From contig AP028876.1 in assembly GCA_036323355.1 (NCBI GenBank), positions 186,001 through 250,000 on the forward strand: 64,000 bases of DNA. The letters are read 5' to 3'. Shown here piece after piece: positions 1 to 64,000 of the stretch. The first letter of the stretch is position 1. Each line of letters begins with the position of its first letter. The notes below the pieces were generated by a model. That model had not been told where the DNA came from and ran no database searches. It saw only the letters and a list, made by a program, of their open reading frames with translations. This DNA comes from Gottschalkiaceae bacterium SANA. GTDB taxonomy: Bacteria > Bacillota > Clostridia > Tissierellales > GPF-1. A program made the position numbers and the translations under genes.

Positions 1-1059
1 TTCATGGAAGGTGTATTTGAAATTACCGAAATAAAAGCTCATATCCCAGCCACGCATTGCGATTCCATAATTATCCCAGTCGATGATAAAATGCTTTTCT
101 GATTTTTTTTGGACAAGAATATTACTGCTGTGAAAGTCATTATGGCAAAATGAGTAATGGATTTCTGGCCGTATTTTCTTGTATAATTTTTTTCCTATGA
201 TAACTTCATCGAGTCTATTCAAAAGACATTCTAAAATTTCACCGCCTTCGATTTTATTTACTCGGATTTTCATTTCACGAATGGCTTCTTGATTAATCGT
301 TTTTTGATGAAGGAAGCGTGGAACATACCTTCCTTTTTTTACTTCTATGCCTTTTAACATTTCAATGGCTTCTCTGTATGTAATTGACTCAATAATTCTA
401 TTGATTTTAATGACTTCATCTAGTTTTGCATTTGTTGTTTTCTCGTGTTCAATATATTCAGTTGTAAGCAATTCGATATTTGAATTTGGTATCTTTTGGT
501 AATCATGTATAGGGGGAGAGAACAAAAATAATTCAGGGTGGTTTTTGCATATCTCTAAATAGTAGTAGTTTTCATGGTTAACCTGGTTCGAGTGATACCA
601 AGTGATTTTTGAAATTAAGCTTTTTTGTGTTTCATCCTTGCTTGTAAGATCATTTTTTATAAAGCCATAATTAGCATGTCCACCTAAATAGGTATAGGTG
701 GTCTGTTTTATTTGGGAAGGTTGGAGGGTCCTTTTTGAATAATTGAGGGTCTTCTGGTAATCGCAATTTTTTATCGCTTTTAATGCATTAATAATAAGAC
801 TCTTTCCTTCTTCAATTTGTCCGGAATAAATAAAACAAAGGCCGTACTCTTTTAAGAATTCCGGATTGTTCTTCTCTTTGTGGATGAGAGTACGTCCAAC
901 TTCGATTGCCTTTATAAATTCATTCCTTTTAGAATAACGATAAAAAAGCCTCATTTTTTTAGAAGAGAGAAGCTGAAATATTTTCAAAAAATTTCTTTTG
1001 ATAATATCGATAAATATTATATTTCTAGTCATGTTGAACACTTTCAAAAGTAGATACAT
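1..1059 (-). CDS. APH/choline-kinase-like phosphotransferase, C-terminus cut by window edge
   Basis: The frame is open from an ATG at 1059 (GGTGGGA seven bases upstream; in-frame ATGs also at 1074 and 1032) to base 1 without a stop. It gives 353 residues and lacks the end of the protein. The kinase catalytic motif is visible as CHNDFHSSNIL, followed by IIDWDN, the HxDxxxxN plus D-W signature of the aminoglycoside phosphotransferase/choline kinase fold. About 90 residues before the kinase part look helical and TPR-like (VGRTLIHKEKNNPEFLKEYG, then YSGQIEEGK). That is unusual for a simple APH protein and suggests a binding extension. The substrate cannot be told; sugars, choline or cell-surface polymers are all possible for the family. 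Confidence 0.8.
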   Translation of the reverse strand, partial: MYLLLKVFNMTRNIIFIDIIKRNFLKIFQLLSSKKMRLFYRYSKRNEFIKAIEVGRTLIHKEKNNPEFLKEYGLCFIYSGQIEEGKSLIINALKAIKNCDYQKTLNYSKRTLQPSQIKQTTYTYLGGHANYGFIKNDLTSKDETQKSLISKITWYHSNQVNHENYYYLEICKNHPELFLFSPPIHDYQKIPNSNIELLTTEYIEHEKTTNAKLDEVIKINRIIESITYREAIEMLKGIEVKKGRYVPRFLHQKTINQEAIREMKIRVNKIEGGEILECLLNRLDEVIIGKKLYKKIRPEIHYSFCHNDFHSSNILVQKKSEKHFIIDWDNYGIAMRGWDMSFYFGNFKYTFHE

Positions 1060-1129
1060 GATTGATCCCACCATTATTACTGATTTGAATTTTAGTTCGA
1101 AAATTTATGTTATTTTTCGCTATACTTTT

Positions 1130-1159
1130 ATTATATTAGAAAGGATACTTATCTGTCAT
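1130..1159 (-). promoter_or_regulatory. Candidate sigma-A promoter for the kinase gene
   Basis: Read on the minus strand, ATGACA (1159-1154) and TATAAT (1135-1130) are separated by 18 bp, about 70 bp upstream of the kinase start. The -10 is perfect and the -35 differs from consensus by one base. Confidence 0.4.
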
Positions 1160-1604
1160 GTTTTGTAGGAAATGCGATTGCGGGTAGAAGGGAAAAAACG
1201 CCAAAGAGGCTCATGTTTTGTTTGAGAAAATAACGGTTTTGTGTGCTGAATGATGATGTTCGATTGTAAAAATTAAATGTTACTAACACATTAAATGCGA
1301 GATTGATTTTCATCTATCAGATGAAAAGAGTCTTTATTAATGACTATCAACGTTTGGAATTATTGAAAAGTATTCAGCAAATAAATAAGATCAATATTCG
1401 GTGGCGCTGAAAATGTAGCTAGAAATATTTGTTATGCAAAGGAGATCATTTTGATTCACATGTGAAATATGTAATTGTTCATGCTTTCTTAAATAATGAG
1501 TGGATCAAAATCATATAGTATAAGGGGGATGAAGTAAGTTGTTCAATTGAAAAATCTCTTGCAGAAACGATAAAATACCACCAGTATTGATAATGTTACA
1601 AAAA

Positions 1605-1624
1605 CACCCACTATATAGTGGGTG
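1605..1624. repeat. Perfect 20-bp palindrome
   Basis: Ten-base arms (CACCCACTAT and its complement) meet without a loop. No T-run follows on either strand, so it is not a typical terminator. A dimeric protein-binding site is possible. Confidence 0.5.
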
Positions 1625-1688
1625 CATATTCGTATTTATATAATGAGATCAACTGAATAGCAAAAGGCAGCACGAGTATCATTGTGTT

Positions 1689-1764
1689 GATTGAATATCG
1701 ATGGGGAGTCAATAAGCCATCATTTGAACAAACAATAAAGTATCATAAGGATTGAATATCGATG
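1689..1764 (+). repeat. Direct repeat GATTGAATATCGATG, two copies
   Basis: Copies lie at 1689-1703 and 1750-1764, 61 bp apart. The second contains the ATG of the transglutaminase-like gene. In the first, the equivalent ATG runs into a TAA after four codons. It looks like a small duplication of the translation start region. Confidence 0.6.
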
Positions 1765-3051
1765 AAGAAAAGAATAATTGTAGGTTTATGTGTTTTTATC
1801 ATAATGGTAAGTGGAATCAGTGTATATGGGTCTCGTGAGCAGAAGAAAGTAGAAGCGATACGTGCGGAGAATCAGATAAATGAAGCTCCAAATCTTTCTG
1901 ATCGCAGTGATAAAATAGGCGAAGAAGGTAAGGGTGACAGTGACAAGATTGGTCAGGCAAATGGCGTTGACAACAGGGAAGTGGCAAATGATCATGAGGG
2001 TATTGTTGAAAAAACGGCATCTAGCGGGGACGAGCAAGCTATTAAACAAAAAGAAGAGCCCATTCAACCAGAAGTAGAACCCGAGAAAGAAGAAGCGACG
2101 ATAGAAGAACCAATTATTGAAGAAGGAATTATTGAAGAAACGACGATAGAAGAGCCAATTATTGAAGAAGTAATTGTTGAAGAACCGGTGATCGAGGACG
2201 TGCCGGTTGAACCAGAACCTGCTGAGCCTGAATTCATTGAACCTGAGGTCGTGCCAGTACCATTCGCAGAGCCATCACCATTAATGGAAAGTTTTAGTGA
2301 TATCTTTATAAATGAGAAGAGTGATATCGTAAAAAAGCCCACTACAGTTAAGGAATTTGAAGCGATTCTTTTACATATGTGTGTAACAGATACATTGACC
2401 TATTCCATTGTGTATGAGGGAACCAATTTTGATGAGCTATTGACAGCGGAAACCCAGGCAAAAATTGCTAAAGCCTTTGATTTGGTTTTTAATAAGTATC
2501 CTGAATACATGTCATTTACAAATCGGATGACCTATAAAGCGAAAGGCGGTAGTGATCAAGTCACGTTAACCTTTATTCTTTCTTCGGAAACGGGCATGGA
2601 TGAAGCGACTTTAATCCAGTATAGAGAAGCATTCTTTGTTGAATCTATGGAAATTGTTAGTGGATTGAAAGCATCAGGCAAAATCTATGACGGTCAATCT
2701 GATCGAGAGAAGGCTTTGATTTTATTCGATTGGGTCGTTCAAAATACAGAGTATGATAATAATTTTGCAGCGGAGAGTTATACGGGTTATGGTGTATATG
2801 CGAATGGACTTGGCGTATGTCAGGGATATACGGCGGCATATAACGCCTTAAGTAAATGCGCTGGATTACGCGTTGAAGGTGTGGGCGGAGTTGCAGATGG
2901 TGTTGACCATATATGGACGAGGGCCCTCTTCGCAGGTGATAATATGTACATAGATGCAACTTGGGGAGATAGTTATGCAAATTCAGATCAAGTTAATTAT
3001 GATTACTTCCTTGTTGATGGTGATGTCTTGGCCACCTCACATACTTGGTAG
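1762..3051 (+). CDS. Exported transglutaminase-like protein with acidic repeat stalk
   Basis: 429 residues. The N-terminus (residues 1-23) is a basic-hydrophobic signal peptide or membrane anchor. Residues about 95-170 are an acidic, proline-rich spacer with imperfect EEPIIEE/EETTIEE repeats, of the sort that holds a catalytic domain away from the membrane through the cell wall. Residues about 300-429 carry a transglutaminase-like (cysteine protease fold) core: Cys353 in GVCQGYT, His383 in DHIWTR and Asp398 in YIDATWGD form the expected triad in order. Proteins of this kind in Clostridia are cell-surface proteins whose substrates are mostly unknown. The start has only a weak AAGG eleven bases upstream. 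A terminator follows. Confidence 0.85.
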   Translation: MKKRIIVGLCVFIIMVSGISVYGSREQKKVEAIRAENQINEAPNLSDRSDKIGEEGKGDSDKIGQANGVDNREVANDHEGIVEKTASSGDEQAIKQKEEPIQPEVEPEKEEATIEEPIIEEGIIEETTIEEPIIEEVIVEEPVIEDVPVEPEPAEPEFIEPEVVPVPFAEPSPLMESFSDIFINEKSDIVKKPTTVKEFEAILLHMCVTDTLTYSIVYEGTNFDELLTAETQAKIAKAFDLVFNKYPEYMSFTNRMTYKAKGGSDQVTLTFILSSETGMDEATLIQYREAFFVESMEIVSGLKASGKIYDGQSDREKALILFDWVVQNTEYDNNFAAESYTGYGVYANGLGVCQGYTAAYNALSKCAGLRVEGVGGVADGVDHIWTRALFAGDNMYIDATWGDSYANSDQVNYDYFLVDGDVLATSHTW

Positions 3052-3070
3052 AAATTTAATTATTAAGTGG

Positions 3071-3107
3071 TTCGACTTTTCTTTGTTCGGGGGAAGTCGA
3101 ATTTTTG
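3071..3107 (+). terminator. Rho-independent terminator
   Basis: Arms TTCGACTT (3071-3078) and AAGTCGAA (3094-3101) are followed by TTTTTG, 20 bases after the stop of the transglutaminase-like gene. The rest of the gap to 3334 holds nothing recognisable. Confidence 0.75.
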
Positions 3108-3333
3108 TGTAAAAAAACATTTTTTATACAAGTCGCCTCCGGGTAGATAGTAAACGTGGCAAGTTTTCAAGATCCATCGGATTGTTGCTGGCACCATTTA
3201 TTGGTTAAAAAATGCGATAAGTCGGTTAATATTCCATGGATGAGTGATCTGTAAACAATTTGATTTTACGTGAAACTGAGCGTATGCAAACGTTCAATAA
3301 TTGTGATAGCATGATTGAAAAGGTGGTGAATCT

Positions 3334-5448
3334 GTGGATACAAAAGTTAAAAAAATCATAAATAGGTTGGTCAAGCTATTCGACGATGTTTTAAACAAGT
3401 GGATGGATATGATTCTTTCAAGAACTGTGGAAGCAGAAGAAAAGACGGGGTTGGGATATTTACGGAATCAGGCATTTTATAAAATTGCGATTGCATTTGC
3501 TGTATTTGGATTTCTACCTATCTTTTTTGGTGCGGTTATGTTCTTTAGGGAAGGGCTCGTCTTATTTGGGATTGTACAATCTTTGATTTATGTGTTGATT
3601 GTGTTCGTGACGATTAGCAATCGAATCAAGATTTCTAATAAAAGAATGATCTTTATATTAGGTTACTATCTACTTGGTTTAATGCTGTTGCTTACAGTTG
3701 GTCCTAATGGCGCTGGCTTTATTTTGATTGTTTCAATCTTGGCAATTGCCGGTATTTTGTTAAATCGAGATCAAATCATTGGCTTTGTAATTGTTGATCT
3801 CGTTATTTTTGTAAGTTTATCTTACTTGTTTTATTCCGGTGTTTTGCATAATATGGCAATTGATGAGTTTAAGGATTCGTGGGTAATCATGGCCTTGACA
3901 TCTCAAGCATCTGGGATCATCTTGTTGATGATTATTCGGAGTATCTACCAAAATTTAGAAAATATTGCTGAAAACCTGCAGAGAAGCAAGGGAATCATTG
4001 CTGAAAGTGAAAAACAATATCGGAGTTTATTTGAGAGTTCTGGTGTTGGGATCAGCTATTTTACTTCAGACGGGTATGTGTTGTCGGTTAATCGATTGGC
4101 GGCAGCTACGCTTGGTGGGACTGTGAAGGACTTTGAAGGAAAATCAGTGTATGATCTGTTTACGAAAGAAAAGGCAGATCTTCATATGATACGAACCAAG
4201 ATTGTCATGGAAAGTGACCAGACGCAAGAGTATGAAGATCGAATGGTAATTGATTCTAGAGAAAAGTGGGTTGTGAATACATTCAGCAGGATCGTTAATG
4301 ATACGGGAGTGGGGGTTCAGGTTGCTTCATTGGATATTTCTAAGCGTAAGAAGCTAGAGGGCGATTTGATCTATTTGAGCAATTATGATTTTCTTACGGG
4401 TCTTTGCAACCGAAGGTATTTTGAGGAACAGGTAAGAGAAATCGATCGGCAGGAGAATCTACCTTTGTCCTTGATTATGGCAGATGTAAATGGCCTGAAA
4501 CTGATAAATGATTCTTTTGGACATAGAGAAGGAGATCGACTTCTTGTTGAATCAGCAAAATTGCTTAAGTCTGCTTGTGAGGAAAAGGACATTGTCGCGC
4601 GAATTGGTGGGGGCGAGTTTGCCATTCTATTGCCAGGCTCAAATCAACAAGAGGCAGAGGAAAGAAGTAGCAAGATCATTGAAGAAATGGGATATGCGCA
4701 TACCGAGAACTCCTTGCTTTCAATTTCTTTTGGTCATGCGACCAAGGAAGAGGCCGGCGAGGATATTTATGAGATCTATGTGGAAGCGGAAAATCGGATG
4801 CATAGACAAAAAATTTATGAGAGTTCCAGTATGCGGAGCAAGTCGGTTGATGTGATTATGAATAGCTTGTATGAAAAAAGTCAAAGGGAGTTATCTCATT
4901 CAAAGCGAGTCGGATGGTTGTGTGCTCAAATTGCTATGCATATGGGTTTTTCTCAAAAACGGATTAAGTTGTTGGAATTGGCTGGTTTGGTTCATGATAT
5001 TGGAAAAATTGGCGTGGATGAGAAAATACTAAATAAGCCAGATCGACTCAATGATCATGAGTGGGAAGAGATAAAGAAACATCCAGAAGCGGGATGGCGC
5101 ATTCTTTCCTCTGTTCATGAGTTCTCTGAGATTGCGAATTATATATTGGCACATCATGAACATTGGAATGGAAGCGGATATCCGAACGGCTTATCCGGAG
5201 AACAAATTCCTTTGGAAGCTCGGATTATTGCTGTGGCTGACGCATTTGATGCTATGACTTCTTCAAGATCCTATCGGGATCCCATGGAGGTGGAAGCGGC
5301 AATTTCAGAGATCAAGAAATATGCTGGTAGGCAATTTGATCCGGTTGTGGTCGATGTGTTCGTAGATCAGCAAGCTTCGATTATTAGGAAAGTAGATTTA
5401 ATAGAGGGCAGCAATTTTTCTTCTATCAAACAATCGACACAGAAGTAG
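3334..5448 (+). CDS. Membrane PAS-GGDEF-HD-GYP protein (c-di-GMP phosphodiesterase candidate)
   Basis: 704 residues from a GTG start with AAGGTGG seven bases upstream. In order: about six membrane helices (residues 48-200), a PAS domain (about 222-340), a GGDEF domain (about 347-490) and an HD-GYP domain (about 505-690). The HD-GYP part keeps its metal and signature residues: HD at 554-555 in HDIGKIG, HPEAG, and HHEHWNGSGYP from 607, so hydrolysis of cyclic di-GMP is expected. The GGDEF signature reads GGGEF (residues 425-429). The aspartate that cyclases need is glycine, so this domain is probably inactive as a cyclase and may only bind nucleotide. The signal sensed by the PAS and membrane parts is unknown. 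It is monocistronic or weakly linked to the hydrolase 57 bp downstream. Confidence 0.93.
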   Translation: MDTKVKKIINRLVKLFDDVLNKWMDMILSRTVEAEEKTGLGYLRNQAFYKIAIAFAVFGFLPIFFGAVMFFREGLVLFGIVQSLIYVLIVFVTISNRIKISNKRMIFILGYYLLGLMLLLTVGPNGAGFILIVSILAIAGILLNRDQIIGFVIVDLVIFVSLSYLFYSGVLHNMAIDEFKDSWVIMALTSQASGIILLMIIRSIYQNLENIAENLQRSKGIIAESEKQYRSLFESSGVGISYFTSDGYVLSVNRLAAATLGGTVKDFEGKSVYDLFTKEKADLHMIRTKIVMESDQTQEYEDRMVIDSREKWVVNTFSRIVNDTGVGVQVASLDISKRKKLEGDLIYLSNYDFLTGLCNRRYFEEQVREIDRQENLPLSLIMADVNGLKLINDSFGHREGDRLLVESAKLLKSACEEKDIVARIGGGEFAILLPGSNQQEAEERSSKIIEEMGYAHTENSLLSISFGHATKEEAGEDIYEIYVEAENRMHRQKIYESSSMRSKSVDVIMNSLYEKSQRELSHSKRVGWLCAQIAMHMGFSQKRIKLLELAGLVHDIGKIGVDEKILNKPDRLNDHEWEEIKKHPEAGWRILSSVHEFSEIANYILAHHEHWNGSGYPNGLSGEQIPLEARIIAVADAFDAMTSSRSYRDPMEVEAAISEIKKYAGRQFDPVVVDVFVDQQASIIRKVDLIEGSNFSSIKQSTQK

Positions 5449-5505
5449 TCTGCTAAGGGAATAACTGGTAGCTTGGACCCGAGAGGGACAAAGGAGGAAT
5501 AAGAC

Positions 5506-6264
5506 ATGAATAAAGTAACGTATGTGTCCAATGCGGGTGTGCTGCTGGAAGTTGAAGGCAAGAAAATTTTGATCGACAGCTTGTGTGACTCAGTAATGCC
5601 AATATATAAAAATACACCGGAGGAGATCAAAGCTCAGATCCTATGTGGATTGCCACCCTTTGACGATATTGATGTCATGCTTGTTACCCATCACCATAGC
5701 GATCATTTTGAACCCAAGGCCGTGGTAGAATTTTTACAAGGTAACCCTAGAGCTATTTTGGTATCTACACCAGAAACGGTCAAACGAATAAAAAATGAGG
5801 AATCGGATTTCGAGGATAGAAGGTTAATCGCTCCGGCTCTTCAAGTGGGTGAGACGGAAAGACTTGATTTGAATGGCATTCAAATTCAGGTCATAGCTAT
5901 GATCCATGAGGGAAAAGACTTTAAAGATGTGGAGAATTTTGCATATTTAATTGAAGTGAATGGTAAAAGCATTCTTCATCCGGGGGATGCAAAACCAATG
6001 AAAGGAAATTTTAATTATTCAGAGTTAGTTGAGAAAAAGATTAACTTGTTATTGGCTCCTTTTCCTTATGTGGGGATTCCTTCGGGTCACGCAACGATAG
6101 AAAATCAGATTAAACCCGAAAAAATTGTAGCCATCCATCTGCCACATAAAGAACTTGATCAATTCAATTGGATCAGGGGAACCAAGAAAAGTTATGCGAG
6201 GGTAAAGGATCGATTTGTAGAAACGGTTTTTTTCGAAGAGATCGGAGAATCGACGGATTTTTAG
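5506..6264 (+). CDS. MBL-fold metal-dependent hydrolase (UlaG-like)
   Basis: 252 residues, start fixed by AAAGGAGGAA upstream. The metallo-beta-lactamase metal motif HxHxDH is at residues 62-67 (THHHSDH). Further family positions are LHPGDAKP and the terminal histidines in GHATIEN and AIHLPHKE. The size and layout match the short stand-alone hydrolases of the UlaG/UPF0173 type, whose substrates are often unknown. No neighbour points to a pathway. Cytoplasmic, no signal peptide. Confidence 0.88.
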   Translation: MNKVTYVSNAGVLLEVEGKKILIDSLCDSVMPIYKNTPEEIKAQILCGLPPFDDIDVMLVTHHHSDHFEPKAVVEFLQGNPRAILVSTPETVKRIKNEESDFEDRRLIAPALQVGETERLDLNGIQIQVIAMIHEGKDFKDVENFAYLIEVNGKSILHPGDAKPMKGNFNYSELVEKKINLLLAPFPYVGIPSGHATIENQIKPEKIVAIHLPHKELDQFNWIRGTKKSYARVKDRFVETVFFEEIGESTDF

Positions 6265-6399
6265 TAATCATCCGATTGACGGTTTTTATGGTTTATAGAA
6301 TGTAGTAGGAATCCTGAAAAAATAACCTTAGTCGAATTGTAAGGTGAAGGGTAGGGCAGAATAATAGGATAAATAAACCAAGATACAAGGAGGTGTAGG

Positions 6400-6717
6400 A
6401 TGAATATTGCAATGCTGATTATTGATTTGCAGAAGGGCGTTCTGGAATCTGAGGAGAGCAAAGAGACAGTAAAAAAGCAGTCGAGTACATCAATGAAGTG
6501 AATGGATATTTTCGAAAAGCAAAAAAACCAGTCATTGTGATTCAAGATATGGAAGTTGATGGAGGCTAGGGTCCGAAGGCTATGAATTAATTGAGGATTT
6601 GCGTCCTCTCTTTTGCAGCATGGTGTTGCAGGGATGACCAAAAAGGGTGTTCGTGATACACAGATATTGCGGCCCGTAATTAGTTATGAAGCACTCAAGT
6701 TTCTGTTTAAGGAATAA
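6400..6717 (+). pseudogene. Isochorismatase-family hydrolase, frameshifted remnant
   Basis: AAGGAGGTGTAGG precedes an ATG at 6400. The protein starts correctly as MNIAMLIIDLQKGVLE, then loses frame near 6470 and continues in another frame as EYINEVNGYFRKAKKPVIVI, an isochorismatase-type core with the first catalytic aspartate in the IIDLQ motif. An in-frame TAG follows near 6567, a stretch is missing, and the usual ending reappears as RPVISYEALKFLFKE, stopping at 6717. At about 106 codons it is far shorter than the normal 170-190 residues and has lost the catalytic cysteine segment. It cannot make a working enzyme unless the sequence has errors. Confidence 0.85.
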
Positions 6718-6761
6718 ATAGAAAGAGGCAGCAAGGAGCCTATTAAGTAAGTGTTGAGTCT

Positions 6762-6800
6762 ACAAAAGACCTCCATGAAATTTTCATGGAGGTCTTTTGT
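6762..6800. terminator. Bidirectional terminator hairpin
   Basis: Nineteen-base perfect arms (6762-6780 and 6782-6800) end in AAAA/TTTT on both sides, so it can end the pseudogene on the plus strand and the guanine deaminase unit on the minus strand. Confidence 0.8.
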
Positions 6801-6808
6801 AAATTCAT

Positions 6809-8179
6809 TTATTTTAGTCTTTTGTGAACCATCTCGCCTTGAACCCAGACTTCACGGATATTTTCTGGGCGGGCCAGGTATAAGATTTTTTGGAATTGAT
6901 CTTCTAGATCTTCATTTGAAGAAAAGATTGGCAATTTTGCGGATGGGATTTTTGTGTCAACAATCTGCACATCCCATGCATAGTTTTCCTCCAAACGGCC
7001 GATGGGAAGGCTCAAGCTCTCACCGCCGCCAGCAGTGGCAAGATAAAAGGCTTCATTCATGGTGATTCGCGAGCCGGGTTTGCCACGCTTTTCAGCAGGA
7101 AGGGCCGGGTTTACGCCATCTTCCAGCATGCGCGAGGACATTACAGCTTGGCGAATATTGTCGTAAAGGCTTGGAGAGAAACCACCAGACAAGTCGGTGT
7201 CCAGACCGATTTGAACCCCCATCCCTTGAAGATGTGCAAGAGGAAGAACACTATTGGCAAAGTAGGCATTCGACAGGGGACTGTGGGCGATGGCTGTACC
7301 TGTTTTTGCAAATAAAGCAGCATCGTTGTCGTCCAAGAAATTGCAATGCGCCATCACTGATTTATCGGTCAATAAGCCAAAGTCGTTTAATGCAAAGGCA
7401 TCGTGTTTGTTAAATCGATCGATTACGTATTTATGGGCCCAATCGCTTTCGCTGCAATGGGATTGAATATGGGTATTGTACTTGGCGGCTAATTCACCCA
7501 ACCCTTTTAATGCTCCGTCTGTGCAGCTTGGGATAAAGCGAGGAGTTACAACGGGGTAAACGCCTTGTTTGGTGGATTTTGATAATTTCCGAACAGCTAA
7601 AATAAATTCCTCGGTGTCTTGCAAGGCGGTTTCTGTTGTAAGATCGCGGTAATAGGGTGGATTTTGCTCTGAATCATCCATTACCACTTTTCCAACCAAG
7701 CCGCGTTGTCCTTTTTCTGCACAAATTTCAGCCAACAATAAACTGGCATCCTTGTGAACCGTTGCAAAGTATTGCACGGTTGTTGTTCCATTCGTTAATA
7801 ATGTTCTGACCAAATCTTCGTAAACAAGTTTTGCAAAGTCGAGGTTACAAAATTTGGATTCCAAAGGGAAGGTGTACTTGTTAAGCCATTCATAAAGGGG
7901 AATATCCAACGCGATTCCGGCTTGCGCCCATTGTGGCGCGTGAACATGCAAGTCGATAAATCCAGGCAAGAAAACTTGCCCATCGGCCAAACAATGAAAA
8001 TGATCTGCATCTTGATGGATGTCGAGAAGGGGTTGATAGTCTTTGCTTTCCGGTGAAACAACCCTTTCAATCATCCCTTGTGTATTGATGAAGAAGAGAT
8101 GGTCCTCTAATACTTGTACTTCTTTTGGTGACCTGCTTGAAAATGCAGTTCCTTTAAATATGCTTGCGTAATGGGTCAT
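6809..8179 (-). CDS. guaD: Guanine deaminase
   Basis: 456 residues; start with AAGGAGGACCTC upstream. It catalyses guanine to xanthine plus ammonia with one zinc ion. The amidohydrolase-superfamily ligands are visible: H78 and H80 in PGFIDLHVHAPQW, H241 in SHCSE with E244, H278 in VMAHC, and D327 in GLDTD. The HAPQW after the first pair and the SCTD and SHCSE segments are typical of guanine deaminase rather than other members. It is the second gene of a minus-strand pair with the flavoprotein at 8280 (100 bp gap), and a strong terminator lies just behind it. In an anaerobe this would feed purines into fermentation or salvage. No xanthine dehydrogenase is present in the window. Confidence 0.92.
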   Translation of the reverse strand: MTHYASIFKGTAFSSRSPKEVQVLEDHLFFINTQGMIERVVSPESKDYQPLLDIHQDADHFHCLADGQVFLPGFIDLHVHAPQWAQAGIALDIPLYEWLNKYTFPLESKFCNLDFAKLVYEDLVRTLLTNGTTTVQYFATVHKDASLLLAEICAEKGQRGLVGKVVMDDSEQNPPYYRDLTTETALQDTEEFILAVRKLSKSTKQGVYPVVTPRFIPSCTDGALKGLGELAAKYNTHIQSHCSESDWAHKYVIDRFNKHDAFALNDFGLLTDKSVMAHCNFLDDNDAALFAKTGTAIAHSPLSNAYFANSVLPLAHLQGMGVQIGLDTDLSGGFSPSLYDNIRQAVMSSRMLEDGVNPALPAEKRGKPGSRITMNEAFYLATAGGGESLSLPIGRLEENYAWDVQIVDTKIPSAKLPIFSSNEDLEDQFQKILYLARPENIREVWVQGEMVHKRLK

Positions 8180-8279
8180 GAGGTCCTCCTTATTAGTTGT
8201 CGTTTATTGGAATCGATGGTAAATGGCCAGAAGGCTATCAAGAAATGCGAAGAAGACAAGTGACGAGTTTGAATCATTT

Positions 8280-9686
8280 TTACTTTGAGCATACTTCTTG
8301 ACCGGCAATTCGACCAAATACAATGCATTCCGTTACTGCACAGCTGCCAAGACGGCTAGCTCCATGTACGCCTCCTGCAACTTCTCCGGCGGCATAAAGA
8401 CCTTCAATGACGTGCCCATGGTAGTCAAGGACCTGTGCTTTTTCAGTGATTCCCAAACCGCCCATAACAAAATGAACTTTGGGCCAAAGTTTCATGGCAT
8501 AAAAGGGTGGTTCTTGAATGGGAGCGGCATCTTTAACAATCATTTTGCCAAAGTCCGGATCAAGGCCCGATTCAACATATTGGTTAAAGGTATGAATCGT
8601 ATCCTGAAGATCAAGGGAATTCAAGGCATAGTAAGCCGCTAGATCATCTAGGGAAGAAAATGTTTTAACAACCCCTTTTTTCATTGCTCTTGTGAGATCC
8701 CAGCCTGCATGTTGAACAGCATGATGATCAGCGATTCCGACACATGGATGGCCAAGGGAAAGAAGGGCGTCGCTGATGATTTTCCGATCACCAAGTTCAT
8801 TAACAATACGTTTTGCGTTTTTGGGATTGATGATGACACCATATTGAAATAGAATATAGTCGGCAAAAAGTGGTCCATCGCCGTAGCCTTTTTCGTCAGG
8901 AGAAGACCAGGCTCCCAATTGTATTTGTGACAATTGAACAGCAGAAGCATGGATGGCCAAGGCAGCCTTGAGTGCTTCTGCAGTGGCAAAGGGCTTGTTT
9001 GTAGTGTCAATTTCGGCTGTTAGTCGTGGATCTTGCAATTGTCTAAAGGGAACATCGGCGCCATAGCCACCGGTTGCAAGAATCACCCCTTTTTTCGTTT
9101 TTACGTTTTTTACGATTCCAGTCTTCTTTTTGTAATCATATTGATCCAAGAGTGAAGCACCGATTATTTTTCCTTCATCATCTACAATGAAGGATTGAAA
9201 TGAGGTGCAATAGTGAATGGGAATCCCTAAGGATTTTGTTTTTTGAATCATTCTTTTTATCATGGTAGCCCCGCTCTTTCTTTCAGGCGTATAACAACGC
9301 GCAACGGAATGACCGCCAAATTGATCGACACGATCTATATAGGGCACTTGTAATTCATCGATTGTCCACTGAAATGCATCTTTTGCATTTGCAACAAGAG
9401 TATGTAAAAGATTTGGAAAATTGAGTCCCAATCCAGCATGCAGCATATCTTGGTACATCAAAGCTTCGTTATCTTGAATCCCTTCCTTCTTTTGAAGACA
9501 AGTGTTTGGTGCAGCAATGCCTCCATCACTGATGATGGAATTTCCGCCATAGCTATGCATTTTTTCAATAATAAGCACATCTGCATCATGGATGCTTGCC
9601 TCAATGGCAGCTGAAAGGCCTGCAAAACCAGTGCCGACAACAAGAACATCGACCGTGTGGTGCCATCTTATATTTTCCTTGTTCAT
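8280..9686 (-). CDS. FAD-dependent fumarate-reductase-like flavoprotein
   Basis: 468 residues; start with AGGGGGAG upstream. The N-terminal FAD-binding site GTGFAG (18-23) and the second FAD region GLYAAGEVAGGVHGASRLGS near the C-terminus identify the succinate dehydrogenase/fumarate reductase flavoprotein superfamily, in the flavocytochrome c/urocanate reductase branch. There is no heme-binding or FMN-binding domain and no signal peptide, so it is a bare soluble reductase. Arginines in HSVARCYTP and SRLGS are candidates for substrate binding. It is the first gene of the unit with guanine deaminase, so a double-bond-containing intermediate of purine or amino acid breakdown is a possible substrate. 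This is inference. Confidence 0.85.
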   Translation of the reverse strand: MNKENIRWHHTVDVLVVGTGFAGLSAAIEASIHDADVLIIEKMHSYGGNSIISDGGIAAPNTCLQKKEGIQDNEALMYQDMLHAGLGLNFPNLLHTLVANAKDAFQWTIDELQVPYIDRVDQFGGHSVARCYTPERKSGATMIKRMIQKTKSLGIPIHYCTSFQSFIVDDEGKIIGASLLDQYDYKKKTGIVKNVKTKKGVILATGGYGADVPFRQLQDPRLTAEIDTTNKPFATAEALKAALAIHASAVQLSQIQLGAWSSPDEKGYGDGPLFADYILFQYGVIINPKNAKRIVNELGDRKIISDALLSLGHPCVGIADHHAVQHAGWDLTRAMKKGVVKTFSSLDDLAAYYALNSLDLQDTIHTFNQYVESGLDPDFGKMIVKDAAPIQEPPFYAMKLWPKVHFVMGGLGITEKAQVLDYHGHVIEGLYAAGEVAGGVHGASRLGSCAVTECIVFGRIAGQEVCSK

Positions 9687-9756
9687 TTATACTCCCCCTA
9701 GTCTTGCATTGGATATATTAAGTATACTATATCTCTTGATAGATTAAATGGATTTA

Positions 9757-9780
9757 GGATCTAACGGGGTATATAGATCC
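9757..9780. promoter_or_regulatory. Inverted repeat GGATCTA-N10-TAGATCC
   Basis: Seven-base perfect arms lie between the divergent flavoprotein and the small membrane protein genes, 42 bases before the latter's start. It could be an operator or a leader hairpin. Confidence 0.35.
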
Positions 9781-9821
9781 GTGATAGAATAAACAGAGAG
9801 TAGAATGTTGGGGGCAGAGAT

Positions 9822-10301
9822 ATGTTTGAAGACAAGATTCAACAATTAAGGAACCATAGACGTAATATAGATGCAAAATTGTGTAAAAAACTGGGTATCG
9901 AACAGTTTGAAAATTTGTTGAGCACCTTATCAGATCAAGGTTTGATTGACAATGGTGAAGTTTCTAAAGGCCTTCAAATGATGATTGAAGGCCTTTATCG
10001 GGAACTTAGGACACTTCATCAAGAACATGACTTTAATAAAAAAGCAATGAAATCATATAAAAAATCATATGCGGCCCTACTTGCCCGTGTGAGAGAGCTT
10101 TATGCTTTAGAACCGTCGGGTAGCATACAGAGTCGATATACGGCATTGGGCATGGTCTTTGGATCATCGATCGGCTCGCTTCTTTTGGCATTTGGGAATG
10201 CAACAATGATGTCTCTGGGAATTAGTTTAGGTCTAGTTTTCGGAGCAGGGATTGGATCACAAAAAGAAAAGGAAGCTAAGGAAGCGGGGAAAGTATTTTA
10301 G
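9822..10301 (+). CDS. Small protein with C-terminal glycine-rich membrane segment
   Basis: 159 residues; GGGGGCAGAGAT precedes the ATG. Residues 1-105 are charged and helical, probably coiled coil. Residues about 108-147 form one or two membrane helices rich in glycine (GMVFGSSIGSLLLAFG, then GLVFGAGIGS), resembling a glycine zipper. No family was recognised. The short-chain dehydrogenase starts 26 bases downstream, so the two are probably co-transcribed. Confidence 0.75.
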   Translation: MFEDKIQQLRNHRRNIDAKLCKKLGIEQFENLLSTLSDQGLIDNGEVSKGLQMMIEGLYRELRTLHQEHDFNKKAMKSYKKSYAALLARVRELYALEPSGSIQSRYTALGMVFGSSIGSLLLAFGNATMMSLGISLGLVFGAGIGSQKEKEAKEAGKVF

Positions 10302-10327
10302 TACACTCAAAAAGGATAAGGTGAAAG

Positions 10328-11017
10328 ATGGAAAAAATAATGGTAATTACCGGTGGTTCATCGGGACTTGGTTTGTGTATCGCGCAGAAATTAGTAATGA
10401 ATGGAAAGCATGTATGCCTTATCGGAAGAAATTCAGAAAAGTTGCAAGATGCAGTGAAGGGACTTCAATTGTTGAATGCTGAAGTCGTTGTAAAGGCAGT
10501 TTCAATGGACATCTCCCAGGAAGATCAAGTGAAGGAATTCTATAAGGAACTGGGTCAGAATTATCAGGTGGAATGCCTTTTTAATGTAGCGGGCCTGGGG
10601 ATCTTTGGACAAGCTAAAGAAATCAATGAAGTGGAAATTGATCAGGTGATCAATTCCAATTTGAAGGGCATGATTGTTATGACTTCGGGTGTCTTGAAAC
10701 AGATGGAAGTCCAGGGGGGAAAAATTGCCAATGTGATCTCAACGGCAGGACTGAAAGGGAAGAGCAATGAGTCCCTTTATTGTGCGGCCAAGTGGGGTGC
10801 CAGGGGATTTACAGAAGCGCTTAAGGCTGAGTACAAGGGCCGAAATATATTGGTTTATGGAATCTATCCAGGTGGGATGAAGACCAATTTTTGGGACAAG
10901 TCCCCTTCGTTTGATACCAAGAAATTTATGGATCCGAAAGAGGTTGCTGGCCGGATTGTTGATATGGTAACCCATGAATCCATCTACATCAGCGAAATGG
11001 TTATTGAAAGACAGTAA
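10328..11017 (+). CDS. Short-chain dehydrogenase/reductase
   Basis: 229 residues. The NAD(P) site TGGSSGLG is at residues 8-15, the structural NVAG motif near 86, and the catalytic Ser138, Tyr151 and Lys155 (YCAAK) are all present. R34 after the second strand favours NADP. Classical SDR length. The substrate cannot be inferred; the neighbours are a small membrane protein and a translation GTPase. A terminator follows 18 bases after the stop. Confidence 0.9.
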   Translation: MEKIMVITGGSSGLGLCIAQKLVMNGKHVCLIGRNSEKLQDAVKGLQLLNAEVVVKAVSMDISQEDQVKEFYKELGQNYQVECLFNVAGLGIFGQAKEINEVEIDQVINSNLKGMIVMTSGVLKQMEVQGGKIANVISTAGLKGKSNESLYCAAKWGARGFTEALKAEYKGRNILVYGIYPGGMKTNFWDKSPSFDTKKFMDPKEVAGRIVDMVTHESIYISEMVIERQ

Positions 11018-11035
11018 TGAGTAAGTGACTTTATC

Positions 11036-11056
11036 AAAAAGCCCTATGGGCTTTTT
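11036..11056 (+). terminator. Rho-independent terminator
   Basis: AAAAAGCCC, a three-base loop, then GGGCTTTTT and further T residues. Confidence 0.75.
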
Positions 11057-11152
11057 GTTTTAGTAAGAAGCAAATAAAAGAAGAAGGATTGTTTGTGTTG
11101 TTGGGAGGAAGAGGATACAATAATGGCAATTAGGGAATGCAACGGAGACAGA

Positions 11153-13036
11153 ATGAAGAAAACAATTGGTATTTTCGCCCATGTGGATGCAGGGAAAACG
11201 ACTTTTTCTGAGCAAGTCTTGTACCATACGGGGATGATCAAAAAAGCGGGTCGTGTTGACCATAAAAACACATTGTTGGATACGAATGAGATCGAGAGAA
11301 AACGGGGCATTACGATCTTTTCTGACCAGGCCTATTTCTCATATAAGGAAAATGAATATGTTTTAATTGATACCCCGGGGCATGTGGATTTCTCTTCGGA
11401 AATGGAGAGGACAATAGCGATCTTAGATGCTGCCATTGTGATTATCAGTGGTATTGACGGGGTGCAAAGCCATACGGAAACGGTCTGTGACCTCTTAAAA
11501 CACGCTAAGGTGCCCCTTTTGTTTTTTATCAATAAAATGGATGCGCATCATGCTAACAAAGAGAATGTTATGGGTTCACTCAAGAAGAATTTTGACACAT
11601 GTATCGATTTTGATAGCCTAGATTATGAATCCTTGGCAGAACATTCAGAAGCATTGATGGAGGCCTACTTTGAAGACAGACTCGATGACAATTTATTTGT
11701 TAGTGGTGCTAGAGATTTGTTTCAAGATGGTTTGATCTATCCGGTTTTGTCAGGCTCGGCCTTGAAAGGTCAAGGAATCGATCGGTTTTTACAGCTACTG
11801 GATCAATTGACTGTTTCTCATGACCAGAAGAAAGAGTTGTCTGGAATTGTGTATAAGGTAAGAGTTCATCAGGGCGTCCGTCATGCCTTTATTAAATTGA
11901 CAGGCGGTATACTGAAGGTGCGGGATCAAATTGGCGATGAAAAGGTGACGGGAATCAAAAGGGTATTTGGTGGAAAGTTGGAGAGTATACCCGAGATGGT
12001 TGCTGGAGAACTAGCTACAGTGACGGGCCTATCCTTGAAGGTGGGCGATGTTTTTGGGACGAATCAGAAATTTAGTTATTCGGTTGTGCCGACCTTGCGA
12101 AGCAAATTGATTTTCGATCAAGCACTCAGCCTAAAGGATGTTTATCGAGATATGAAGATATTAGAGGAGGAAGATCCGGCCTTGAAGGTCATGTACTCAC
12201 CAAAGAAAGAGATCACTCTTGGGGTGATGGGGACCATTCAACTTGAAGTTTTAGAAGCCTTGATACCAGATCGATTTGGCTACCCCGTATCCTTTGAGGT
12301 CCCCCAAATTCTCTATAAGGAAACCATTGCGGACGAAGTTGTGGGCTGCGGGCATTTTGAACCATTAAGACATTATGCGGAAGTCATTCTAAAAATACAG
12401 CCGGGCAAAAGAGGTACAGGTATTGTGTTTTACAAGGAATGTTCGGTGGAAGACCTGACTGACGGTCAGCAGAATCTTATTCGGCATCATATCTTTGAAA
12501 AAGAGCATCGGGGAATTTTAACAGGGTCAGAAATTACTGATTTAAAAATTACCTTGATATCGGGTCGTGCCCATAACAAGCATACGGAGGGTGGTGACTT
12601 TCGACAAGCGACGATCCGTGCTTTGCGTCAAGGCCTAGAGCAAGCAAAGAGTGTTTTGCTAGAACCCATGTATGAAGCCGTGATTCGAGTCCCTTTTACC
12701 GATATGGGGAAGGTGCTAACGGATATAACTACACGAAACGGAAGGGCTGAAACCGTCCAGGACGGTGATGATGTGATCATTAGGGCTCATGTGCCGGTCT
12801 TTAGTTTTATGGATTATTCGATCAGGTTAAGGAACATCACCAAGAGTAGGGGACGTATGAAACTCAAGATGAGTGGGTATGAACCTTGTCACAATACAGG
12901 TGATGTGATTGAACAAATTGCTTATGACAAAGTAACAGACAATGAATATCCATCCTCGTCAATATTCTGTTCCAGGGGAAAAGGCTATACCGTACCCTGG
13001 GAAAACGCAAAGGATTATATGCATTGTTTGAAATGA
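11153..13036 (+). CDS. TetM-like ribosomal-protection-type translation GTPase
   Basis: 627 residues from the ATG at 11153, chosen because GGAG lies five to six bases before it and the family begins MKxIxIGILAHVDAGKTT. Upstream in-frame starts (11123, TTG 11093) would add up to 20 residues. The G motifs are AHVDAGKT (9-16), the switch II DTPGH (73-77) and NKMD (127-130), followed by EF-G-like domains II-V. Size and order match the Tet(M)/Tet(O) family (639 residues), which releases tetracycline from the ribosome. Chromosomal paralogues of unproven resistance function are common in Clostridia, and there is no tet-type leader peptide or mobile element here. It might confer resistance or serve translation in another way. 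Confidence 0.88.
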   Translation: MKKTIGIFAHVDAGKTTFSEQVLYHTGMIKKAGRVDHKNTLLDTNEIERKRGITIFSDQAYFSYKENEYVLIDTPGHVDFSSEMERTIAILDAAIVIISGIDGVQSHTETVCDLLKHAKVPLLFFINKMDAHHANKENVMGSLKKNFDTCIDFDSLDYESLAEHSEALMEAYFEDRLDDNLFVSGARDLFQDGLIYPVLSGSALKGQGIDRFLQLLDQLTVSHDQKKELSGIVYKVRVHQGVRHAFIKLTGGILKVRDQIGDEKVTGIKRVFGGKLESIPEMVAGELATVTGLSLKVGDVFGTNQKFSYSVVPTLRSKLIFDQALSLKDVYRDMKILEEEDPALKVMYSPKKEITLGVMGTIQLEVLEALIPDRFGYPVSFEVPQILYKETIADEVVGCGHFEPLRHYAEVILKIQPGKRGTGIVFYKECSVEDLTDGQQNLIRHHIFEKEHRGILTGSEITDLKITLISGRAHNKHTEGGDFRQATIRALRQGLEQAKSVLLEPMYEAVIRVPFTDMGKVLTDITTRNGRAETVQDGDDVIIRAHVPVFSFMDYSIRLRNITKSRGRMKLKMSGYEPCHNTGDVIEQIAYDKVTDNEYPSSSIFCSRGKGYTVPWENAKDYMHCLK

Positions 13037-13060
13037 TACGAATCATATTTATGGATACAA

Positions 13061-13093
13061 AAAGGCCACCAGTTTGTCTGGTGGTCTTTTTTT
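13061..13093. terminator. Terminator between convergent genes
   Basis: AAAAAGGCCACCAG, loop, CTGGTGGTC and a T-run; usable in both directions between the GTPase and the sigma-54 activator. Confidence 0.8.
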
Positions 13094-13103
13094 GCAATAC
13101 GGA

Positions 13104-14753
13104 TTACTTGTTGCGTCCAGGAGTTTCGATCTTGTACTTACGGATACGATATTGCAAGGATTGCCTCGATAAGCCCAATTGCTGTGCGGCATTTGTGATG
13201 TGGTAGTTGTGCTCTTTCAAGACGAGTTCAATTAAATTTTTCTCAAGAGAATTATTGATATCACTTAATGAATTGGGCGTCTTGATATGCGAATCCTGAG
13301 AAAGAGGAATGGCAGCCTCAAGTTTTTTAGCGATATAGGATGGTAGCAATTGCGTAGATAATCGTTCTGTATCGAAATCGGCTGCAATAAAAGTAGATTC
13401 AAGGATGTGGCGTAGTTCTCGAACGTTGCCAGGAAAGTCATAGCTTTGCAAAAGGTGCAAAAACTCATCGCTTCCGCCCTTGATATTGTAATTGAATTTC
13501 CGATTAAAAAGTTGCGAGAAATGATGAATCAATACGGGTATATCACTTTTTCGCTCGCGAAGGGGTGGGATCTCAAGTACAAAAGTAGAGAGGCGATAGT
13601 ATAAGTCATCCCTCAATTCATTGTTTTCGATACATGTTAAGGGGTCTTTATTTGTTGAGCTGATGATACAGCATTGAACGTCGATTTGCTTGTTGCTACC
13701 TAATTTCATGATTTTTCGTTCCTGGAGAGCACGCAGGAGTTTCGCTTGCAAGATTATATTCATGCTGTTGATTTCATCTAAAAAAACGGTGCCATCTTTT
13801 GCTTCTTCAAAGATTCCTATGGAATCGACAGCGCCGGTATAAGCACCTTTGGTTGTTCCGAAGAAGATGCTCTCCATTAATGTTTCTGGAATGGCAGCGC
13901 AGTTGATTGCGATAAAAGGTTTGTCTGAACGTTCACTGTTTTGGTGAATGGCATGAGCGAACAATTCTTTTCCGGTACCGGTCTCTCCAAATAACATGAT
14001 ATTGGCATTCTTTTTTGCTGCCTTGAAGGCAATTTTTTTTGTAAATAGGAATTTTTCATTTTCGCCTACTAAATCGTCTAAGGCATTGCTGTTCTCGGAA
14101 TGTGTTACAAAGTTTTGTAAAAGTCTGGATTGATTAGCAATGTTTTCACTGATTAAATCGGAGTTTTGATAAATGGAATAGACAGCTTCTAGCTCACCAT
14201 GATCGAAGTGTGGAAAATTGTCAGAAATGACATTCACATATTGCCCATCGGACATTTGATACTCGACTTTATGGTTGCATAGTGGTTTTTTCGTTTTCAT
14301 GACATAGTCATGGGGTGCATTTGGATCATGAACGGCATAGATGCTATTACGCTTGATATGATCATCGGCAGAATAATTGGCGGCTTCCATATCTAAGGCA
14401 GTTTTATTCACAAACAGTACGAAGTCATCTTTATCGGCCACAAAGATACCTTGTTTGATATTATTCATAATTTCTTCGTAGAGATCGATTTTTATAGTCA
14501 ATTTTTTTTCATGATTTGGTAGAAATACATAAGCATCCATCGCATCGATTGTGAAAGATGAGACTGTATAAAAATGATGATCGATTTCAATTTCAAAGAG
14601 TTTATCTCGCTGCCGAGAGAACATAAATTTTTTTGTATGGATATAGGTGATGAGAGCTGGGTTCTTTTCAGCACTCAGGTTGCTATAAATAAATTCATCT
14701 TTGAGAAAAACAATAACCGGATGGGGAAAATTCTCGTAAGCAAAATGTTGCAT
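13104..14753 (-). CDS. Sigma-54-dependent transcriptional activator (RocR-like, PAS-AAA-Fis)
   Basis: 549 residues; AAGGAGGATTGCC before the ATG. An N-terminal sensory part with a PAS-like region (about 90-190) precedes an AAA+ domain: Walker A GETGTGKE (256-263), the sigma-54 contact loop GAYTGA (303-308), Walker B GTVFLDEI (321-328) and the R-finger region RDDLYYRLS. A Fis-type helix-turn-helix is at about 518-540 (NAAQQLGLSRQSLQYRIRK). The loop reads FFGTTKGAYTGA where most relatives have LFGxxxGAFTGA. No receiver domain, so it senses a ligand directly, as RocR and related amino acid catabolism activators do. It is divergent from the YheO/antiporter/aminotransferase unit, whose -24/-12 promoter it almost certainly activates. 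Confidence 0.93.
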   Translation of the reverse strand: MQHFAYENFPHPVIVFLKDEFIYSNLSAEKNPALITYIHTKKFMFSRQRDKLFEIEIDHHFYTVSSFTIDAMDAYVFLPNHEKKLTIKIDLYEEIMNNIKQGIFVADKDDFVLFVNKTALDMEAANYSADDHIKRNSIYAVHDPNAPHDYVMKTKKPLCNHKVEYQMSDGQYVNVISDNFPHFDHGELEAVYSIYQNSDLISENIANQSRLLQNFVTHSENSNALDDLVGENEKFLFTKKIAFKAAKKNANIMLFGETGTGKELFAHAIHQNSERSDKPFIAINCAAIPETLMESIFFGTTKGAYTGAVDSIGIFEEAKDGTVFLDEINSMNIILQAKLLRALQERKIMKLGSNKQIDVQCCIISSTNKDPLTCIENNELRDDLYYRLSTFVLEIPPLRERKSDIPVLIHHFSQLFNRKFNYNIKGGSDEFLHLLQSYDFPGNVRELRHILESTFIAADFDTERLSTQLLPSYIAKKLEAAIPLSQDSHIKTPNSLSDINNSLEKNLIELVLKEHNYHITNAAQQLGLSRQSLQYRIRKYKIETPGRNK

Positions 14754-14805
14754 GGCAATCCTCCTTGTTGGAATAGATATATTTTATCGTGTTTCTTGGA
14801 ATATA

Positions 14806-14841
14806 GCAAAAAAATTTTGCGCAAACGCAAAGCTGTTTTGC
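14806..14841 (+). promoter_or_regulatory. Two upstream activator sites GCAAA-N5-TTTGC
   Basis: Identical inverted repeats at 14806-14820 and 14827-14841, offset by exactly 21 bp (two helical turns). The inner halves also form TTTGCGCAAA at 14816-14825. They sit between the divergent activator and the -24/-12 promoter, their centres about 71-92 bases upstream of the -24 GG. This is the usual architecture for enhancer-binding protein sites. Confidence 0.75.
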
Positions 14842-14903
14842 ACCTATATATGAAAAAATCATTATTATAATAAATTATTATAGAAATCAGCGCATTTCAC
14901 TCT

Positions 14904-14919
14904 TGGCACGGGACTTGCA
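14904..14919 (+). promoter_or_regulatory. Sigma-54 promoter (-24/-12)
   Basis: TGGCACGGGACTTGCA matches the consensus TGGCACG-N4-TTGCA completely, with the GG at 14905-14906 and the GC at 14917-14918. Transcription should start near 14930, about 20 bases before the ATG of the YheO-type gene. Confidence 0.9.
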
Positions 14920-14951
14920 ATAGATAGTTGTGACAGAAAGGTGGTAACAGG

Positions 14952-15620
14952 ATGAGGAAGGAATTGAGTTTTGAGCCATATTTGGAATTCGTTGATTTTC
15001 TTGGTGAAGTTCTTGGAGAAAATGTTGAAATCGTTCTACATGATCTGACAAATTTGGAGGAATCAATTATTGCCATCAAAAACGGACAGATCAGTGGTCG
15101 CCGACTGGGTGGACCTGTAACGGATTTGGTTTTGCGAATGATGAAGGATGTTGAATTTAAAGACATCAATTACGTGACCAATTACAAGAGCGAATCAAAA
15201 AATGGAAAAATGCTGCATTCAGCAACCTATTTGATTCGAGATGATCAGAAACGTGTATATGGAATGATGTGCTTTAACTTTGACTATAGCGAGCATTATG
15301 CCATTCAGCAATCATTAGATAGAATTTTACCGAAATTTATGAGCAACAAGGAGACTGAAGAGAAACAAATGAATGGAATTTCTGAGAAATTAAATGATTC
15401 CATTGAGAACTTGGTAAATGGTTCAATTCAAGAGTTGACTTTCTATCATGAGTTTGTTCCTCAAAGATTGGTTCAGGAAGAAAAGATTGATATTGTTCGA
15501 GGTTTACATGACAAAGGTGTTTTTTTGATGAAAGGCGCAGTGTTGGAAGTTGCTTTGCAATTGCAGATGTCTGAAGCAACGGTATATCGATATTTGTCGA
15601 TGATCAAAAGATCAGAATAA
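14952..15620 (+). CDS. YheO-type PAS/helix-turn-helix regulator
   Basis: 222 residues. The N-terminal half (about 5-115; LGENVEIVLHDL, ISGRRLGGPVTDL) is the YheO-like PAS domain, and the C-terminal segment (about 170-220; LHDKGVFLMKGAVLEVALQLQMSEATVYRYL) is the matching helix-turn-helix. DauR, which controls D-arginine catabolism in Pseudomonas, belongs to this family. It is the first gene behind the sigma-54 promoter, so the unit has a second control layer. The gap of 181 bases to the antiporter gene leaves room for it to act locally. Confidence 0.88.
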   Translation: MRKELSFEPYLEFVDFLGEVLGENVEIVLHDLTNLEESIIAIKNGQISGRRLGGPVTDLVLRMMKDVEFKDINYVTNYKSESKNGKMLHSATYLIRDDQKRVYGMMCFNFDYSEHYAIQQSLDRILPKFMSNKETEEKQMNGISEKLNDSIENLVNGSIQELTFYHEFVPQRLVQEEKIDIVRGLHDKGVFLMKGAVLEVALQLQMSEATVYRYLSMIKRSE

Positions 15621-15801
15621 GTTGTAACTCCATGGGTAGTCTGGCCAGATGCCGTTGGATGCAAATATAGAGACATGTTGAGAATTTTTTTTCGACTCAA
15701 GTACAGGATTTGGAATTAGAGGGTGTCATCTCTGTAAATAATATACAGGGTGACAAAGAAGGTATTAAGAACTTATACTTATCTTACGAAGGAGTGTATT
15801 T

Positions 15802-17250
15802 ATGGGAACGAAAACAAAAACGGAAAACGGGAAAAGACTACCAAGTAAAATTGAAGCATTTTCGGTTCTTATTTTAGTTATAGCGGGAGTAAGTCTTGGC
15901 AGTAAATTTGGTGTAAGTATTGGCTCAGTATTGATTGTCAGTGCGGTGTATTCAATTATTATTGGAATGAGATGTGGATATTCATATAAAGAACTCGAAG
16001 ATGGAATTGCAGAAAAAATAACAGATATTTTACCCGTATTTTTCATTCTCTTGTCAATTGGAGTATTGATTGGAACCTGGATGTTTGCTGGAACAATTCC
16101 AACTGCAATTTATTATTTAGTGAAATTGGTTGATCCGCGAATGGTGATTGTGTTTGCATTTGTGGTTTGTGCTATTGTAGCCACAATCATTGGAACGTCT
16201 TGGGGTACAGCAGGAACAATTGGCGTTGTGATGATTGGCTTGGCTCAAGTATTGGATGTGCCAATGCCAGTTGTGGCAGGTGCCGTAATAGCAGGCTCTC
16301 ACTATGGTCAATTGATTTCACCTATGTCTGACATGGTTGCCATATCTTCATCAATGGCAAAAGTGGATCCGGCAGAAATGATTAAGCGAACACTAATCGT
16401 TGTTATTCCAAGCACCATTGTCAGCTTGATTCTTTACACTTTTATTGGTTTTACATCGGGCGGTGGAGCTGGTTCATCGGTTATGGTTGATGAACTATTG
16501 AAAACGCTTAGTGCAACATTTAATATTAATCCAATCGTATTGTTGCCATTGGTGTTTATTATGTTCACAAGTGCAAAAAAGTATCCATCTGCACCTTCCA
16601 TGATGCTTTCTGGATTTTTGGCAATTATCTTGGGTGTGATCTTTAATGGATTTTCATTGGGTGATGGTCTTACAGCTGCTTTTGACGGATTTAATGCAAG
16701 TATGACGCATATTGATCCGAGTACATTGATGCCTCAAGTGGCTTCTTTGATTAATCGAGGTGGTATGCTGACCATGAGCTATGTGATTATTTTGCTCTTC
16801 TGCGCCATGATGTTTGCGGGTGTTGTATCAAAAATTGGATGTCTTGAGGTCATTGTTAGTTCTTTGGCTAAAAATGTGAATTCAATCGGAGGATTAACAG
16901 TTGCGGTAATTATTTCAGCCCTTATTACTGCGGCGACTACCTTGCAGGCTTACTTAACAATCATTGTACCTAGTGAATTATTTAAGCAAAAGTATATTGA
17001 AAACGGATATCATCCAGTGAATATGGTTGTAGCAGCACAAACCATTGGTGCCATTATTATGGTTTGCTTCCCATGGGGTGATACGGGTCTTTATATGGCA
17101 GGAGTTACTGGTGTGCCAACTCTAAGCTATATCCCATATGCATTTTTCTGCTGGGGTACAGCGATCATTGCCATTGTTTTTGCTTTCTTGAAAATCGGTG
17201 TAAAAAAGCTTGATCCAGCAGAAATCGCCGAGTTTGAAAAAACGGCATAA
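15802..17250 (+). CDS. NhaC-family Na+/H+ or amino acid antiporter
   Basis: 482 residues with about 11-12 hydrophobic segments; GAAGGAG before the ATG. Conserved stretches such as GTSWGTAGTIGVVMIG, AGSHYGQLISPMSDMVAISSSMA and FPWGDTGLYMAGV are those of the NhaC/ArsB-superfamily antiporters. Family members next to amino acid catabolic genes often exchange amino acids or their products rather than only sodium and protons (for example malate/lactate or arginine/ornithine type carriers). Here it lies between a YheO-type regulator and a PLP enzyme, so a substrate/product antiporter is likely. Confidence 0.9.
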   Translation: MGTKTKTENGKRLPSKIEAFSVLILVIAGVSLGSKFGVSIGSVLIVSAVYSIIIGMRCGYSYKELEDGIAEKITDILPVFFILLSIGVLIGTWMFAGTIPTAIYYLVKLVDPRMVIVFAFVVCAIVATIIGTSWGTAGTIGVVMIGLAQVLDVPMPVVAGAVIAGSHYGQLISPMSDMVAISSSMAKVDPAEMIKRTLIVVIPSTIVSLILYTFIGFTSGGGAGSSVMVDELLKTLSATFNINPIVLLPLVFIMFTSAKKYPSAPSMMLSGFLAIILGVIFNGFSLGDGLTAAFDGFNASMTHIDPSTLMPQVASLINRGGMLTMSYVIILLFCAMMFAGVVSKIGCLEVIVSSLAKNVNSIGGLTVAVIISALITAATTLQAYLTIIVPSELFKQKYIENGYHPVNMVVAAQTIGAIIMVCFPWGDTGLYMAGVTGVPTLSYIPYAFFCWGTAIIAIVFAFLKIGVKKLDPAEIAEFEKTA

Positions 17251-17272
17251 AGCAAGAAAGAGTAAAGGATAA

Positions 17273-17338
17273 AACCAGATTTTCGCCGCTGTCAAAAAGC
17301 GTATATTTTAGCTGGCTGGCAGCGGGGTCAAACTGGTT
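17273..17338 (+). other. Intercistronic two-stem structured element
   Basis: Outer arms AACCAG (17273-17278) and CTGGTT (17333-17338) enclose inner arms CCGCTGTCA (17286-17294) and TGGCAGCGG (17317-17325, one wobble pair). No T-run follows at once. It could protect or process the mRNA between the antiporter and aminotransferase genes, or bind a ligand or protein. No known riboswitch was recognised. Confidence 0.5.
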
Positions 17339-17445
17339 CAATAGGTATTGATAAAAAGTAATACAAGAAATAGAAAAGAAAATCTTTGCAAAAAATAGGA
17401 AAATTTAATCAACTAGACGTGCAGTCACAGAAGGGATGAGCGAAA

Positions 17446-18636
17446 ATGAAATTTAATTTTGACAAAAAAGTAGATCGTTATAACACCGCTTCGCTAAAAT
17501 GGGACAATGTAAAGAAATACTATCCAAATGCGAAGGAAGATCCATATATTATGTGGGTAGCGGACATGGATTTTAAATGTGCGCCATGTATTCTGGATGC
17601 CTTGCATAAACGAGTCGATCATGGTGTTTTTGGATATTCAGCTGAAGGAGAAAAAGAGTATGCTCGAGTTATCCATGATTGGATGATGAGAAGACACAAT
17701 TGGGATGTGGATAAAGATGCAATCTTCTTTTCACCGGGTATTCTTGCGGCGTTGGGTTATCTCATTCAGTTGTTAACGAAACCGGGTGAGGGCATTATTA
17801 TCCAACAACCTGTTTATTATCCATTCTCTTATTTGCCAAAGGGAAATGAACGTAAAGTGGTAGATAATTCTTTGGTTTGCAAGGATGGGAAATATGAGAT
17901 GGATTATGAAGATCTCGAAGAGAAGTTGAAGGATGACAACAATAAAATGTTGATTCTTTGTAATCCACATAATCCGGTTGGACGTGCTTGGACCAAGGAA
18001 GAATTAGGCAAGTTTGTTGCCTTGTGCAAGAAGTACAACAAGATTATTATTTCAGATGAGATTCATTTTGATTTGACAAGAACGGGAGTAACACATACGG
18101 TATTGGAAACGGTGGATCCGTCTTATAAAAACAACATAATTACATGTACGGCACCAAGCAAGTCGTTCAATCTTGCGGGATTGCAGAATTCCAATATCAT
18201 TATCAATGATCCGAAATTGCAAGAGGAGTGGCGATTCTTTACTCGATACATTGCCCATCTAGATGGTCCTAACACCTTTGGTGCGATTGCTAATCTAGCT
18301 GCATACGAAGAGGGTGAGGAATGGTTGGATGAAGCCAGAAAATATATCGATGGGAATATTTCATTGATGCAAGAATACATTACTAAGAACTTGCCAAAAC
18401 TAAAAATGATTGACTGCCAAGCAACCTATTTGACTTGGGTGGACTTCAGTGGTTACGGTTTACCGGATCAAGAAGTGGATCGAATTCTTATTGAAGAAGC
18501 CGGTGTCTTGCTTGATAACGGATTAGCCTTCGGCCAACCGGGACAAGGCTATCAACGATTCAATGTTTCTTGCCCGCGATCAACGGTTGAAGGATCACTT
18601 CAAGCGATTAAATCAGCATTTGCAAAGTACGAATAG
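17446..18636 (+). CDS. MalY/PatB-family PLP aminotransferase or C-S lyase
   Basis: 396 residues, typical family length. PLP lysine K239 in SKSFNLAG, phosphate-loop partner D204 in SDEIHFDL, CNPHNPVGR at 172-180, and the N-terminal VADMDF motif that marks the MalY/PatB branch. The family includes cystathionine beta-lyases (releasing pyruvate, ammonia and a thiol) and aminotransferases. Third gene of the sigma-54 unit, so it presumably acts on the imported amino acid. A second copy at 53006 shares the fold but has a different regulator. A terminator follows. Confidence 0.9.
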   Translation: MKFNFDKKVDRYNTASLKWDNVKKYYPNAKEDPYIMWVADMDFKCAPCILDALHKRVDHGVFGYSAEGEKEYARVIHDWMMRRHNWDVDKDAIFFSPGILAALGYLIQLLTKPGEGIIIQQPVYYPFSYLPKGNERKVVDNSLVCKDGKYEMDYEDLEEKLKDDNNKMLILCNPHNPVGRAWTKEELGKFVALCKKYNKIIISDEIHFDLTRTGVTHTVLETVDPSYKNNIITCTAPSKSFNLAGLQNSNIIINDPKLQEEWRFFTRYIAHLDGPNTFGAIANLAAYEEGEEWLDEARKYIDGNISLMQEYITKNLPKLKMIDCQATYLTWVDFSGYGLPDQEVDRILIEEAGVLLDNGLAFGQPGQGYQRFNVSCPRSTVEGSLQAIKSAFAKYE

Positions 18637-18648
18637 AGTACAATGAAT

Positions 18649-18693
18649 AAAAATAGTCGACTTTCTCTTGATTGAGGAAGTCGACTATTTTTA
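18649..18693 (+). terminator. Rho-independent terminator of the sigma-54 unit
   Basis: Fifteen-base arms AAAAATAGTCGACTT (18649-18663) and its complement (18678-18692). It may also serve the minus-strand gene that ends at 18709. Confidence 0.85.
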
Positions 18694-18708
18694 TGGAATG
18701 TAGTAGCT

Positions 18709-19044
18709 TCAGTTTGAGCTTTTGCCATGAAAAAAGGTGTTCCAATTGTCCTTGCTTTTGTAAAGAGCCAGCAGGATATAGATACAAGCGGTGAAGAAGC
18801 CCAGAATCATCATCAACAAGGTCCAGCCGATGGCGAATGATTTATTTTTTTCTCGGTGAAAGATCCACATCGAAAATAAGGTAAATCCGACATAAAGATC
18901 AATTAAAGACATGACTCCCCATGGGTTTTGGAAAAGCTCTTGTCCGTCTTTGATGAAATCACCATTTATAAATCCGTTGGCCAGGCCATAGGTCATTGCG
19001 AGCAAGCCAATCCAAGTGATGGTTTTTGCCACTTTCATATTCAT
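18709..19044 (-). CDS. Small four-helix membrane protein (DUF1475-like)
   Basis: 111 residues, AAGGAGGAATACAG before the ATG. Three to four membrane helices. The segment NPWGVMSLIDLYVGFTLFS followed by W-x-x-x-R-E resembles the DUF1475 group of small membrane proteins; I recall this family only by pattern. Function unknown. Stands alone between terminator-bounded units. Confidence 0.75.
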   Translation of the reverse strand: MNMKVAKTITWIGLLAMTYGLANGFINGDFIKDGQELFQNPWGVMSLIDLYVGFTLFSMWIFHREKNKSFAIGWTLLMMILGFFTACIYILLALYKSKDNWNTFFHGKSSN

Positions 19045-19241
19045 CTGTATTCCTCCTTATTCAATCATATTAGTAAGGATACCCAAATATTCTCGGATTG
19101 GGGTTTGAAAATAAGAAGCAGGTGGTGAATTAGGCATTTCATTTATGCAGAAGACGGAGAAAGTCAAGACGTTGGACTAGGGGAGGCTGCTCAATGATTG
19201 TGAAAGTCGGGTGTGGGTACGTGTTATTTGGAGGTGTCAAT

Positions 19242-19892
19242 ATGAGTAAACCAAAAATAACGGCATTTGAAAATGGCCCGTTCTTGATTCAAAACATTGA
19301 AAAACTTGTAAATTCGAAGGACGAAGAATTGGAATGTACCTCAGAGACCTATCTATGCAGATGTGGTGGCTCTGCAGACAAACCCTATTGCGATAAAAGC
19401 CACGAGACCAATGGTTTTAATAGTCAAAATGAAGAAAAAGACCTACATAATGAAACCATTGAATATAAGGGAAAAGAGATTACAATTTTCGACAACCGAA
19501 ATATTTGTTCGCATCGCGGGTATTGCAGTAAGGAACTCTCAACCGTTTTTACAGATGGAGTACCCTGGATCAATCCGGATGGCGCTTCGGTCGAAGAAAT
19601 CATTGCTATTTGTGATAAATGTCCGTCGGGTGCTTTGTCCTACGCACTTCATGAAAGTGAGCGGAATCAGGGTGCGGAAGATGAGATTCCTACGGTGCGA
19701 TTGGCAGAGCGTCATTTCGGTTATCATGGACCTTATGACGTATCGGGGAAGATTGAGCTGGATAGCCCGGGTAGCCGATCGCCAGAATCACCAGTAAAAA
19801 TGACATTGTGCAGATGCGGTCACTCAAAGAATAAACCGTTTTGCGATGGCCAACATTATAATCATCAATTTGAAGACGAGAAGAACGAATAA
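19242..19892 (+). CDS. CDGSH - 4Fe-4S (Fer4_19) - CDGSH iron-sulfur protein
   Basis: 216 residues from the ATG at 19242, chosen because GGAGG stands nine bases before it. Two CDGSH 2Fe-2S sites flank the protein: CRCGGSADKPYCDKSH (C39, C41, C50, H54) and, near residue 190, CRCGHSKNKPFCDGQH. Between them (about 75-145) lies a divergent single-cluster ferredoxin domain with cysteines in NICSHRGYCSKEL and CDKCPSGAL. Such mixed proteins are known in bacteria, but their partners and roles are not established. Storage or transfer of electrons or Fe-S clusters is inferred. It sits 216 bases before the ferredoxin-dependent oxidoreductase operon but has its own transcription unit. Confidence 0.88.
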   Translation: MSKPKITAFENGPFLIQNIEKLVNSKDEELECTSETYLCRCGGSADKPYCDKSHETNGFNSQNEEKDLHNETIEYKGKEITIFDNRNICSHRGYCSKELSTVFTDGVPWINPDGASVEEIIAICDKCPSGALSYALHESERNQGAEDEIPTVRLAERHFGYHGPYDVSGKIELDSPGSRSPESPVKMTLCRCGHSKNKPFCDGQHYNHQFEDEKNE

Positions 19893-19925
19893 AAGACATG
19901 AATGATTTAGGTTCAATATATGGAG

Positions 19926-19965
19926 GCATGGTATTCTCGAGAGAGGCTATCATGCTTTTTGCTGT
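19926..19965 (+). terminator. Weak terminator hairpin
   Basis: GCATGGTA and its imperfect complement TATCATGC are followed by TTTTTGC, 34 bases behind the CDGSH gene. Confidence 0.45.
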
Positions 19966-20028
19966 TTGTTTTATAAAATGGGAAGTGTGAGTGGTAGTGT
20001 GATCAGAATGATGATTGAAAACGCTTGC

Positions 20029-20057
20029 TTGACGGAAAACTAGCCAATTGGTATACT
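20029..20057 (+). promoter_or_regulatory. Sigma-A promoter of the oxidoreductase operon
   Basis: TTGACG (20029-20034), a 17-bp spacer, and TATACT (20052-20057); transcription should start near 20064, inside the palindrome below. Confidence 0.75.
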
Positions 20058-20088
20058 GGTATAGCGTTGATATATCAACGCTATACCA
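20057..20088. promoter_or_regulatory. Perfect 32-bp palindromic operator
   Basis: Sixteen-base arms beginning TGGTATAGCGTTGATA match their complement at every position. The element overlaps the last base of the -10 box and the expected transcription start, 21 bases before the first ATG of the operon. A repressor site is the obvious reading, with the GntR regulator encoded as the last gene of the operon the best candidate. As RNA it would also fold into a 5'-end hairpin that could stabilise the transcript. Confidence 0.75.
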
Positions 20089-20108
20089 AAAAACAATGGA
20101 GGTGCAAC

Positions 20109-20654
20109 ATGATTCAAGTCAGATGGCATGGACGCGGCGGCCAGGGAAGTTTTACGATCGCACGTTTACTAGGGGCTGCAGCGGTTCTTTGCGAGGGCAA
20201 AAACGCCTTGGCGTTTCCAACCTTTGGTCCAGAGCGAAGAGGGGCTCCGGTTCTTGGATTTACCAAAATATCCGATAATAAAATCCATGACCGAAGTGAG
20301 GTTCAAAATTGTGATTACGTAGTTGTTCTGGATGAAACGCTAATTGATGGGAATACGGCAAAAGGCCTGACTTCTGATGGTTGTATCTTGATCAATACAA
20401 AAAAAGTTCAGCAGTACCAAGAGATGTTTGACTGCAAAGTGATTGGGTTGGATGCAACAGATATTGCCCTTCGCCATATCGGCAGACCCATTACCAATAC
20501 AGCCATGCTGGGGGCCTTGATTGCAGAGTCTAGTATGTTGAAAATTGAATCGGTGAAAGTAACGATTGCATCAGAGATGCGTGAGAACTTGGTGGAGAAA
20601 AATCAAAATGCATTAATGGAAGCCTATGAAATGATCAAGGGGGAAGAGGCATGA
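20109..20654 (+). CDS. 2-oxoacid:ferredoxin oxidoreductase, gamma subunit
   Basis: 181 residues from the ATG at 20109, supported by GGAGG before it; an earlier in-frame ATG at 20025 lies upstream of the promoter. RWHGRGGQGSFTIARLL at the N-terminus and FPTFGPERRGAPV are the gamma-subunit hallmarks of pyruvate/ketoisovalerate:ferredoxin oxidoreductases. The enzyme oxidatively decarboxylates a 2-oxoacid with CoA to acyl-CoA, reducing ferredoxin. Gene order gamma-delta-alpha-beta is that of the four-subunit type. The exact 2-oxoacid cannot be read from the sequence. Confidence 0.92.
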   Translation: MIQVRWHGRGGQGSFTIARLLGAAAVLCEGKNALAFPTFGPERRGAPVLGFTKISDNKIHDRSEVQNCDYVVVLDETLIDGNTAKGLTSDGCILINTKKVQQYQEMFDCKVIGLDATDIALRHIGRPITNTAMLGALIAESSMLKIESVKVTIASEMRENLVEKNQNALMEAYEMIKGEEA

Positions 20655-20962
20655 GACCAAAGGTAAAGTCTTATAAACAACCAAGTAAGCTATCGGAATA
20701 TCCGAGCACACCTGCCTTTGAATCGGGTCACTTGGTATCAAAAAATGCGGGTTGGAGAACCTTCAAACCAGTTGTAGACGCAGAAAAGTGTGTTGGATGT
20801 TTACGCTGTTATCTGGTGTGTCCAGATGGTGTGGTCGCGCGAACAAAAGACAATAAAGTTGAAATTGAGTATGATTTTTGCAAGGGCTGCGGTATTTGTG
20901 CCCATGAGTGCAAGGTAGAAGCGATCACCATGGTGAAGGAGGCTGATGAAGATGAAATCTAA
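20651..20962 (+). CDS. 2-oxoacid:ferredoxin oxidoreductase, delta (ferredoxin) subunit
   Basis: 103 residues, overlapping the gamma stop by ATGA. Two 4Fe-4S clusters: C47/C50/C53/C57 (CVGCLRCYLVC) and C77/C80/C83/C87 (CKGCGICAHEC). It carries electrons from the TPP site to external ferredoxin. Confidence 0.95.
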   Translation: MRPKVKSYKQPSKLSEYPSTPAFESGHLVSKNAGWRTFKPVVDAEKCVGCLRCYLVCPDGVVARTKDNKVEIEYDFCKGCGICAHECKVEAITMVKEADEDEI

Positions 20963-22136
20963 TCGAAAGTTCGTTTCGGGAGACGAGGCGGTTGCATTAG
21001 GCGTTCGTTTGGCAAGACCCCATATTATTTCAGCTTATCCAATTACACCACAGACCATTGTTGTTGAGCGATTAGCGGATTTTGTGGAAGATGGTAGCTT
21101 GAAAGCAGAATATATGCATGTTGAATCGGAACATTCAGCCATGGCAGCTGCAATGGGAGTCAGTTCAGTTGGTGCTCGTGCATTTACTGCTACTTCATCT
21201 CAGGGTCTTTTGCATATGGCTGAGTGTGTGCATTATGCCAGCGGTGCAAGGTTTCCCATTGTCATGATGAATGCCAATCGATCGATTGCTGTACCCTGGA
21301 GTATTTATGGGGATCAGCGAGATTCCTTGAGCATGCTGGATTCTGGATGGATTCAAGTCTATGTGGAAGATGCCCAGGAAGCCTTGGATATGATGATTCA
21401 AGCCTATAAGGTGGCGGAAAATCCAGAGGTAATGACACCCTTTATGGTAAACCTGGATGGATTCGTTTTGACCCATACCTATGAACCCATTGAATTGCCT
21501 GAGCAAGAAATGGTAGATCAGTTCTTACCTATGTATCAAACAGGCAACAAGATGTCCATGGATGAGCCGAAAAGCTTGTGCTTTAGCACCTCGCCCGCAG
21601 ACAATCAAGAATTTAAGGTGATGCAACATATGGCTATGGAAGGCTCAGTGGATGTGATCCGTCAAGTGGATGCTGAATATGGCAAAGTTTTTGGACGCTC
21701 CTATCATGGGTTGACAGAAAGTTATCGGTGTGATGATGCAGATGCCGTATTGATGACCCTTGGTTCTGTGACCGGAACTGTAAGATGCGTTGTCGACGAA
21801 CTGCGAGAAAAAGGTTTTAAGGTTGGCGTATTCAAGATTCGTTTTATGCGTCCCTTCCCCAAAGACGAAGTGATGGCCTTGGGCAAGGCGGTATCCAAGC
21901 TAGGTGTACTTGAAAAGAATATCTCTTTCGGAAACGAAGGTACTGTATTTACCAATGTGAATTCCGCGCTTATGGCCTTGGATACCAAGGTGCAATCGAA
22001 GAATTATGTTGGTGGACTCGGTGGTCGAGATATTACAAAAGACCATATCCGAGCGATCTTTATGGATCTATTGAATCATGATCGATTTGAAGAACGAGTA
22101 GAATTTATCGGAATGGGGTGTGAGATCAATGAATAA
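20952..22136 (+). CDS. 2-oxoacid:ferredoxin oxidoreductase, alpha subunit
   Basis: 394 residues from the ATG at 20952, nine bases behind AAGGAGG; an ATG six bases earlier is too close to it. The segment AYPITPQTIVVERLADF and ESEHSAMAAAMGVS belong to the pyrimidine-binding/transketolase-like half of the TPP enzyme. Overlaps the delta gene by 11 bases and the beta gene by 8, so the subunits are translationally coupled. Confidence 0.93.
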   Translation: MKSNRKFVSGDEAVALGVRLARPHIISAYPITPQTIVVERLADFVEDGSLKAEYMHVESEHSAMAAAMGVSSVGARAFTATSSQGLLHMAECVHYASGARFPIVMMNANRSIAVPWSIYGDQRDSLSMLDSGWIQVYVEDAQEALDMMIQAYKVAENPEVMTPFMVNLDGFVLTHTYEPIELPEQEMVDQFLPMYQTGNKMSMDEPKSLCFSTSPADNQEFKVMQHMAMEGSVDVIRQVDAEYGKVFGRSYHGLTESYRCDDADAVLMTLGSVTGTVRCVVDELREKGFKVGVFKIRFMRPFPKDEVMALGKAVSKLGVLEKNISFGNEGTVFTNVNSALMALDTKVQSKNYVGGLGGRDITKDHIRAIFMDLLNHDRFEERVEFIGMGCEINE

Positions 22137-23025
22137 TTTTAACATACGTCCAAAAGACTTAACTGATCAGGAATACTTTTATGGTCACAAGGCATGTGCA
22201 GGGTGCGGTGCGACAATTGCCGTCCGTTTGGCCTTAAAAGTGTTGGGAGAACGAACCTATTCGGTTCTTCCGGCCAACTGCATGTCGGCGGTTAGTTTTA
22301 TTTATCCGCAAATGGCATTTACGACGAATGCCATTATCTCGCCTTTTGCATCTACGGGTGCCATGTTATCGGGTGTTGCTGCCGGAGCGAGAGCCTTGGG
22401 AATTAAAGATTTTCAGACCGTTGGATTTGCCGGAGACGGCGGTACAGCTGATATTGGCTTCCAGGCATTGTCTGGCGCCATTGACCGGGGTGATGATATC
22501 ATCTATATCTGCTATGATAATGAAGCTTATATGAATACAGGAATTCAAAAGAGTGGTTTGACTCCCTATGGAACAAAAACAACGACTTCTCCAGCGGGTG
22601 AGAATCTGCCGGGTGCGGTGACACAGAAGAAAAATATGTTTGAAATTGTCGCTGCCCATGGAATTGCTTATGCTGCAACAGCAAGTATTGGTTATCCCAA
22701 TGACTTCTTGAGAAAACTCAATAAAGCAAAAGAGGTCAGGGGTCCGGTTTTTCTTCACATTCTGGCAAGCTGCCCAACTGGATGGGGATCTAAGACAGAA
22801 CTGACGGTTGAATTGGCAAAAGAAGCAGTGGATTCAGGTCTCTGGTATTTAGCCGAGTATGAAAATGATGAATTCACCTTAAATAAGAATCCGAAAGAAT
22901 TTATTCCTGTGGAGGAATATCTTTTTAAGCAAGGGAGATTTAAACACTTGAAAGAAAAAGATATCAATGTAATAATTGAACAAAGAGATAAAAAATGGGA
23001 AAAAATACGTAAATCATGGCTGTAA
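22129..23025 (+). CDS. 2-oxoacid:ferredoxin oxidoreductase, beta (TPP-binding) subunit
   Basis: 298 residues from the ATG at 22129; a GTG at 22120 is also in frame. ACAGCGA near residue 20 contributes cluster or TPP contacts. The TPP motif is GDGGTADIGFQ followed by YDNEAYMNTGIQKSG. Pyruvate, branched-chain or aromatic 2-oxoacid specificity is open. Coupling to a GntR regulator and placement among amino acid genes favour an amino-acid-derived 2-oxoacid. Confidence 0.92.
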   Translation: MNNFNIRPKDLTDQEYFYGHKACAGCGATIAVRLALKVLGERTYSVLPANCMSAVSFIYPQMAFTTNAIISPFASTGAMLSGVAAGARALGIKDFQTVGFAGDGGTADIGFQALSGAIDRGDDIIYICYDNEAYMNTGIQKSGLTPYGTKTTTSPAGENLPGAVTQKKNMFEIVAAHGIAYAATASIGYPNDFLRKLNKAKEVRGPVFLHILASCPTGWGSKTELTVELAKEAVDSGLWYLAEYENDEFTLNKNPKEFIPVEEYLFKQGRFKHLKEKDINVIIEQRDKKWEKIRKSWL

Positions 23026-23037
23026 AAGGAGTCTGAA

Positions 23038-23673
23038 ATGCCTCAAGACAACATGGAAATAGTTTCGCTATTATTGGATCGGATTATTGAACTTGACTAT
23101 CAGCCAGGTGAATTGCTGAATGAAAAGAAGTTGATCGAAGAGTTTCAGGTCAGTCGGACACCGATTCGGGAAGCGCTCTTGAAATTATCCGAAAAAGGCT
23201 TTGTGAAGATGGTGCCAAGAGTGGGGACTTATGTCTCACAGGTGGATATTCGAGAGATCAAATATGCCTATGAAGTCAAAAAGAATCTAGAAGTTTTGGC
23301 TTGTGAATTGGCTGCTGAAAGAGCGTCTGAAGAGCAAGTTCAAGAGCTTCTTGCGATTGTTGACCGCATAGAAAAATATCGTCCACGATTGGATTATAAA
23401 AAATATATCCATGATGATTACTTGTTCCGAAAGATCATTCGCGAGGCATCGCAGAATCCATATCTTCAAAACTATTTGGAAGAATTAAACAGCAAGACGA
23501 TCCGGTTTGTTAATTATGTGGAATATAAAATGGAAAATCCGGAATGGTATAACGAATCCTTGCGAATTATGGCGCAAGCCATAGAAATCCGCAATTCTGA
23601 ACTCGCGGGTAGGGAAATGAAGAATCATGCGGAAATTTTTTTAAATGAACTTTCCAAGCGATTTTTTGTCTAA
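23038..23673 (+). CDS. GntR-family regulator (FCD-type) of the oxidoreductase operon
   Basis: 211 residues, 12 bases behind the beta subunit gene and therefore the fifth gene of the operon. Winged helix at about 8-70 (EKKLIEEFQVSRTPIREALLKL) and an all-helical FCD ligand domain (about 75-205) with candidate metal histidines in YIHDDYLF and NHAEIF. The family binds carboxylates and releases DNA on binding. The perfect palindrome at 20057-20088 would make it autoregulatory. A terminator follows. Confidence 0.9.
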   Translation: MPQDNMEIVSLLLDRIIELDYQPGELLNEKKLIEEFQVSRTPIREALLKLSEKGFVKMVPRVGTYVSQVDIREIKYAYEVKKNLEVLACELAAERASEEQVQELLAIVDRIEKYRPRLDYKKYIHDDYLFRKIIREASQNPYLQNYLEELNSKTIRFVNYVEYKMENPEWYNESLRIMAQAIEIRNSELAGREMKNHAEIFLNELSKRFFV

Positions 23674-23700
23674 GAAACAGCATGGAACAGAGATCAGTTA

Positions 23701-23752
23701 CGCCCTTTGCATGAGAGTTAAGACTTTCATAGCAAAGGGCGTTTTCTTTTTG
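23701..23752 (+). terminator. Terminator between convergent units
   Basis: CGCCCTTTGC (23701-23710) pairs with GCAAAGGGCG (23732-23741), then TTTTCTTTTT. Confidence 0.85.
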
Positions 23753-23754
23753 AA

Positions 23755-25623
23755 TCAATTGTCTTTTTGCGTTTGGGGATTTTTTCGAGACCATGCTTTA
23801 TCCAGACATACCTTGTCCGAACTCATATCAAGTGCCATGAGTTCTTCGAGGTCAATGGTTTGTTGTTGGTAATGAGAGATATAATTTTCCTCGTCAGCGC
23901 GATGTTTCTTGTATAAGATGGGCATCATATCAAGGTCGTTTTTTCGAAAAATTCGCATCATTCGATAGGCATCATAGGGGTCAAATCCAAGAATTTGCAA
24001 GGCGTCTTGACCAAGAGTCAGGGCGCTTCCAAATGTTTCTCTTCTGACATGATCCATACCCAAATCCATTAATTCATATGCTGTGGAGCGATCATAAGCA
24101 TTGACGATGACTTCAAGATGTGGATAATGCTTTTTTACCAACTCGATTAGTTTCCTTGAGCTGTCAAGATTAGAGATGGTAATGATTAAAAGCTTGGCTT
24201 CCGCAGCCCCGGCAGAGGCAAGGAGATCGAGGCGAGTGACGTCACCATAATACACCTCGAATCCAAATTTTCTTAATACCTCCACATTGGAGGCATCATG
24301 GTCGATAATTATCGGTTTGATTCCTGCAGATAGCAAAAAGCGTCCCAGGTCTGTTCCCAATCGACTGAAACCTGCTAGTATCACTTTTTGTCCATGATTT
24401 TCAATCGAATCGGAATCACGTTGATCTTCCTCTTCTTTTTGCTTATTTTTTTCAAGTTTTTCATAAGCTTGAAAAAGCAGTGGAGTAAGAAACATCGAAA
24501 TTGCAACTGCGGAGATTAGGGTTTCAACAAGAGATTGGGGTAAAACACCGTTCGTTTTGGCGAATTGGAAAAGAACAAATGCGAATTCTCCCCCTTGGGC
24601 AAGGGACACCGTCAGAAGTGACCGTTCTTTTTTTTCCATTTTGAAGATGAGGCCAGTGATAAGGAGGGCCAGTCCTTTCAAACCGATCAAACCCATGGTA
24701 AGACCGACAATCAACATAAACTGTTTGCCAATTAATATAAAATTGAGACTGGCGCCGATGGAGATGAAGAAAATTCCAAGCAAGAGTCCCTTGAAGGGTT
24801 CGATGTCGCTTTCCAGTTCATGTCGATATTCACTATCTGCAAGCACGACTCCGGCTAAAAAAGCACCGAGTGCGGGCGAAAGTCCAACAGCAGTCATCAA
24901 TAAGTAGATGCCTACGATTAGAGCCAGCGCTGCAGCAATAAAGATCTCTCTAACTCGCGTTGCTGCTATTGCTCTGAATATGGGTCGACTTGCGAATTTT
25001 CCAAGGAAGAAAACGGAAAAGATAGCCAACAATGTTGCAATCAGTTGAAGATATGTCGGTAATGAACTGATATTAAAAAGAGTTGATTCAAGGTGTCCGT
25101 CACTATGAATGGCCGCGGTTGTTAGTAGAGGTAAAAAGGCAAGCATGGGGATCACGGCTAAATCTTGAAACAAAAGGATGGAAAAGATTGATTTTCCAGG
25201 TCCAGTATTCATCAGACTTTTTTCTTGTAACGTTTGCAAGACGATAGCTGTAGAAGAGAGGGACAAAATAAGCCCAACAGCAAGTGCTTGTTGCCATGGC
25301 AAAAAAAGAAATGCGAGGCTGCAGATGAAAATACTGGTTAAAGCAACTTGGAGACCACCCATTCCCAAGATAGGGATTCGCATCTCCCAAAGAAGGGAGG
25401 GTTTGAGTTCAAGTCCGACCAAAAAAAGCATCATTACGACACCAAACTCGGTAAAATGCATAACGGTTTCAACATCGCTGATGAGCGAAAGACCAAATGG
25501 TCCAATTACGATTCCTGCAATGAGATAACCGAGGACAGAGCCAAGGCCAAATTTTTTGGCTATGGGAACGGCAACTGCAGCTGAAACCAAAAAAACAAAT
25601 AGTTGAACAAGAATAATTTCCAA
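23755..25623 (-). CDS. KefC-like CPA2 cation:proton antiporter / K+ efflux protein
   Basis: 622 residues from a TTG start at 25623, chosen because TGGAGG lies nine bases before it and no ATG fits. Residues 1-385 form about 12-13 membrane helices of the CPA2 family ([31 protein letters not shown]). A Rossmann RCK/TrkA_N domain follows at about 410-530 ([17 protein letters not shown], the central glycine of the usual GxGxxG being Ser). Residues 531-622 form a tail. Kef proteins let K+ out in exchange for protons when electrophiles threaten the cell. The adjacent quinone-reductase gene is the usual ancillary subunit, so this is a genuine Kef-type pair although glutathione may not be the ligand here. 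Confidence 0.88.
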
Positions 25624-25625
25624 TT

Positions 25626-26234
25626 TTATTTTCCTCCAATCATTGAAGGTAGATTGTCATTCAAATACTGTGCTTCTTTGGCTTTCTCAATGTCCAAGGT
25701 GCCGTCTCGCAAGGCGATGACCATCTTGCGATAGTTTTCTGCATGAACAGAGATCTCTTCTTTAGGCAATCCACGGTGAATGCCAAATACCGTGAAGGGA
25801 GGAAGCCATTCCATGTTGCATAGGTTTGCAGTTGCACGGTAGGGTGAAGTCAATTCTCTGATTGTGAAGTGGTTGGCACCATCTTGCTGATAGGTGTTGT
25901 CACTGCCTCCGGCTGTAATGGCTTGTAAGAATAACTTTCCTTTTAACGCTTTTCCATTGACGCCATAAGCCCAATCATACTCAAGAACGAGATCAAGCCA
26001 TTCTTTCATCAGAGGGGGTGTTGAGTACCAATAAAAGGGATGCTGAAAAATAATGACATCGTGTGTTTGGCAAAGCATCTGTTCTCGTTTCACATCGATT
26101 AAAAAATCCGGGTAGTTTGCATATAAGTCGTTGACGGTAACACCTTCAAGGTTTTCAATTGCATGGCGAAGCTCTTTATTAATGGTTGAATGAGTTTTTG
26201 CTGGATGAGCAAAATTAATGAGTATTTTATTCAT
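25626..26234 (-). CDS. KefF-like NAD(P)H:quinone reductase / ancillary subunit
   Basis: 202 residues from the ATG at 26234 (AAGGAG about 12 bases upstream); an ATG ten codons earlier has no ribosome binding site. Flavodoxin-like fold: [16 protein letters not shown] for FMN phosphate and [17 protein letters not shown], the segment shared by KefF/MdaB proteins. It reduces quinones and in Enterobacteria is needed for full KefC activity. Stop and antiporter start are two bases apart, so both proteins are made from one transcript. Confidence 0.88.
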
Positions 26235-26265
26235 ATTCGATAAAAACTCCTTATTATTTGACATA

Positions 26266-26296
26266 ATTGATTGATAATTCTATGATATCAATCAAT
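26266..26296. promoter_or_regulatory. Inverted repeat before the Kef pair
   Basis: Arms ATTGATTGATA (26266-26276) and TATCAATCAAT (26286-26296) with a nine-base spacer, 32 bases upstream of the KefF-like start. Likely operator, possibly for a redox or electrophile sensor not encoded nearby. Confidence 0.55.
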
Positions 26297-26641
26297 GTTT
26301 CTGATAACAAGCACCCCTTCTGGTTTGTTGAAGGGGAATCGTTACCCTTACAGGACCAGAAAGCTCCGAAATGGCTGATTCCTTGACGAAAACGAAGAAT
26401 TGAGATAAGATTGATAAGTCGGAAAAATTGAATATCCTTTAATAATAGAAGTAAGAATCGTTAGTAGTGGACGAGTAAGGTGCAGAATGTGTTGGTGCAG
26501 TGTGGATTCAAACTTGTCGCGCAGTATGAAAATGATTTTGAAAATATTTGATTTGAACTGGGGTTTGTTTAGGGTCTGGAAGCAGGCAATAAACTACACT
26601 ATGGAAATGGTGTAATGTGAATGCATTTTGCGTGAAACTTA
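26297..26641. other. Gene-free stretch
   Basis: No convincing gene. A GC-rich hairpin (CCCCTTC/GAAGGGG) lies near 26312-26334. Around 26482-26553 a short frame reads NVLVQCGFKLVAQYENDFEN before a stop, and later LFRVWKQAINYTMEMV appears in another frame, which suggests the wreck of a small gene. Confidence 0.4.
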
Positions 26642-26683
26642 AACACTCTAACTCTTATCCATAAGAGTTGGGGTGTTTTTTTA
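26642..26683 (+). terminator. Terminator just upstream of the BCCT gene
   Basis: Sixteen-base stem with two wobble pairs and a seven-T run, ending 20 bases before the ATG of the transporter. Either it ends an upstream transcript or it is an attenuator within the transporter leader. Confidence 0.75.
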
Positions 26684-26703
26684 TATTTAATTAAGGGGGA
26701 ACC

Positions 26704-28326
26704 ATGGAGAGAAAAGAATTAAAAGAGCAATTATTTAACAGGAACTTTGTAAAATGGGGATTTGATATGAATCTCTTTGTATCTTTGACCGCGGCGTTTT
26801 TAGTCGGAGGATTTATCCTTTTTACCTTGATCAAGCCCGATTTGGCCGCTAATACATTTAGTGAGATAAACGGGTTCTTAAATCAAAAATTTAATTGGGT
26901 TTATATCGCGACCATTAATTTATCAGTTGTTTTTTTGTTGGTGATGGGGTTGTCAAAGCTCGGGAAAATACGTTTGGGCGGATTTACAGCCAGACCTGAA
27001 TATAGTAATTTCGCTTGGTATTCCATGCTATTTAGTGCAGGAATCGGGATTGGAATTTTCTTTTATGGGGTAGCGGAGCCGATTTATCATTTATCGATTC
27101 CGACAGCACTTCAAACTGGTTCGGTCTTTGATAATTTTAAAATTATGTACTTGCATTGGGGTGCACATGCTTGGTCATTGTACGGGCTTGTGGCAGTTGG
27201 CTTGGGATACTTTGCTTATAATTTAAATCTTCCCCTATCGTTTCGAAGCTTGTTTTATCCGATCATTAAGGATAAAATATTTGGAATTTGGGGCGATATT
27301 ATTGATACATTTGCCGTGCTTGCCGTGTTGTTCGGTCTGGCTACATCATTGGGACTGGGAGCACGACAGATCAATGCGGGATTGAACTACGCCTTTGGTA
27401 TTCCCAATAGTGGCGGGGTTCAAATTGCTCTAATTGCTGTGATTACATTTATGGCGACGCTTTCGGTAGTAAGCGGTATTTCAAAAGGAATTAAATTTTT
27501 AAGCCAAGCCAACACCATTATCTCGGCGGTTTTCTTATTGCTGATTTTACTGATTGGTCCAACTGCATATATTATGTCAACATATTTTTCGAGTTTGGGA
27601 CTCTATCTGCAAGACTTTATTAAGATTGGACTCTTTACAGCCATCATACCGGAAGATATTGCTTGGCAAGGTGGATGGACTGTATTTTATTGGGCATGGT
27701 GGATTTCTTGGACACCTTTTGTAGGAACGTTTATTGCAAGAATTTCCAAGGGAAGAACCATTCGAGAAATTGCAGTAGGCACCATTATTCTGCCAACCTT
27801 GATTATTACCTTTGCGATGACGATCCTTGGGGCGACGGGTGTTTTCATTAATGAGATGTATCAAGGCGTAATTGAAAACGCAATTTCCGCGAATATTGCA
27901 ACTGCTATGTTTGAAATGATTCGAGTATTAGTGGCTCAACCTGGATTGCAAATGTTGCTCTATTGCATGGCTGTAGTTGCGATTGTTCTCTTCTTCGTAA
28001 CGAGCAGTGATTCAGGGTCCTTGGTTGTGGATAACCTTACCAGCGGTGGAAAAGAAGATTCGCCGAAAACACAACGGGTATTTTGGGCGGTTATGGAAGG
28101 TGTTATTGCCCTCTCCGTTTTGTTGCTTGGAGGAGAACGGGCATTGAAAACTTTACAATCTGCAGTTGTGATCACGGGATTTCCTTTTGCCATTCTTTTG
28201 ATGATTATGATGTTTTCTCTTTCAAAAGAATTGAAGAAGAGCTACAAGAAGCATGAATACAACTCGGTTGTGAAATTGAAGCGTAAGATGATTAAAATTG
28301 ATAAAAATGCAGAATATAAAAGATAG
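26704..28326 (+). CDS. BCCT-family transporter (betaine/carnitine/choline type)
   Basis: 540 residues with 12 membrane helices; AAGGGGGA precedes the start. Family signatures are WYSMLFSAGIGIGIFFYGVAEP (about 102-123) and the tryptophan-rich GWTVFYWAWWISWTPFVG (about 323-340) with GTFIARISKGRTIRE after it. It imports quaternary ammonium compounds, with Na+ or H+, or by exchange. There is no long C-terminal osmosensor, so nutrition or antiport is as likely as osmoprotection. Monocistronic; terminator behind. Confidence 0.92.
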   Translation: MERKELKEQLFNRNFVKWGFDMNLFVSLTAAFLVGGFILFTLIKPDLAANTFSEINGFLNQKFNWVYIATINLSVVFLLVMGLSKLGKIRLGGFTARPEYSNFAWYSMLFSAGIGIGIFFYGVAEPIYHLSIPTALQTGSVFDNFKIMYLHWGAHAWSLYGLVAVGLGYFAYNLNLPLSFRSLFYPIIKDKIFGIWGDIIDTFAVLAVLFGLATSLGLGARQINAGLNYAFGIPNSGGVQIALIAVITFMATLSVVSGISKGIKFLSQANTIISAVFLLLILLIGPTAYIMSTYFSSLGLYLQDFIKIGLFTAIIPEDIAWQGGWTVFYWAWWISWTPFVGTFIARISKGRTIREIAVGTIILPTLIITFAMTILGATGVFINEMYQGVIENAISANIATAMFEMIRVLVAQPGLQMLLYCMAVVAIVLFFVTSSDSGSLVVDNLTSGGKEDSPKTQRVFWAVMEGVIALSVLLLGGERALKTLQSAVVITGFPFAILLMIMMFSLSKELKKSYKKHEYNSVVKLKRKMIKIDKNAEYKR

Positions 28327-28341
28327 TCTATGAAAGAATGA

Positions 28342-28369
28342 AAGCCTCGGGGAAACCCGAGGTTTTTTT
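28342..28369 (+). terminator. Rho-independent terminator
   Basis: CCTCGGG-GAAA-CCCGAGG with seven T residues, directly behind the BCCT gene. The 230 bases that follow show nothing recognisable. Confidence 0.9.
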
Positions 28370-28603
28370 ATGATGTAGGGAAAGTGATAAAGGGAAATAA
28401 TGGATTTTGCCATAGATAAAATATCATATCCTTGTAATGCTTAGCCTTAGGACGACAATAAAACAAAGAAGAGATTAGAAAATGGGTTTGTATGGCGAGT
28501 GCAAGGGAGAAAGAAAGGAGAAGAATATACATTCTTAATGAGAAGATATATTTTTGTGAAGCCGGGTATCTATAAATGAAATAAGACGAGAAAGGAGAAT
28601 GTT

Positions 28604-29062
28604 ATGTTTGGACCCTGTAGTGTGATTGAAAGAGAGAAGCAATTGGTTTTATCTGTACGAACAAGAACATCGTTTGAGGAATTGCCGAATGTGATTGGAA
28701 TCGAATATGGGAAAATTTATGCCTATATGCTAGAGGTTGGGGCAGCACCGTCAGATGCTCCATTCGTTGGTTATTATAATATGGATATGAACGATCTAGA
28801 TGTGGAAATTGGGTTCCCAGTAGCTAAGGAAGTGATTGGGAAGGACGAGATTAAGGGAAGTGAAATTCCTGAAGGCAAGTATGCGACATTGATCTATACG
28901 GGTCCCTATAGTGAAATGAAAGCAGCCTACAAGAAGTTGTCGGAATGGATGGACTTGCATCAAATAGAGCCAAACTATCTTGCTTATGAGATCTATTTGA
29001 ATGACCCGGAAATGGTTAAGCCGGAAGAATTGGAAACACAAATTCTTCTGGGAGCGAAATAG
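28604..29062 (+). CDS. GyrI-like small-molecule-binding domain protein
   Basis: 152 residues, GAAAGGAG before the ATG. A stand-alone AraC effector-binding/GyrI-like (SOUL-fold) domain: N-terminal VIEREKQLVLSVR, middle VEIGFPV, and the typical PEGKYATLIYTGPYSEMKAAYKKLSEWM. Such proteins bind or hydrolyse diverse small molecules, and some protect gyrase. No DNA-binding part. Function here unknown; a terminator follows. Confidence 0.85.
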   Translation: MFGPCSVIEREKQLVLSVRTRTSFEELPNVIGIEYGKIYAYMLEVGAAPSDAPFVGYYNMDMNDLDVEIGFPVAKEVIGKDEIKGSEIPEGKYATLIYTGPYSEMKAAYKKLSEWMDLHQIEPNYLAYEIYLNDPEMVKPEELETQILLGAK

Positions 29063-29071
29063 AAAATCGAT

Positions 29072-29103
29072 CTGCCTGCGATCATTAGTCGCAGGCAGTT
29101 TTA
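29072..29103 (+). terminator. Rho-independent terminator
   Basis: CTGCCTGCGA (29072-29081) and TCGCAGGCAG (29089-29098) followed by TTTTAA. Confidence 0.7.
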
Positions 29104-29242
29104 ATATTTAGGAGAGCATTATTGCTTTCGAAGACTCAGATTGCTTGAAAAGGAAGGTATACAAGCAGAAAAGGGAAAGCATATAATAAAGTTAAGTGGT
29201 ATAAAAGATAAAGATTATTATGGCGGGAGAGGCGGGGCTTAG

Positions 29243-29536
29243 ATGGAATGCAAAATTGTAGAAGCGATCGGCAAAGATCCATATAGTATTGAATTAGACG
29301 AGGCAGGCTATTTTATTATTAAACCTGATTGTGAGTCTGGTGTGATTCATGCGGAGTATTATAATTATGAAAAGGAGCTTCTTTGTGTGATTCGGGGTAG
29401 GGATGCCAGAAGTATCTATTGGACGATTATTGAAAACCAATGGGTCAGCGATTTGAGTCATGCGGCTTATTTGGGGAAAGAATTGGCTCTTGCTGAAGTT
29501 TCCATTCAAAATGGTGGGGAGTATGTGCAGCAATAA
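29243..29536 (+). CDS. Small conserved protein (DUF4346-like)
   Basis: 97 residues. The pattern DPYSIELDEAGYFIIKPD, IRGRDARSIYWTIIE and WVSDLSHAAYLGKELALAE resembles the DUF4346 domain, also found next to corrinoid and methyltransferase proteins in archaea; the family call rests on pattern memory. No membrane segment. It probably shares a transcript with the C_GCAxxG protein 37 bases downstream. Confidence 0.75.
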   Translation: MECKIVEAIGKDPYSIELDEAGYFIIKPDCESGVIHAEYYNYEKELLCVIRGRDARSIYWTIIENQWVSDLSHAAYLGKELALAEVSIQNGGEYVQQ

Positions 29537-29573
29537 GCGTTAATGTGGAAAATTAAAGGTATGGAGGGTAAGG

Positions 29574-30110
29574 ATGGAGCAAGTGATGGAAAAAATGATG
29601 GAAGAAGCAAAACTGAAGGCGGAGGATAATTTTCGAAGAGGATTGAATTGTAGTGAATGCGTAGTACGAGCGTTGATTGACACGGAGGGTGTGAATCTTT
29701 CTCCCGAAGCTTTGAAATATTCCAGTGGATTTGGTGGTGGTGTGGGACTCTACGGCTCTATGTGTGGTGCGCTTTCGGGTGCGGTGCTGGCAGTTTCCAG
29801 TGTTCATGGACGCGATCACATTTTAAAAGATGATCCGAAGGTCGACCGTAAAGAGCTGTTGAAGGAACGAGTACCTGAGTTAACTGGAGAAAAAGGCTTG
29901 TACAAAATTTTCAACAATTTGGCGGCAGAATTCAAAACACAGCATAGTTCTGATCTTTGTCGAGAATTAACGGAACCTTTTGATTTTGGGGATCGAGAAC
30001 GGGCGGTGCTTTGTAAAGGAATCATTGGAGATGCTGCTGCATTGGCAGTGAAGTGGATGTTGACAGAGAACGACGGAAGTTTAGCGTTTGTCAAAACGGT
30101 CAAAGATTGA
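29574..30110 (+). CDS. C_GCAxxG_C_C family redox protein
   Basis: 178 residues, GGAGGGTAAGG before the ATG. The family motif is GLNCSECVVRAL then GGGVGLYGSMCGALSGAVLA, with later cysteines in DLCRELT and VLCKGIIG. These proteins are often fused to or beside redox or membrane proteins in anaerobes and are thought to handle electrons or metals through the cysteines; the role is not proven. Confidence 0.88.
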   Translation: MEQVMEKMMEEAKLKAEDNFRRGLNCSECVVRALIDTEGVNLSPEALKYSSGFGGGVGLYGSMCGALSGAVLAVSSVHGRDHILKDDPKVDRKELLKERVPELTGEKGLYKIFNNLAAEFKTQHSSDLCRELTEPFDFGDRERAVLCKGIIGDAAALAVKWMLTENDGSLAFVKTVKD

Positions 30111-30171
30111 GGAATGTGGCGAAGAGCTATTTTCGTGTAAGGTAAATCAAATTGGAAAGCTGGAGGAAAAC

Positions 30172-31470
30172 ATGAAGAAAAATCAGTATAGTCGACTGAT
30201 TGGGATTATACTTGTTTTATTGATGTTGGTGGGATGCCAAGCAAATGTGCCGGTTTCAGAGGCGATTGCGCCTATTGCTGCTGAGGATTCAGTGGACGAG
30301 GAGGCGTTTACTCACGAGCCAGAGAAGAGTCTGAATGTAGACGAATCGGTGGAACAATTGGATTTACCGCACTTGGCAGATCGTGAGGTCGTTCCCTTTG
30401 AAGAGGCTATCATTCAAATTATGGACAATCGATTGAAGACAATTCAAGAAAAAGATTATGATGGCTATATGAGTGCCATCACAAACAAAGATCCCTACTT
30501 CTATAACGAGCAGGAACGGTGGTTTATGGAAATGACGGATCCTATGATTCAAGACCTTTCTATTGAAATTCTCTCTACGGAAATCATAGATGCGCACACA
30601 GGAATTGTTAGGATTAGGCAGCGACATAAGGCGTCAGAATTCTTCGATTTTGAATACCCCTTGCTTTTTAAATATGAGGAAGATCGATGGATGGACTATG
30701 GATACAATTTTGCCGTGCTTAAGACGGATCGCTTCAAGGTCAAGTATATGGCGGGAGAAAGTAGAGTTGATGAGTTCAAAGATATGCTCGACCTCGCCTA
30801 CGATAACCTAGAGGGAGTTTATCAGGAACGGCCGCACGATAATTTCGAAATGAAGTTGTTCCTTGATCGAGAATTGCTTAGGCAAAGAACGGTGCCGACG
30901 AATGGCTGGCTTTTTACAGGTTGGTCGGAACCAGACGAGTCCCTGAAAATATACACCGGTCATCCCACCGGTTACAGTGGGTATCCTGGAGTGGTGCAGC
31001 ATGAATTGGTGCACCATATCACCATCCGGATCTGTAATAATAATCTACCGGTTTGGTTGCTTGAGGGGATTGCCATGTACGATGGCACCGCGTATTATGA
31101 CTTTAGTGATTCTAGTCTATTGTCACGCATGACCAAAGCGGGTGTTTCACAGACAATTGGTCAATTGGAATCTCTAGATGTGAGTTCGGATTTAACGGGG
31201 GAGCAGATTGTGAACTTCTATAATACCAGTTATCTGCTTGTGAAATACATTTGTGATAGCTATGGTCATGAGGTGTTGATGGATCTTTTTTATGAAGCGG
31301 GGAAGAAACCGTTTCATGACAGTACATTGAATGATACTTTTGAAAGTAACAATCAGAAAACGGCAAATGAGGTGTTTCAATCAGTTCTTGGGGTGACGAA
31401 GGAAGAAATAAGTACGGAATATTTAGAATGGCTTGAAACGACTGATGTTTTTCATTCTCAATTACGATAG
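30172..31470 (+). CDS. Lipoprotein with gluzincin-type (peptidase MA-like) domain
   Basis: 432 residues from the ATG at 30172 (TGGAGG five bases upstream). The signal peptide ends in the lipobox LMLVGC with Cys22 as the lipidation site. Residues about 30-65 are an acidic linker and 70-180 a SnoaL/NTF2-like region. A zinc protease motif HELVHH (277-282) is followed by the glutamate in WLLEGIAMYDG (E298), as in the peptidase MA/M1-like fold. It would act outside the membrane. Substrate unknown. Its start is 61 bases behind the C_GCAxxG gene, and a terminator follows. Confidence 0.87.
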   Translation: MKKNQYSRLIGIILVLLMLVGCQANVPVSEAIAPIAAEDSVDEEAFTHEPEKSLNVDESVEQLDLPHLADREVVPFEEAIIQIMDNRLKTIQEKDYDGYMSAITNKDPYFYNEQERWFMEMTDPMIQDLSIEILSTEIIDAHTGIVRIRQRHKASEFFDFEYPLLFKYEEDRWMDYGYNFAVLKTDRFKVKYMAGESRVDEFKDMLDLAYDNLEGVYQERPHDNFEMKLFLDRELLRQRTVPTNGWLFTGWSEPDESLKIYTGHPTGYSGYPGVVQHELVHHITIRICNNNLPVWLLEGIAMYDGTAYYDFSDSSLLSRMTKAGVSQTIGQLESLDVSSDLTGEQIVNFYNTSYLLVKYICDSYGHEVLMDLFYEAGKKPFHDSTLNDTFESNNQKTANEVFQSVLGVTKEEISTEYLEWLETTDVFHSQLR

Positions 31471-31528
31471 ACACGATTAGTTTTTTGAGGATAGATATTA
31501 AGATCGTAGTCGCAGAAAACTAAAATGT

Positions 31529-31562
31529 AGAAAGTTTCTTGAAAAAGAGGCTTTCTTTTTTG
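31529..31562 (+). terminator. Rho-independent terminator
   Basis: GAAAGTTTCTT and AAGAGGCTTTC pair with two wobbles, followed by TTTTTT. Confidence 0.65.
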
Positions 31563-31592
31563 ATATACTGGAAAGAAAAAGAGGTGTGGGTT

Positions 31593-32084
31593 ATGGGTGA
31601 ACCAATGATACGGAATGCAACTATAGCAGATCTCGATGTAGTTGTTGCTATTGAAGCGGAGTGTTTTCCTGCTGCGGAAGCAGCGGAGAGAGAGTCTATG
31701 GAAGAAAGGCTGACAGCCTATACAAAGGGATTTTTCCTAGCAGAGATAGATGGCCAAGCGATTGGATTTATCAATGGCGCCTGCAGTGATTCGCCAATTA
31801 TTGAGGACAAATTTTACGAATCTATGAAATGGCACAAGAATTCTGGTAAGCATTTGATGGTCTATGGATTGGATGTGATGCCAGATTATCGTGGAAATGG
31901 TTATGCAAGAGCCTTGATGAATCGATTTATAGACTTTGCTCGAGAAGAAAAGAAAGCGGCGGTCTTGTTGACCTGCAAGTCGCATTTGGTGGCATTTTAT
32001 GAGAGCTTTGGATATAAGAATTTGGGCGTTTCAGATTCGAACCACGGCGGTGCTGAATGGAATGATCTGCAGCTTGATTTATAA
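31593..32084 (+). CDS. GNAT-family N-acetyltransferase
   Basis: 163 residues from the ATG at 31593 (GAGGTG six bases upstream); an earlier start at 31539 lies in the terminator. The acetyl-CoA loop is visible in LDVMPDYRGNGYARALMNRF, followed by FYESFGYKNLG. The N-terminal layout (ECFPAAEAAERESMEERL, GFINGAC) resembles arylalkylamine-type acetyltransferases. Substrate unknown; the DMT exporter downstream may be co-transcribed. Confidence 0.88.
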   Translation: MGEPMIRNATIADLDVVVAIEAECFPAAEAAERESMEERLTAYTKGFFLAEIDGQAIGFINGACSDSPIIEDKFYESMKWHKNSGKHLMVYGLDVMPDYRGNGYARALMNRFIDFAREEKKAAVLLTCKSHLVAFYESFGYKNLGVSDSNHGGAEWNDLQLDL

Positions 32085-32125
32085 CATTTGTTGAATTTAG
32101 ATTCTGTAAGAAAGGAGGGCTATAA

Positions 32126-33052
32126 TTGAAATCAAAGATGGCTTCGTATCTTGTTTTGTTTCTGGGTGTTGCAGCCTTATCCACATCGGCCATTTTTGTG
32201 CGACTGGCGAATGCACCGTCATCTATCACAGCCTTCTATCGGTTGTTTATCACGGCCTTGATTCTTCTGCCCTTTGCTTTGTTAAAGGAAGAGAATCGAA
32301 GAGAATTGCTTTCACTTTCTAAGAAGCAATGGGGATTTGGAATTTTATCGGGGTTATTTTTGTCCATGCATTATGTCTTATGGTTTGAGTCTCTGCGGTT
32401 CACATCAGTGGCGAGTTCAACGGTCATTGTAACCTTACAACCGCTTTTTGCCATTGTTGGCGGTTTTTTTGTATTTAAGGAGCGCTTCAGCCGGGGTGCG
32501 ATTATTGGATTTTTGATTGCCATTGTTGGCAGCTTTATCATTGGCTGGGGAGATTTCCAAGTCGGTGGTCAAGCACTTTTTGGTGATGTTCTCGCCTTTG
32601 TTGCGGCTGGAATGATTACGGTCTACTTTTTTATTGGACAGCACTTGCGGAAAAATTTGTCTGTGATTCCATATTCCTTTTTGGGATATGTTTGTAGTTC
32701 GGTGTTTTTGGGAATCTATGCGATCAGCCAAGAGGTATCATTTACGAATTATTCGCTGCAAACCTGGCAAGCTTTCTTTGGATTAGCCTGTATTGCAACG
32801 ATATTTGGACAGATGAGTTTCAATTGGCTCCTGAAATGGTTGAGCACTTCTGTGATCTCAATGAGTATCTTAGGAGAGACCATAGGAACCTGCATTCTTG
32901 CCTTTCTGATCTTGGATGAGGGCATTACTGTACAGCAGGGTATTGGTATTGCAGTCATCTTAACGGGTCTTGCTTTGTTCTTAATTCAAAAAAATAAATT
33001 GGAGGAATGTGTTGAAGGTTCTTCGACGGTCCTATTGGAAAAGCAAGAATGA
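32126..33052 (+). CDS. EamA/DMT-family metabolite exporter
   Basis: 308 residues from a TTG start, seven bases after AAAGGAGG. Ten membrane helices in two EamA repeats (first ending near 150, second about 160-290); conserved features are AIFVRLANAPSSITAFYRL and SSTVIVTLQPLFAIVGGFFVFKE. Usually exports amino acids or related metabolites. Confidence 0.88.
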   Translation: MKSKMASYLVLFLGVAALSTSAIFVRLANAPSSITAFYRLFITALILLPFALLKEENRRELLSLSKKQWGFGILSGLFLSMHYVLWFESLRFTSVASSTVIVTLQPLFAIVGGFFVFKERFSRGAIIGFLIAIVGSFIIGWGDFQVGGQALFGDVLAFVAAGMITVYFFIGQHLRKNLSVIPYSFLGYVCSSVFLGIYAISQEVSFTNYSLQTWQAFFGLACIATIFGQMSFNWLLKWLSTSVISMSILGETIGTCILAFLILDEGITVQQGIGIAVILTGLALFLIQKNKLEECVEGSSTVLLEKQE

Positions 33053-33061
33053 TAGGCATAC

Positions 33062-33113
33062 AAAAAGCAATGACTGAAGTCTGAAGATAGGGTTTCAATC
33101 ATTGCTTTTTTTT
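33062..33113. terminator. Terminator between convergent genes
   Basis: AAAAAGCAATGA pairs with TCATTGCTTTTT; A- and T-runs on both sides allow use in both directions. Confidence 0.75.
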
Positions 33114-33126
33114 ATTTGTATTGTTT

Positions 33127-33798
33127 TTATAGGATGGGCCAGCCTTTTTCCAAGGCGATCTTACGCAATTTTTCATCGGGATTGACTGCAACTGGATTGC
33201 CTGTCAAATTCAGAATGTCGTGATCATAGTAACTGTCACCGTAAGCGTAACTGTTCTTCCAATCGATTTCTATATTCTGAAAAGTTTGTAAAAGAGCTTT
33301 CGGCTTGTTTGTACCCGTTACGATTATCAAGGGTGCGTCAAAATCATAGGTTTGATCATCCAGAAAAGCAAGTTCTGTACCGATAATGGTATCGATCGCT
33401 AGATGTTTGCCAACTTCATTTAATAGGAGGGTATTTGCTCCTGAACAGATAACGGTGTGGAAACCTTGGTTTTTTTTCTCCTTGATGCTTTTGATGACAT
33501 CTTGATTGAAGTGATTGACAATTTCGTTTGTACAATCGCCAAAAAACTGAGCAATTTCTTTTTTTGTCATGCCTTCAAAAAGGATCATAAAAAGTTTTGC
33601 TGCCCTTGCTCTGAAATGCTCCTTATCCATAGAGGGATCTAGTTTGAGTTTGTAGCTTGCGACTAGTTTGAATACGAGCGCATAAAATTTTACGAGTCGA
33701 ACTTTGGAATAGCCATTAGCACCCCAATATTTCACAATAAAGGGAAGAGTTTCCTTTTCAAAGATGGTACCGTCAAAATCGTATATGGCTAATTTCAC
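33127..33798 (-). CDS. HAD-superfamily phosphatase (IB, SerB-like)
   Basis: 223 residues from a GTG at 33798, with GGGAGG five bases upstream; longer in-frame starts lack a binding site and would add 28 residues. Motif I is DFDGT (D7, D9), motif II TVICSGAN, motif III lysine in TNKPKALL and motif IV YGDSYYDHDIL. The helical cap and size fit the HAD-IB group (phosphoserine phosphatase-like). Confidence 0.88.
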   Translation of the reverse strand: MKLAIYDFDGTIFEKETLPFIVKYWGANGYSKVRLVKFYALVFKLVASYKLKLDPSMDKEHFRARAAKLFMILFEGMTKKEIAQFFGDCTNEIVNHFNQDVIKSIKEKKNQGFHTVICSGANTLLLNEVGKHLAIDTIIGTELAFLDDQTYDFDAPLIIVTGTNKPKALLQTFQNIEIDWKNSYAYGDSYYDHDILNLTGNPVAVNPDEKLRKIALEKGWPIL

Positions 33799-33917
33799 AA
33801 GCGCCTCCCTATTTAGTTTTGCAGTCATTTGATGGTAGTATATACGAACAAGCTGAAAATAGATAGATGAAAATATTTTCAAACAAGTGTATAATTATAC
33901 AAAAAGGAGAAATTCTC

Positions 33918-35057
33918 ATGAGTTTTAATTTTGTTTTGCCATCCGCAATTAGATATGGAAATGGTGTGATTCAAGAATTGGATCAAGAACTGAATCAGAT
34001 TTCGGCGAAGAAGATACTGGTTGTTTGCGATCCGGGAATTATCCAAGCGAAAATCTTGGAAAAGGTATTGGCCTTTGTTGGAGAAGACAAGGAAGTGATC
34101 GTCTTTAGCGAGATTGAAGCCAATCCAAAGGATTACAATATCCAAGCAGGTGCGGAACTTGCTGCCAAAGAGGATGTGGATGTTTTGCTTGCCATTGGAG
34201 GTGGAAGCCCCATTGATGCTGCAAAAGGGATTGCTGTATTGGCGAGACAAGGCGGTGTCATTCGAGACTATGCGACAAAACCCATTGGGGCGGATTGTCT
34301 GCCAATGATTGCGATTCCAACAACGGCGGGAACGGGAAGCGAAGTGACCTTCTCCTCTGTAATTACGGACACAAAAGAGAATTATAAGTTTACAGTCAAG
34401 AGTCCGTATATTGCGGCGAAGGTTGCATTGATTGACCCAGAGTTGACTTATACCCTACCGCCTGCCATTACGGCAGCAACAGGGATTGACGCATTGACTC
34501 ATGCGATTGAAGGCTATACGGCAACGTGCACAGAGCCGATCGCAGAGGCGTTGGGACTCTATGCCGTCGAGTATATCGGAAAGTACATCGTTCGCGCTGT
34601 AAAGGTCGGGAGTGACCAAGAAGCGCGGGATGGGATGATGATGGGAAGTTTATTGGCGGGTCTTTCTTTCAGCCACGCGGATGTGGCTGGGGTGCATTGC
34701 ATGGCCGAAGCCCTAGGTAGTGTTTTTGATAAGCCCCATGGACTATGCAATGCGATTATTCTGCCGCATATGATGACAGAATGCCTGCCATTCGCTTTGT
34801 ACAAATATGCGAGAGTGGCAAGAGCATTGGGTATTGTGGAGAGTGATGACAAAAAAGCAGCGGAAAAGGGAATCGAATGGATTCGGGACATTTCTACAGA
34901 AATTGGTCTTCCAAAGTTTCAATCTTTGGGCGTAGAGCCAAAGGATTTCCACATGCTGGCGGAATTGTCCGAGAAAAATGGATCCAATGGCAGCAATCCA
35001 AAGCCAATGAGTATAGAGGATTACGAAAAGCTCTTTATTAAAATCAATCAAGAGTAG
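33918..35057 (+). CDS. Iron-containing alcohol dehydrogenase
   Basis: 379 residues from the ATG at 33918 (AAAGGAG upstream). NAD(P) region AIGGGSPIDAAKGIAV, IPTTAGTGSEVT, and the metal ligands D, H, H, H seen in IDALTHAIEGYT and HCMAEALGSVFDKPHGLCN. Full family length. It reduces aldehydes or oxidises alcohols; in fermenters it commonly disposes of electrons. The gene stands alone between terminators. Confidence 0.92.
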   Translation: MSFNFVLPSAIRYGNGVIQELDQELNQISAKKILVVCDPGIIQAKILEKVLAFVGEDKEVIVFSEIEANPKDYNIQAGAELAAKEDVDVLLAIGGGSPIDAAKGIAVLARQGGVIRDYATKPIGADCLPMIAIPTTAGTGSEVTFSSVITDTKENYKFTVKSPYIAAKVALIDPELTYTLPPAITAATGIDALTHAIEGYTATCTEPIAEALGLYAVEYIGKYIVRAVKVGSDQEARDGMMMGSLLAGLSFSHADVAGVHCMAEALGSVFDKPHGLCNAIILPHMMTECLPFALYKYARVARALGIVESDDKKAAEKGIEWIRDISTEIGLPKFQSLGVEPKDFHMLAELSEKNGSNGSNPKPMSIEDYEKLFIKINQE

Positions 35058-35105
35058 ACCGATGGAAGGCGAAATTTAGTGAGATAAAATTGAAGCGAAT
35101 ACATG

Positions 35106-35136
35106 CGACTCTCTCTTGAATGAGAGAGTCGTTTTC
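35106..35136 (+). terminator. Rho-independent terminator
   Basis: CGACTCTCTC and GAGAGAGTCG (35106-35115, 35122-35131) followed by TTTT. Confidence 0.8.
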
Positions 35137-35240
35137 GGTAGGAAAAGAGAAGGGAAATTCTGTTATACTTAAAGCAATAATGAATTTCTGGATCGTCAAT
35201 TAGAAAAAATAAAATAATGAAAATCGAAGGGGGCAAAAAA

Positions 35241-36014
35241 ATGGAAAATGCATTGAAGGCAAAATTGAATAGCGGCAAGAGTGTGGTGGGAACCTTTTTT
35301 GAAATCGGCGGAACCGCTGCTATTGAGTGTCTTGGACTGACGGGATTGGATTTTATGATTATCGATACTGAACATGGCCCCTTTGATGTAGAAAGCGCCA
35401 TGGAATATATCCGTGTAGCGGAACTGCATGGGATCACACCCATGGTGCGCGTGAAGAATCATGAACGTTCTTCGATTCTAAAGATGCTAGATGTGGGAGC
35501 AAAGGGGTTGGTTATCCCAAATATTCATACGGTTGAAGAAGTAAAAGAGATTGTGAATCATGGGAAATATGCGCCAGTGGGGAATCGTGGATTTTTCTTA
35601 GGCCGTGTGGCAGGATATGGCTATGACATTATAGCCAGAGAAGTACCGGGATACTTTTCAACCTGCAACCAAGAAACCATGTTGATTCCTCAATGTGAAA
35701 CGGTGGGATGTTTGGAAAACATCGAGACCATTGCCGCTATGGACGGAGTGGATGGTATTTTTGTTGGCCCTTATGATCTGTCTATTAGCATGGGTATGAT
35801 TGCACAGTTCGATCATCCTCTCTTTATAAAAGCTTTGGAACGTATTGTAAAAGCATGCAAGGCTGCAGAGATTCCAGCATTTATTTTTTCAGGAAATACT
35901 CAAGGAGCAAAAATGCATTTTGCCAATGGATTTCAGGGTGTAGCTATTAATACGGACACGTCGGTGTATATCAATGCTTATAAAAATATCGTTGCTGAAG
36001 TGAAAAACAAATAA
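35241..36014 (+). CDS. HpcH/HpaI-family aldolase
   Basis: 257 residues from the ATG at 35241 (GAAGGGGG upstream). Class II pyruvate aldolase of the HpaI/GarL type: IIDTEHGPFD (catalytic histidine), MVRVKNHE (substrate arginine), GAKGLVIPNI and the metal ligands in MLIPQCETVGCLEN and VGPYDLSISMG. It cleaves 2-keto-4-hydroxy acids to pyruvate and an aldehyde. The upstream alcohol dehydrogenase could take the aldehyde, but a terminator separates them. Confidence 0.9.
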   Translation: MENALKAKLNSGKSVVGTFFEIGGTAAIECLGLTGLDFMIIDTEHGPFDVESAMEYIRVAELHGITPMVRVKNHERSSILKMLDVGAKGLVIPNIHTVEEVKEIVNHGKYAPVGNRGFFLGRVAGYGYDIIAREVPGYFSTCNQETMLIPQCETVGCLENIETIAAMDGVDGIFVGPYDLSISMGMIAQFDHPLFIKALERIVKACKAAEIPAFIFSGNTQGAKMHFANGFQGVAINTDTSVYINAYKNIVAEVKNK

Positions 36015-36051
36015 CTCCTTTTAAGGGGCGGAGCATAATATATAAACATGT

Positions 36052-36354
36052 AAAGGAGGAACGGCGTTCTATAAGTGGAAGCGAGCTTATCAGAAGCATG
36101 GCATGGTTGGATTGCATGCAAAAGAACCGAAGAAACCACAAAAGCCCAATCAGCTACCTTCCGCAATTGAGCAAGAGATTTTGGCTTATGTGGCAAGATA
36201 TCCTGCCGATGGACCGAAACGAATTTACTATGAATTGAAAGCTGAGGGTATTCAGCTTGGCGAGTCAGGTATTTATAATGTTTTGCGACGCAATCATCTT
36301 TCTCGAAGGGAACAACGGCTAGAATTCTCAAAAAATAAAGCCATGCATTTCTGA
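36052..36354 (+). pseudogene. Transposase/integrase helix-turn-helix fragment
   Basis: The frame reads FYKWKRAYQKHGMVGLHAKEP, then EQEILAYVARYPADGPKRIYYELK and GESGIYNVLRRNHLSRREQRL, the paired helix-turn-helix head of IS3/IS481-type transposases. It lacks the beginning (a TAA just upstream) and the whole DDE catalytic core, and stops at 36354. An ATG at 36103 has no good binding site. It is probably the relic of an insertion sequence; no terminal repeats were found. Confidence 0.75.
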
Positions 36355-36451
36355 ATAAAAGATAGACGGAATAAGACAAACGCCTACATACGGAATCTGG
36401 TTTTCTTGTCATGGTATAATAAAGAAAAAACAGATGGTTGGGGTGATGGCT

Positions 36452-37159
36452 ATGGAAGAGATTACCTATCTTAAATGGAGTAAGATGCTGAAGGGATTCG
36501 AGATTTTCGAGGGTATTGAAGAGTCGGAGATTGATCGGCTTATGAACTGCCTGAATCCAAGGATAAGCGAATATAAGAAAAACGAGCATATCAGCATCGA
36601 AAAGGACGGAATCAGAAGAATCGGCATCGTGATGAAAGGGGAAGTGACAATTCTCAAAGAAAACGAAGCGGGTGATAGAGTGATTATCGGGAAAGTTAGG
36701 CAAAACGGAGGGTTTGGCGAGATGCTTGCCTTTTCAGGTAACGATCAGTTGAGTATTTCTGTGATGGCATCAAAAGATAGTAAGATTCTTTTCTTGACGC
36801 CAGGGCAAGTGCTGGGTACCTGTGCAAAGTTGTGCAGTGGTCATAAGCGACTCATTCAGAATATGTTAAAAATCGTAACAAAAAAGGGTGTTCAGCTAAA
36901 TCGGAAAATCGATTATTTATCCATTAAGGGGATCCGAAGAAAAATCAGCACCTATTTGCTTGAGCAGATGCATGAATCTGGGAAGGCTTATTTTACCATC
37001 TCATTGAATCGCAAGGAGATGGCGGAATTTTTGAACGTTTCTAGACCTTCTTTATCGCGGGAAATGATCAGGATGAAGGAGGAAGGGCTGATTGATTTTT
37101 ACAAGGCTTCCTTTAAAATTTTGGACGAGAAGAGCTTGCGGGATTGTCTCCATACTTAG
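36452..37159 (+). CDS. Crp/Fnr-family transcriptional regulator
   Basis: 235 residues from the ATG at 36452, the one best spaced from GGGGTG; ATGs at 36434 and 36446 are also in frame. Cyclic-nucleotide-type beta-barrel (about 15-120; KGEVTILKENEAGDRVIIGKV, GGFGEMLAFS), dimer helix, and a Crp winged helix (about 165-225; NRKEMAEFLNVSRPSLSREMIRMKEEG). No FNR-type four-cysteine cluster motif at the N-terminus. The ligand is unknown. A terminator follows. Confidence 0.9.
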   Translation: MEEITYLKWSKMLKGFEIFEGIEESEIDRLMNCLNPRISEYKKNEHISIEKDGIRRIGIVMKGEVTILKENEAGDRVIIGKVRQNGGFGEMLAFSGNDQLSISVMASKDSKILFLTPGQVLGTCAKLCSGHKRLIQNMLKIVTKKGVQLNRKIDYLSIKGIRRKISTYLLEQMHESGKAYFTISLNRKEMAEFLNVSRPSLSREMIRMKEEGLIDFYKASFKILDEKSLRDCLHT

Positions 37160-37237
37160 TTAGAATTTTGTGGAGAAGGGTTGAACGGATGGCTTTGTAT
37201 GGTGAGAACAATACGAAAATGTTTTGATTCAAGTGGT

Positions 37238-37270
37238 GGGCGCCTTTTCAGTGGAGAGGTGCCCTTTTTT
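37238..37270 (+). terminator. Rho-independent terminator
   Basis: GGGCGCC (37238-37244) and GGTGCCC (37258-37264) followed by six T residues. Confidence 0.75.
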
Positions 37271-37387
37271 ATCAAAAATAGCAGAATAGAAAATTGAAAC
37301 GGAATATGGGTACAAAGGGTATAAATAAATAAGACTTAGTTGATCAGTTGGCTAGAGATAGATGATCAGTTAGGCAAGGAGGAAAAA

Positions 37388-39250
37388 ATGAGTACGATAA
37401 GAGAATCGATTACAAAGAGCTTGCAAAGAGCCTTTCTTACCTTTCAAACATTTCCAGTTGTCTTGGCAAGTGCCTTGGGATTTACACTAGTCACATTGGT
37501 TCGCATTTGGATGGATTGGCCCCAGCAAGAACCTTATAACTTTTTATTCAATTGTCTGCATTTGGCTTTTTCAATGAGTGCAGTATTTGGTCTTGCAGCT
37601 ATTGCCATGGTTCAGGTGCGGTATAATGAGAAGAAAATGTTTCTTGCGGCAAACTTAGGGGGAGCGATTGTCGGTCTTGTTGCTTTTTTGCTTTTAACCT
37701 TTTTTGGAGCAGCAGAACCCAGAGTCAGTGATTTGCTGGTTCAGCGTGTTTCAACTTTGGCATCTGCACGAATCTCCGTTGCGATTTTTATCAGTTTTAT
37801 TGGCTTTATCTATTTTGCGGGTAAACCCAAAGCTAAGTCGGATTTTGCTTCATCGCTTTTTATGACGCAGAAAGCAATTTTGATCGCAGCCCTTTATGGT
37901 GGTGTGATGATGGCTGGTGCATCAGGGATCACAGGATCGATACAAGCACTTCTATATCGTAATATGTCTAGCAAGGTCTATATGGTGTTGGCTGCATTGA
38001 TCGGATTTGTTGCCTTCGCTATCTTTGTCGGATATTTTCCTGATTTCAGGAAGAGTAGTCAGGATGCCCATCGAGAAGTAGCGCAAAAACAGCCGCGATT
38101 TATCGAAGTTTTATTTGAATTTATCATGGTGCCAATTCTACTGATCTTAACGATTGTTTTGCTTTCTTGGGCAGTAAAAACAATTGTAACGGGAGACTGG
38201 CCAAGTTTTAGCCGACTGTTTGGAATTGTAAGTAGTTATTCCATCGGCGGGATCTGGCTGACCATGATGATTGCAAAAAAAGAGACCGATATCGCACGAT
38301 TTTATCATCGAATATATCCCATTGCCTTATTGGTGATTCTTGTTTTTGGGCTTTGGGCACTGATTCTTCAGTTAAATGTGGAAGGATTACGATCGCAAGA
38401 ATACTATTTTGCTTTGGTTTTACTCACAGCACTTGCCTCTGGCATTTTATTGTTGATGAAAAAGGAAGGGGCATATCCTAAAATTGCTGCTTTAATTTGC
38501 ATCATGGCAGTGGTCTCTGTTTCACCTTGGATTGGCGGTCATATTTTGCCAGGAAAAATCCAATTGAGTCGATTACAGACATCACTTGTAAACGAGGGGA
38601 TGCTTGTGGATAATCAGCTGATTCCAGCGGAGGTTGAACCTTCTGAAGAGGTGAAGATTGCCATAACGGAAGGTGTGAATTTTTTAGCTTATGAAGACCA
38701 TGTGAACCTGCCGGAATGGTTTGATGAGGACTTGAGTAATCGAGATGTTTTTGAATCGAAGATGGGCTTTGAGCAGACGTGGAAGGGTGTTGAAGATGAT
38801 TATCCAATTCCAGATCGAGAGACCATGGGTATGTATTTGACCATGCCTGGTGCTAGCATTGATATCAGTGAATATGACTGGGCAATCTATCTGGAAAAAG
38901 ATTACCAAGGTCCGTCTCGGATACAGACGGTAGAAGGAAATAATGGAAGCTATCGAGTTGAATGGATTATGGGAGAGCGAAATAGCGTACCGAGTATAAA
39001 GATTTGGATAGATGATGCATTGATTCTAGAAGAAGACTTGAGAGCGTTTATGGATGAGACAGCAGAGATTGTCCGTTCAAGGCCGGGAGCCTATGAAGCG
39101 AAAGCATTTGAAGAAATGAGTTATCGTATGGAGACACCTGAGCTTTCAATTTTGATGGTATTCAATCATATGAATATTTACGTGGATCCGAGTCAAGACA
39201 TAATTGACTATAATTTAGATTTGAATGCCTTGTACTTGAAAGAAAAATAA
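37388..39250 (+). CDS. DUF4153-type integral membrane protein
   Basis: 620 residues from the ATG at 37388 (AAGGAGG five bases upstream). About 12 membrane helices fill residues 20-410 and a soluble domain follows (about 420-620, predicted outside). Features of DUF4153 proteins are the helical pattern and the FGIVSSYSIGGIWLTMM and RIYPIALLVILVFGLWAL segments. Function is unknown in the family. Stands alone with a terminator behind. Confidence 0.8.
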   Translation: MSTIRESITKSLQRAFLTFQTFPVVLASALGFTLVTLVRIWMDWPQQEPYNFLFNCLHLAFSMSAVFGLAAIAMVQVRYNEKKMFLAANLGGAIVGLVAFLLLTFFGAAEPRVSDLLVQRVSTLASARISVAIFISFIGFIYFAGKPKAKSDFASSLFMTQKAILIAALYGGVMMAGASGITGSIQALLYRNMSSKVYMVLAALIGFVAFAIFVGYFPDFRKSSQDAHREVAQKQPRFIEVLFEFIMVPILLILTIVLLSWAVKTIVTGDWPSFSRLFGIVSSYSIGGIWLTMMIAKKETDIARFYHRIYPIALLVILVFGLWALILQLNVEGLRSQEYYFALVLLTALASGILLLMKKEGAYPKIAALICIMAVVSVSPWIGGHILPGKIQLSRLQTSLVNEGMLVDNQLIPAEVEPSEEVKIAITEGVNFLAYEDHVNLPEWFDEDLSNRDVFESKMGFEQTWKGVEDDYPIPDRETMGMYLTMPGASIDISEYDWAIYLEKDYQGPSRIQTVEGNNGSYRVEWIMGERNSVPSIKIWIDDALILEEDLRAFMDETAEIVRSRPGAYEAKAFEEMSYRMETPELSILMVFNHMNIYVDPSQDIIDYNLDLNALYLKEK

Positions 39251-39264
39251 TAACTAAAGTGCTT

Positions 39265-39299
39265 AAGATCCCTGGTGATAAAGACTAGGGATCTTTTTG
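39265..39299. terminator. Terminator between convergent genes
   Basis: AAGATCCCT (39265-39273) and AGGGATCTT (39287-39295) followed by TTT. Confidence 0.75.
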
Positions 39300-39319
39300 A
39301 CTTTGGTCTTGTTCTGCAT

Positions 39320-40720
39320 TTATACCAGCAACTCAGAGTCAACCGCGTATGTGTCTAGCACTTCCAGTAGAATGAGTAAACCGTTTTTGAGTTCCGTCCA
39401 TGTTTTTGGGGCGCAAATCGAAATGCGAAGCCCAGAATGAACAGAATTAGCACTTACAGCAAATCGTTTAGAAGCAAACACTTGAAGTCCTTTTTCAAGG
39501 CATCGTCTTTCAATGGCGATGTCGTTCCAACTTTTTGGTAGGCTAATATAACGAAATAGGCCATAAGTTGAGGGCGAAAAGGAATAGGCTTGCATCATGG
39601 TATCGAAAAGCGCATTTCTATCTTTAAGCCGGTTTTGTTTTTCCTTGAGAATGGATTCATAGGCGGATGTTTTTATAAGCAGGGTTAAAATCTCCGCAGT
39701 ATAGGGAGAAGCCATCCAGGTTAGATGATTAAGGGTAAGTTTCAGCTTGTTGAAATAGGGTTTTGGCGCAAGCAAGAATGAAATTCGCAAGCCAGGTGTT
39801 AAGGATTTTGAGGTCCCGTAGATATAGAAAGCATTCTCCGGTACTAGGGTGCTGATAGCGGAAAATTTTTCGTCCACACAGAAGGTGAAGGCGCCGTCTT
39901 CGATCAGAAGTAAGTCATACTTTTTAATAATTTGACTGATTTCTCTTCGTTTTTGGAAAGATAAAGTGACGCTTGTGGGATTGTGGTAATCGGGAATCAA
40001 ATAGATCCCCTTGGGGTTTTCTCGTCTGCAACAGCGTACTAAGTCTTCAATGTTTATTCCAGTCAAATCACCACTAACGGGTACCAGAATAATGCCAAAT
40101 AATTTGGCCAAACCTTTCAGCCCCGTATAGGTGAACTGATCCACAAGGAGGCGGTCTCCTTTTTTAAATGTTGCCGCTAGAATGACGGAAAGGGCATTTT
40201 GTGTTCCTGCTGTAATTAAGAGAGTATCTAGGTTCGAATGAAAACCTATTTTATTCAACCATTCCGCCGCGATGTAACGGTGCTTGGCATGTCCTTCTGG
40301 TGGTGCGTAGCGCAAAATCAAATCATAATCGATCAAAGGGAGAATCTTTTTCAAGTGACTCTCGATGATTGGGTTCATCTCATAAAGAGGTAGGGTTTGG
40401 CCCATATCGATGAGATCAGTCCGATGTTCGGATAAGACGTCTTCTGGGATTCCGGCGGTGCTGCTGACAAAGGTGCCCTTTCCTGTAATACCTTTAATTA
40501 ATCCCTTTTCTTCACAAAGTTTGTATGCTCTTGTGATGGTGCTGTGATTGATCTTTAAATAGTGCGCGATGATCCGTTGTGACGGAAGTTGGAAGCCGGC
40601 TGTTAAGTTACCACTGAGAATATCATTTTCAATGCAGTTAGCGACCTGCTTATAGAGCGCCAGTTTTGAAGGTTTAAGTTGGGGAACCCATGTAATCGTA
40701 TTTCCATAATACTCAATCAT
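39320..40720 (-). CDS. MocR-family regulator (GntR helix-turn-helix fused to aminotransferase fold)
   Basis: 466 residues from the ATG at 40720 (GAGG six bases upstream). A GntR winged helix (about 10-75; LPSQRIIAHYLKINHSTITRAYKLCEEKGLI) is joined to a class I aminotransferase-like domain (about 100-460) with PDYHNPTSVTLS and YGTSKSLTPGLRISF, the latter holding the PLP lysine. MocR proteins sense PLP or an amino acid and control neighbouring PLP or amine genes. It is divergent from a PLP decarboxylase, its likely target. Confidence 0.92.
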   Translation of the reverse strand: MIEYYGNTITWVPQLKPSKLALYKQVANCIENDILSGNLTAGFQLPSQRIIAHYLKINHSTITRAYKLCEEKGLIKGITGKGTFVSSTAGIPEDVLSEHRTDLIDMGQTLPLYEMNPIIESHLKKILPLIDYDLILRYAPPEGHAKHRYIAAEWLNKIGFHSNLDTLLITAGTQNALSVILAATFKKGDRLLVDQFTYTGLKGLAKLFGIILVPVSGDLTGINIEDLVRCCRRENPKGIYLIPDYHNPTSVTLSFQKRREISQIIKKYDLLLIEDGAFTFCVDEKFSAISTLVPENAFYIYGTSKSLTPGLRISFLLAPKPYFNKLKLTLNHLTWMASPYTAEILTLLIKTSAYESILKEKQNRLKDRNALFDTMMQAYSFSPSTYGLFRYISLPKSWNDIAIERRCLEKGLQVFASKRFAVSANSVHSGLRISICAPKTWTELKNGLLILLEVLDTYAVDSELLV

Positions 40721-40744
40721 TTTCGTCCTCGCTTTGTCGTACAT

Positions 40745-40795
40745 ACAATTATAAGATTGTTTTCTAAATATTCGGATGATATAGTCTGATTGTAC
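40745..40795. promoter_or_regulatory. Candidate MocR operator half-sites
   Basis: ACAAT-N6-ATTGT at 40745-40760 and ATTGTAC at 40789-40795, with GTACATACAAT at its left edge, lie between the two divergent starts. Spaced half-sites of this kind are common for MocR regulators. Confidence 0.4.
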
Positions 40796-40836
40796 CATGA
40801 AAAATGTAAGGGGTCAGAGGAAACCGGAGGAGTTTG

Positions 40837-42231
40837 ATGATGGAGAAGTATGTGAGTCCAATCTTGGAGAGTATTCGAAATCAAGGAATGGAAGAAGAGC
40901 TAAAGTTAGCGCATGGATATGCTTGGGAATATATGCAGGGGGTCGATGAAAGACCCGTGTTTCCAAGAATACAAGATCTTAAAAATCTGCAAGCTTTTGA
41001 AGAGGCATTGAAGGATGAACCGGAAGAGACAAAAGACATTATTACGCAATTGCATCAGTTTGGCAGTCCGGCCACGGTCGCGTCGACTGGTGGCCGATAT
41101 TTTGGATTTGTCACGGGTGGAATCTTGCCTTCAGCCCTTGCATCCAAATGGATATCAGACACCTGGGACCAAAATTCTGGGCTCTATTTAATGTCACCCA
41201 TTGCGTCGAAATTAGAAACCGTGGTTCAACGGTGGATGGTAGAACTATTGAAACTTCCCAAGGAAACCGTTGCTGGTTATGTAAGCGGTAGTTCGACGGC
41301 AACATTGATTGGCTTAGCGACGGGAAGAAACCTGATCATGGACCGGGCTGGATATCCAGTCTTCAAAGAGGGGCTCTTCAATGCGCCAACAATTAAAGTT
41401 GTATTGGGCCAAGGGGCTCATTCTACGGTGTATAAGGCGCTTTCAATTCTTGGCTTGGGCAATGAAAGGGTCATTACCGTTCCAGTTGATGAGCAGGGGC
41501 GTATGCGCGCCGATCAATTGCCAGAAATGGACGATCACACCTTGTTGATTTTGCAAGCGGGTCATGTCTGCACCGGAGACTTTGATGATTTTGAAAGAAT
41601 TTGTCAAGATGCAAAAGAAGCCGGGGCGTATATTCATATCGATGGAGCCTTTGGACTGTGGGCAGCGGCGAACGATCAATTTAATCATCTAACCAAGGGA
41701 ATGGAGCTAGCGGATTCGTGGTCAGTGGATGGACACAAAACACTCAACACCCCCTATGACAGCGGAGTGATTCTATGCAGGCATGAAAAAATGTTGATTC
41801 AATCCATGCAAATGGCTGGCTCCTATATCCAGTTAAGTGAAGATCGAGATGGTATGTTGTATACAGCCGAAATGTCTAGACGCGCCAGGGCGATTGAACT
41901 TTGGGCAACATTAAAGGGATTGGGTAAGAAGGGCGTAGCGGACTTGGTATGGGAACTGCATAGAAAAGCCGTTTACTTTGCTAAAAAATTAGAATGTGGT
42001 GGTCTTGAAATTTTAAATGAGGTCGTATTTAATCAAGTCCTAGTTCGATTCAAGTCTGATGAAATGACCAATCGGCTGATTAAAGAAATCCAAGACTCAG
42101 GTGTATGTTGGCTTGGTGGATCAACTTGGCAAGATAGTATCGTCATGCGGATCAGCGTTAGTTCCTATAAGACGACCTACGAAGATATTGATCGATCCGT
42201 AGCCGATATATTACGGCTTGCGAAAAAATAG
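40837..42231 (+). CDS. Group II PLP-dependent decarboxylase (glutamate/tyrosine decarboxylase-like)
   Basis: 464 residues from the ATG at 40837, after CGGAGGAG (TTG at 40834 and ATG at 40840 also in frame). TGGRYFGFVTGGILPSALA and SGSSTATLIGLATGRN belong to this fold, and VDGHKTLNTPYDSG holds the PLP lysine. The family decarboxylates glutamate, aromatic amino acids or cysteine sulfinate and can also act as an aldehyde synthase. Control by the divergent MocR regulator fits an amino acid or amine catabolic role. Terminator behind. Confidence 0.9.
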   Translation: MMEKYVSPILESIRNQGMEEELKLAHGYAWEYMQGVDERPVFPRIQDLKNLQAFEEALKDEPEETKDIITQLHQFGSPATVASTGGRYFGFVTGGILPSALASKWISDTWDQNSGLYLMSPIASKLETVVQRWMVELLKLPKETVAGYVSGSSTATLIGLATGRNLIMDRAGYPVFKEGLFNAPTIKVVLGQGAHSTVYKALSILGLGNERVITVPVDEQGRMRADQLPEMDDHTLLILQAGHVCTGDFDDFERICQDAKEAGAYIHIDGAFGLWAAANDQFNHLTKGMELADSWSVDGHKTLNTPYDSGVILCRHEKMLIQSMQMAGSYIQLSEDRDGMLYTAEMSRRARAIELWATLKGLGKKGVADLVWELHRKAVYFAKKLECGGLEILNEVVFNQVLVRFKSDEMTNRLIKEIQDSGVCWLGGSTWQDSIVMRISVSSYKTTYEDIDRSVADILRLAKK

Positions 42232-42264
42232 AGAAGTAATCAATTGATGGTGGTTAGAATTGGA

Positions 42265-42295
42265 ATCGACCTGGATAATCTCAGGTCGATTTTTA
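42265..42295 (+). terminator. Rho-independent terminator
   Basis: ATCGACCT and AGGTCGAT (42265-42272, 42283-42290) followed by TTTT. Confidence 0.75.
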
Positions 42296-42346
42296 ATATA
42301 AAAAAATTGGGTATCATATGGATAATTATGAAAAAAGGAGGGAAAG

Positions 42347-42799
42347 ATGAAAGTATTTGTTGAAGTTGAAATACAGGGATCGAAAGAAGCGATTTGGAAA
42401 TCGACGACTGATATTGAGAATTCTCATCAAATGATTTCAGGTATCCATAAGATCGAAGTATTGGAGAAGCCTGAAACTGGATTTATTGGTTTTAAATGGC
42501 GAGAAACCCGAACTATGTTTGGTAAGGAAGCCACTGAAGTCATGTGGGTGACGGAAGTGGAGGAAAATAAAGGCTACAAGACGCGAGCGGAAAGCCATGG
42601 TGCTATTTATATTTCCTCTTTTACAATTGAAGAGAAAGAGGATCATTGCCTTTTAACCATGGGATTTGAAAGTGAGGCTGTCAGTCTAGGTGGAAAGTTG
42701 ATGGATACTCTTTTTGGCAGAATGATGAAAAAATCAACGGAAAAAGAATTGATGAAGGATTTGGTAGATATCAAAGCTTTTGTTGAGAAGGGTAATTGA
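42347..42799 (+). CDS. SRPBCC-family lipid/ligand-binding protein
   Basis: 150 residues, AAAGGAGGG before the ATG. START/Bet v 1-like pattern: VFVEVEIQGSKEAIWKSTTDIEN, GFKWRETRTMFGKEATEVM and a long C-terminal helix. Ligand unknown. Confidence 0.85.
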   Translation: MKVFVEVEIQGSKEAIWKSTTDIENSHQMISGIHKIEVLEKPETGFIGFKWRETRTMFGKEATEVMWVTEVEENKGYKTRAESHGAIYISSFTIEEKEDHCLLTMGFESEAVSLGGKLMDTLFGRMMKKSTEKELMKDLVDIKAFVEKGN

Positions 42800-42943
42800 G
42801 AAAATATTTATTGAAACGTTCAAGAAATAGAAATCATGATTGAATCATTCATAATTAATTGTTCTTTGAAAAAGTGCTATATAATGAAAATAACATATTG
42901 ATAGAGCAGCATGGTTTGCGAATGAATTGAATGGAGGGAAGTC

Positions 42944-43462
42944 ATGAATTTTTTGGAACTGGCTAAGAGGCGATATTCAGTGCGGTCCTATACACCGCAG
43001 AAGGTAGAAGAAGATAAATTGAAGTTGATTCTACAAGCAGCGCACGTTGCACCGACAGGTGGAAATCGTCAGCCGCAACACTTGATTGTGATACAGAGCC
43101 AAGAAGGATTAGAGAAACTTGGAAAGGCAGCAAATACGTTTGATGCACCCCTGGCGATTCTTGTATGCAGTGACAAAGAAAAGGCATGGAAGCGCCCCTA
43201 TGATGACAAGACCCTAGAAGAAATTGATGCAAGTATTGTTACGGATCATATGATGTTGCAGGCAACCGATCTAGGTTTGGGTAGTCTTTGGATCTGTAAG
43301 TTTGAGCCCAATGTGCTGAGAGAGGAATTCAAACTACCAAGCAATTTGCAGCCCATTAATCTTTTGGTAATTGGATATGCAAAGGGTGAGAAGAAGAGTC
43401 CGAATCGGCATGACAGGGATCGTAAGCCATTATCAGAAGTCGTTTCATACGAATCAATTTAA
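42944..43462 (+). CDS. Nitroreductase-family FMN protein
   Basis: 172 residues, TGGAGGGAAGTC before the ATG. FMN-binding RRYSVRSYTPQKVEEDKL at the N-terminus, APTGGNRQPQHLIVI, and LGLGSLWICKF of the short nitroreductase group. Uses NAD(P)H to reduce nitro compounds, quinones or similar. Terminator behind. Confidence 0.9.
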   Translation: MNFLELAKRRYSVRSYTPQKVEEDKLKLILQAAHVAPTGGNRQPQHLIVIQSQEGLEKLGKAANTFDAPLAILVCSDKEKAWKRPYDDKTLEEIDASIVTDHMMLQATDLGLGSLWICKFEPNVLREEFKLPSNLQPINLLVIGYAKGEKKSPNRHDRDRKPLSEVVSYESI

Positions 43463-43486
43463 GTGAATGGGGAAGTGGTTGAAGGA

Positions 43487-43521
43487 AACAGTGCCAGTTA
43501 TCAAGGGGCACTGTTTTTTTT
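43487..43521 (+). terminator. Rho-independent terminator
   Basis: AACAGTGCC and GGCACTGTT followed by a long T-run. Confidence 0.85.
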
Positions 43522-43588
43522 ATCCCTTGATCGTCATTATCGTATATGCTATAGACAACGATGAAATTGAGAAAGAGGGCGGGTAGAT

Positions 43589-43954
43589 ATGAAGGCGGAA
43601 ACCATTAATATTGCAGAAAAGTTTGCAAGGGTGACAGACTACTGGGCACCAAAAATTATTGCGCAAATGAATGAGAATCAATTTAAATTGGCTAAGTTCA
43701 AAGGGGAATTCACTTGGCATGATCACAAAGAAACAGATGAAGTGTTTTTTGTTGTGGAGGGTGAAATGCAGATCGATTTTCGGGATTCAAGCGTGCTTAT
43801 AAAAGCGGGAGAACTATTTGTTGTTCCAAAAGGGGTCAAGCATAGACCGCGCGCCAAGGAAGAATGTAAGGTCATGCTCATTGAACCAGCAGGTACTGTG
43901 AATACGGGTGATGTGGTTGGAGACCAAACCGCTTCCCATACAGATTGGATTTAG
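43589..43954 (+). CDS. Cupin-domain protein
   Basis: 121 residues. Single cupin barrel: motif 1 as FTWHDHKETDEVFFVVEGEMQI (histidines and glutamate for a metal) and motif 2 as GELFVVPKGVKHRPRA. Small stand-alone cupins are mostly uncharacterised. Translated just before the flavodoxin-like gene (16-base gap), so probably one transcript. Confidence 0.88.
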   Translation: MKAETINIAEKFARVTDYWAPKIIAQMNENQFKLAKFKGEFTWHDHKETDEVFFVVEGEMQIDFRDSSVLIKAGELFVVPKGVKHRPRAKEECKVMLIEPAGTVNTGDVVGDQTASHTDWI

Positions 43955-43970
43955 CAATGTGGAGGATGAG

Positions 43971-44609
43971 ATGAAAGTTATTGGGATTAGCAGCAGTGGA
44001 AGAAAGAACAGTTATTCAACAAGGCTTATTCAGGATATTTTTAGTGAAGTCGAAGGAGAGACAGAACTCATTCGTTTAGCTGGAAAACAGATTAATGGCT
44101 GTTTGGGTTGCTTACAGTGCGCAAAGGATAATATTTGTGTACAGCAAGATGATTTTCAGGAAGTTCTTCAAAGGGTAATGGACGCAGATGCCTTGGTCTT
44201 TGCTGGACCCAACTACTACAATAGCCTAAATGCCTTGGGCCTTGCCTTTTGGGAACGGACATTTTGCTTGCGACATCAGGATCGATTTTTGTTGGCTGGT
44301 AAGTTGGCTGTTGCAATTGGACTGGATCGCACGGAAAAGGGTGCTGCCTATTCTCATATCGAAAAGATGATGAAAAGTAATAAAATGGCCATAGTTGATA
44401 GCATTTCGAATCCCGGAAATTATCAATGCTATGATTGTGGGTTCGGTCATGAGTGCATAGCGGGGAATGTATATGCGAGACAAGGTCTCTGTACAAAAGA
44501 GTGTGCAGAGACGAATCGGCCTTTGGAATACAATGAAGATAAAGAGGCCGTTAAGAAAGTAAAGGCGATTGGAAAAGAGCTGAATGCAATTTTACAGGCA
44601 AGGAAATAA
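43971..44609 (+). CDS. Flavodoxin-like NAD(P)H-dependent reductase with extra cysteines
   Basis: 212 residues from the ATG at 43971 (TGGAGG upstream). The FMN loop SSSGRKNSYSTRL and the NGCLGCLQCAKDNICVQQDD motif are those of the iron-sulfur flavoprotein/NADPH-dependent FMN reductase group. A second cysteine cluster, CYDCGFGHECIAG then GLCTKECAETN, near the C-terminus may hold a metal or cluster. Second gene with the cupin. Confidence 0.87.
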   Translation: MKVIGISSSGRKNSYSTRLIQDIFSEVEGETELIRLAGKQINGCLGCLQCAKDNICVQQDDFQEVLQRVMDADALVFAGPNYYNSLNALGLAFWERTFCLRHQDRFLLAGKLAVAIGLDRTEKGAAYSHIEKMMKSNKMAIVDSISNPGNYQCYDCGFGHECIAGNVYARQGLCTKECAETNRPLEYNEDKEAVKKVKAIGKELNAILQARK

Positions 44610-44636
44610 GAAAAAGTGAAAAATGAAAGTAGAAAG

Positions 44637-44670
44637 AAGGAAGTCCGTTTTCGTGGACTTCCTTGTTTTA
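44637..44670. terminator. Terminator between convergent genes
   Basis: AAGGAAGTCC and GGACTTCCTT, with a TTTT close behind. Confidence 0.75.
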
Positions 44671-44681
44671 TCGTGCCTATT

Positions 44682-45113
44682 TTAGATCCAGGCGACTATT
44701 AGTGCAAGAGTAAAACCACCGATAAAAAAGGCGATCATTGCATTTAAAGTTTTTGAATAGCCTTTTGGCGTGATCTGATTTTTTGCGTCCATACTTTTCA
44801 TAATGGGATACAAGCGCCAGTAAAAAGACAAAATTGAAGCGATCAGAACGGCAACAGCAAAAAGCTGTGTGGTATAGGTTGTTGTGAAGATGATGACAAG
44901 AAGGAGGGCGATAAAGATTAGTTTTGTGCCTGCAACCCAATAAACCAGGTATTTTATTAGGTTATGTACCTCCTCATCATTCTTCGATTTTTCATAAGCA
45001 TTAAAAACACCAATTCCATTACCGATTTTAGAACCCGGCTTGAAGTAGAGCATGGTGATGTTCATCAGTTCCAGGAAAATAAATACAGCCATTGCAAGTT
45101 GCAAGATATTCAT
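44682..45113 (-). CDS. Uncharacterised four-helix membrane protein
   Basis: 143 residues; AAAGGAGATCCTT before the ATG. Four predicted helices (about 3-20, 55-75, 80-95, 125-142) with a charged cytosolic loop YEKSKNDEEVHN. No family recognised. Confidence 0.75.
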   Translation of the reverse strand: MNILQLAMAVFIFLELMNITMLYFKPGSKIGNGIGVFNAYEKSKNDEEVHNLIKYLVYWVAGTKLIFIALLLVIIFTTTYTTQLFAVAVLIASILSFYWRLYPIMKSMDAKNQITPKGYSKTLNAMIAFFIGGFTLALIVAWI

Positions 45114-45378
45114 AAGGATCTCCTTTTATCGTTACTTGTTGTGCTATGAATAGTATATCGAAATGGCATGCCGGTTACAATGAATAAGCTTTAGTATATT
45201 CGTAGATGGGAAGAGACATTGAAATTTAAGAGCAATGATTCAATGATACTCAGAGAGAGGAAGGCAGGTGTCTTGTTAAAAAAATAACAACATCTTATCA
45301 GAGCTGAAGTATATTGTCTATTAAGTATCAATCTTTCTTTTGCTACAATAAGTCTATAAAATCAAAGGAGGAATTCAA

Positions 45379-46470
45379 ATGGCTACTAAGATTGTAATTA
45401 GTCCAGGAAAATATATTCAAGGGCCTGGGGAATTGAAAAAATTGGAAAACTACGCTCGTGTGTATGGATCTCATGCATTCGTGATTGCAGATGATTTTGT
45501 TATGGGCTTGACCAAAGACATGGTAAAAGAGAGCTTCGCAAATACAGAAAGCAAATATGCATTTGAGAAATTTAATAGCGAGTGTTCAAAGATTGAAATT
45601 GCTCGTTTGCAATCCATGGCAGAAGCGTTGGAATCCGAAGTGATTATTGGAATAGGCGGTGGTAAAACGTTGGATACGGCAAAGGCGATCGGTTATTATA
45701 TGAAACGCCCTGTTATGATTGTGCCAACAATCGCATCAACAGACGCTCCTTGTAGCGCATTATCCGTGGTATATACAGAAGACGGTATTTTTGACGAGTA
45801 CCTGGTATTGCCGACGAATCCAACGGTTGTTTTGATGGATACAGAAATTATTGCAGCAGCACCCGTACGGTTGCTTGTTTCCGGTATGGGCGATGCCTTG
45901 GCAACTTATTTTGAAGCACGTGCTACAGCACGGTCAAATGCCTCGACTATGGCGGGAGCAAAACCAACGGAAGGTGCATTTGCTATGGCAGAATTGTGCT
46001 ATAAGACTTTGCTTTCTGATGGATTAAAAGCAAAAATGGCGGCTGAAAGCAAGGTATCCAATGCATCGGTTGAGAAAATTGTAGAAGCCAATACCTACTT
46101 GAGTGGAATTGGTTTTGAGAGTGGTGGCCTGGCTGCAGCTCATGCCATTCATAACGGATTGACTGTGCTGGAAGAATGTCATCATTTCTATCATGGAGAA
46201 AAGGTTGCTTTTGGAACCTTAGCACAATTGGCACTGGAAAATGCGCCATTAGAAGAAATTCAAGAAGTGATTGATTTTTGTAAAAGCGTAGGTTTGCCGA
46301 TTACCCTGAAAGATTTGAATGCAGAAAATGTTACTGAGGCACAATTGCGAGAAGTCGCAATCGCATCCTCTGTGGAAGGCGAAACTATTCATAATATGCC
46401 TTTTGAAGTCACAGCAGATTCGGTTTATGCGGCATTGGTTACAGCGGACAAACTAGGTTCAACCCTATAA
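45379..46470 (+). CDS. gldA: Glycerol dehydrogenase
   Basis: 363 residues, AAAGGAGG before the ATG. VISPGKYIQGPGELKKL at the start, the NAD region IIGIGGGKTLDTAKAIGYYM, IVPTIASTDAPCSALSVVY and the metal histidines in FESGGLAAAHAIHNGL and CHHFYHGEKVAFG are those of GldA. It oxidises glycerol to dihydroxyacetone with NAD, or works in reverse. No dihydroxyacetone kinase is nearby. Monocistronic with a strong terminator. Confidence 0.92.
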   Translation: MATKIVISPGKYIQGPGELKKLENYARVYGSHAFVIADDFVMGLTKDMVKESFANTESKYAFEKFNSECSKIEIARLQSMAEALESEVIIGIGGGKTLDTAKAIGYYMKRPVMIVPTIASTDAPCSALSVVYTEDGIFDEYLVLPTNPTVVLMDTEIIAAAPVRLLVSGMGDALATYFEARATARSNASTMAGAKPTEGAFAMAELCYKTLLSDGLKAKMAAESKVSNASVEKIVEANTYLSGIGFESGGLAAAHAIHNGLTVLEECHHFYHGEKVAFGTLAQLALENAPLEEIQEVIDFCKSVGLPITLKDLNAENVTEAQLREVAIASSVEGETIHNMPFEVTADSVYAALVTADKLGSTL

Positions 46471-46480
46471 ATACAAGTAG

Positions 46481-46514
46481 GGCTTGTCAGAATTTCTGAC
46501 AAGCCTTTTTTTTT
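46481..46514 (+). terminator. Rho-independent terminator
   Basis: GGCTTGTCAG-AATTT-CTGACAAGCC followed by nine T residues. Confidence 0.9.
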
Positions 46515-46579
46515 ATCGTTTCAATAGATTGAGTAGTGTATAAGTAAATAGAAGTTGTTCATTTATTAATTTACCTTGA

Positions 46580-47191
46580 TTAAAAGAAGCTTGCAATTTC
46601 ATTCAAGTGTTTTTTCTTCAACGTTGGCAACTCGTAGTTGGGATCTGCTTTGCCCACACAAAGTATCATCATGGCTGTTTCACCCTCGGGCCGGTTCAAC
46701 AAGGTGCGCAGGAAGTTCGGTGGAGCGGGTGTGTAGGTGAAGCTGGCATATCCGGTATTTCTCAGGGCATTGATTAAAAGCCCTGTAGCAAGACCCACGG
46801 ATTCTGTCACATAATAATTTTTGTCCTTGCTGCCGTCGGGCAATATTTTGTAAAACTCTTTGAAGACTACGATTAAGCAGGGGGCTTCTGTTAAAAATGG
46901 CTTTTGCCAAGTCACATTCAGTTTCTCTAAATCTGCTTGCCATTCGTCACTGATCTTTTTTTCATAAAAGGTTTTTTCGATTTTTTCTGATTCTGTTCGA
47001 ATTTTTTCTTTCATATTGGGATCTGTGACCACGCAGAAATGCCATGGTTGCTTGTCAGCACCATTTGGGGCAGTTGCAGCCGTCATGATACAATTCTTAA
47101 TTACTTCTATATTCACGGCTTCCTTAAGAAATTTGCGATACGTTCGTCTCATCTGACTTTCTTCTAAAAGTTGTTTTGATTTTTGTGGCAT
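46580..47191 (-). CDS. Nitroreductase of the iodotyrosine-deiodinase-like group
   Basis: 203 residues, CAGGAGGTAGCTC before the ATG. SQMRRTYRKFL for FMN phosphate, TAAPNGADKQPWHFCVVTD and a C-terminal ETAMMILCVGKAD. The long insertion WQADLEKLNVTWQKPFLTEAPCLIVV and overall shape fit the IYD-like branch (reductive dehalogenases and relatives), not the short nitroreductase at 42944. Activity is inferred. Confidence 0.87.
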   Translation of the reverse strand: MPQKSKQLLEESQMRRTYRKFLKEAVNIEVIKNCIMTAATAPNGADKQPWHFCVVTDPNMKEKIRTESEKIEKTFYEKKISDEWQADLEKLNVTWQKPFLTEAPCLIVVFKEFYKILPDGSKDKNYYVTESVGLATGLLINALRNTGYASFTYTPAPPNFLRTLLNRPEGETAMMILCVGKADPNYELPTLKKKHLNEIASFF

Positions 47192-47332
47192 GAGCTACCT
47201 CCTGGATTCTCTTATTTTTAGTATAATCAATTGTATGCAAGAGAACAATGTGATGAACCAATGATTTCGATGCATAGTACAGCAAGAGTAGAGTGTTATA
47301 CTGTAATAGTAAGAACTAGGAGGATATGTAAA

Positions 47333-48271
47333 ATGAAAATAAATAAATTATTGATTGCCATGATTATACTACTAGTAGCCACAAATTTTGTTACAATTTC
47401 AAAACTTCAAACTCTTGAAAATAGCGTTTCGAATCTGAATAACTCTATTTTTAGACTGGACCGGGAGTTGGATAATATAAATGGCAATGTATCAAGGACG
47501 TTGAATGAATTTACAGCTGAACATACCTGGACGAGAAAAACACGGGCACAAGCCGTAGGCTACAATAAAGAAGAGATGACGGCGGGTGTGGATATCGAGG
47601 TGACATTTAATGAACTTCAAAACGATGAAAATATTTATATTTTCGTTCAGGCTATAGAGGGTGATTTTCAAGATCAAATTGAAGTAACAAAAACAATAAG
47701 CAAAAACTTGATTTTAAACTATTACTTAGATTTGCCCATAGGTAGAGACTATAAATTGTCGGTTGTCGGAGAATCAACAGAGTTAAAGAGAAGTGAGTCT
47801 CTTGGTGATGTTCGTCTGAGCCGAATGATGGACGACGTTGTTTACGTAGAAGGCTTTGGCTGGGAAGTCAAAGTGGATGAAAGTAATAAGCTGGAGAGTG
47901 TTGGGATGGATATTACCATTCATTCTGTTTTTGAAAAGGATCCTTTTATCAGTGAATACTTTAGGAATAAAGAGATTGTAAATATTCGCGGGGAGATCTA
48001 TGCAAATGATGTCTTGCTCGATACCATCGAATTTCTCGAGGATGAAAATTGGGGTATTTCAGGACTAGATTCTTTGGGGAATTTAATCGAAGAAGAGAGT
48101 GGTGTGCTAGCTTTCAAACTTGGATCTGCAGGTGATCATTTTATTGATATTCATGGGAAATACGTGTTCAAGAAGTCTATAGTGGAAACCCAAAAAGTGG
48201 ATGTCTATGTCATACTTACGGACAACCAAGGGGAAGAGCATGGGTATCAACTTTACCATATTTTCGAATAA
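47333..48271 (+). CDS. Membrane-anchored protein with coiled coil, unknown function
   Basis: 312 residues from the ATG at 47333 (CTAGGAGG 8-9 bases upstream); a longer frame from 47231 crosses the divergent promoter area. A single N-terminal helix (5-24) anchors it, followed by a coiled coil (about 28-60, LQTLENSVSNLNNSIFRLDRELDNI is in this stretch) and a beta-rich outer part. No family recognised. Confidence 0.75.
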   Translation: MKINKLLIAMIILLVATNFVTISKLQTLENSVSNLNNSIFRLDRELDNINGNVSRTLNEFTAEHTWTRKTRAQAVGYNKEEMTAGVDIEVTFNELQNDENIYIFVQAIEGDFQDQIEVTKTISKNLILNYYLDLPIGRDYKLSVVGESTELKRSESLGDVRLSRMMDDVVYVEGFGWEVKVDESNKLESVGMDITIHSVFEKDPFISEYFRNKEIVNIRGEIYANDVLLDTIEFLEDENWGISGLDSLGNLIEEESGVLAFKLGSAGDHFIDIHGKYVFKKSIVETQKVDVYVILTDNQGEEHGYQLYHIFE

Positions 48272-48352
48272 GCATTGGAGAAGGAGCAATCATATAAAAT
48301 TTTGGTTGAATGGCGACAAATGCGTATGAAAAATTATCATATAGATTTAAAA

Positions 48353-48387
48353 CACAGAGGAGTTTTAGAAAAGAGAATTCCTCTGTG
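48353..48387 (+). other. Hairpin CACAGAGGA/TCCTCTGTG
   Basis: Perfect nine-base arms (48353-48361, 48379-48387) between convergent genes without a T-run; a possible weak terminator or processing site. Confidence 0.4.
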
Positions 48388-48422
48388 AATGAAAGTGAGT
48401 CGGCAAGGCTTCATCGATTACA

Positions 48423-49010
48423 TTAGACGAATCCCATTTGTTTTTTTACATGGCTTGTGTTTTCTTGATTGGTGAGTACTTCCAGAAGAAGAAAAGAAAC
48501 ATCGAAAGCGGTAGATGGATTATATGAGGTGATGATGTTTTGATCCACTACAATGGGTTTGTTTGATTGAAGGATTGCGCCAAATGCGGCCAATTGTTTC
48601 TGGCGAATCCCATTACTCAAATGATAGGTTGTTGCATGCACACCTTTTAGGATGCCACTTTTTCCAAGAGGAAGTGCCCCTACACGAATGGAAGCGATCG
48701 GTTTTTTTTGATTGTGGAAGTTCTGAATAGTTTTGAGAAAGTCAGGATGAAAGGCATCTTCATAGAAGCCGGCTTCTTCAAATCCACCGGGGATGGCTAA
48801 GGCGTCGAATTCTGAGACATTGAGGTCTTTAAGTTGCATTTCTGGAACAACGGTGAAATTCCAAGTACATTTTAGTTTTTCGTGCATGCCGACGGTAATC
48901 AATTCGGTTTGGCCATTACCATCGGTTTGGTTCCAGCCAAAAACATCGGTGAATACACTGGCTTCCGACATTTCAAAGCCGTTTGCTAGCAGAAGACATA
49001 TTTTTTTCAT
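48423..49010 (-). CDS. DJ-1/PfpI-family protein lacking the nucleophile cysteine
   Basis: 195 residues; start preceded by AAAGGAGGATCAAGC. DJ-1 fold: KKICLLLANGFEMSEASV and LAIPGGFEEAGFYEDAF. The nucleophile elbow reads ASIRVGALPLG, so residue 109 is Arg where relatives have Cys (codon CGT, one base from TGT). Family members act as glyoxalases, chaperone-like or amidase-type enzymes through that cysteine, so this copy is probably catalytically dead or works differently. The gene is otherwise intact. Confidence 0.85.
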   Translation of the reverse strand: MKKICLLLANGFEMSEASVFTDVFGWNQTDGNGQTELITVGMHEKLKCTWNFTVVPEMQLKDLNVSEFDALAIPGGFEEAGFYEDAFHPDFLKTIQNFHNQKKPIASIRVGALPLGKSGILKGVHATTYHLSNGIRQKQLAAFGAILQSNKPIVVDQNIITSYNPSTAFDVSFLLLEVLTNQENTSHVKKQMGFV

Positions 49011-49115
49011 GCTTGATCCTCCTTTGTGTAGTTACAATTTTAGGGTGAAAGAATAGAACCATTGTAACATAAATTATCAGAATTATTCGAATGAATGCTT
49101 GAAGGAGGAAATAAG

Positions 49116-50096
49116 ATGGCAACAAAGCTTCAGTCTTTATTTGATCAATTGATATTAGGGAAGATCGTGAGTCAACCAGAACGAGTTTATGGCGGTCTTT
49201 TACATAAAATGCTAAGGGTAGAAACTGAGCAGGGGATGTATGCGGTAAAACAATTAAATCCAACGATCATGAAACGCACTCATGTAGTTGAACATCTTGT
49301 GTATTCAGAGCTTGTGGCAAGAGCTGCTGTACAAAATGGAATTCCGGGAATTACAGCAATTGGAGAGAGCGAGCTTGTTCATCAAATCGGCGATGCGTAT
49401 TTTATGATTTTTCCATGGAGTCAGGCTCAGACGATTTCTGCTGAAAGAGTAGGGGTGGAGCATTGCGTCAAAGTCGGTAAGATTTTAGCAGACTTGCATC
49501 AGCTTTCGAGTCGATTTCCACTAAGCGTACAGGAACCGCAAAGGGATATGGAGAAAATTGAATGGGACTCCTTTTTAACTGATGATGAGGAGTGCCGGAA
49601 CTTGTTTGAGTCATATTTACCGCAATTGAAAATTTGGGATGAGAAAGCCTACCTTGTATCGCAGAAGGTGCAAGCAGATCAAGTGATTAGCCACCGCGAC
49701 CTGGATTGTAAGAATATACTCTGGGATGCGGATCAAAATCCCATTGTGATTGATTGGGAGTCTGTGGGATGGGTGAATCCAATGTCCGAGTTGATGGAGA
49801 TTGCTTTGTACTGGTCTGGCGCCGAAATTTTGGAATTTGATCAAGTGAAATTTATTTCTTTTGTGGAAAGTTATTTGGAAGCTGGTGGCGTTCTTCAGGG
49901 AGACTTGGATGCGATATTGGATTTCGGATACAGAAATAAACTGGAATGGCTGGTTTATAATATTAAGCGATGTAATGGAATGGAAGTGGCTGAAGAAATG
50001 GAAATTGAATTGGCAAAGCACCAAGTGACAGAGACGATTGAAGGTTTGCAAACGTATGAGCGGTTGATTCCTCTACTGGGTAGATTGCTGTCTTGA
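49116..50096 (+). CDS. APH-type phosphotransferase
   Basis: 326 residues from the ATG at 49116 (GAAGGAGG upstream). Nucleotide-lobe lysine in GMYAVKQLNP, catalytic HRDLDCKN (HxDxxxxN) and the metal motif VIDWESVGWVNP. Substrate unknown; it could be a sugar, amino sugar or antibiotic, but no neighbour indicates resistance. Confidence 0.87.
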   Translation: MATKLQSLFDQLILGKIVSQPERVYGGLLHKMLRVETEQGMYAVKQLNPTIMKRTHVVEHLVYSELVARAAVQNGIPGITAIGESELVHQIGDAYFMIFPWSQAQTISAERVGVEHCVKVGKILADLHQLSSRFPLSVQEPQRDMEKIEWDSFLTDDEECRNLFESYLPQLKIWDEKAYLVSQKVQADQVISHRDLDCKNILWDADQNPIVIDWESVGWVNPMSELMEIALYWSGAEILEFDQVKFISFVESYLEAGGVLQGDLDAILDFGYRNKLEWLVYNIKRCNGMEVAEEMEIELAKHQVTETIEGLQTYERLIPLLGRLLS

Positions 50097-50225
50097 ACTC
50101 TAAGGCAAGATGAAAAGGAATAATGGGATCTTATCATGAAAACTTCAGGACCTTGCTTCAAGTCATTGAAAGGTTGGTGGGTCAATGATCTGAGGGTGTA
50201 AAAAAATAGGATCAGGAGGGAATAA

Positions 50226-50651
50226 ATGGAATTTATAGCGATTGGAAGTGTGGAAAATGGAATTCACGACATTCATAAACATGATTGGGATCGGGAAGAG
50301 TCAAAAATCGTTTTGAAGTCGGCGTATAAAGGCGGTTTGAAGGGTCTTGAAGAATTTTCTCATGCTGAGATTTTGTTTTTCCTGGATCAAGCGAGCTTTG
50401 ATATCGAATCTGAACTTTTGGGGAAACCAAGGAGGAATCAAGTTAACCCAATCGTTGGTATATTTTCTAGGAGAAGCAACCATCGCCCCAATGGAATTGG
50501 GCTTACAGTTGCCAAAATTTTGGAGGTTGGAGACGAGTATTTGCTTGTGCTGGGGTTAGATGCTGTTGATGGGACTGCTGTCCTTGATATCAAACCCTAT
50601 GTGCCCAAGGTGGCAGAATCGCAAGTAAAGAGACCGGAATGGGCAAGGTAA
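50226..50651 (+). CDS. trmO: TrmO/TsaA-like tRNA methyltransferase domain protein
   Basis: 141 residues, AGGAGGGAATAA before the ATG. FIAIGSVEN, EFSHAEILFFLDQ, GIFSRRSNHRPNGIGLTVAKIL and VLGLDAVDGTAVLDIKPYVP are the signature strands of the TsaA/TrmO beta-barrel, which N6-methylates t6A37 of tRNA using S-adenosylmethionine. It is the short form, lacking the C-terminal domain of the 235-residue E. coli protein; the short form is common outside Proteobacteria but not always a proven tRNA enzyme. Confidence 0.87.
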   Translation: MEFIAIGSVENGIHDIHKHDWDREESKIVLKSAYKGGLKGLEEFSHAEILFFLDQASFDIESELLGKPRRNQVNPIVGIFSRRSNHRPNGIGLTVAKILEVGDEYLLVLGLDAVDGTAVLDIKPYVPKVAESQVKRPEWAR

Positions 50652-50748
50652 AGGCGGTAGATATCTTTTATTTTTGGCTAAATAATGATACACTTATCCA
50701 TAAAACCATGAAGAAAACAGTTTTTTATCATGGATTCAGGAGGATAAG

Positions 50749-52026
50749 ATGGCGCCGCATATTATTGAAGAAGCCAAGCGATGCTTGCAATGTAAAAATC
50801 CGAAATGCAAACAGGCATGTCCCGTCGAGACACCTGTCAATGAAGCGATCCATTTGCTGTTGGATGGTCAGATTGAAGAAGCTGGGGAATTGTTATTTTT
50901 AAATAATCCGCTTTCCATTGTCTGCTCTTTGGTTTGTCCGCATGAAAAATTCTGTGAAGGGAATTGTATCTTGGGGAAAAAAAGTAGCCCAATTCATTGG
51001 AGTAGTGTGGAACACTATATTTCTGATTATTATTTGAATCGGATTCATGAAAAACCGGCAACTGATCGAAGCAAAAAAATTGCAATTATTGGATCGGGGC
51101 CTGCGGGCATTACGTTAGCCTTTTTATTGGCGGCGAGAGGATACGATATTACGATCTTTGAGGCAAAGGACAAGATCGGTGGTGTATTGCAATATGGAAT
51201 TCCGGCCTTTCGATTGCCCAAGGACATTTTGGAACGATTGAAAGATCAATTGCTGAGCATGGGCGTCAAGATTCGCCCCAACACCTTGGTCGGACCGGTG
51301 ATTACGGTGGATGTTTTATTCCGGGACGGTTATCAGGCGATCTTTATCGGAACCGGTGTTTGGAAGCCAAATCCTATGCGGATTAAAGGCGAGAGTCTTG
51401 GTCATGTGCATTATGCCATAGACTATTTAAAGAACCCGGAGAGTTTTGATTTGGGTAAAAAGGTTTGTATCATCGGAGCAGGAAATGTTGCCATGGATGT
51501 GGCACGTACTGCCATTCGTCGTGGTGTTCGTGAAGTCACGGTCATGTATCGCCGTGATGAGGACGATATGTCTGCTACCTTAGAGGAAATTAAGTACGCA
51601 AAATTGGATGGCGTAAAATTTGAATTCTTTAAGGCACCGACTGAAATCACGGATGATGGAATTCGATATAAGCGAACCGAGAAGGTTATGACTGACGACA
51701 AGGAAAAGCTGATAGAAGTAGATGGACCTGAGGAGTTTTATCCAGTTGATTCCGTGATTATTGCCGTTAGTCAGGGACCAAAGTCGAATATTGTTGCCAA
51801 CTCAACGGGAATCAAGATTGGGAAGACCGGTCTGGTTTCAACGGATGCATGTGGACGCACAACACGGGATGGTGTTTTTGCCTCTGGAGATGTGGTGACC
51901 GGTGCAAAAACGGTAGTGGAAGCGGTCATGTTTTCTAAAAAAGTGGCTGCCGCCATTGATGCCTATGTAACGAAAGGAAAGCCAGAAGACGAATTAGGGG
52001 AGACTAGTCAATGCAATTGGAAATGA
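50749..52026 (+). CDS. GltD-type NAD(P)H oxidoreductase (glutamate synthase small-subunit-like)
   Basis: 425 residues, AGGAGGATAAG before the ATG. N-terminal cysteine cluster CLQCKNPKCKQACPVETPV and CSLVCPHEKFCEGNC bind two 4Fe-4S clusters, then an FAD site IIGSGPAGITLAFLLA with YGIPAFRLPK and an NAD(P) site IIGAGNVAMDVARTAIRR. The same core occurs in glutamate synthase small subunit, NfnB and dihydropyrimidine dehydrogenase. No partner large subunit is nearby, so which redox reaction it serves is open. It overlaps the PAP2 gene by 16 bases. Confidence 0.88.
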   Translation: MAPHIIEEAKRCLQCKNPKCKQACPVETPVNEAIHLLLDGQIEEAGELLFLNNPLSIVCSLVCPHEKFCEGNCILGKKSSPIHWSSVEHYISDYYLNRIHEKPATDRSKKIAIIGSGPAGITLAFLLAARGYDITIFEAKDKIGGVLQYGIPAFRLPKDILERLKDQLLSMGVKIRPNTLVGPVITVDVLFRDGYQAIFIGTGVWKPNPMRIKGESLGHVHYAIDYLKNPESFDLGKKVCIIGAGNVAMDVARTAIRRGVREVTVMYRRDEDDMSATLEEIKYAKLDGVKFEFFKAPTEITDDGIRYKRTEKVMTDDKEKLIEVDGPEEFYPVDSVIIAVSQGPKSNIVANSTGIKIGKTGLVSTDACGRTTRDGVFASGDVVTGAKTVVEAVMFSKKVAAAIDAYVTKGKPEDELGETSQCNWK

Positions 52027-52850
52027 TCAAGGCAATTCAATCAATCAGCAATCCATTTTTTGATGTTTTTTTTCAAGGCTTGACCTTTTTTGGTGAAGAG
52101 TATGTGGCTATTTTGATCGGAGCGGGCCTGCTGTGGTGTATCAATGCCCGAAAAGGATATGAATATGCCTATATGCTATTAACGGGTCTTTTGATTAATG
52201 TCACCCTAAAAGAGATCTTTGATGTCTCTAGGCCCATTGGACTTGAAGGGGTTCGATCTTTGCGGGTGGAAACAGCAACCGGCAAGTCTTTTCCCAGCGG
52301 ACATACGCAAACGGTAACCATGGTCTTTTGGTGGTTGCGGAATCAGATTCAAAAACCAGTATTTACAGGGTCAAGTATCATTGTGATTATTGGGGTTGCG
52401 GTTTCAAGGCTATATTTAGGGGTTCATTGGCCTTTGGATGTTGGTGCGGCTGTAGTGATTGGAATTGGCTGGGTCGCATTCATGCAGAACATGTACCCGA
52501 AAATTGAAAATCAATTGATCGGGCGGGGACTCTTGGTGCTAGCACTAGCATGGATGGGCGTATTTTTCTTTTACTCAGAAGATTACATGAAACTATTGGG
52601 ATTATTAACGGGTTTGACCCTCAGCATGATTGCCAATCAGAAGTGGATACAGTATCAGCCAAAAGGATCGGTTTCTTCTAAAGGAATCATGTTGATTTTT
52701 GGCGTTATTGGCGTGGGCGTTATTCTTGTGGCGGGCAAGCATGTGTTTGTTCATGCCGTATTTGGCGATTTGCTTCGATATATGACGATGATGATCTGGG
52801 TGGGGACGGGCATTCCTTTACTTTCAAAAAAGCTCAAGCGTAGACGATAA
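52011..52850 (+). CDS. PAP2-family membrane phosphatase
   Basis: 279 residues with about seven membrane helices. The catalytic triple is complete: K67-(x)6-R74P75 (KEIFDVSRP), P95-S96-G97-H98 and S132-R133-(x)5-H139-(x)3-D143 (SRLYLGVHWPLD). Acts on lipid phosphates such as undecaprenyl pyrophosphate or phosphatidate at the membrane surface. Co-translated with the GltD-type gene without an obvious metabolic link. Confidence 0.9.
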   Translation: MQLEMIKAIQSISNPFFDVFFQGLTFFGEEYVAILIGAGLLWCINARKGYEYAYMLLTGLLINVTLKEIFDVSRPIGLEGVRSLRVETATGKSFPSGHTQTVTMVFWWLRNQIQKPVFTGSSIIVIIGVAVSRLYLGVHWPLDVGAAVVIGIGWVAFMQNMYPKIENQLIGRGLLVLALAWMGVFFFYSEDYMKLLGLLTGLTLSMIANQKWIQYQPKGSVSSKGIMLIFGVIGVGVILVAGKHVFVHAVFGDLLRYMTMMIWVGTGIPLLSKKLKRRR

Positions 52851-52870
52851 ATATAGAGAAGGCATAGAAA

Positions 52871-52906
52871 TGGAGACTTGAATGTTGATTCAAGTCTCCA
52901 TTTTTT
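52871..52906 (+). terminator. Rho-independent terminator
   Basis: TGGAGACTTGAA and TTCAAGTCTCCA followed by six T residues. Confidence 0.88.
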
Positions 52907-53005
52907 ACTGTTTGATAATTTCTTTATATTTTCAACAATTCTTCAAAACACGGTTATCGATTTTTCAGCGTTCTCTATCTGTTTTAAGAACAATTACCAT
53001 ACTCT

Positions 53006-54187
53006 TTAAAGATTTGAAAAAGTATTTTCGAGCCGGTTTAATGCTTCAACAAGAATATGTTTGGGGCAGGAAATATTCATGCGAATAAATCCAGTTCCAG
53101 CTTGGCCGAACATGGAACCGCCTTCCAGTATTAAATGGGCCTCATCCGCAATCAGGCTGAGTAGTTCACTTTCTTGAATGCCATATGCGCTGAAGTCAAG
53201 CCAAGTCAGGTAGGTGCCGGCGGGTTTGTTGAACTTGATTTTTGGCAGTTTATTTTGAATGAATGTATCCATATAGGAAAGATTGTTGTCGAGAACCTTG
53301 TTGAGTTCGACAAGCCAATCCTCTGATTGATCGTAGGCTGCGATGGTAGCTTCCATGGCAAAGGGTGAAAGGCCAATGGATCCAGTAAAGCCCGTTAACT
53401 TTTCACGAAGCTCTTCATTTGGTATGACAAGGTTTGTGATATGCAAACCAGCTACGTTAAAGGTTTTGTTGACGGCAGTTGCAACAATCAGATTTTTATA
53501 GTTTGTTAGGTTGAGAGCTGACTCAAAGCGTTGTCCTTCTCGTATTAAATCGCAATGGATTTCATCGGAAAAGAAAAGTACATCATTGGCTTGGCAGATG
53601 GCAATCAATTTAGTCGTATCTTCTGTTGACCAAATTTGTCCAACCGGATTGTGGGGATTGCAATAGATGAACATCGTGGTGTTTGGATCCTTGCATTTCT
53701 CCTCAAAGTCTTCAAAGTCGATTCGATACTGGTTGTTGTCGTCTTTGATCAGATGATTTTCAAGAACATTTCGCTTAGTTTCTTGGATCTCTCGCTTAAA
53801 GGGATAGTAGATAGGCGGCTGAATAATAACGCCGTTGCCTTCTTTTGTAAAGGCGCGCAAGCTGTTTCGAACGGCAGAAACCGTGCCATTGCTGAAGACC
53901 AGCCAGTCTTTTTGAATTTTCATGCCATGGCGGCGATCATACCAGTTAATAATGCTGTTTTGGTAGGTGTCGCTTGGCTTGGTATATCCGATGATTAAGC
54001 GGTCGGCACGATTTTTGATGCTGTCTATGACAGCTGGTGGACAAGCGAAATCCATATCGGCAACCCACATGGAAATGGTATCTTCGAAATAGTTTAGATT
54101 AAAATGATCCATGATTAAGTCGGCAGACGTCTTAGCGGCACCCGTATGACTCCTGTCGATTACTTGATCAAAGCTATAGCTTGACAT
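53006..54187 (-). CDS. Second MalY/PatB-family PLP enzyme
   Basis: 393 residues from the ATG at 54187 (AAGGAG eight bases upstream; a GTG at 54196 overlaps the binding site). MWVADMDFACPPAV near the N-terminus, CNPHNPVGQIW, FFSDEIHCDLI and the PLP lysine in TAVNKTFNVAGLH. Same branch as the gene at 17446 but with a different, MarR-linked promoter. C-S lyase or aminotransferase. Confidence 0.9.
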   Translation of the reverse strand: MSSYSFDQVIDRSHTGAAKTSADLIMDHFNLNYFEDTISMWVADMDFACPPAVIDSIKNRADRLIIGYTKPSDTYQNSIINWYDRRHGMKIQKDWLVFSNGTVSAVRNSLRAFTKEGNGVIIQPPIYYPFKREIQETKRNVLENHLIKDDNNQYRIDFEDFEEKCKDPNTTMFIYCNPHNPVGQIWSTEDTTKLIAICQANDVLFFSDEIHCDLIREGQRFESALNLTNYKNLIVATAVNKTFNVAGLHITNLVIPNEELREKLTGFTGSIGLSPFAMEATIAAYDQSEDWLVELNKVLDNNLSYMDTFIQNKLPKIKFNKPAGTYLTWLDFSAYGIQESELLSLIADEAHLILEGGSMFGQAGTGFIRMNISCPKHILVEALNRLENTFSNL

Positions 54188-54204
54188 AGTAGACACTCCT
54201 TTTT

Positions 54205-54238
54205 AGTTCAACAGATTGATAGTTCAACTCTTTAACTA
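54205..54238. promoter_or_regulatory. Candidate MarR operator
   Basis: Inverted repeat TAGTT-N9-AACTA (54220-54238) overlaps the predicted minus-strand transcription start, and AGTTCAAC is repeated at 54205-54212 and 54221-54228 (16 bp offset). Confidence 0.55.
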
Positions 54239-54239
54239 T

Positions 54240-54268
54240 ATAATAAAGAAAGAGTATATGTTTGTCAA
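54240..54268 (-). promoter_or_regulatory. Sigma-A promoter of the second PatB gene
   Basis: On the minus strand TTGACA (54268-54263), 17 bp, TATTAT (54245-54240). Starts near 54233. Confidence 0.8.
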
Positions 54269-54380
54269 TGGAATCGGATCATTCAAATCGATGGAATTGA
54301 ATCGATAATGATGATATGGAAGCCAGAGGTATGATATCCTAAAAAAGATAAACTCAAAATCATGGAGTAAGGAGACTGGA

Positions 54381-54902
54381 ATGAGTATAGAGCAGGAATT
54401 TGCGTTGGTCAAGCAAGAGTTCACGAGTTTTATGGAATATCTGAATACCCATATGAGGATCAGCCAGAGCTATCATTCTACACCACGTTATTATGGTATT
54501 GAAGAGGAATTGTATATCTCGGAAGCCCATGTCATTCAGGCAATAGGAGACCAGCCGGATCAAAGTCTCTTGGAATTGGCTGCAGAAACTCATCGGACAA
54601 AGAGTGCCATGTCCATGATGATTCGAAAACTTGAGAAAAAGGGATTGATATCTAAAATCAGAACAGAGGAAGACAATCGAAAAATTGCTCTGACTCTGAC
54701 GAAAAAGGGACTTATTGTGTACAACTACCATCAAGCCTTAGATGAAATTAACTATCGGGCCATGTTTGAAAAAATGTCTCAAATTGAAGAAATTAGCTGT
54801 AAGGATCTTGAGATCGCCAATAAAGTGCTAAAGAGTTTGATTGAAATTCCGCGTGGAGAATTATTATTGATTGATAGCGTTGTGGAAAAAGAAAGAACAT
54901 AA
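54381..54902 (+). CDS. MarR-family regulator
   Basis: 173 residues, AAGGAGACTGGA before the ATG. Winged helix in the middle (LYISEAHVIQAIGD, LLELAAETHRTKSAMSMMIRKLEKKGLI, RTEEDNRKIALTLTKKG) with long terminal helices for dimerisation. Divergent from PatB and the likely binder of the operator at 54205-54238. Confidence 0.9.
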   Translation: MSIEQEFALVKQEFTSFMEYLNTHMRISQSYHSTPRYYGIEEELYISEAHVIQAIGDQPDQSLLELAAETHRTKSAMSMMIRKLEKKGLISKIRTEEDNRKIALTLTKKGLIVYNYHQALDEINYRAMFEKMSQIEEISCKDLEIANKVLKSLIEIPRGELLLIDSVVEKERT

Positions 54903-55040
54903 TATCTTCATTTTGACTCTTTATACTCCAAGTGGTTGAACAGACTCTTCAATGTGGTTGATTGGCTAAGAGTGATAGGACATGGCGAGCATTCAATGAT
55001 ATAATAATTCAGTTCAATGAAAATTAGGAGACGTGAAAAT

Positions 55041-55583
55041 ATGGATTTTGTTGTACTGGATTTTGAAACGACAGGTCTTCGAAATGAAGATCAAATTATT
55101 GAAATTGGATATGTATGGATTCAGAATGGAGAAATTAGGGCAGAACGGAGTAGCCTGATTAATCCTGGCAAACCAATTTCGAGCAGGATTACGCAAATTA
55201 CGGGAATCAATACAGAGATGGTGGAAGATGCGCCAAAAATGCATGAAGTGATAGAAGGATTTGCTAAGTTTTTACGCGGCAAGATGATCGTCGCACACAA
55301 CGCATCCTTTGATGTTCGATTCTTAAACAATGCGCTCAGTCGTGCAAACTTGGAAGGGGTATACGAGTACGTCTGTACCATGCGCATGTTTCGCGGTTAC
55401 AAGCGAGAGTTGGGAATTGAAACACCTGGTGCCAAGCTGTCGGACCTAACATCCCATTTTGGCTTACATAATGATCGTGCCCATCGTGCTTTGGAAGATG
55501 CCCAGGTCACTTCCAAGGCGTTCTTGGATATGTGTGCGGTTTTGCCTTGGGAAAACTGGGTGACGGAAAAGAAAAAAAAGTAA
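55041..55583 (+). CDS. DnaQ-type 3'-5' exonuclease
   Basis: 180 residues from the ATG at 55041 (TAGGAG upstream). DEDDh active-site residues: D7/E9 in LDFETTG, HNASFDVRFL, and HRALEDAQVT. Either the stand-alone proofreading subunit of DNA polymerase III or a related nuclease. Followed 59 bases later by the regulator at 55643. Confidence 0.9.
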   Translation: MDFVVLDFETTGLRNEDQIIEIGYVWIQNGEIRAERSSLINPGKPISSRITQITGINTEMVEDAPKMHEVIEGFAKFLRGKMIVAHNASFDVRFLNNALSRANLEGVYEYVCTMRMFRGYKRELGIETPGAKLSDLTSHFGLHNDRAHRALEDAQVTSKAFLDMCAVLPWENWVTEKKKK

Positions 55584-55642
55584 AAGTCATATGCTATAAT
55601 GAAAGAAGCACGTTCAGAATATTCGGAGAGCGGGGTGATGGA

Positions 55643-56932
55643 ATGAAAATTGCAATTGTTGGAGCAAAGGACTCAGTTGAAAAAGTTCATCGTATTGGAA
55701 AAATATCATATGGAGAGCATGACTTTCTTCCTTTTGCCGTTGGCCTTTGTGATTATTGTGATGAGGTCTTGAATCGCTGCGAGGAAGTGGCGGATGGTCT
55801 GATTTTCACCGGTCTTGGATTTGTGAATATCTCTAAAAAATTAAATATTCTCTCGATCCCTGTGGAGTTTATCACCCGTGATGGTTCTTGCATTATCAAA
55901 ACCTTTTGGGATATGCAACAACAAGAACTAGGGCCGAAGCGGATTAGTATGGATGTCGTGGGAGAAGACCTTTTTCAGGATGTTTGCGAAGAATTGGAAC
56001 TGCAATTTGAAGAAAGTTATCTTTTTCCTTATAATCCTGAACAGATCGAAGAAGAACTGATGATTGAGCATAAGAAGCTTTGGGCTGCAGGTGAAATTGA
56101 TATGGCAATCACTAGTTATGGATGGATTTACGACCAATTGCGAGAAGCGAATGTTCCGGTGGTCCGCCTTGGAGTAACTGCGCCCATTATTCGAAATTCA
56201 CTCGATCGTTTGATCGCACGGATTGAAAATCAAGAAATGAAGAAATCTCAGTTGGCGGTTCAAATGATTACAATTGAAGCGAAACAAGATTATAATCGTT
56301 ATGAATATGAAGCCTTACGCAAGCGAAATGTCTTCGAAAGAATGCTGATTGATTACCTGCCCGTAATTCAGGGAACCGTAACACAGAATCAAAATGATCA
56401 GTACACCATTATCAGTACGCGAGGTGCGATTGACAGTTCGATGGGGAAAGAAGCCTTTTTAAAAATCATTACGGACACCGAAAAGGAAAATATTCGTCTC
56501 TATGCAGGAGTGGGCTTTGGACACACTGCTTTTGATGCAGATTTTAATGCAAGAACCGCCTTGAAACGATCTCGTCAAGAGAAGGGAAATGCCTACTATA
56601 TTGTGGATGCGAAGAAAAGAGTGGTCGGTCCCATTGGGGATAAAAATGCTTTGGCCTACGAAAGTGCTTCCTTAGAAAAAGAGCTTCAAAGAGTAGCACG
56701 GGAGACAGGATTAAGTACGACGTATATTTCTAAGCTGACTAATTTGACGAAGAAATTGGATACGAATCTTATAGATTCAAAGAAGCTAGCTGAGTTATTA
56801 AAGGTTACCGATCGATCAGCACGACGGATTTTGAAAAAACTGGTAGATGCAGGTTACGCTGAAGTTGCGACGTCCTCGCAGCAGAATGCTGTAGGCAGAC
56901 CTTTGTTGATTTATAAAATTACAATTTCCTAA
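55643..56932 (+). CDS. Transcriptional regulator with sensor and C-terminal winged helix
   Basis: 429 residues from the ATG at 55643 (GGGGTGATGGA upstream). Residues about 1-200 form an alpha/beta sensor part of unknown family (IAIVGAKDSVEKVHRIG, DGLIFTGLGFVN). Residues about 240-345 resemble a degenerate GGDEF/GTP-cyclohydrolase-III-like fold (AGVGFGHTAFDADFNARTAL, YYIVDAKKRVVGPIG). Residues about 350-429 are a winged helix (GLSTTYISKLTNLTKKL, KVTDRSARRILKKLVDAGYAEV). It lies directly upstream of the membrane-protein pair and M20 enzyme and is probably their regulator. A terminator-like hairpin separates them. Confidence 0.82.
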   Translation: MKIAIVGAKDSVEKVHRIGKISYGEHDFLPFAVGLCDYCDEVLNRCEEVADGLIFTGLGFVNISKKLNILSIPVEFITRDGSCIIKTFWDMQQQELGPKRISMDVVGEDLFQDVCEELELQFEESYLFPYNPEQIEEELMIEHKKLWAAGEIDMAITSYGWIYDQLREANVPVVRLGVTAPIIRNSLDRLIARIENQEMKKSQLAVQMITIEAKQDYNRYEYEALRKRNVFERMLIDYLPVIQGTVTQNQNDQYTIISTRGAIDSSMGKEAFLKIITDTEKENIRLYAGVGFGHTAFDADFNARTALKRSRQEKGNAYYIVDAKKRVVGPIGDKNALAYESASLEKELQRVARETGLSTTYISKLTNLTKKLDTNLIDSKKLAELLKVTDRSARRILKKLVDAGYAEVATSSQQNAVGRPLLIYKITIS

Positions 56933-56992
56933 ACAGACTTGAAATATGGCAAAGAAGATGATAGAATTTATTACAGAAAGTATATAAGGTGA

Positions 56993-57036
56993 GTGCTTCA
57001 AAGACACATATGTCTTTTAATAGGCATTTTTCTTTT
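56993..57036 (+). terminator. Terminator behind the regulator
   Basis: AAAGACA and TGTCTTT (57000-57006, 57011-57017) with outer TGC/GCA pairs, followed by TTTTTCTTTT. Confidence 0.55.
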
Positions 57037-57145
57037 ATGTAATAACGGACGCATTACGGTCGTAGCCTATATTTTGTCCGAAAAGAAAGAGTGAAGAAGA
57101 AACAATCATATACTTGCATTACAAATTATCGAAATATTCACACTA

Positions 57146-57168
57146 CGCAAGCCTTTTCCCCGTTTGCG
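57146..57168. promoter_or_regulatory. Inverted repeat CGCAA-N13-TTGCG
   Basis: Lies 57-79 bases upstream of the transporter start and just before the ribosome binding site of the mini-ORF. A candidate operator for the regulator at 55643. Confidence 0.4.
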
Positions 57169-57186
57169 CATAGAAAGGAGGATGCT

Positions 57187-57225
57187 TTGATCGGGAAATC
57201 ATTTTTGAAGGGAGTGTTGTTTTAA
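57187..57225 (+). CDS. Possible 12-codon leader ORF overlapping the transporter start
   Basis: A TTG start stands five bases behind AAAGGAGG (57174-57181), the best binding site in this leader, and reads MIGKSFLKGVLF before TAA. The stop and the ATG of the transporter share bases as TAATG. The transporter itself has only GGGAG at a spacing of 11. This suggests translational coupling through a mini-ORF. Confidence 0.4.
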   Translation: MIGKSFLKGVLF

Positions 57226-58073
57226 TGGATTCAAAATACAAATCGTCATCATACAGAAATTTATACATAATCGTTTTTATTATTGTCATTATTAGTGAGT
57301 TAATCGGTATTAAAAAGTTCTCAGTAGGTCCGGGTTCTGTTGTGCTTTTACCCATGTTATATGCGGTAATTATTGGTCTTGTTATCACACCAGGGATTTT
57401 AGGCAAGCGAATTGCTGCATTAAAATCGATGATTTCGGATGAGGTTATGGAGATTGCAGGCATGTTGGTTATGCTCTCCCTACTACCGCTCGGTGTCAAA
57501 TATGGTACCTTGGTTGGTCCCAACATCGTGAAGGTTGTGCAAGCGGGTCCTGCATTCCTCCTACAGGAGTTGGGCAACTTGGGCACGGTCTTCATCGGCT
57601 TGCCTTTGGCAATGGCTTTGGGATTGAGACGCGAGGCTGTTGGTGCAACGGTTAGTATCTGTCGGGAACCGACCCTAGGCGTAATTGGTGAGCGATATGG
57701 CATCAACTCTCCTGAGGGAACCGGTGTATTGGGAACCTACATGATGGGAACTGTTTTAGGAACTATTTTCTTTGGTCTTTTGGGCTCTTTTGCAGTCAAC
57801 ACAGGTATCCACCCATATGCCTTGGCCATGGCTTCAGGTATGGGAAGCGGATCCATGATGACGGCAGCATCTTCATCTCTGGCAGAAACGGTACCTGCTA
57901 TGCGAGATACCATTCTTGCCTATGCAGCAACTAGTAATATGTTGACTGGTGTGACGGGCTTGTATAGTGTTGTATTTATTGCACTTCCAATGTCCAACTG
58001 GTTGTATAAAAAATGGGAGCCGTTCTTTGCACGCAAAGACGCAGCTGAAGGGAGTGTGAAAGATGTTAAGTAA
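57225..58073 (+). CDS. Membrane protein, larger half of a two-protein transporter (DUF3100-like)
   Basis: 282 residues with about seven to eight membrane helices. Conserved-looking glycine-rich stretches: FSVGPGSVVLLPMLYAVIIGL, REAVGATVSICREPTLGVIGERYG and MASGMGSGSMMTAASSSLAE. The pattern resembles DUF3100 membrane proteins, recalled without database check. The next gene overlaps by 11 bases and has a matching second half. Taken with the M20 hydrolase, uptake of an N-acylated amino acid or peptide is a reasonable inference. Confidence 0.8.
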   Translation: MDSKYKSSSYRNLYIIVFIIVIISELIGIKKFSVGPGSVVLLPMLYAVIIGLVITPGILGKRIAALKSMISDEVMEIAGMLVMLSLLPLGVKYGTLVGPNIVKVVQAGPAFLLQELGNLGTVFIGLPLAMALGLRREAVGATVSICREPTLGVIGERYGINSPEGTGVLGTYMMGTVLGTIFFGLLGSFAVNTGIHPYALAMASGMGSGSMMTAASSSLAETVPAMRDTILAYAATSNMLTGVTGLYSVVFIALPMSNWLYKKWEPFFARKDAAEGSVKDVK

Positions 58074-58536
58074 AACAATGGATCAAGTGAAATTGATGTT
58101 GGTAATTGGATCGATGATTCTTGTTGGCCAGAAGCTTGGCCGCATGGTAACGGGCAAGGAACTTGTCCCCCTGGGACAGTCTGTTTTGGGCATCTTAACA
58201 GTGCTTTTGATTTGCATCTTAGCGTTGAAATTGAAAGAAGCCTTCCCTAAGGTGAAGTTTCCCGCTTTTGCTTGGGCAACTATGATCGCATTGATTCTCA
58301 GCATGCCCTTCATGCCAACTTCAAAATTATTCTTGCAAACGACGGGCAGTGTTGATTTCTTGGCAACGACTACTCCGATTCTCGCTTTTGCAGGTATTTC
58401 TGTTGGTACGAAGTTGGATCAGTTGAAGAAAATTAGTTGGAAGCTTGTGATTATTGCTATTGTAGTATTCGTCGGCACATATTTTGGATCAGCTTTGGTT
58501 GCACAATTTGTCTTGAAATTGCAAGGCATTATTTAA
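58063..58536 (+). CDS. Membrane protein, smaller half of the transporter pair
   Basis: 157 residues, about five helices, GGGAGTG before the ATG. The ending ILAFAGISVGTKLDQLKKISWKLVIIAIVVFVGTYFG resembles the last helices of LysO/KdgT-like carriers. The 11-base overlap and own ribosome binding site suggest a true second subunit rather than a frameshifted gene, although fusion of the two in relatives would be worth checking. Confidence 0.8.
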   Translation: MLSKTMDQVKLMLVIGSMILVGQKLGRMVTGKELVPLGQSVLGILTVLLICILALKLKEAFPKVKFPAFAWATMIALILSMPFMPTSKLFLQTTGSVDFLATTTPILAFAGISVGTKLDQLKKISWKLVIIAIVVFVGTYFGSALVAQFVLKLQGII

Positions 58537-58639
58537 AAAAGATCAGAGGTTTTGATCCTAATGTTGTTGTGATCGGGCAACCTCTCCTTGAATGGTGATG
58601 GTTGTCCTTTTCCATAAGATCAGAAGAAGGAGGTGCCCA

Positions 58640-59956
58640 ATGGAAAAGCAAGCATTAAAGGAAAAAATATGCCAAGTCATTGATGCTCATCGTCTTGAAA
58701 TTATCCAAGCGGGAGAGTCAATTTATTCGCACCCGGAATTGGGGTATAAAGAGGAGTTTGCCACACAAGTTATGGTAGAATCCTTTGAAAAACTGGGATT
58801 ATCAGTTGAAAAACATATTGCTGTAACAGGTTGCCGTGCCAGAAGTAAGAATGAAAATGCGGGTCCAAGGATTTCTGTATTGGGAGAACTCGACGCCATT
58901 CTATGCAAGGAACATCAGGATGCGGATCCTGTAACTGGAGCCATTCATGCTTGTGGACATAATATCCAGGCTGCAGCCATGTTGGGTACTGCCATTGGGT
59001 TGGTGAAATCAGGTGTAATGGACCTTCTTGATGGGTCAGTAGAGTTTATGGCAGTGCCGGCAGAAGAGTTTGTGGAGTTGGAGTTTCGTGACCAATTGCG
59101 GAAAGAAGGCAAGATCCAATACTTTGGCGGCAAGCAGGAGCTGATCGCCAAAGGCTACTTCGATGATGTAGATATTTCCATGATGGTTCATGCCTTGAAT
59201 ATGCCAGACAAGACCTTTTTAACTGGACCCAATGGGAATGGTTTTATCGGGAAAAAAGTAAACTTCATTGGCAAGGAAGCCCATGCGGGCAGTGCGCCGC
59301 AGGATGGGATCAATGCCCTAAACGCTGCCATGCTGGCATTGAACAATATCCACGCCCAACGGGAGACCTTTGCCGAAGCAGACAAAATTCGCGTTCATCC
59401 CATTATCACCAAGGGTGGGGATATCGTGAATGTGGTTCCTGCTGATGTGCGCATGGAGCTCTATGTGCGCGGTCGTACCATCCCGGGCATTGTTGCGGCC
59501 AACCAAAAGGTGAACCGGTCCTTAAAAGCAGGTGCCATGGCCATCGGGGCTCAAGTGGAGATTGAGGAGATTCCAGGCTATCTGCCGTTATTGAATGTGC
59601 CGGAACTTGACCGTATCTTTGCGGAGAATGCTGGCGAGCTTGTGGATCCCGATACAATCGTCAAAGGTGGAGACTTTACAGGCTCCTTCGATTTTGGCGA
59701 CGTGTCTCATATCCTACCAGTCCTGCATCCTTTTGTGGGCGGAGTAGTTGGCGCCTTGCACACGCGGGAATTTGCCAATAGAGATCATGAATTGACCTAT
59801 ATCGCGCCGGCCAAGGCCATGGCCATGACCATTGTAGACCTGCTCTATGATGGAGCAGATCAGGCGAAAAAAATTATCGCGGATTTCAAGCCGGAGATGA
59901 CCAAGGAAGACTACCTGGCATATATGGAAAGTGTGACGGGGACCATCAGAGCATAG
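58640..59956 (+). CDS. M20-family amidohydrolase (AbgB-like)
   Basis: 438 residues from the ATG at 58640 (AAGGAGG upstream). Metal and active-site segments HPELGYKEEF, GELDAILCKEH, IHACGHNIQAAAML and the catalytic glutamate pair in VPAEEFVELEF; dimer/lid domain from about 180 with GKEAHAGSAPQDGINALNAA. This is the aminobenzoyl-glutamate/N-acyl amino acid hydrolase branch. It would free an amino acid from the imported conjugate. The base composition of the second half looks more GC-rich than its neighbours. A terminator follows. Confidence 0.92.
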   Translation: MEKQALKEKICQVIDAHRLEIIQAGESIYSHPELGYKEEFATQVMVESFEKLGLSVEKHIAVTGCRARSKNENAGPRISVLGELDAILCKEHQDADPVTGAIHACGHNIQAAAMLGTAIGLVKSGVMDLLDGSVEFMAVPAEEFVELEFRDQLRKEGKIQYFGGKQELIAKGYFDDVDISMMVHALNMPDKTFLTGPNGNGFIGKKVNFIGKEAHAGSAPQDGINALNAAMLALNNIHAQRETFAEADKIRVHPIITKGGDIVNVVPADVRMELYVRGRTIPGIVAANQKVNRSLKAGAMAIGAQVEIEEIPGYLPLLNVPELDRIFAENAGELVDPDTIVKGGDFTGSFDFGDVSHILPVLHPFVGGVVGALHTREFANRDHELTYIAPAKAMAMTIVDLLYDGADQAKKIIADFKPEMTKEDYLAYMESVTGTIRA

Positions 59957-59983
59957 AAAGATGAAATTGAATAAAGCTAGTAA

Positions 59984-60026
59984 AAAAAGGAATGCCCTGC
60001 GAAATTTCATAGGGCATTCCTTTTTT
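59984..60026 (+). terminator. Rho-independent terminator
   Basis: AAAGGAATGCCCT and AGGGCATTCCTTTTTT. Confidence 0.9.
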
Positions 60027-60120
60027 GCTAAACTTTGGGTTGAGATGGCCAATATGCTGTAGTTCATCCCTTAGTTTATTGTTGCAAGCTAAGAGTAAAT
60101 GTACAATTGCTTCAAATCGA

Positions 60121-60687
60121 TTACTTGGCCAAAAGGGAATAGCCCTGTTCGTTAAGCATGGCTTCGTGTTCTTTCAATCCACCTACGATGGTGTTGATAT
60201 GATCGCTGAATTCCATACCCATATCTTCCATAGAGCTTAGCAGTTCTTCCCGATTGACGGCGCGGGCAAAGGCCTTGTCTTTCATTTTCTTTTTCACGGA
60301 TTTTGCTTTTAAGCCTTCCAATTTGGTCGGACGCATTAGAGCAACGGCAATAATAAAGCTGGCCATTTCATCGACGGCATGCAAGGCTTTTCGTTCCATT
60401 AAGTCACGCGGTATATCGGCATTCAAACCATGGGAAAGAATGGAATCGATAAATTCTTGGTCAAATCCTTCAGGTGACAAAATCTCAGGTGCTTTGGCAG
60501 GATGAATCTCAGGATACTCTTCAAAATCAATGTCATGGAGAAGGCCTAAAAGACCCCAACGTTCTTCATCTTGGCCTAGCTTTTTTGCATAGGCGAGCAT
60601 AGCGGCTTCCACAGCCAGAGAATGGCGGTAGACGCGTTCGGTCTTCACATGTTCTTTTAGTAGTTCAACAGCTTTGTCTCGATTCAT
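60121..60687 (-). CDS. HD-domain phosphohydrolase
   Basis: 188 residues, GGGAGGTCAAGT before the ATG. HD metal residues H22 (VYRHSLAVE), H51-D52 (LLHDIDFEEYP), a further histidine in SILSHGLNAD and the aspartate in AVDEMASFI. This short HDIG type is a predicted metal-dependent phosphohydrolase; many relatives are uncharacterised and lack a nucleotide-specific signature. Confidence 0.88.
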   Translation of the reverse strand: MNRDKAVELLKEHVKTERVYRHSLAVEAAMLAYAKKLGQDEERWGLLGLLHDIDFEEYPEIHPAKAPEILSPEGFDQEFIDSILSHGLNADIPRDLMERKALHAVDEMASFIIAVALMRPTKLEGLKAKSVKKKMKDKAFARAVNREELLSSMEDMGMEFSDHINTIVGGLKEHEAMLNEQGYSLLAK

Positions 60688-60740
60688 ACTTGACCTCCCA
60701 TAGATAAATCATTCCTTGTTTTGTCTAATATTATAGCATA

Positions 60741-60772
60741 AAAAATACCCTGCGAATCTATTCACAGGGTAA
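60741..60772 (-). terminator. Terminator of the Lrp gene
   Basis: On the minus strand ACCCTG, loop, CAGGGT followed by ATTTTTTAT. Confidence 0.75.
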
Positions 60773-60775
60773 AGT

Positions 60776-61258
60776 TTACTCTTTAAAGTCTGTTTCAACA
60801 GGCAGCCATTCGTCGATATTGTAGAGAATCTTTGGAATGATAAAAAAGTTGATGACCTCTACTCCTTCTGTTTGGGGCAGGGTAAAGTTGATAAAGTCAT
60901 ACATCTCTTCATTATCTAAAAATCTTGTTTCAATTGCCAGATTTGCCTTTCCCCAACCAGTTGCGATATAGCAGACATTGGGATTTGATTTACAAAAACT
61001 GACAAAATCATCATAAACGGATTCATCAACCTTCAGGTTGATGTCAGCGATAGAATGGTAGCCGAACATGCTGGGGTCAACGATGGTTGTTACGCGGATG
61101 GCCTCCGTATCGATCAGATGTGTGATGCGTCTTCGAACGGTACGTTCATTGATGCCGGTTGCTTTTGATATTTGTGCTGCCGAAGCTCTTGCATCCTTGG
61201 ACAGCTCTTGAATAATTAGGTAATCGATTTTATCATAAGATTTGATTTTCTCAGCCAT
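60776..61258 (-). CDS. Lrp/AsnC-family regulator
   Basis: 160 residues, TGGAGGTGACTT before the ATG. Helix-turn-helix at about 8-55 (YLIIQELSKDARASAAQISKATGINERTVRRRITHL) and an AsnC ligand domain (about 70-150) with ATGWGKANLAIETRFLDNEEM. It is divergent from the transporter/carbamoyltransferase unit, whose promoter region carries phased repeats it may bind. Confidence 0.9.
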   Translation of the reverse strand: MAEKIKSYDKIDYLIIQELSKDARASAAQISKATGINERTVRRRITHLIDTEAIRVTTIVDPSMFGYHSIADINLKVDESVYDDFVSFCKSNPNVCYIATGWGKANLAIETRFLDNEEMYDFINFTLPQTEGVEVINFFIIPKILYNIDEWLPVETDFKE

Positions 61259-61300
61259 AAGTCACCTCCAGACGCTGAAAAGCGGATATATACTACATTT

Positions 61301-61329
61301 ATACTACCATTTGGGTACGAAATATGCAA
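61301..61329 (-). promoter_or_regulatory. Sigma-A promoter of the Lrp gene
   Basis: On the minus strand TTGCAT (61329-61324), 17 bp, TAGTAT (61306-61301), about 45 bases upstream of the Lrp start. Confidence 0.6.
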
Positions 61330-61366
61330 GAGTGATTGCTGAAAAAACGACTTTAGTGACCGAAAC

Positions 61367-61413
61367 GGACATAGATAAAATATAATCGGACATATTTTTG
61401 AATTTTTTGGACA
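61367..61413 (+). promoter_or_regulatory. Three GGACA repeats spaced 21 bp, probable Lrp sites
   Basis: GGACA starts at 61367, 61388 and 61409, exactly 21 bp apart (the first two in the longer CGGACATA). They end just before the -35 box of the transporter promoter. Two-turn phasing fits a Lrp octamer wrapping DNA. Confidence 0.6.
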
Positions 61414-61420
61414 AAAAATG

Positions 61421-61449
61421 TTGACATTCAGAATGGTCGGTCGTATGAT
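61421..61449 (+). promoter_or_regulatory. Sigma-A promoter of the transporter/carbamoyltransferase unit
   Basis: TTGACA (61421-61426), 17 bp, TATGAT (61444-61449). Starts near 61456, leaving a leader of about 145 bases. Confidence 0.85.
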
Positions 61450-61478
61450 TAAGACAGGCAATCGACTGCCCCTCATAT

Positions 61479-61545
61479 TTTGAGCTTGCAAGCCTCAAAG
61501 AACAAAATTTTTTTGTGAAAAAATGAAAACCTTTTCCAAAAGGTT
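61479..61545 (+). other. Leader hairpins before the SSS gene
   Basis: Three small stems: TTTGAG-N8-CTCAAA type at 61479-61499, ACAAAA/TTTTGT at 61502-61516 and AACCTTTT-CC-AAAAGGTT at 61528-61545. They do not match a riboswitch known to me, and may only affect stability or translation. Confidence 0.35.
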
Positions 61546-61599
61546 AAAAAAGTAACGTGGATATGAGATGGGGCCAAAAAAAAGGAAAGGAACGGTAGA

Positions 61600-63075
61600 A
61601 TGCTTTTAGAAAACCTGATTCCACTTATGATTATTGGTGCCTTTTTTATCGGGATTACCCTGGTTGGAAAGATCGCTAGCAAACGTGTCAAGAATTCAGA
61701 CGACTATATGGTCGCCGGACGAGGCGCGCCGCTCTTCCTGGTCGTGGGTACCCTCTTTGCCACTTTTTGGGGTGGAGGTACGATTATTGGCGCAACGGGT
61801 GCAGCCTACAACGACGGTGTTTTTGGTGTCATTGAAGATCCTTTCGCTGCAGGACTTGCACTGATCTTGATCGGTCTCTTCTTTGTCACGATTTTAAGAC
61901 GATTGAAAATTCGATCGATTGGAGAGCTTTATGCTTTCCGCTTTGGCCCGACAGCAGGGTATCTGGCATCAGCCTTGATGATACCGACCTATGTGATTTG
62001 GACAGCGGTACAGCTTTTGGCTATTGGCAAGATTCTCAATGTTCTGTTTGATGTGAATTTTCTCTTTGCCTATTTGATTGCGACTCTTGTTGTTGTGTCT
62101 TTTACTTATATGGGCGGTTTGATCGCCGTAGTATGGACAGACGCCATCCAAATGGTAATTATCTTTGTTGGATTGATTGCGATCCTGGTGGTTGGATTTA
62201 AGGCAGCCGGAGGTGTATCTGATGTTATTGCCCATACGCCGGAAGGATTTTGGCGATTTATTCCAAAGGAACGAAGTATCGGTGCATGGATCTCTTATCT
62301 AGCCATGTGGGCGGGGATGGCTCTTGGGAATATCCCAAGTCCGGATGTAGCCCAGCGCGCCTTGATGGCGAAAGATGGGGGCACTGCAAAGAAAGGCATG
62401 ATCATTGCCGGTAGCATGTATTGGACCATTGGCTTTATTCCCATTGTGATTGCCTTGATCGGGATCACCTTGGTTGCAAAAGGCATACTTCCTGCAGGAT
62501 TGTTTGCCGAAGATAGTGAGCTTTTGATTCCATTTTTGGCCCGTGACTTATTGGGGCCAGTCGGCCTGGGTGTTTTTGTTGCCTCTCTATTGGCGGCGAT
62601 TTTGTCCTCTGCCTCCACATCACTCTTTGCAACAGCTGTATTATTCTCTAATGATATTTATAGGCCGCTTTTCCACAAGGAAGATTTGCCGGAAGATGAT
62701 CGTACCATGCTGAGGGTCACCAAGATTTTCGTTGTCGTGGTCGGCGTTTTATCTGCCGGCGTTGGACTGGCCTCCACCAACATTTATGATTTGACGATCT
62801 TTGCCTTTACCCTGCAATTTGGCGTATTATTCTTCCCATTTATTTTTGCATTAAAGGCAAAGTGGGTAAACACCTATGGGGTAATCGCCGGCATGCTTGG
62901 GGGACTGGGTGTGAACTTGATCGGCGTCATTTCACAAGCTTCTGTGATACCAGAGCCATGGGAATTCTACACACTCGTGCCTGCTCTTATTAATATGCTA
63001 CTTATTATTATTGTATCAGCCATTACGCGTAATAAGAATCATGCAACACCGTTAGAAAATTTGTATATTGATTAA
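61600..63075 (+). CDS. Sodium:solute symporter (SSS family)
   Basis: 491 residues with about 13 helices. N-terminal KNSDDYMVAGRGAPLFLVVGTLFATFWGGGTIIGATG is the SSS start; sodium-site region LLAAILSSASTSLFATAV lies at about 327-345. The family covers proline, pantothenate, sugars and amines. Its partner gene 29 bases downstream suggests a carbamoyl or amine substrate such as citrulline, agmatine or putrescine. Inference only. Confidence 0.9.
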   Translation: MLLENLIPLMIIGAFFIGITLVGKIASKRVKNSDDYMVAGRGAPLFLVVGTLFATFWGGGTIIGATGAAYNDGVFGVIEDPFAAGLALILIGLFFVTILRRLKIRSIGELYAFRFGPTAGYLASALMIPTYVIWTAVQLLAIGKILNVLFDVNFLFAYLIATLVVVSFTYMGGLIAVVWTDAIQMVIIFVGLIAILVVGFKAAGGVSDVIAHTPEGFWRFIPKERSIGAWISYLAMWAGMALGNIPSPDVAQRALMAKDGGTAKKGMIIAGSMYWTIGFIPIVIALIGITLVAKGILPAGLFAEDSELLIPFLARDLLGPVGLGVFVASLLAAILSSASTSLFATAVLFSNDIYRPLFHKEDLPEDDRTMLRVTKIFVVVVGVLSAGVGLASTNIYDLTIFAFTLQFGVLFFPFIFALKAKWVNTYGVIAGMLGGLGVNLIGVISQASVIPEPWEFYTLVPALINMLLIIIVSAITRNKNHATPLENLYID

Positions 63076-63104
63076 TACTTAGGATTTGGAAGGAGAAAAC
63101 AACT

Positions 63105-64000
63105 ATGAAATACCCATCATCATCAGCAACGGATTTGAACAAACAAGGCATGCGTCACATGATCTCTATGAAGGACTTCACAACAAAAGAAATGGACGAC
63201 ATGATGGACTTGATGGCATACCTAAAAGATGCCAGAAGAGACAATGCGGTTCCACAACTTTTTGAAGGCAAATCAGTTGCCATGATTTTTGAAGCTGGTT
63301 CAACAAGAACTCGTGTTTCTTTTGAAGTTGCTGCAACCATGCTAGGTGGACACGGTTTGTTCTTGTCACCTCGTGATATTCACTTGGGTGGCAAAGAGTC
63401 CATCGATGATACGGCTCGTGTTTTGTCAAGAATGTGTGACATCGTAATGGCCCGTACAAATGATCCAGAAACAATCGATGCCTTGACTCGCATGTCTACA
63501 GTTCCAGTCATCAACGGCTTGGATACGCGATTCCATCCAACACAAATGCTGGCTGACTTGTTCACCATCAAAGAGCATATGAAAGAAGGCCAGAAATTGT
63601 CGGATTTGACTTTGGCATTTATGGGCGATGCAACTGATGTTTGCCGATCATTGCTTTTGACTTGTACAAAATACGGCATGAACTTCAAGCAAATCGGACC
63701 TGTAAAGTATCATATGGAACAAGAATGGTTGGATATTGCGGATGAGTACTGCAAGGAATCTGGCGCTTCTTATGAAATTACAGACGATGTGGAAAAAATC
63801 AGCGAATGCAATGTTGTTTACGGAGACAGCTTCTACTGGGTAACTCAGTATGATGAAAAAGAAGAACGTCTAGCAGCCTTTATGCCAGATTACGTGATCA
63901 CAGAGGAATTAATGGCCAAAGCACAACCAGGCGCGACTTTGCTTCACTGTTTGCCGGCAAATGATCAGGAAGAAGTGACTCGAGAGGCATTGGAAGGTGA
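63105..64000 (+). CDS. Ornithine/putrescine carbamoyltransferase (3' end outside window)
   Basis: 298 residues seen, not terminated within the window; AAGGAG upstream of the ATG. Carbamoyl phosphate loop STRTR (66-70), HPTQ (144-147), FMGDATDVCRS and the HCLP motif near residue 290 are all present. DIHLGGKESIDDTARVLSR and the GMNF segment look closest to the putrescine carbamoyltransferase described in Enterococcus, with catabolic ornithine carbamoyltransferase as the alternative. In the catabolic direction it would give carbamoyl phosphate, then ATP. Confidence 0.88.
   Translation, partial: MKYPSSSATDLNKQGMRHMISMKDFTTKEMDDMMDLMAYLKDARRDNAVPQLFEGKSVAMIFEAGSTRTRVSFEVAATMLGGHGLFLSPRDIHLGGKESIDDTARVLSRMCDIVMARTNDPETIDALTRMSTVPVINGLDTRFHPTQMLADLFTIKEHMKEGQKLSDLTLAFMGDATDVCRSLLLTCTKYGMNFKQIGPVKYHMEQEWLDIADEYCKESGASYEITDDVEKISECNVVYGDSFYWVTQYDEKEERLAAFMPDYVITEELMAKAQPGATLLHCLPANDQEEVTREALEG

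Follow-up and report, generated by a model that had tools for sequence, protein, structure and literature searches.

A yheO-nhaC-patB unit behind a sigma-54 promoter, with a probable YheO operator between enhancer and promoter

The yheO-nhaC-patB unit described here is probably a substrate-induced system for amino-acid import and beta-elimination, placed under both a divergently encoded sigma-54 activator (EBP) and the YheO-type regulator that the unit itself encodes. It lies in a window of 64 kb, the whole stretch of DNA analysed, which is part of a single-contig genome of 3.49 Mb. Genes, sites, geometry, conservation and motif enrichment are read from sequence (Table 1); protein binding, the sign of YheO action and the substrate are what we infer. 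Two elements are new here, beyond the features first listed for the locus: the overlap of the probable EBP promoter with the first enhancer site, and a palindrome, probably a YheO operator, in the DNA between enhancer and promoter.

Table 1. Features of the EBP and yheO-nhaC-patB locus, in window coordinates (G020, a genome of another family)
Feature	Position	Strand	Basis
EBP gene, sigma-54 activator: PAS-like N-terminus, AAA+ with GAYTGA loop, Fis-type HTH	13104..14753	-	Pfam
Probable EBP promoter, sigma-70-type, TTGCTA-17-TAAAAT, -35 overlapping enhancer site 1	14781..14809	-	scan and layout in 4/4 genomes
Enhancer site 1, GCAAAAAAATTTTGC	14806..14820	.	exact in both congeners; 1 mismatch in G020
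Enhancer site 2, GCAAAGCTGTTTTGC, 21 bp from site 1	14827..14841	.	exact in both congeners; 2 mismatches in G020
Probable YheO operator TCATTATTATAATAA, inner perfect palindrome TTATTATAATAA at 14862-14873	14859..14873	.	conservation and motif enrichment
Sigma-54 -24/-12 promoter, TGGCACGGGACTTGCA	14904..14919	+	pattern scan; -24/-12 site in 4/4 genomes
yheO-type regulator, PAS_6 and HTH_22	14952..15620	+	Pfam, above cutoffs
NhaC-family carrier, PF03553	15802..17250	+	profile matches
Stem-loop in nhaC-patB spacer, without U run	17273..17338	+	folding against shuffles
patB, PLP-dependent C-S (beta) lyase family	17446..18636	+	TIGR04350; alignment with 6qp3, 1c7n
Terminator-like hairpin after patB	18647..18694	.	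z = -9.9

The complete -24/-12 promoter of the original prediction is borne out: TGGCACGGGACTTGCA is the only mismatch-free match to TGGCACG-N4-TTGCW among the 13 listed with at most two mismatches (8.06 expected), and a looser exact -24/-12 pattern gives 2 matches in the window for 0.31 expected. Upstream of it, enhancer sites 1 and 2 are the sole two copies of GCAAA-N5-TTTGC in the 64 kb, where shuffles give 0.20 and 0/100 shuffled windows hold two copies. The whole genome carries this motif at 10 places (2 for the reversed control), with the 21-bp-spaced pair found only at this locus. The sites had been described as identical and 21 bp apart; the start-to-start spacing stands, and identity holds for the ten fixed bases and fails for the spacers (AAAAT versus GCTGT). 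Taking the transcription start at about 14930, as read from the sequence, the enhancer centres fall near -117 and -96 and the palindrome near -64. At 63-98 bp, the enhancer is nearer to the promoter than most Clostridiales sites, which PMC6615313 places at 100-250 bp, and this counts against our preferred reading.

Pfam matches to Sigma54_activat (3.3e-59), the AAA lid and the Fis HTH, together with the aligned Walker A (GETGTGKE) and a GAYTGA loop, mark the EBP as an AAA+ activator with an accepted variant of the GAFTGA loop, one given as functional in sigma-54 activators by PMC6615313. A PAS-AAA-Fis architecture had been proposed for this divergent gene: the divergence, AAA and Fis parts are confirmed, and the PAS domain falls slightly below the Pfam cutoff of 21.8 (19.8 bits for the whole protein, 21.6 for the N-terminal part), yet PAS_8 was matched in all four EBP orthologues scanned (E up to 1). 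The genome encodes rpoN (C1:2372522-2373838, 430.1 bits), and a -24/-12 promoter stands before the presumed target of the EBP. Scored as PrdR, the proline reductase activator, the EBP reaches 327.6 bits, under the equivalog cutoff of 795. Its own promoter is probably sigma-70-type, with the -35 at the first enhancer site. The sigma-70 promoter scan is weak alone (2 found versus 1.3 by chance, with a poor -35), and we make this call because the layout is conserved in 4/4 genomes: the -35 (TTGC..) reads as the first enhancer half-site in reverse, the spacer is 17 bp and the -10 reads TAAAAT, TAGAAT, TAGAAT or TATAAT.

As the original prediction had called for, sites, promoter and divergent arrangement recur in relatives. 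Both congeners retain the two exact sites, the 21-bp spacing, the promoter, the divergent EBP and all three genes, the EBP being present in 3/3 genomes of the genus at no less than 83% identity. G020, from another family of the same taxonomic order, has an EBP that is 45% identical and, divergent from it, a yheO gene with a break (54% identical in the region compared), then an MFS carrier in the place of NhaC, a PatB relative at 37% and a BCCT carrier; the different carrier counts against our reading, as do the degenerate enhancer sites. Its control region aligns to that of the window almost gap-free and contains no exact GCAAA-N5-TTTGC, both sites being degenerate; spacing is kept within 1 bp, the first site starting 99 bp before the promoter versus 98 in the other three genomes, and the palindrome 43 bp before it versus 42 in the window.

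The palindrome TTATTATAATAA occurs once in the window, between the enhancer sites and the promoter, and is invariant in all four genomes. In two yheO-patB units that lack this EBP, L110 (in genome G161) and L111 (in congener G001), the sequences TTATTATGATAATAA and TTATTATGATGATAA cover the -10 of a promoter of the form TTGACA- or TTGACT-N17-TATTAT. The motif TTATYATNATRATAA was written from L110, L111, the module loci of the four genomes above and L079, and was searched for in the 250 bp upstream of 47 yheO genes. This set comprises the 30 top-scoring loci from the order search, the class-search loci and a few larger stretches; loci that were duplicated, aligned over fewer than about 120 residues or had less than 150 bp upstream were removed, and lower-scoring yheO matches of the order search lie outside it. 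With at least 14 of 15 positions matching, the motif precedes 16/47 genes (0.94 expected from shuffles). Setting aside the seven loci that shaped it leaves 10/40; over these 40 loci the mean count for 104 permuted palindromes is 0.75 and the highest, given by a near variant of the motif, is 8. Setting aside also L074 and L085, whose partial matches were known before the motif was fixed, leaves 8/38. Among class-search loci, fetched after the motif had been written, 5/15 match, and as a control only 5 of 269 other ORFs of at least 200 aa in the fetched stretches do, two of them perfectly. Within the longer yheO loci, 16 of the 32 matches at 14/15 (some overlapping) and 7 of the 9 perfect ones fall within 350 bp of the yheO start.

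The window palindrome itself matches TTATYATNATRATAA at 14/15 positions and that of G001 at 13. The genome that contains the window has no exact copy of the motif and 16 one-mismatch places (7 for the reversed control), none of them near its four other yheO genes. Evidently, with 31 of the 47 yheO genes lacking the motif at 14/15, the rule is not general, and the counts are uncorrected for kinship; we conclude from the enrichment that TTATYATNATRATAA would serve some members of the clostridial YheO family as operator, but not all of them. The yheO product scores 130.2 bits for PAS_6 (cutoff 27) and 63.7 bits for HTH_22 (cutoff 29.6), which places it with the YheO/DauR type, and the palindrome at its own promoter is probably its operator. 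The double control that had been predicted gains support in this way, with the operator probably between enhancer and promoter.

In the mechanism that we propose, the EBP would bind both enhancer sites on one face of the DNA (21 bp, two turns) and, with its N-terminal sensor triggered, would loop to sigma-54 polymerase at the -24/-12 site and open yheO-nhaC-patB; at site 1 it would also cover the -35 of its own promoter and limit its own level. YheO, a product of the operon, would bind the palindrome within the looping DNA, about 64 bp before the start, and would most likely repress, either as negative feedback or as a second, substrate-dependent lock. The carrier would import the substrate, from which PatB would yield a thiol or H2S, ammonia and, via 2-aminoacrylate, pyruvate. 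We favour repression because in the two sigma-70-type relatives the palindrome lies across the -10, a repressor position, and because deletion of the YheO-type regulator CfiR raises its RidA-like neighbour, as PMC4519771 describes. The same two points make it fairly unlikely that YheO is instead a co-activator that must be bound together with the EBP for expression, even though the operator does sit upstream of the promoter without overlapping it and keeps its spacing within 1 bp in G020, as such a role would have it.

The palindrome might also be an AT-rich promoter element or a bend that aids looping, in which case YheO would act elsewhere and the operon would answer to the EBP alone. It contains TATAAT on both strands, most yheO genes examined are without the motif, and bending proteins often act in the interval between enhancer and promoter. 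We nevertheless regard this reading as unlikely: the enrichment at yheO genes exceeds that at other genes and that of permuted palindromes, and the palindrome, tried as the -10 of the EBP gene, was set aside with the other promoter candidate conserved in 4/4 genomes. A YheO operator thus remains our preferred assignment for the palindrome.

The product of the last gene is assigned to the PatB-family C-S lyases, both by curated model and from its alignment to the solved PatB and cystalysin structures. TIGR04350 gives 423.8 bits against a cutoff of 340 and is, of the 25 models shown, the only one above its cutoff. The segment SKSFN aligns with SKTFN of 6qp3 and 1c7n, PVYYPF with PVYTPF and PVYYPF, and the C-terminal R-x-N with both structures; these we take to be the PLP lysine and the active-site tyrosine and arginine positions. 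The best solved relatives are named as a putative PLP transferase, PatB cystathionine beta-lyase, cystalysin and C-S lyase. Of the D- or sulfur amino acid first suggested as substrate, the D-form finds no support, PatB and the tryptophanase-type neighbours of related loci suggesting beta-elimination; cleavage of a sulfur amino acid by PatB is likely.

The carrier had been called an NhaC-type antiporter. As a family name this is right (PF03553), but the protein falls just short of the NhaC equivalog TIGR00931, with 357.3 bits under a cutoff of 370. The carrier is not kept in G020, and a single-sequence PDB search returned no match at E <= 0.01. In three related yheO-patB units the model matches of the carriers point to amino-acid transport: AA_permease_2 in L140, agcS above cutoff in L111 and, below cutoff, an amino-acid transporter model in L110. 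The unit could alternatively serve sodium or pH stress, with PatB an aminotransferase or an enzyme of non-sulfur amino acids and the carrier a plain Na+/H+ antiporter. NhaC is after all the best-scoring model of the carrier, and PLP fold I enzymes change reaction easily, but the C-S lyase score, the solved relatives of PatB and the amino-acid-like carriers of the related units make this quite improbable, and we retain amino-acid import and beta-elimination as the function.

The three genes are followed, as had been claimed, by a terminator-like element, the hairpin after patB being strong; terminator-like hairpins stand 3′ of patB in both congeners also. The whole nhaC-patB spacer folds at z = -2.88 (1/200 shuffles equally good), and its stem is partly retained in the two congeners, in an alignment judged by eye. 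A riboswitch between the genes was considered and rejected: five Rfam matches between 12000 and 20000 (E <= 5) are all under their own gathering scores. AlphaFold models (pLDDT 61.3 and 45.5) were too poor for use. Downstream of patB, behind the terminator-like hairpins, a four-subunit 2-oxoacid:ferredoxin oxidoreductase is encoded in 3/3 genomes of the genus, with two further genes in between in the window; such an enzyme would suit pyruvate made by PatB.

Queried with its N-terminal part, the EBP reaches E < 1e-20 in 4 of 249 genomes of the order and, among the 391 of the class sample, which holds no congener of the window, only in the genome of the window itself; the exact paired site is likewise confined to that genome in the class sample (1/391). 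So narrow a distribution would fit a chance neighbourhood in one lineage, with the EBP acting on another target, but this is very improbable given that in 4/4 genomes of two families the sites and a -24/-12 promoter separate EBP and operon (the sites exact in three, degenerate in G020). Elsewhere, the closest relatives of the EBP share 35-38% identity with it in the aligned region; in the 8 loci around them, each of 9-15 kb, YheO, NhaC, RidA and tryptophanase gave 0 matches at E <= 1e-5, and PatB a single distant one (23%, L115). At a paralogous EBP/NhaC locus, L059, a GCAAA-N5-TTTGC copy at 3903-3917 reads as a terminator stem and is taken as chance; another, at 5685, sits at the start of the paralogous EBP gene. 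The combination of sigma-54 and YheO is uncommon in our sample: of the 47 yheO loci examined, just the 4 module loci have yheO preceded by a sigma-54 site.

Genes for tryptophanase-type or PatB lyases lie near 13/16 motif loci versus 10/31 others (Fisher p = 0.002, kinship ignored), most loci spanning only 1.5 kb on each side, so that lyase neighbours may be missed. In the four motif-bearing loci scanned (L141, L142, L152 and L155), the neighbours include Beta_elim_lyase proteins (PF01212) above the tryptophanase subfamily cutoff and below the equivalog cutoffs of TnaA and tyrosine phenol-lyase. On the YheO tree, 2 changes suffice for the 7 PatB-linked genes (6.7 when shuffled) and 5 for the 16 tryptophanase-linked ones (13.5 when shuffled), and the four module yheO genes form one clade (100/96). 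RidA, with a gene near 14/47 yheO loci, was rejected as the partner explaining the motif (6/16 versus 8/31, p = 0.5, no association). We conclude that beta-elimination is the common theme of these yheO neighbourhoods, because of the lyase neighbours and of published clustering: PMC4433059 describes RidA together with cystathionine beta-lyase and tryptophanase, possible 2-aminoacrylate formers, and PMC7221256 a PAS-HTH regulator gene adjoining RidA and aminotransferase genes.

This allows a broader proposal, which we advance tentatively and hold to be possible, if somewhat doubtful: clostridial YheO regulators may be dedicated controllers of beta-eliminating PLP lyases, reading TTATYATNATRATAA and sensing the lyase substrate or 2-aminoacrylate, and the addition of a sigma-54 activator here, with the operator in the loop, would create an AND-NOT gate. 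The best reading of the locus is that sigma-54 control was added onto an older YheO-PatB unit. YheO-type regulators are widespread; the signal of Cj1387c, if any, is given as not known in PMC4519771. Titles and opening lines of abstracts among the open-licence PMC papers listed yielded no published YheO operator and no tie of YheO to beta-lyases or to an added sigma-54 layer, and the terms 'binding site' and 'palindrom' are absent from the main text of PMC4519771, PMC10717218 and PMC10931765. Neither the TTATYATNATRATAA operator nor the combination was thus found in print there, and the component parts are of known kinds. Were the operator true, the function of part of the YheO family would be directly testable via a concrete 15-bp site, and tryptophanase-type and C-S-lyase genes of anaerobes would be linked to one regulator family. 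The locus would also be a naturally occurring example of a local operator placed within a sigma-54 loop.

Several known systems share parts of this design. In Bacillus subtilis, RocR has paired enhancer sites with TGCAAAA..TTTTGCA-like arms, which, like the pair here, are inverted repeats with GCAAA arms. The PatB, MalY and cystalysin C-S lyases are of the same family as the patB product and differ in regulation. CfiR (Cj1387c), with Cj1388, offers a YheO-type PAS6-HTH regulator of an adjoining gene whose product is RidA-like, a partner also seen in several related loci here; the passages of PMC4519771 that describe it show no sigma-54 layer, and 'footprint' is a further term missing from its main text. 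That sigma-54 governs amino-acid breakdown is well established for Clostridiales, with a malY operon among the examples (PMC6615313). There XcyR, likewise a sigma-54 activator, stands over malY-pepT-hyp, an operon with a MalY/PatB-type gene; unlike the unit described here, neither YheO nor NhaC is named in its entry in Table 1 of PMC6615313, on which this comparison is based, and the word 'YheO' is absent from the main text. Similarly, CdsR and the cysteine desulfidase gene cdsB (PMC6615313, PMC5767170) represent sigma-54/EBP control of sulfur-amino-acid breakdown, with cdsB described in Table 1 of PMC6615313 as standing alone, compared with the three genes of the present unit.

Terminator-like hairpins separate patB from the downstream 2-oxoacid:ferredoxin oxidoreductase and GntR-type regulator genes, which lie 3′ of patB in all three genomes of the genus. 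Within the operon, the nhaC-patB spacer holds a stable stem-loop lacking a U run (17273-17338); judged by eye, it is partially conserved in two congeners and is perhaps an element for mRNA processing or stabilisation.

At the paralogous locus of the window's own genome (L059), RidA adjoins a second gene resembling that of the sigma-54 activator (EBP), whose product has an AAA+ domain without a normal Walker A motif (by eye). Also beside this gene are one for a paralogue of NhaC, at 44% identity, and one for a serine-dehydratase-like protein, which scores under the cutoffs of the models.

Both PatB fusions belong to yheO-RidA-patB units. The break in yheO of G020, a genome of the same order and another family, may be either genuine or an assembly error.

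Features of the window and of related loci
Feature	Location	Description
2-oxoacid:ferredoxin oxidoreductase (four-subunit) and GntR-type regulator	20109-23673	downstream of patB
EF-G-like GTPase	11093-13036	domains GTP_EFTU, EFG_IV, EFG_C
PatB fusion	L110 7996-9696	C-terminal AhpC-TSA/redoxin domain
PatB fusion	L140 8405-10117	C-terminal AhpC-TSA/redoxin domain
yheO of G020	L064 10137-10813	break close to gene start
L059	C1:2716000-2726000 (own genome)	EBP-like gene, RidA, NhaC paralogue, serine-dehydratase-like gene

The EF-G-like GTPase presumably resembles ribosomal-protection (Tet) proteins.
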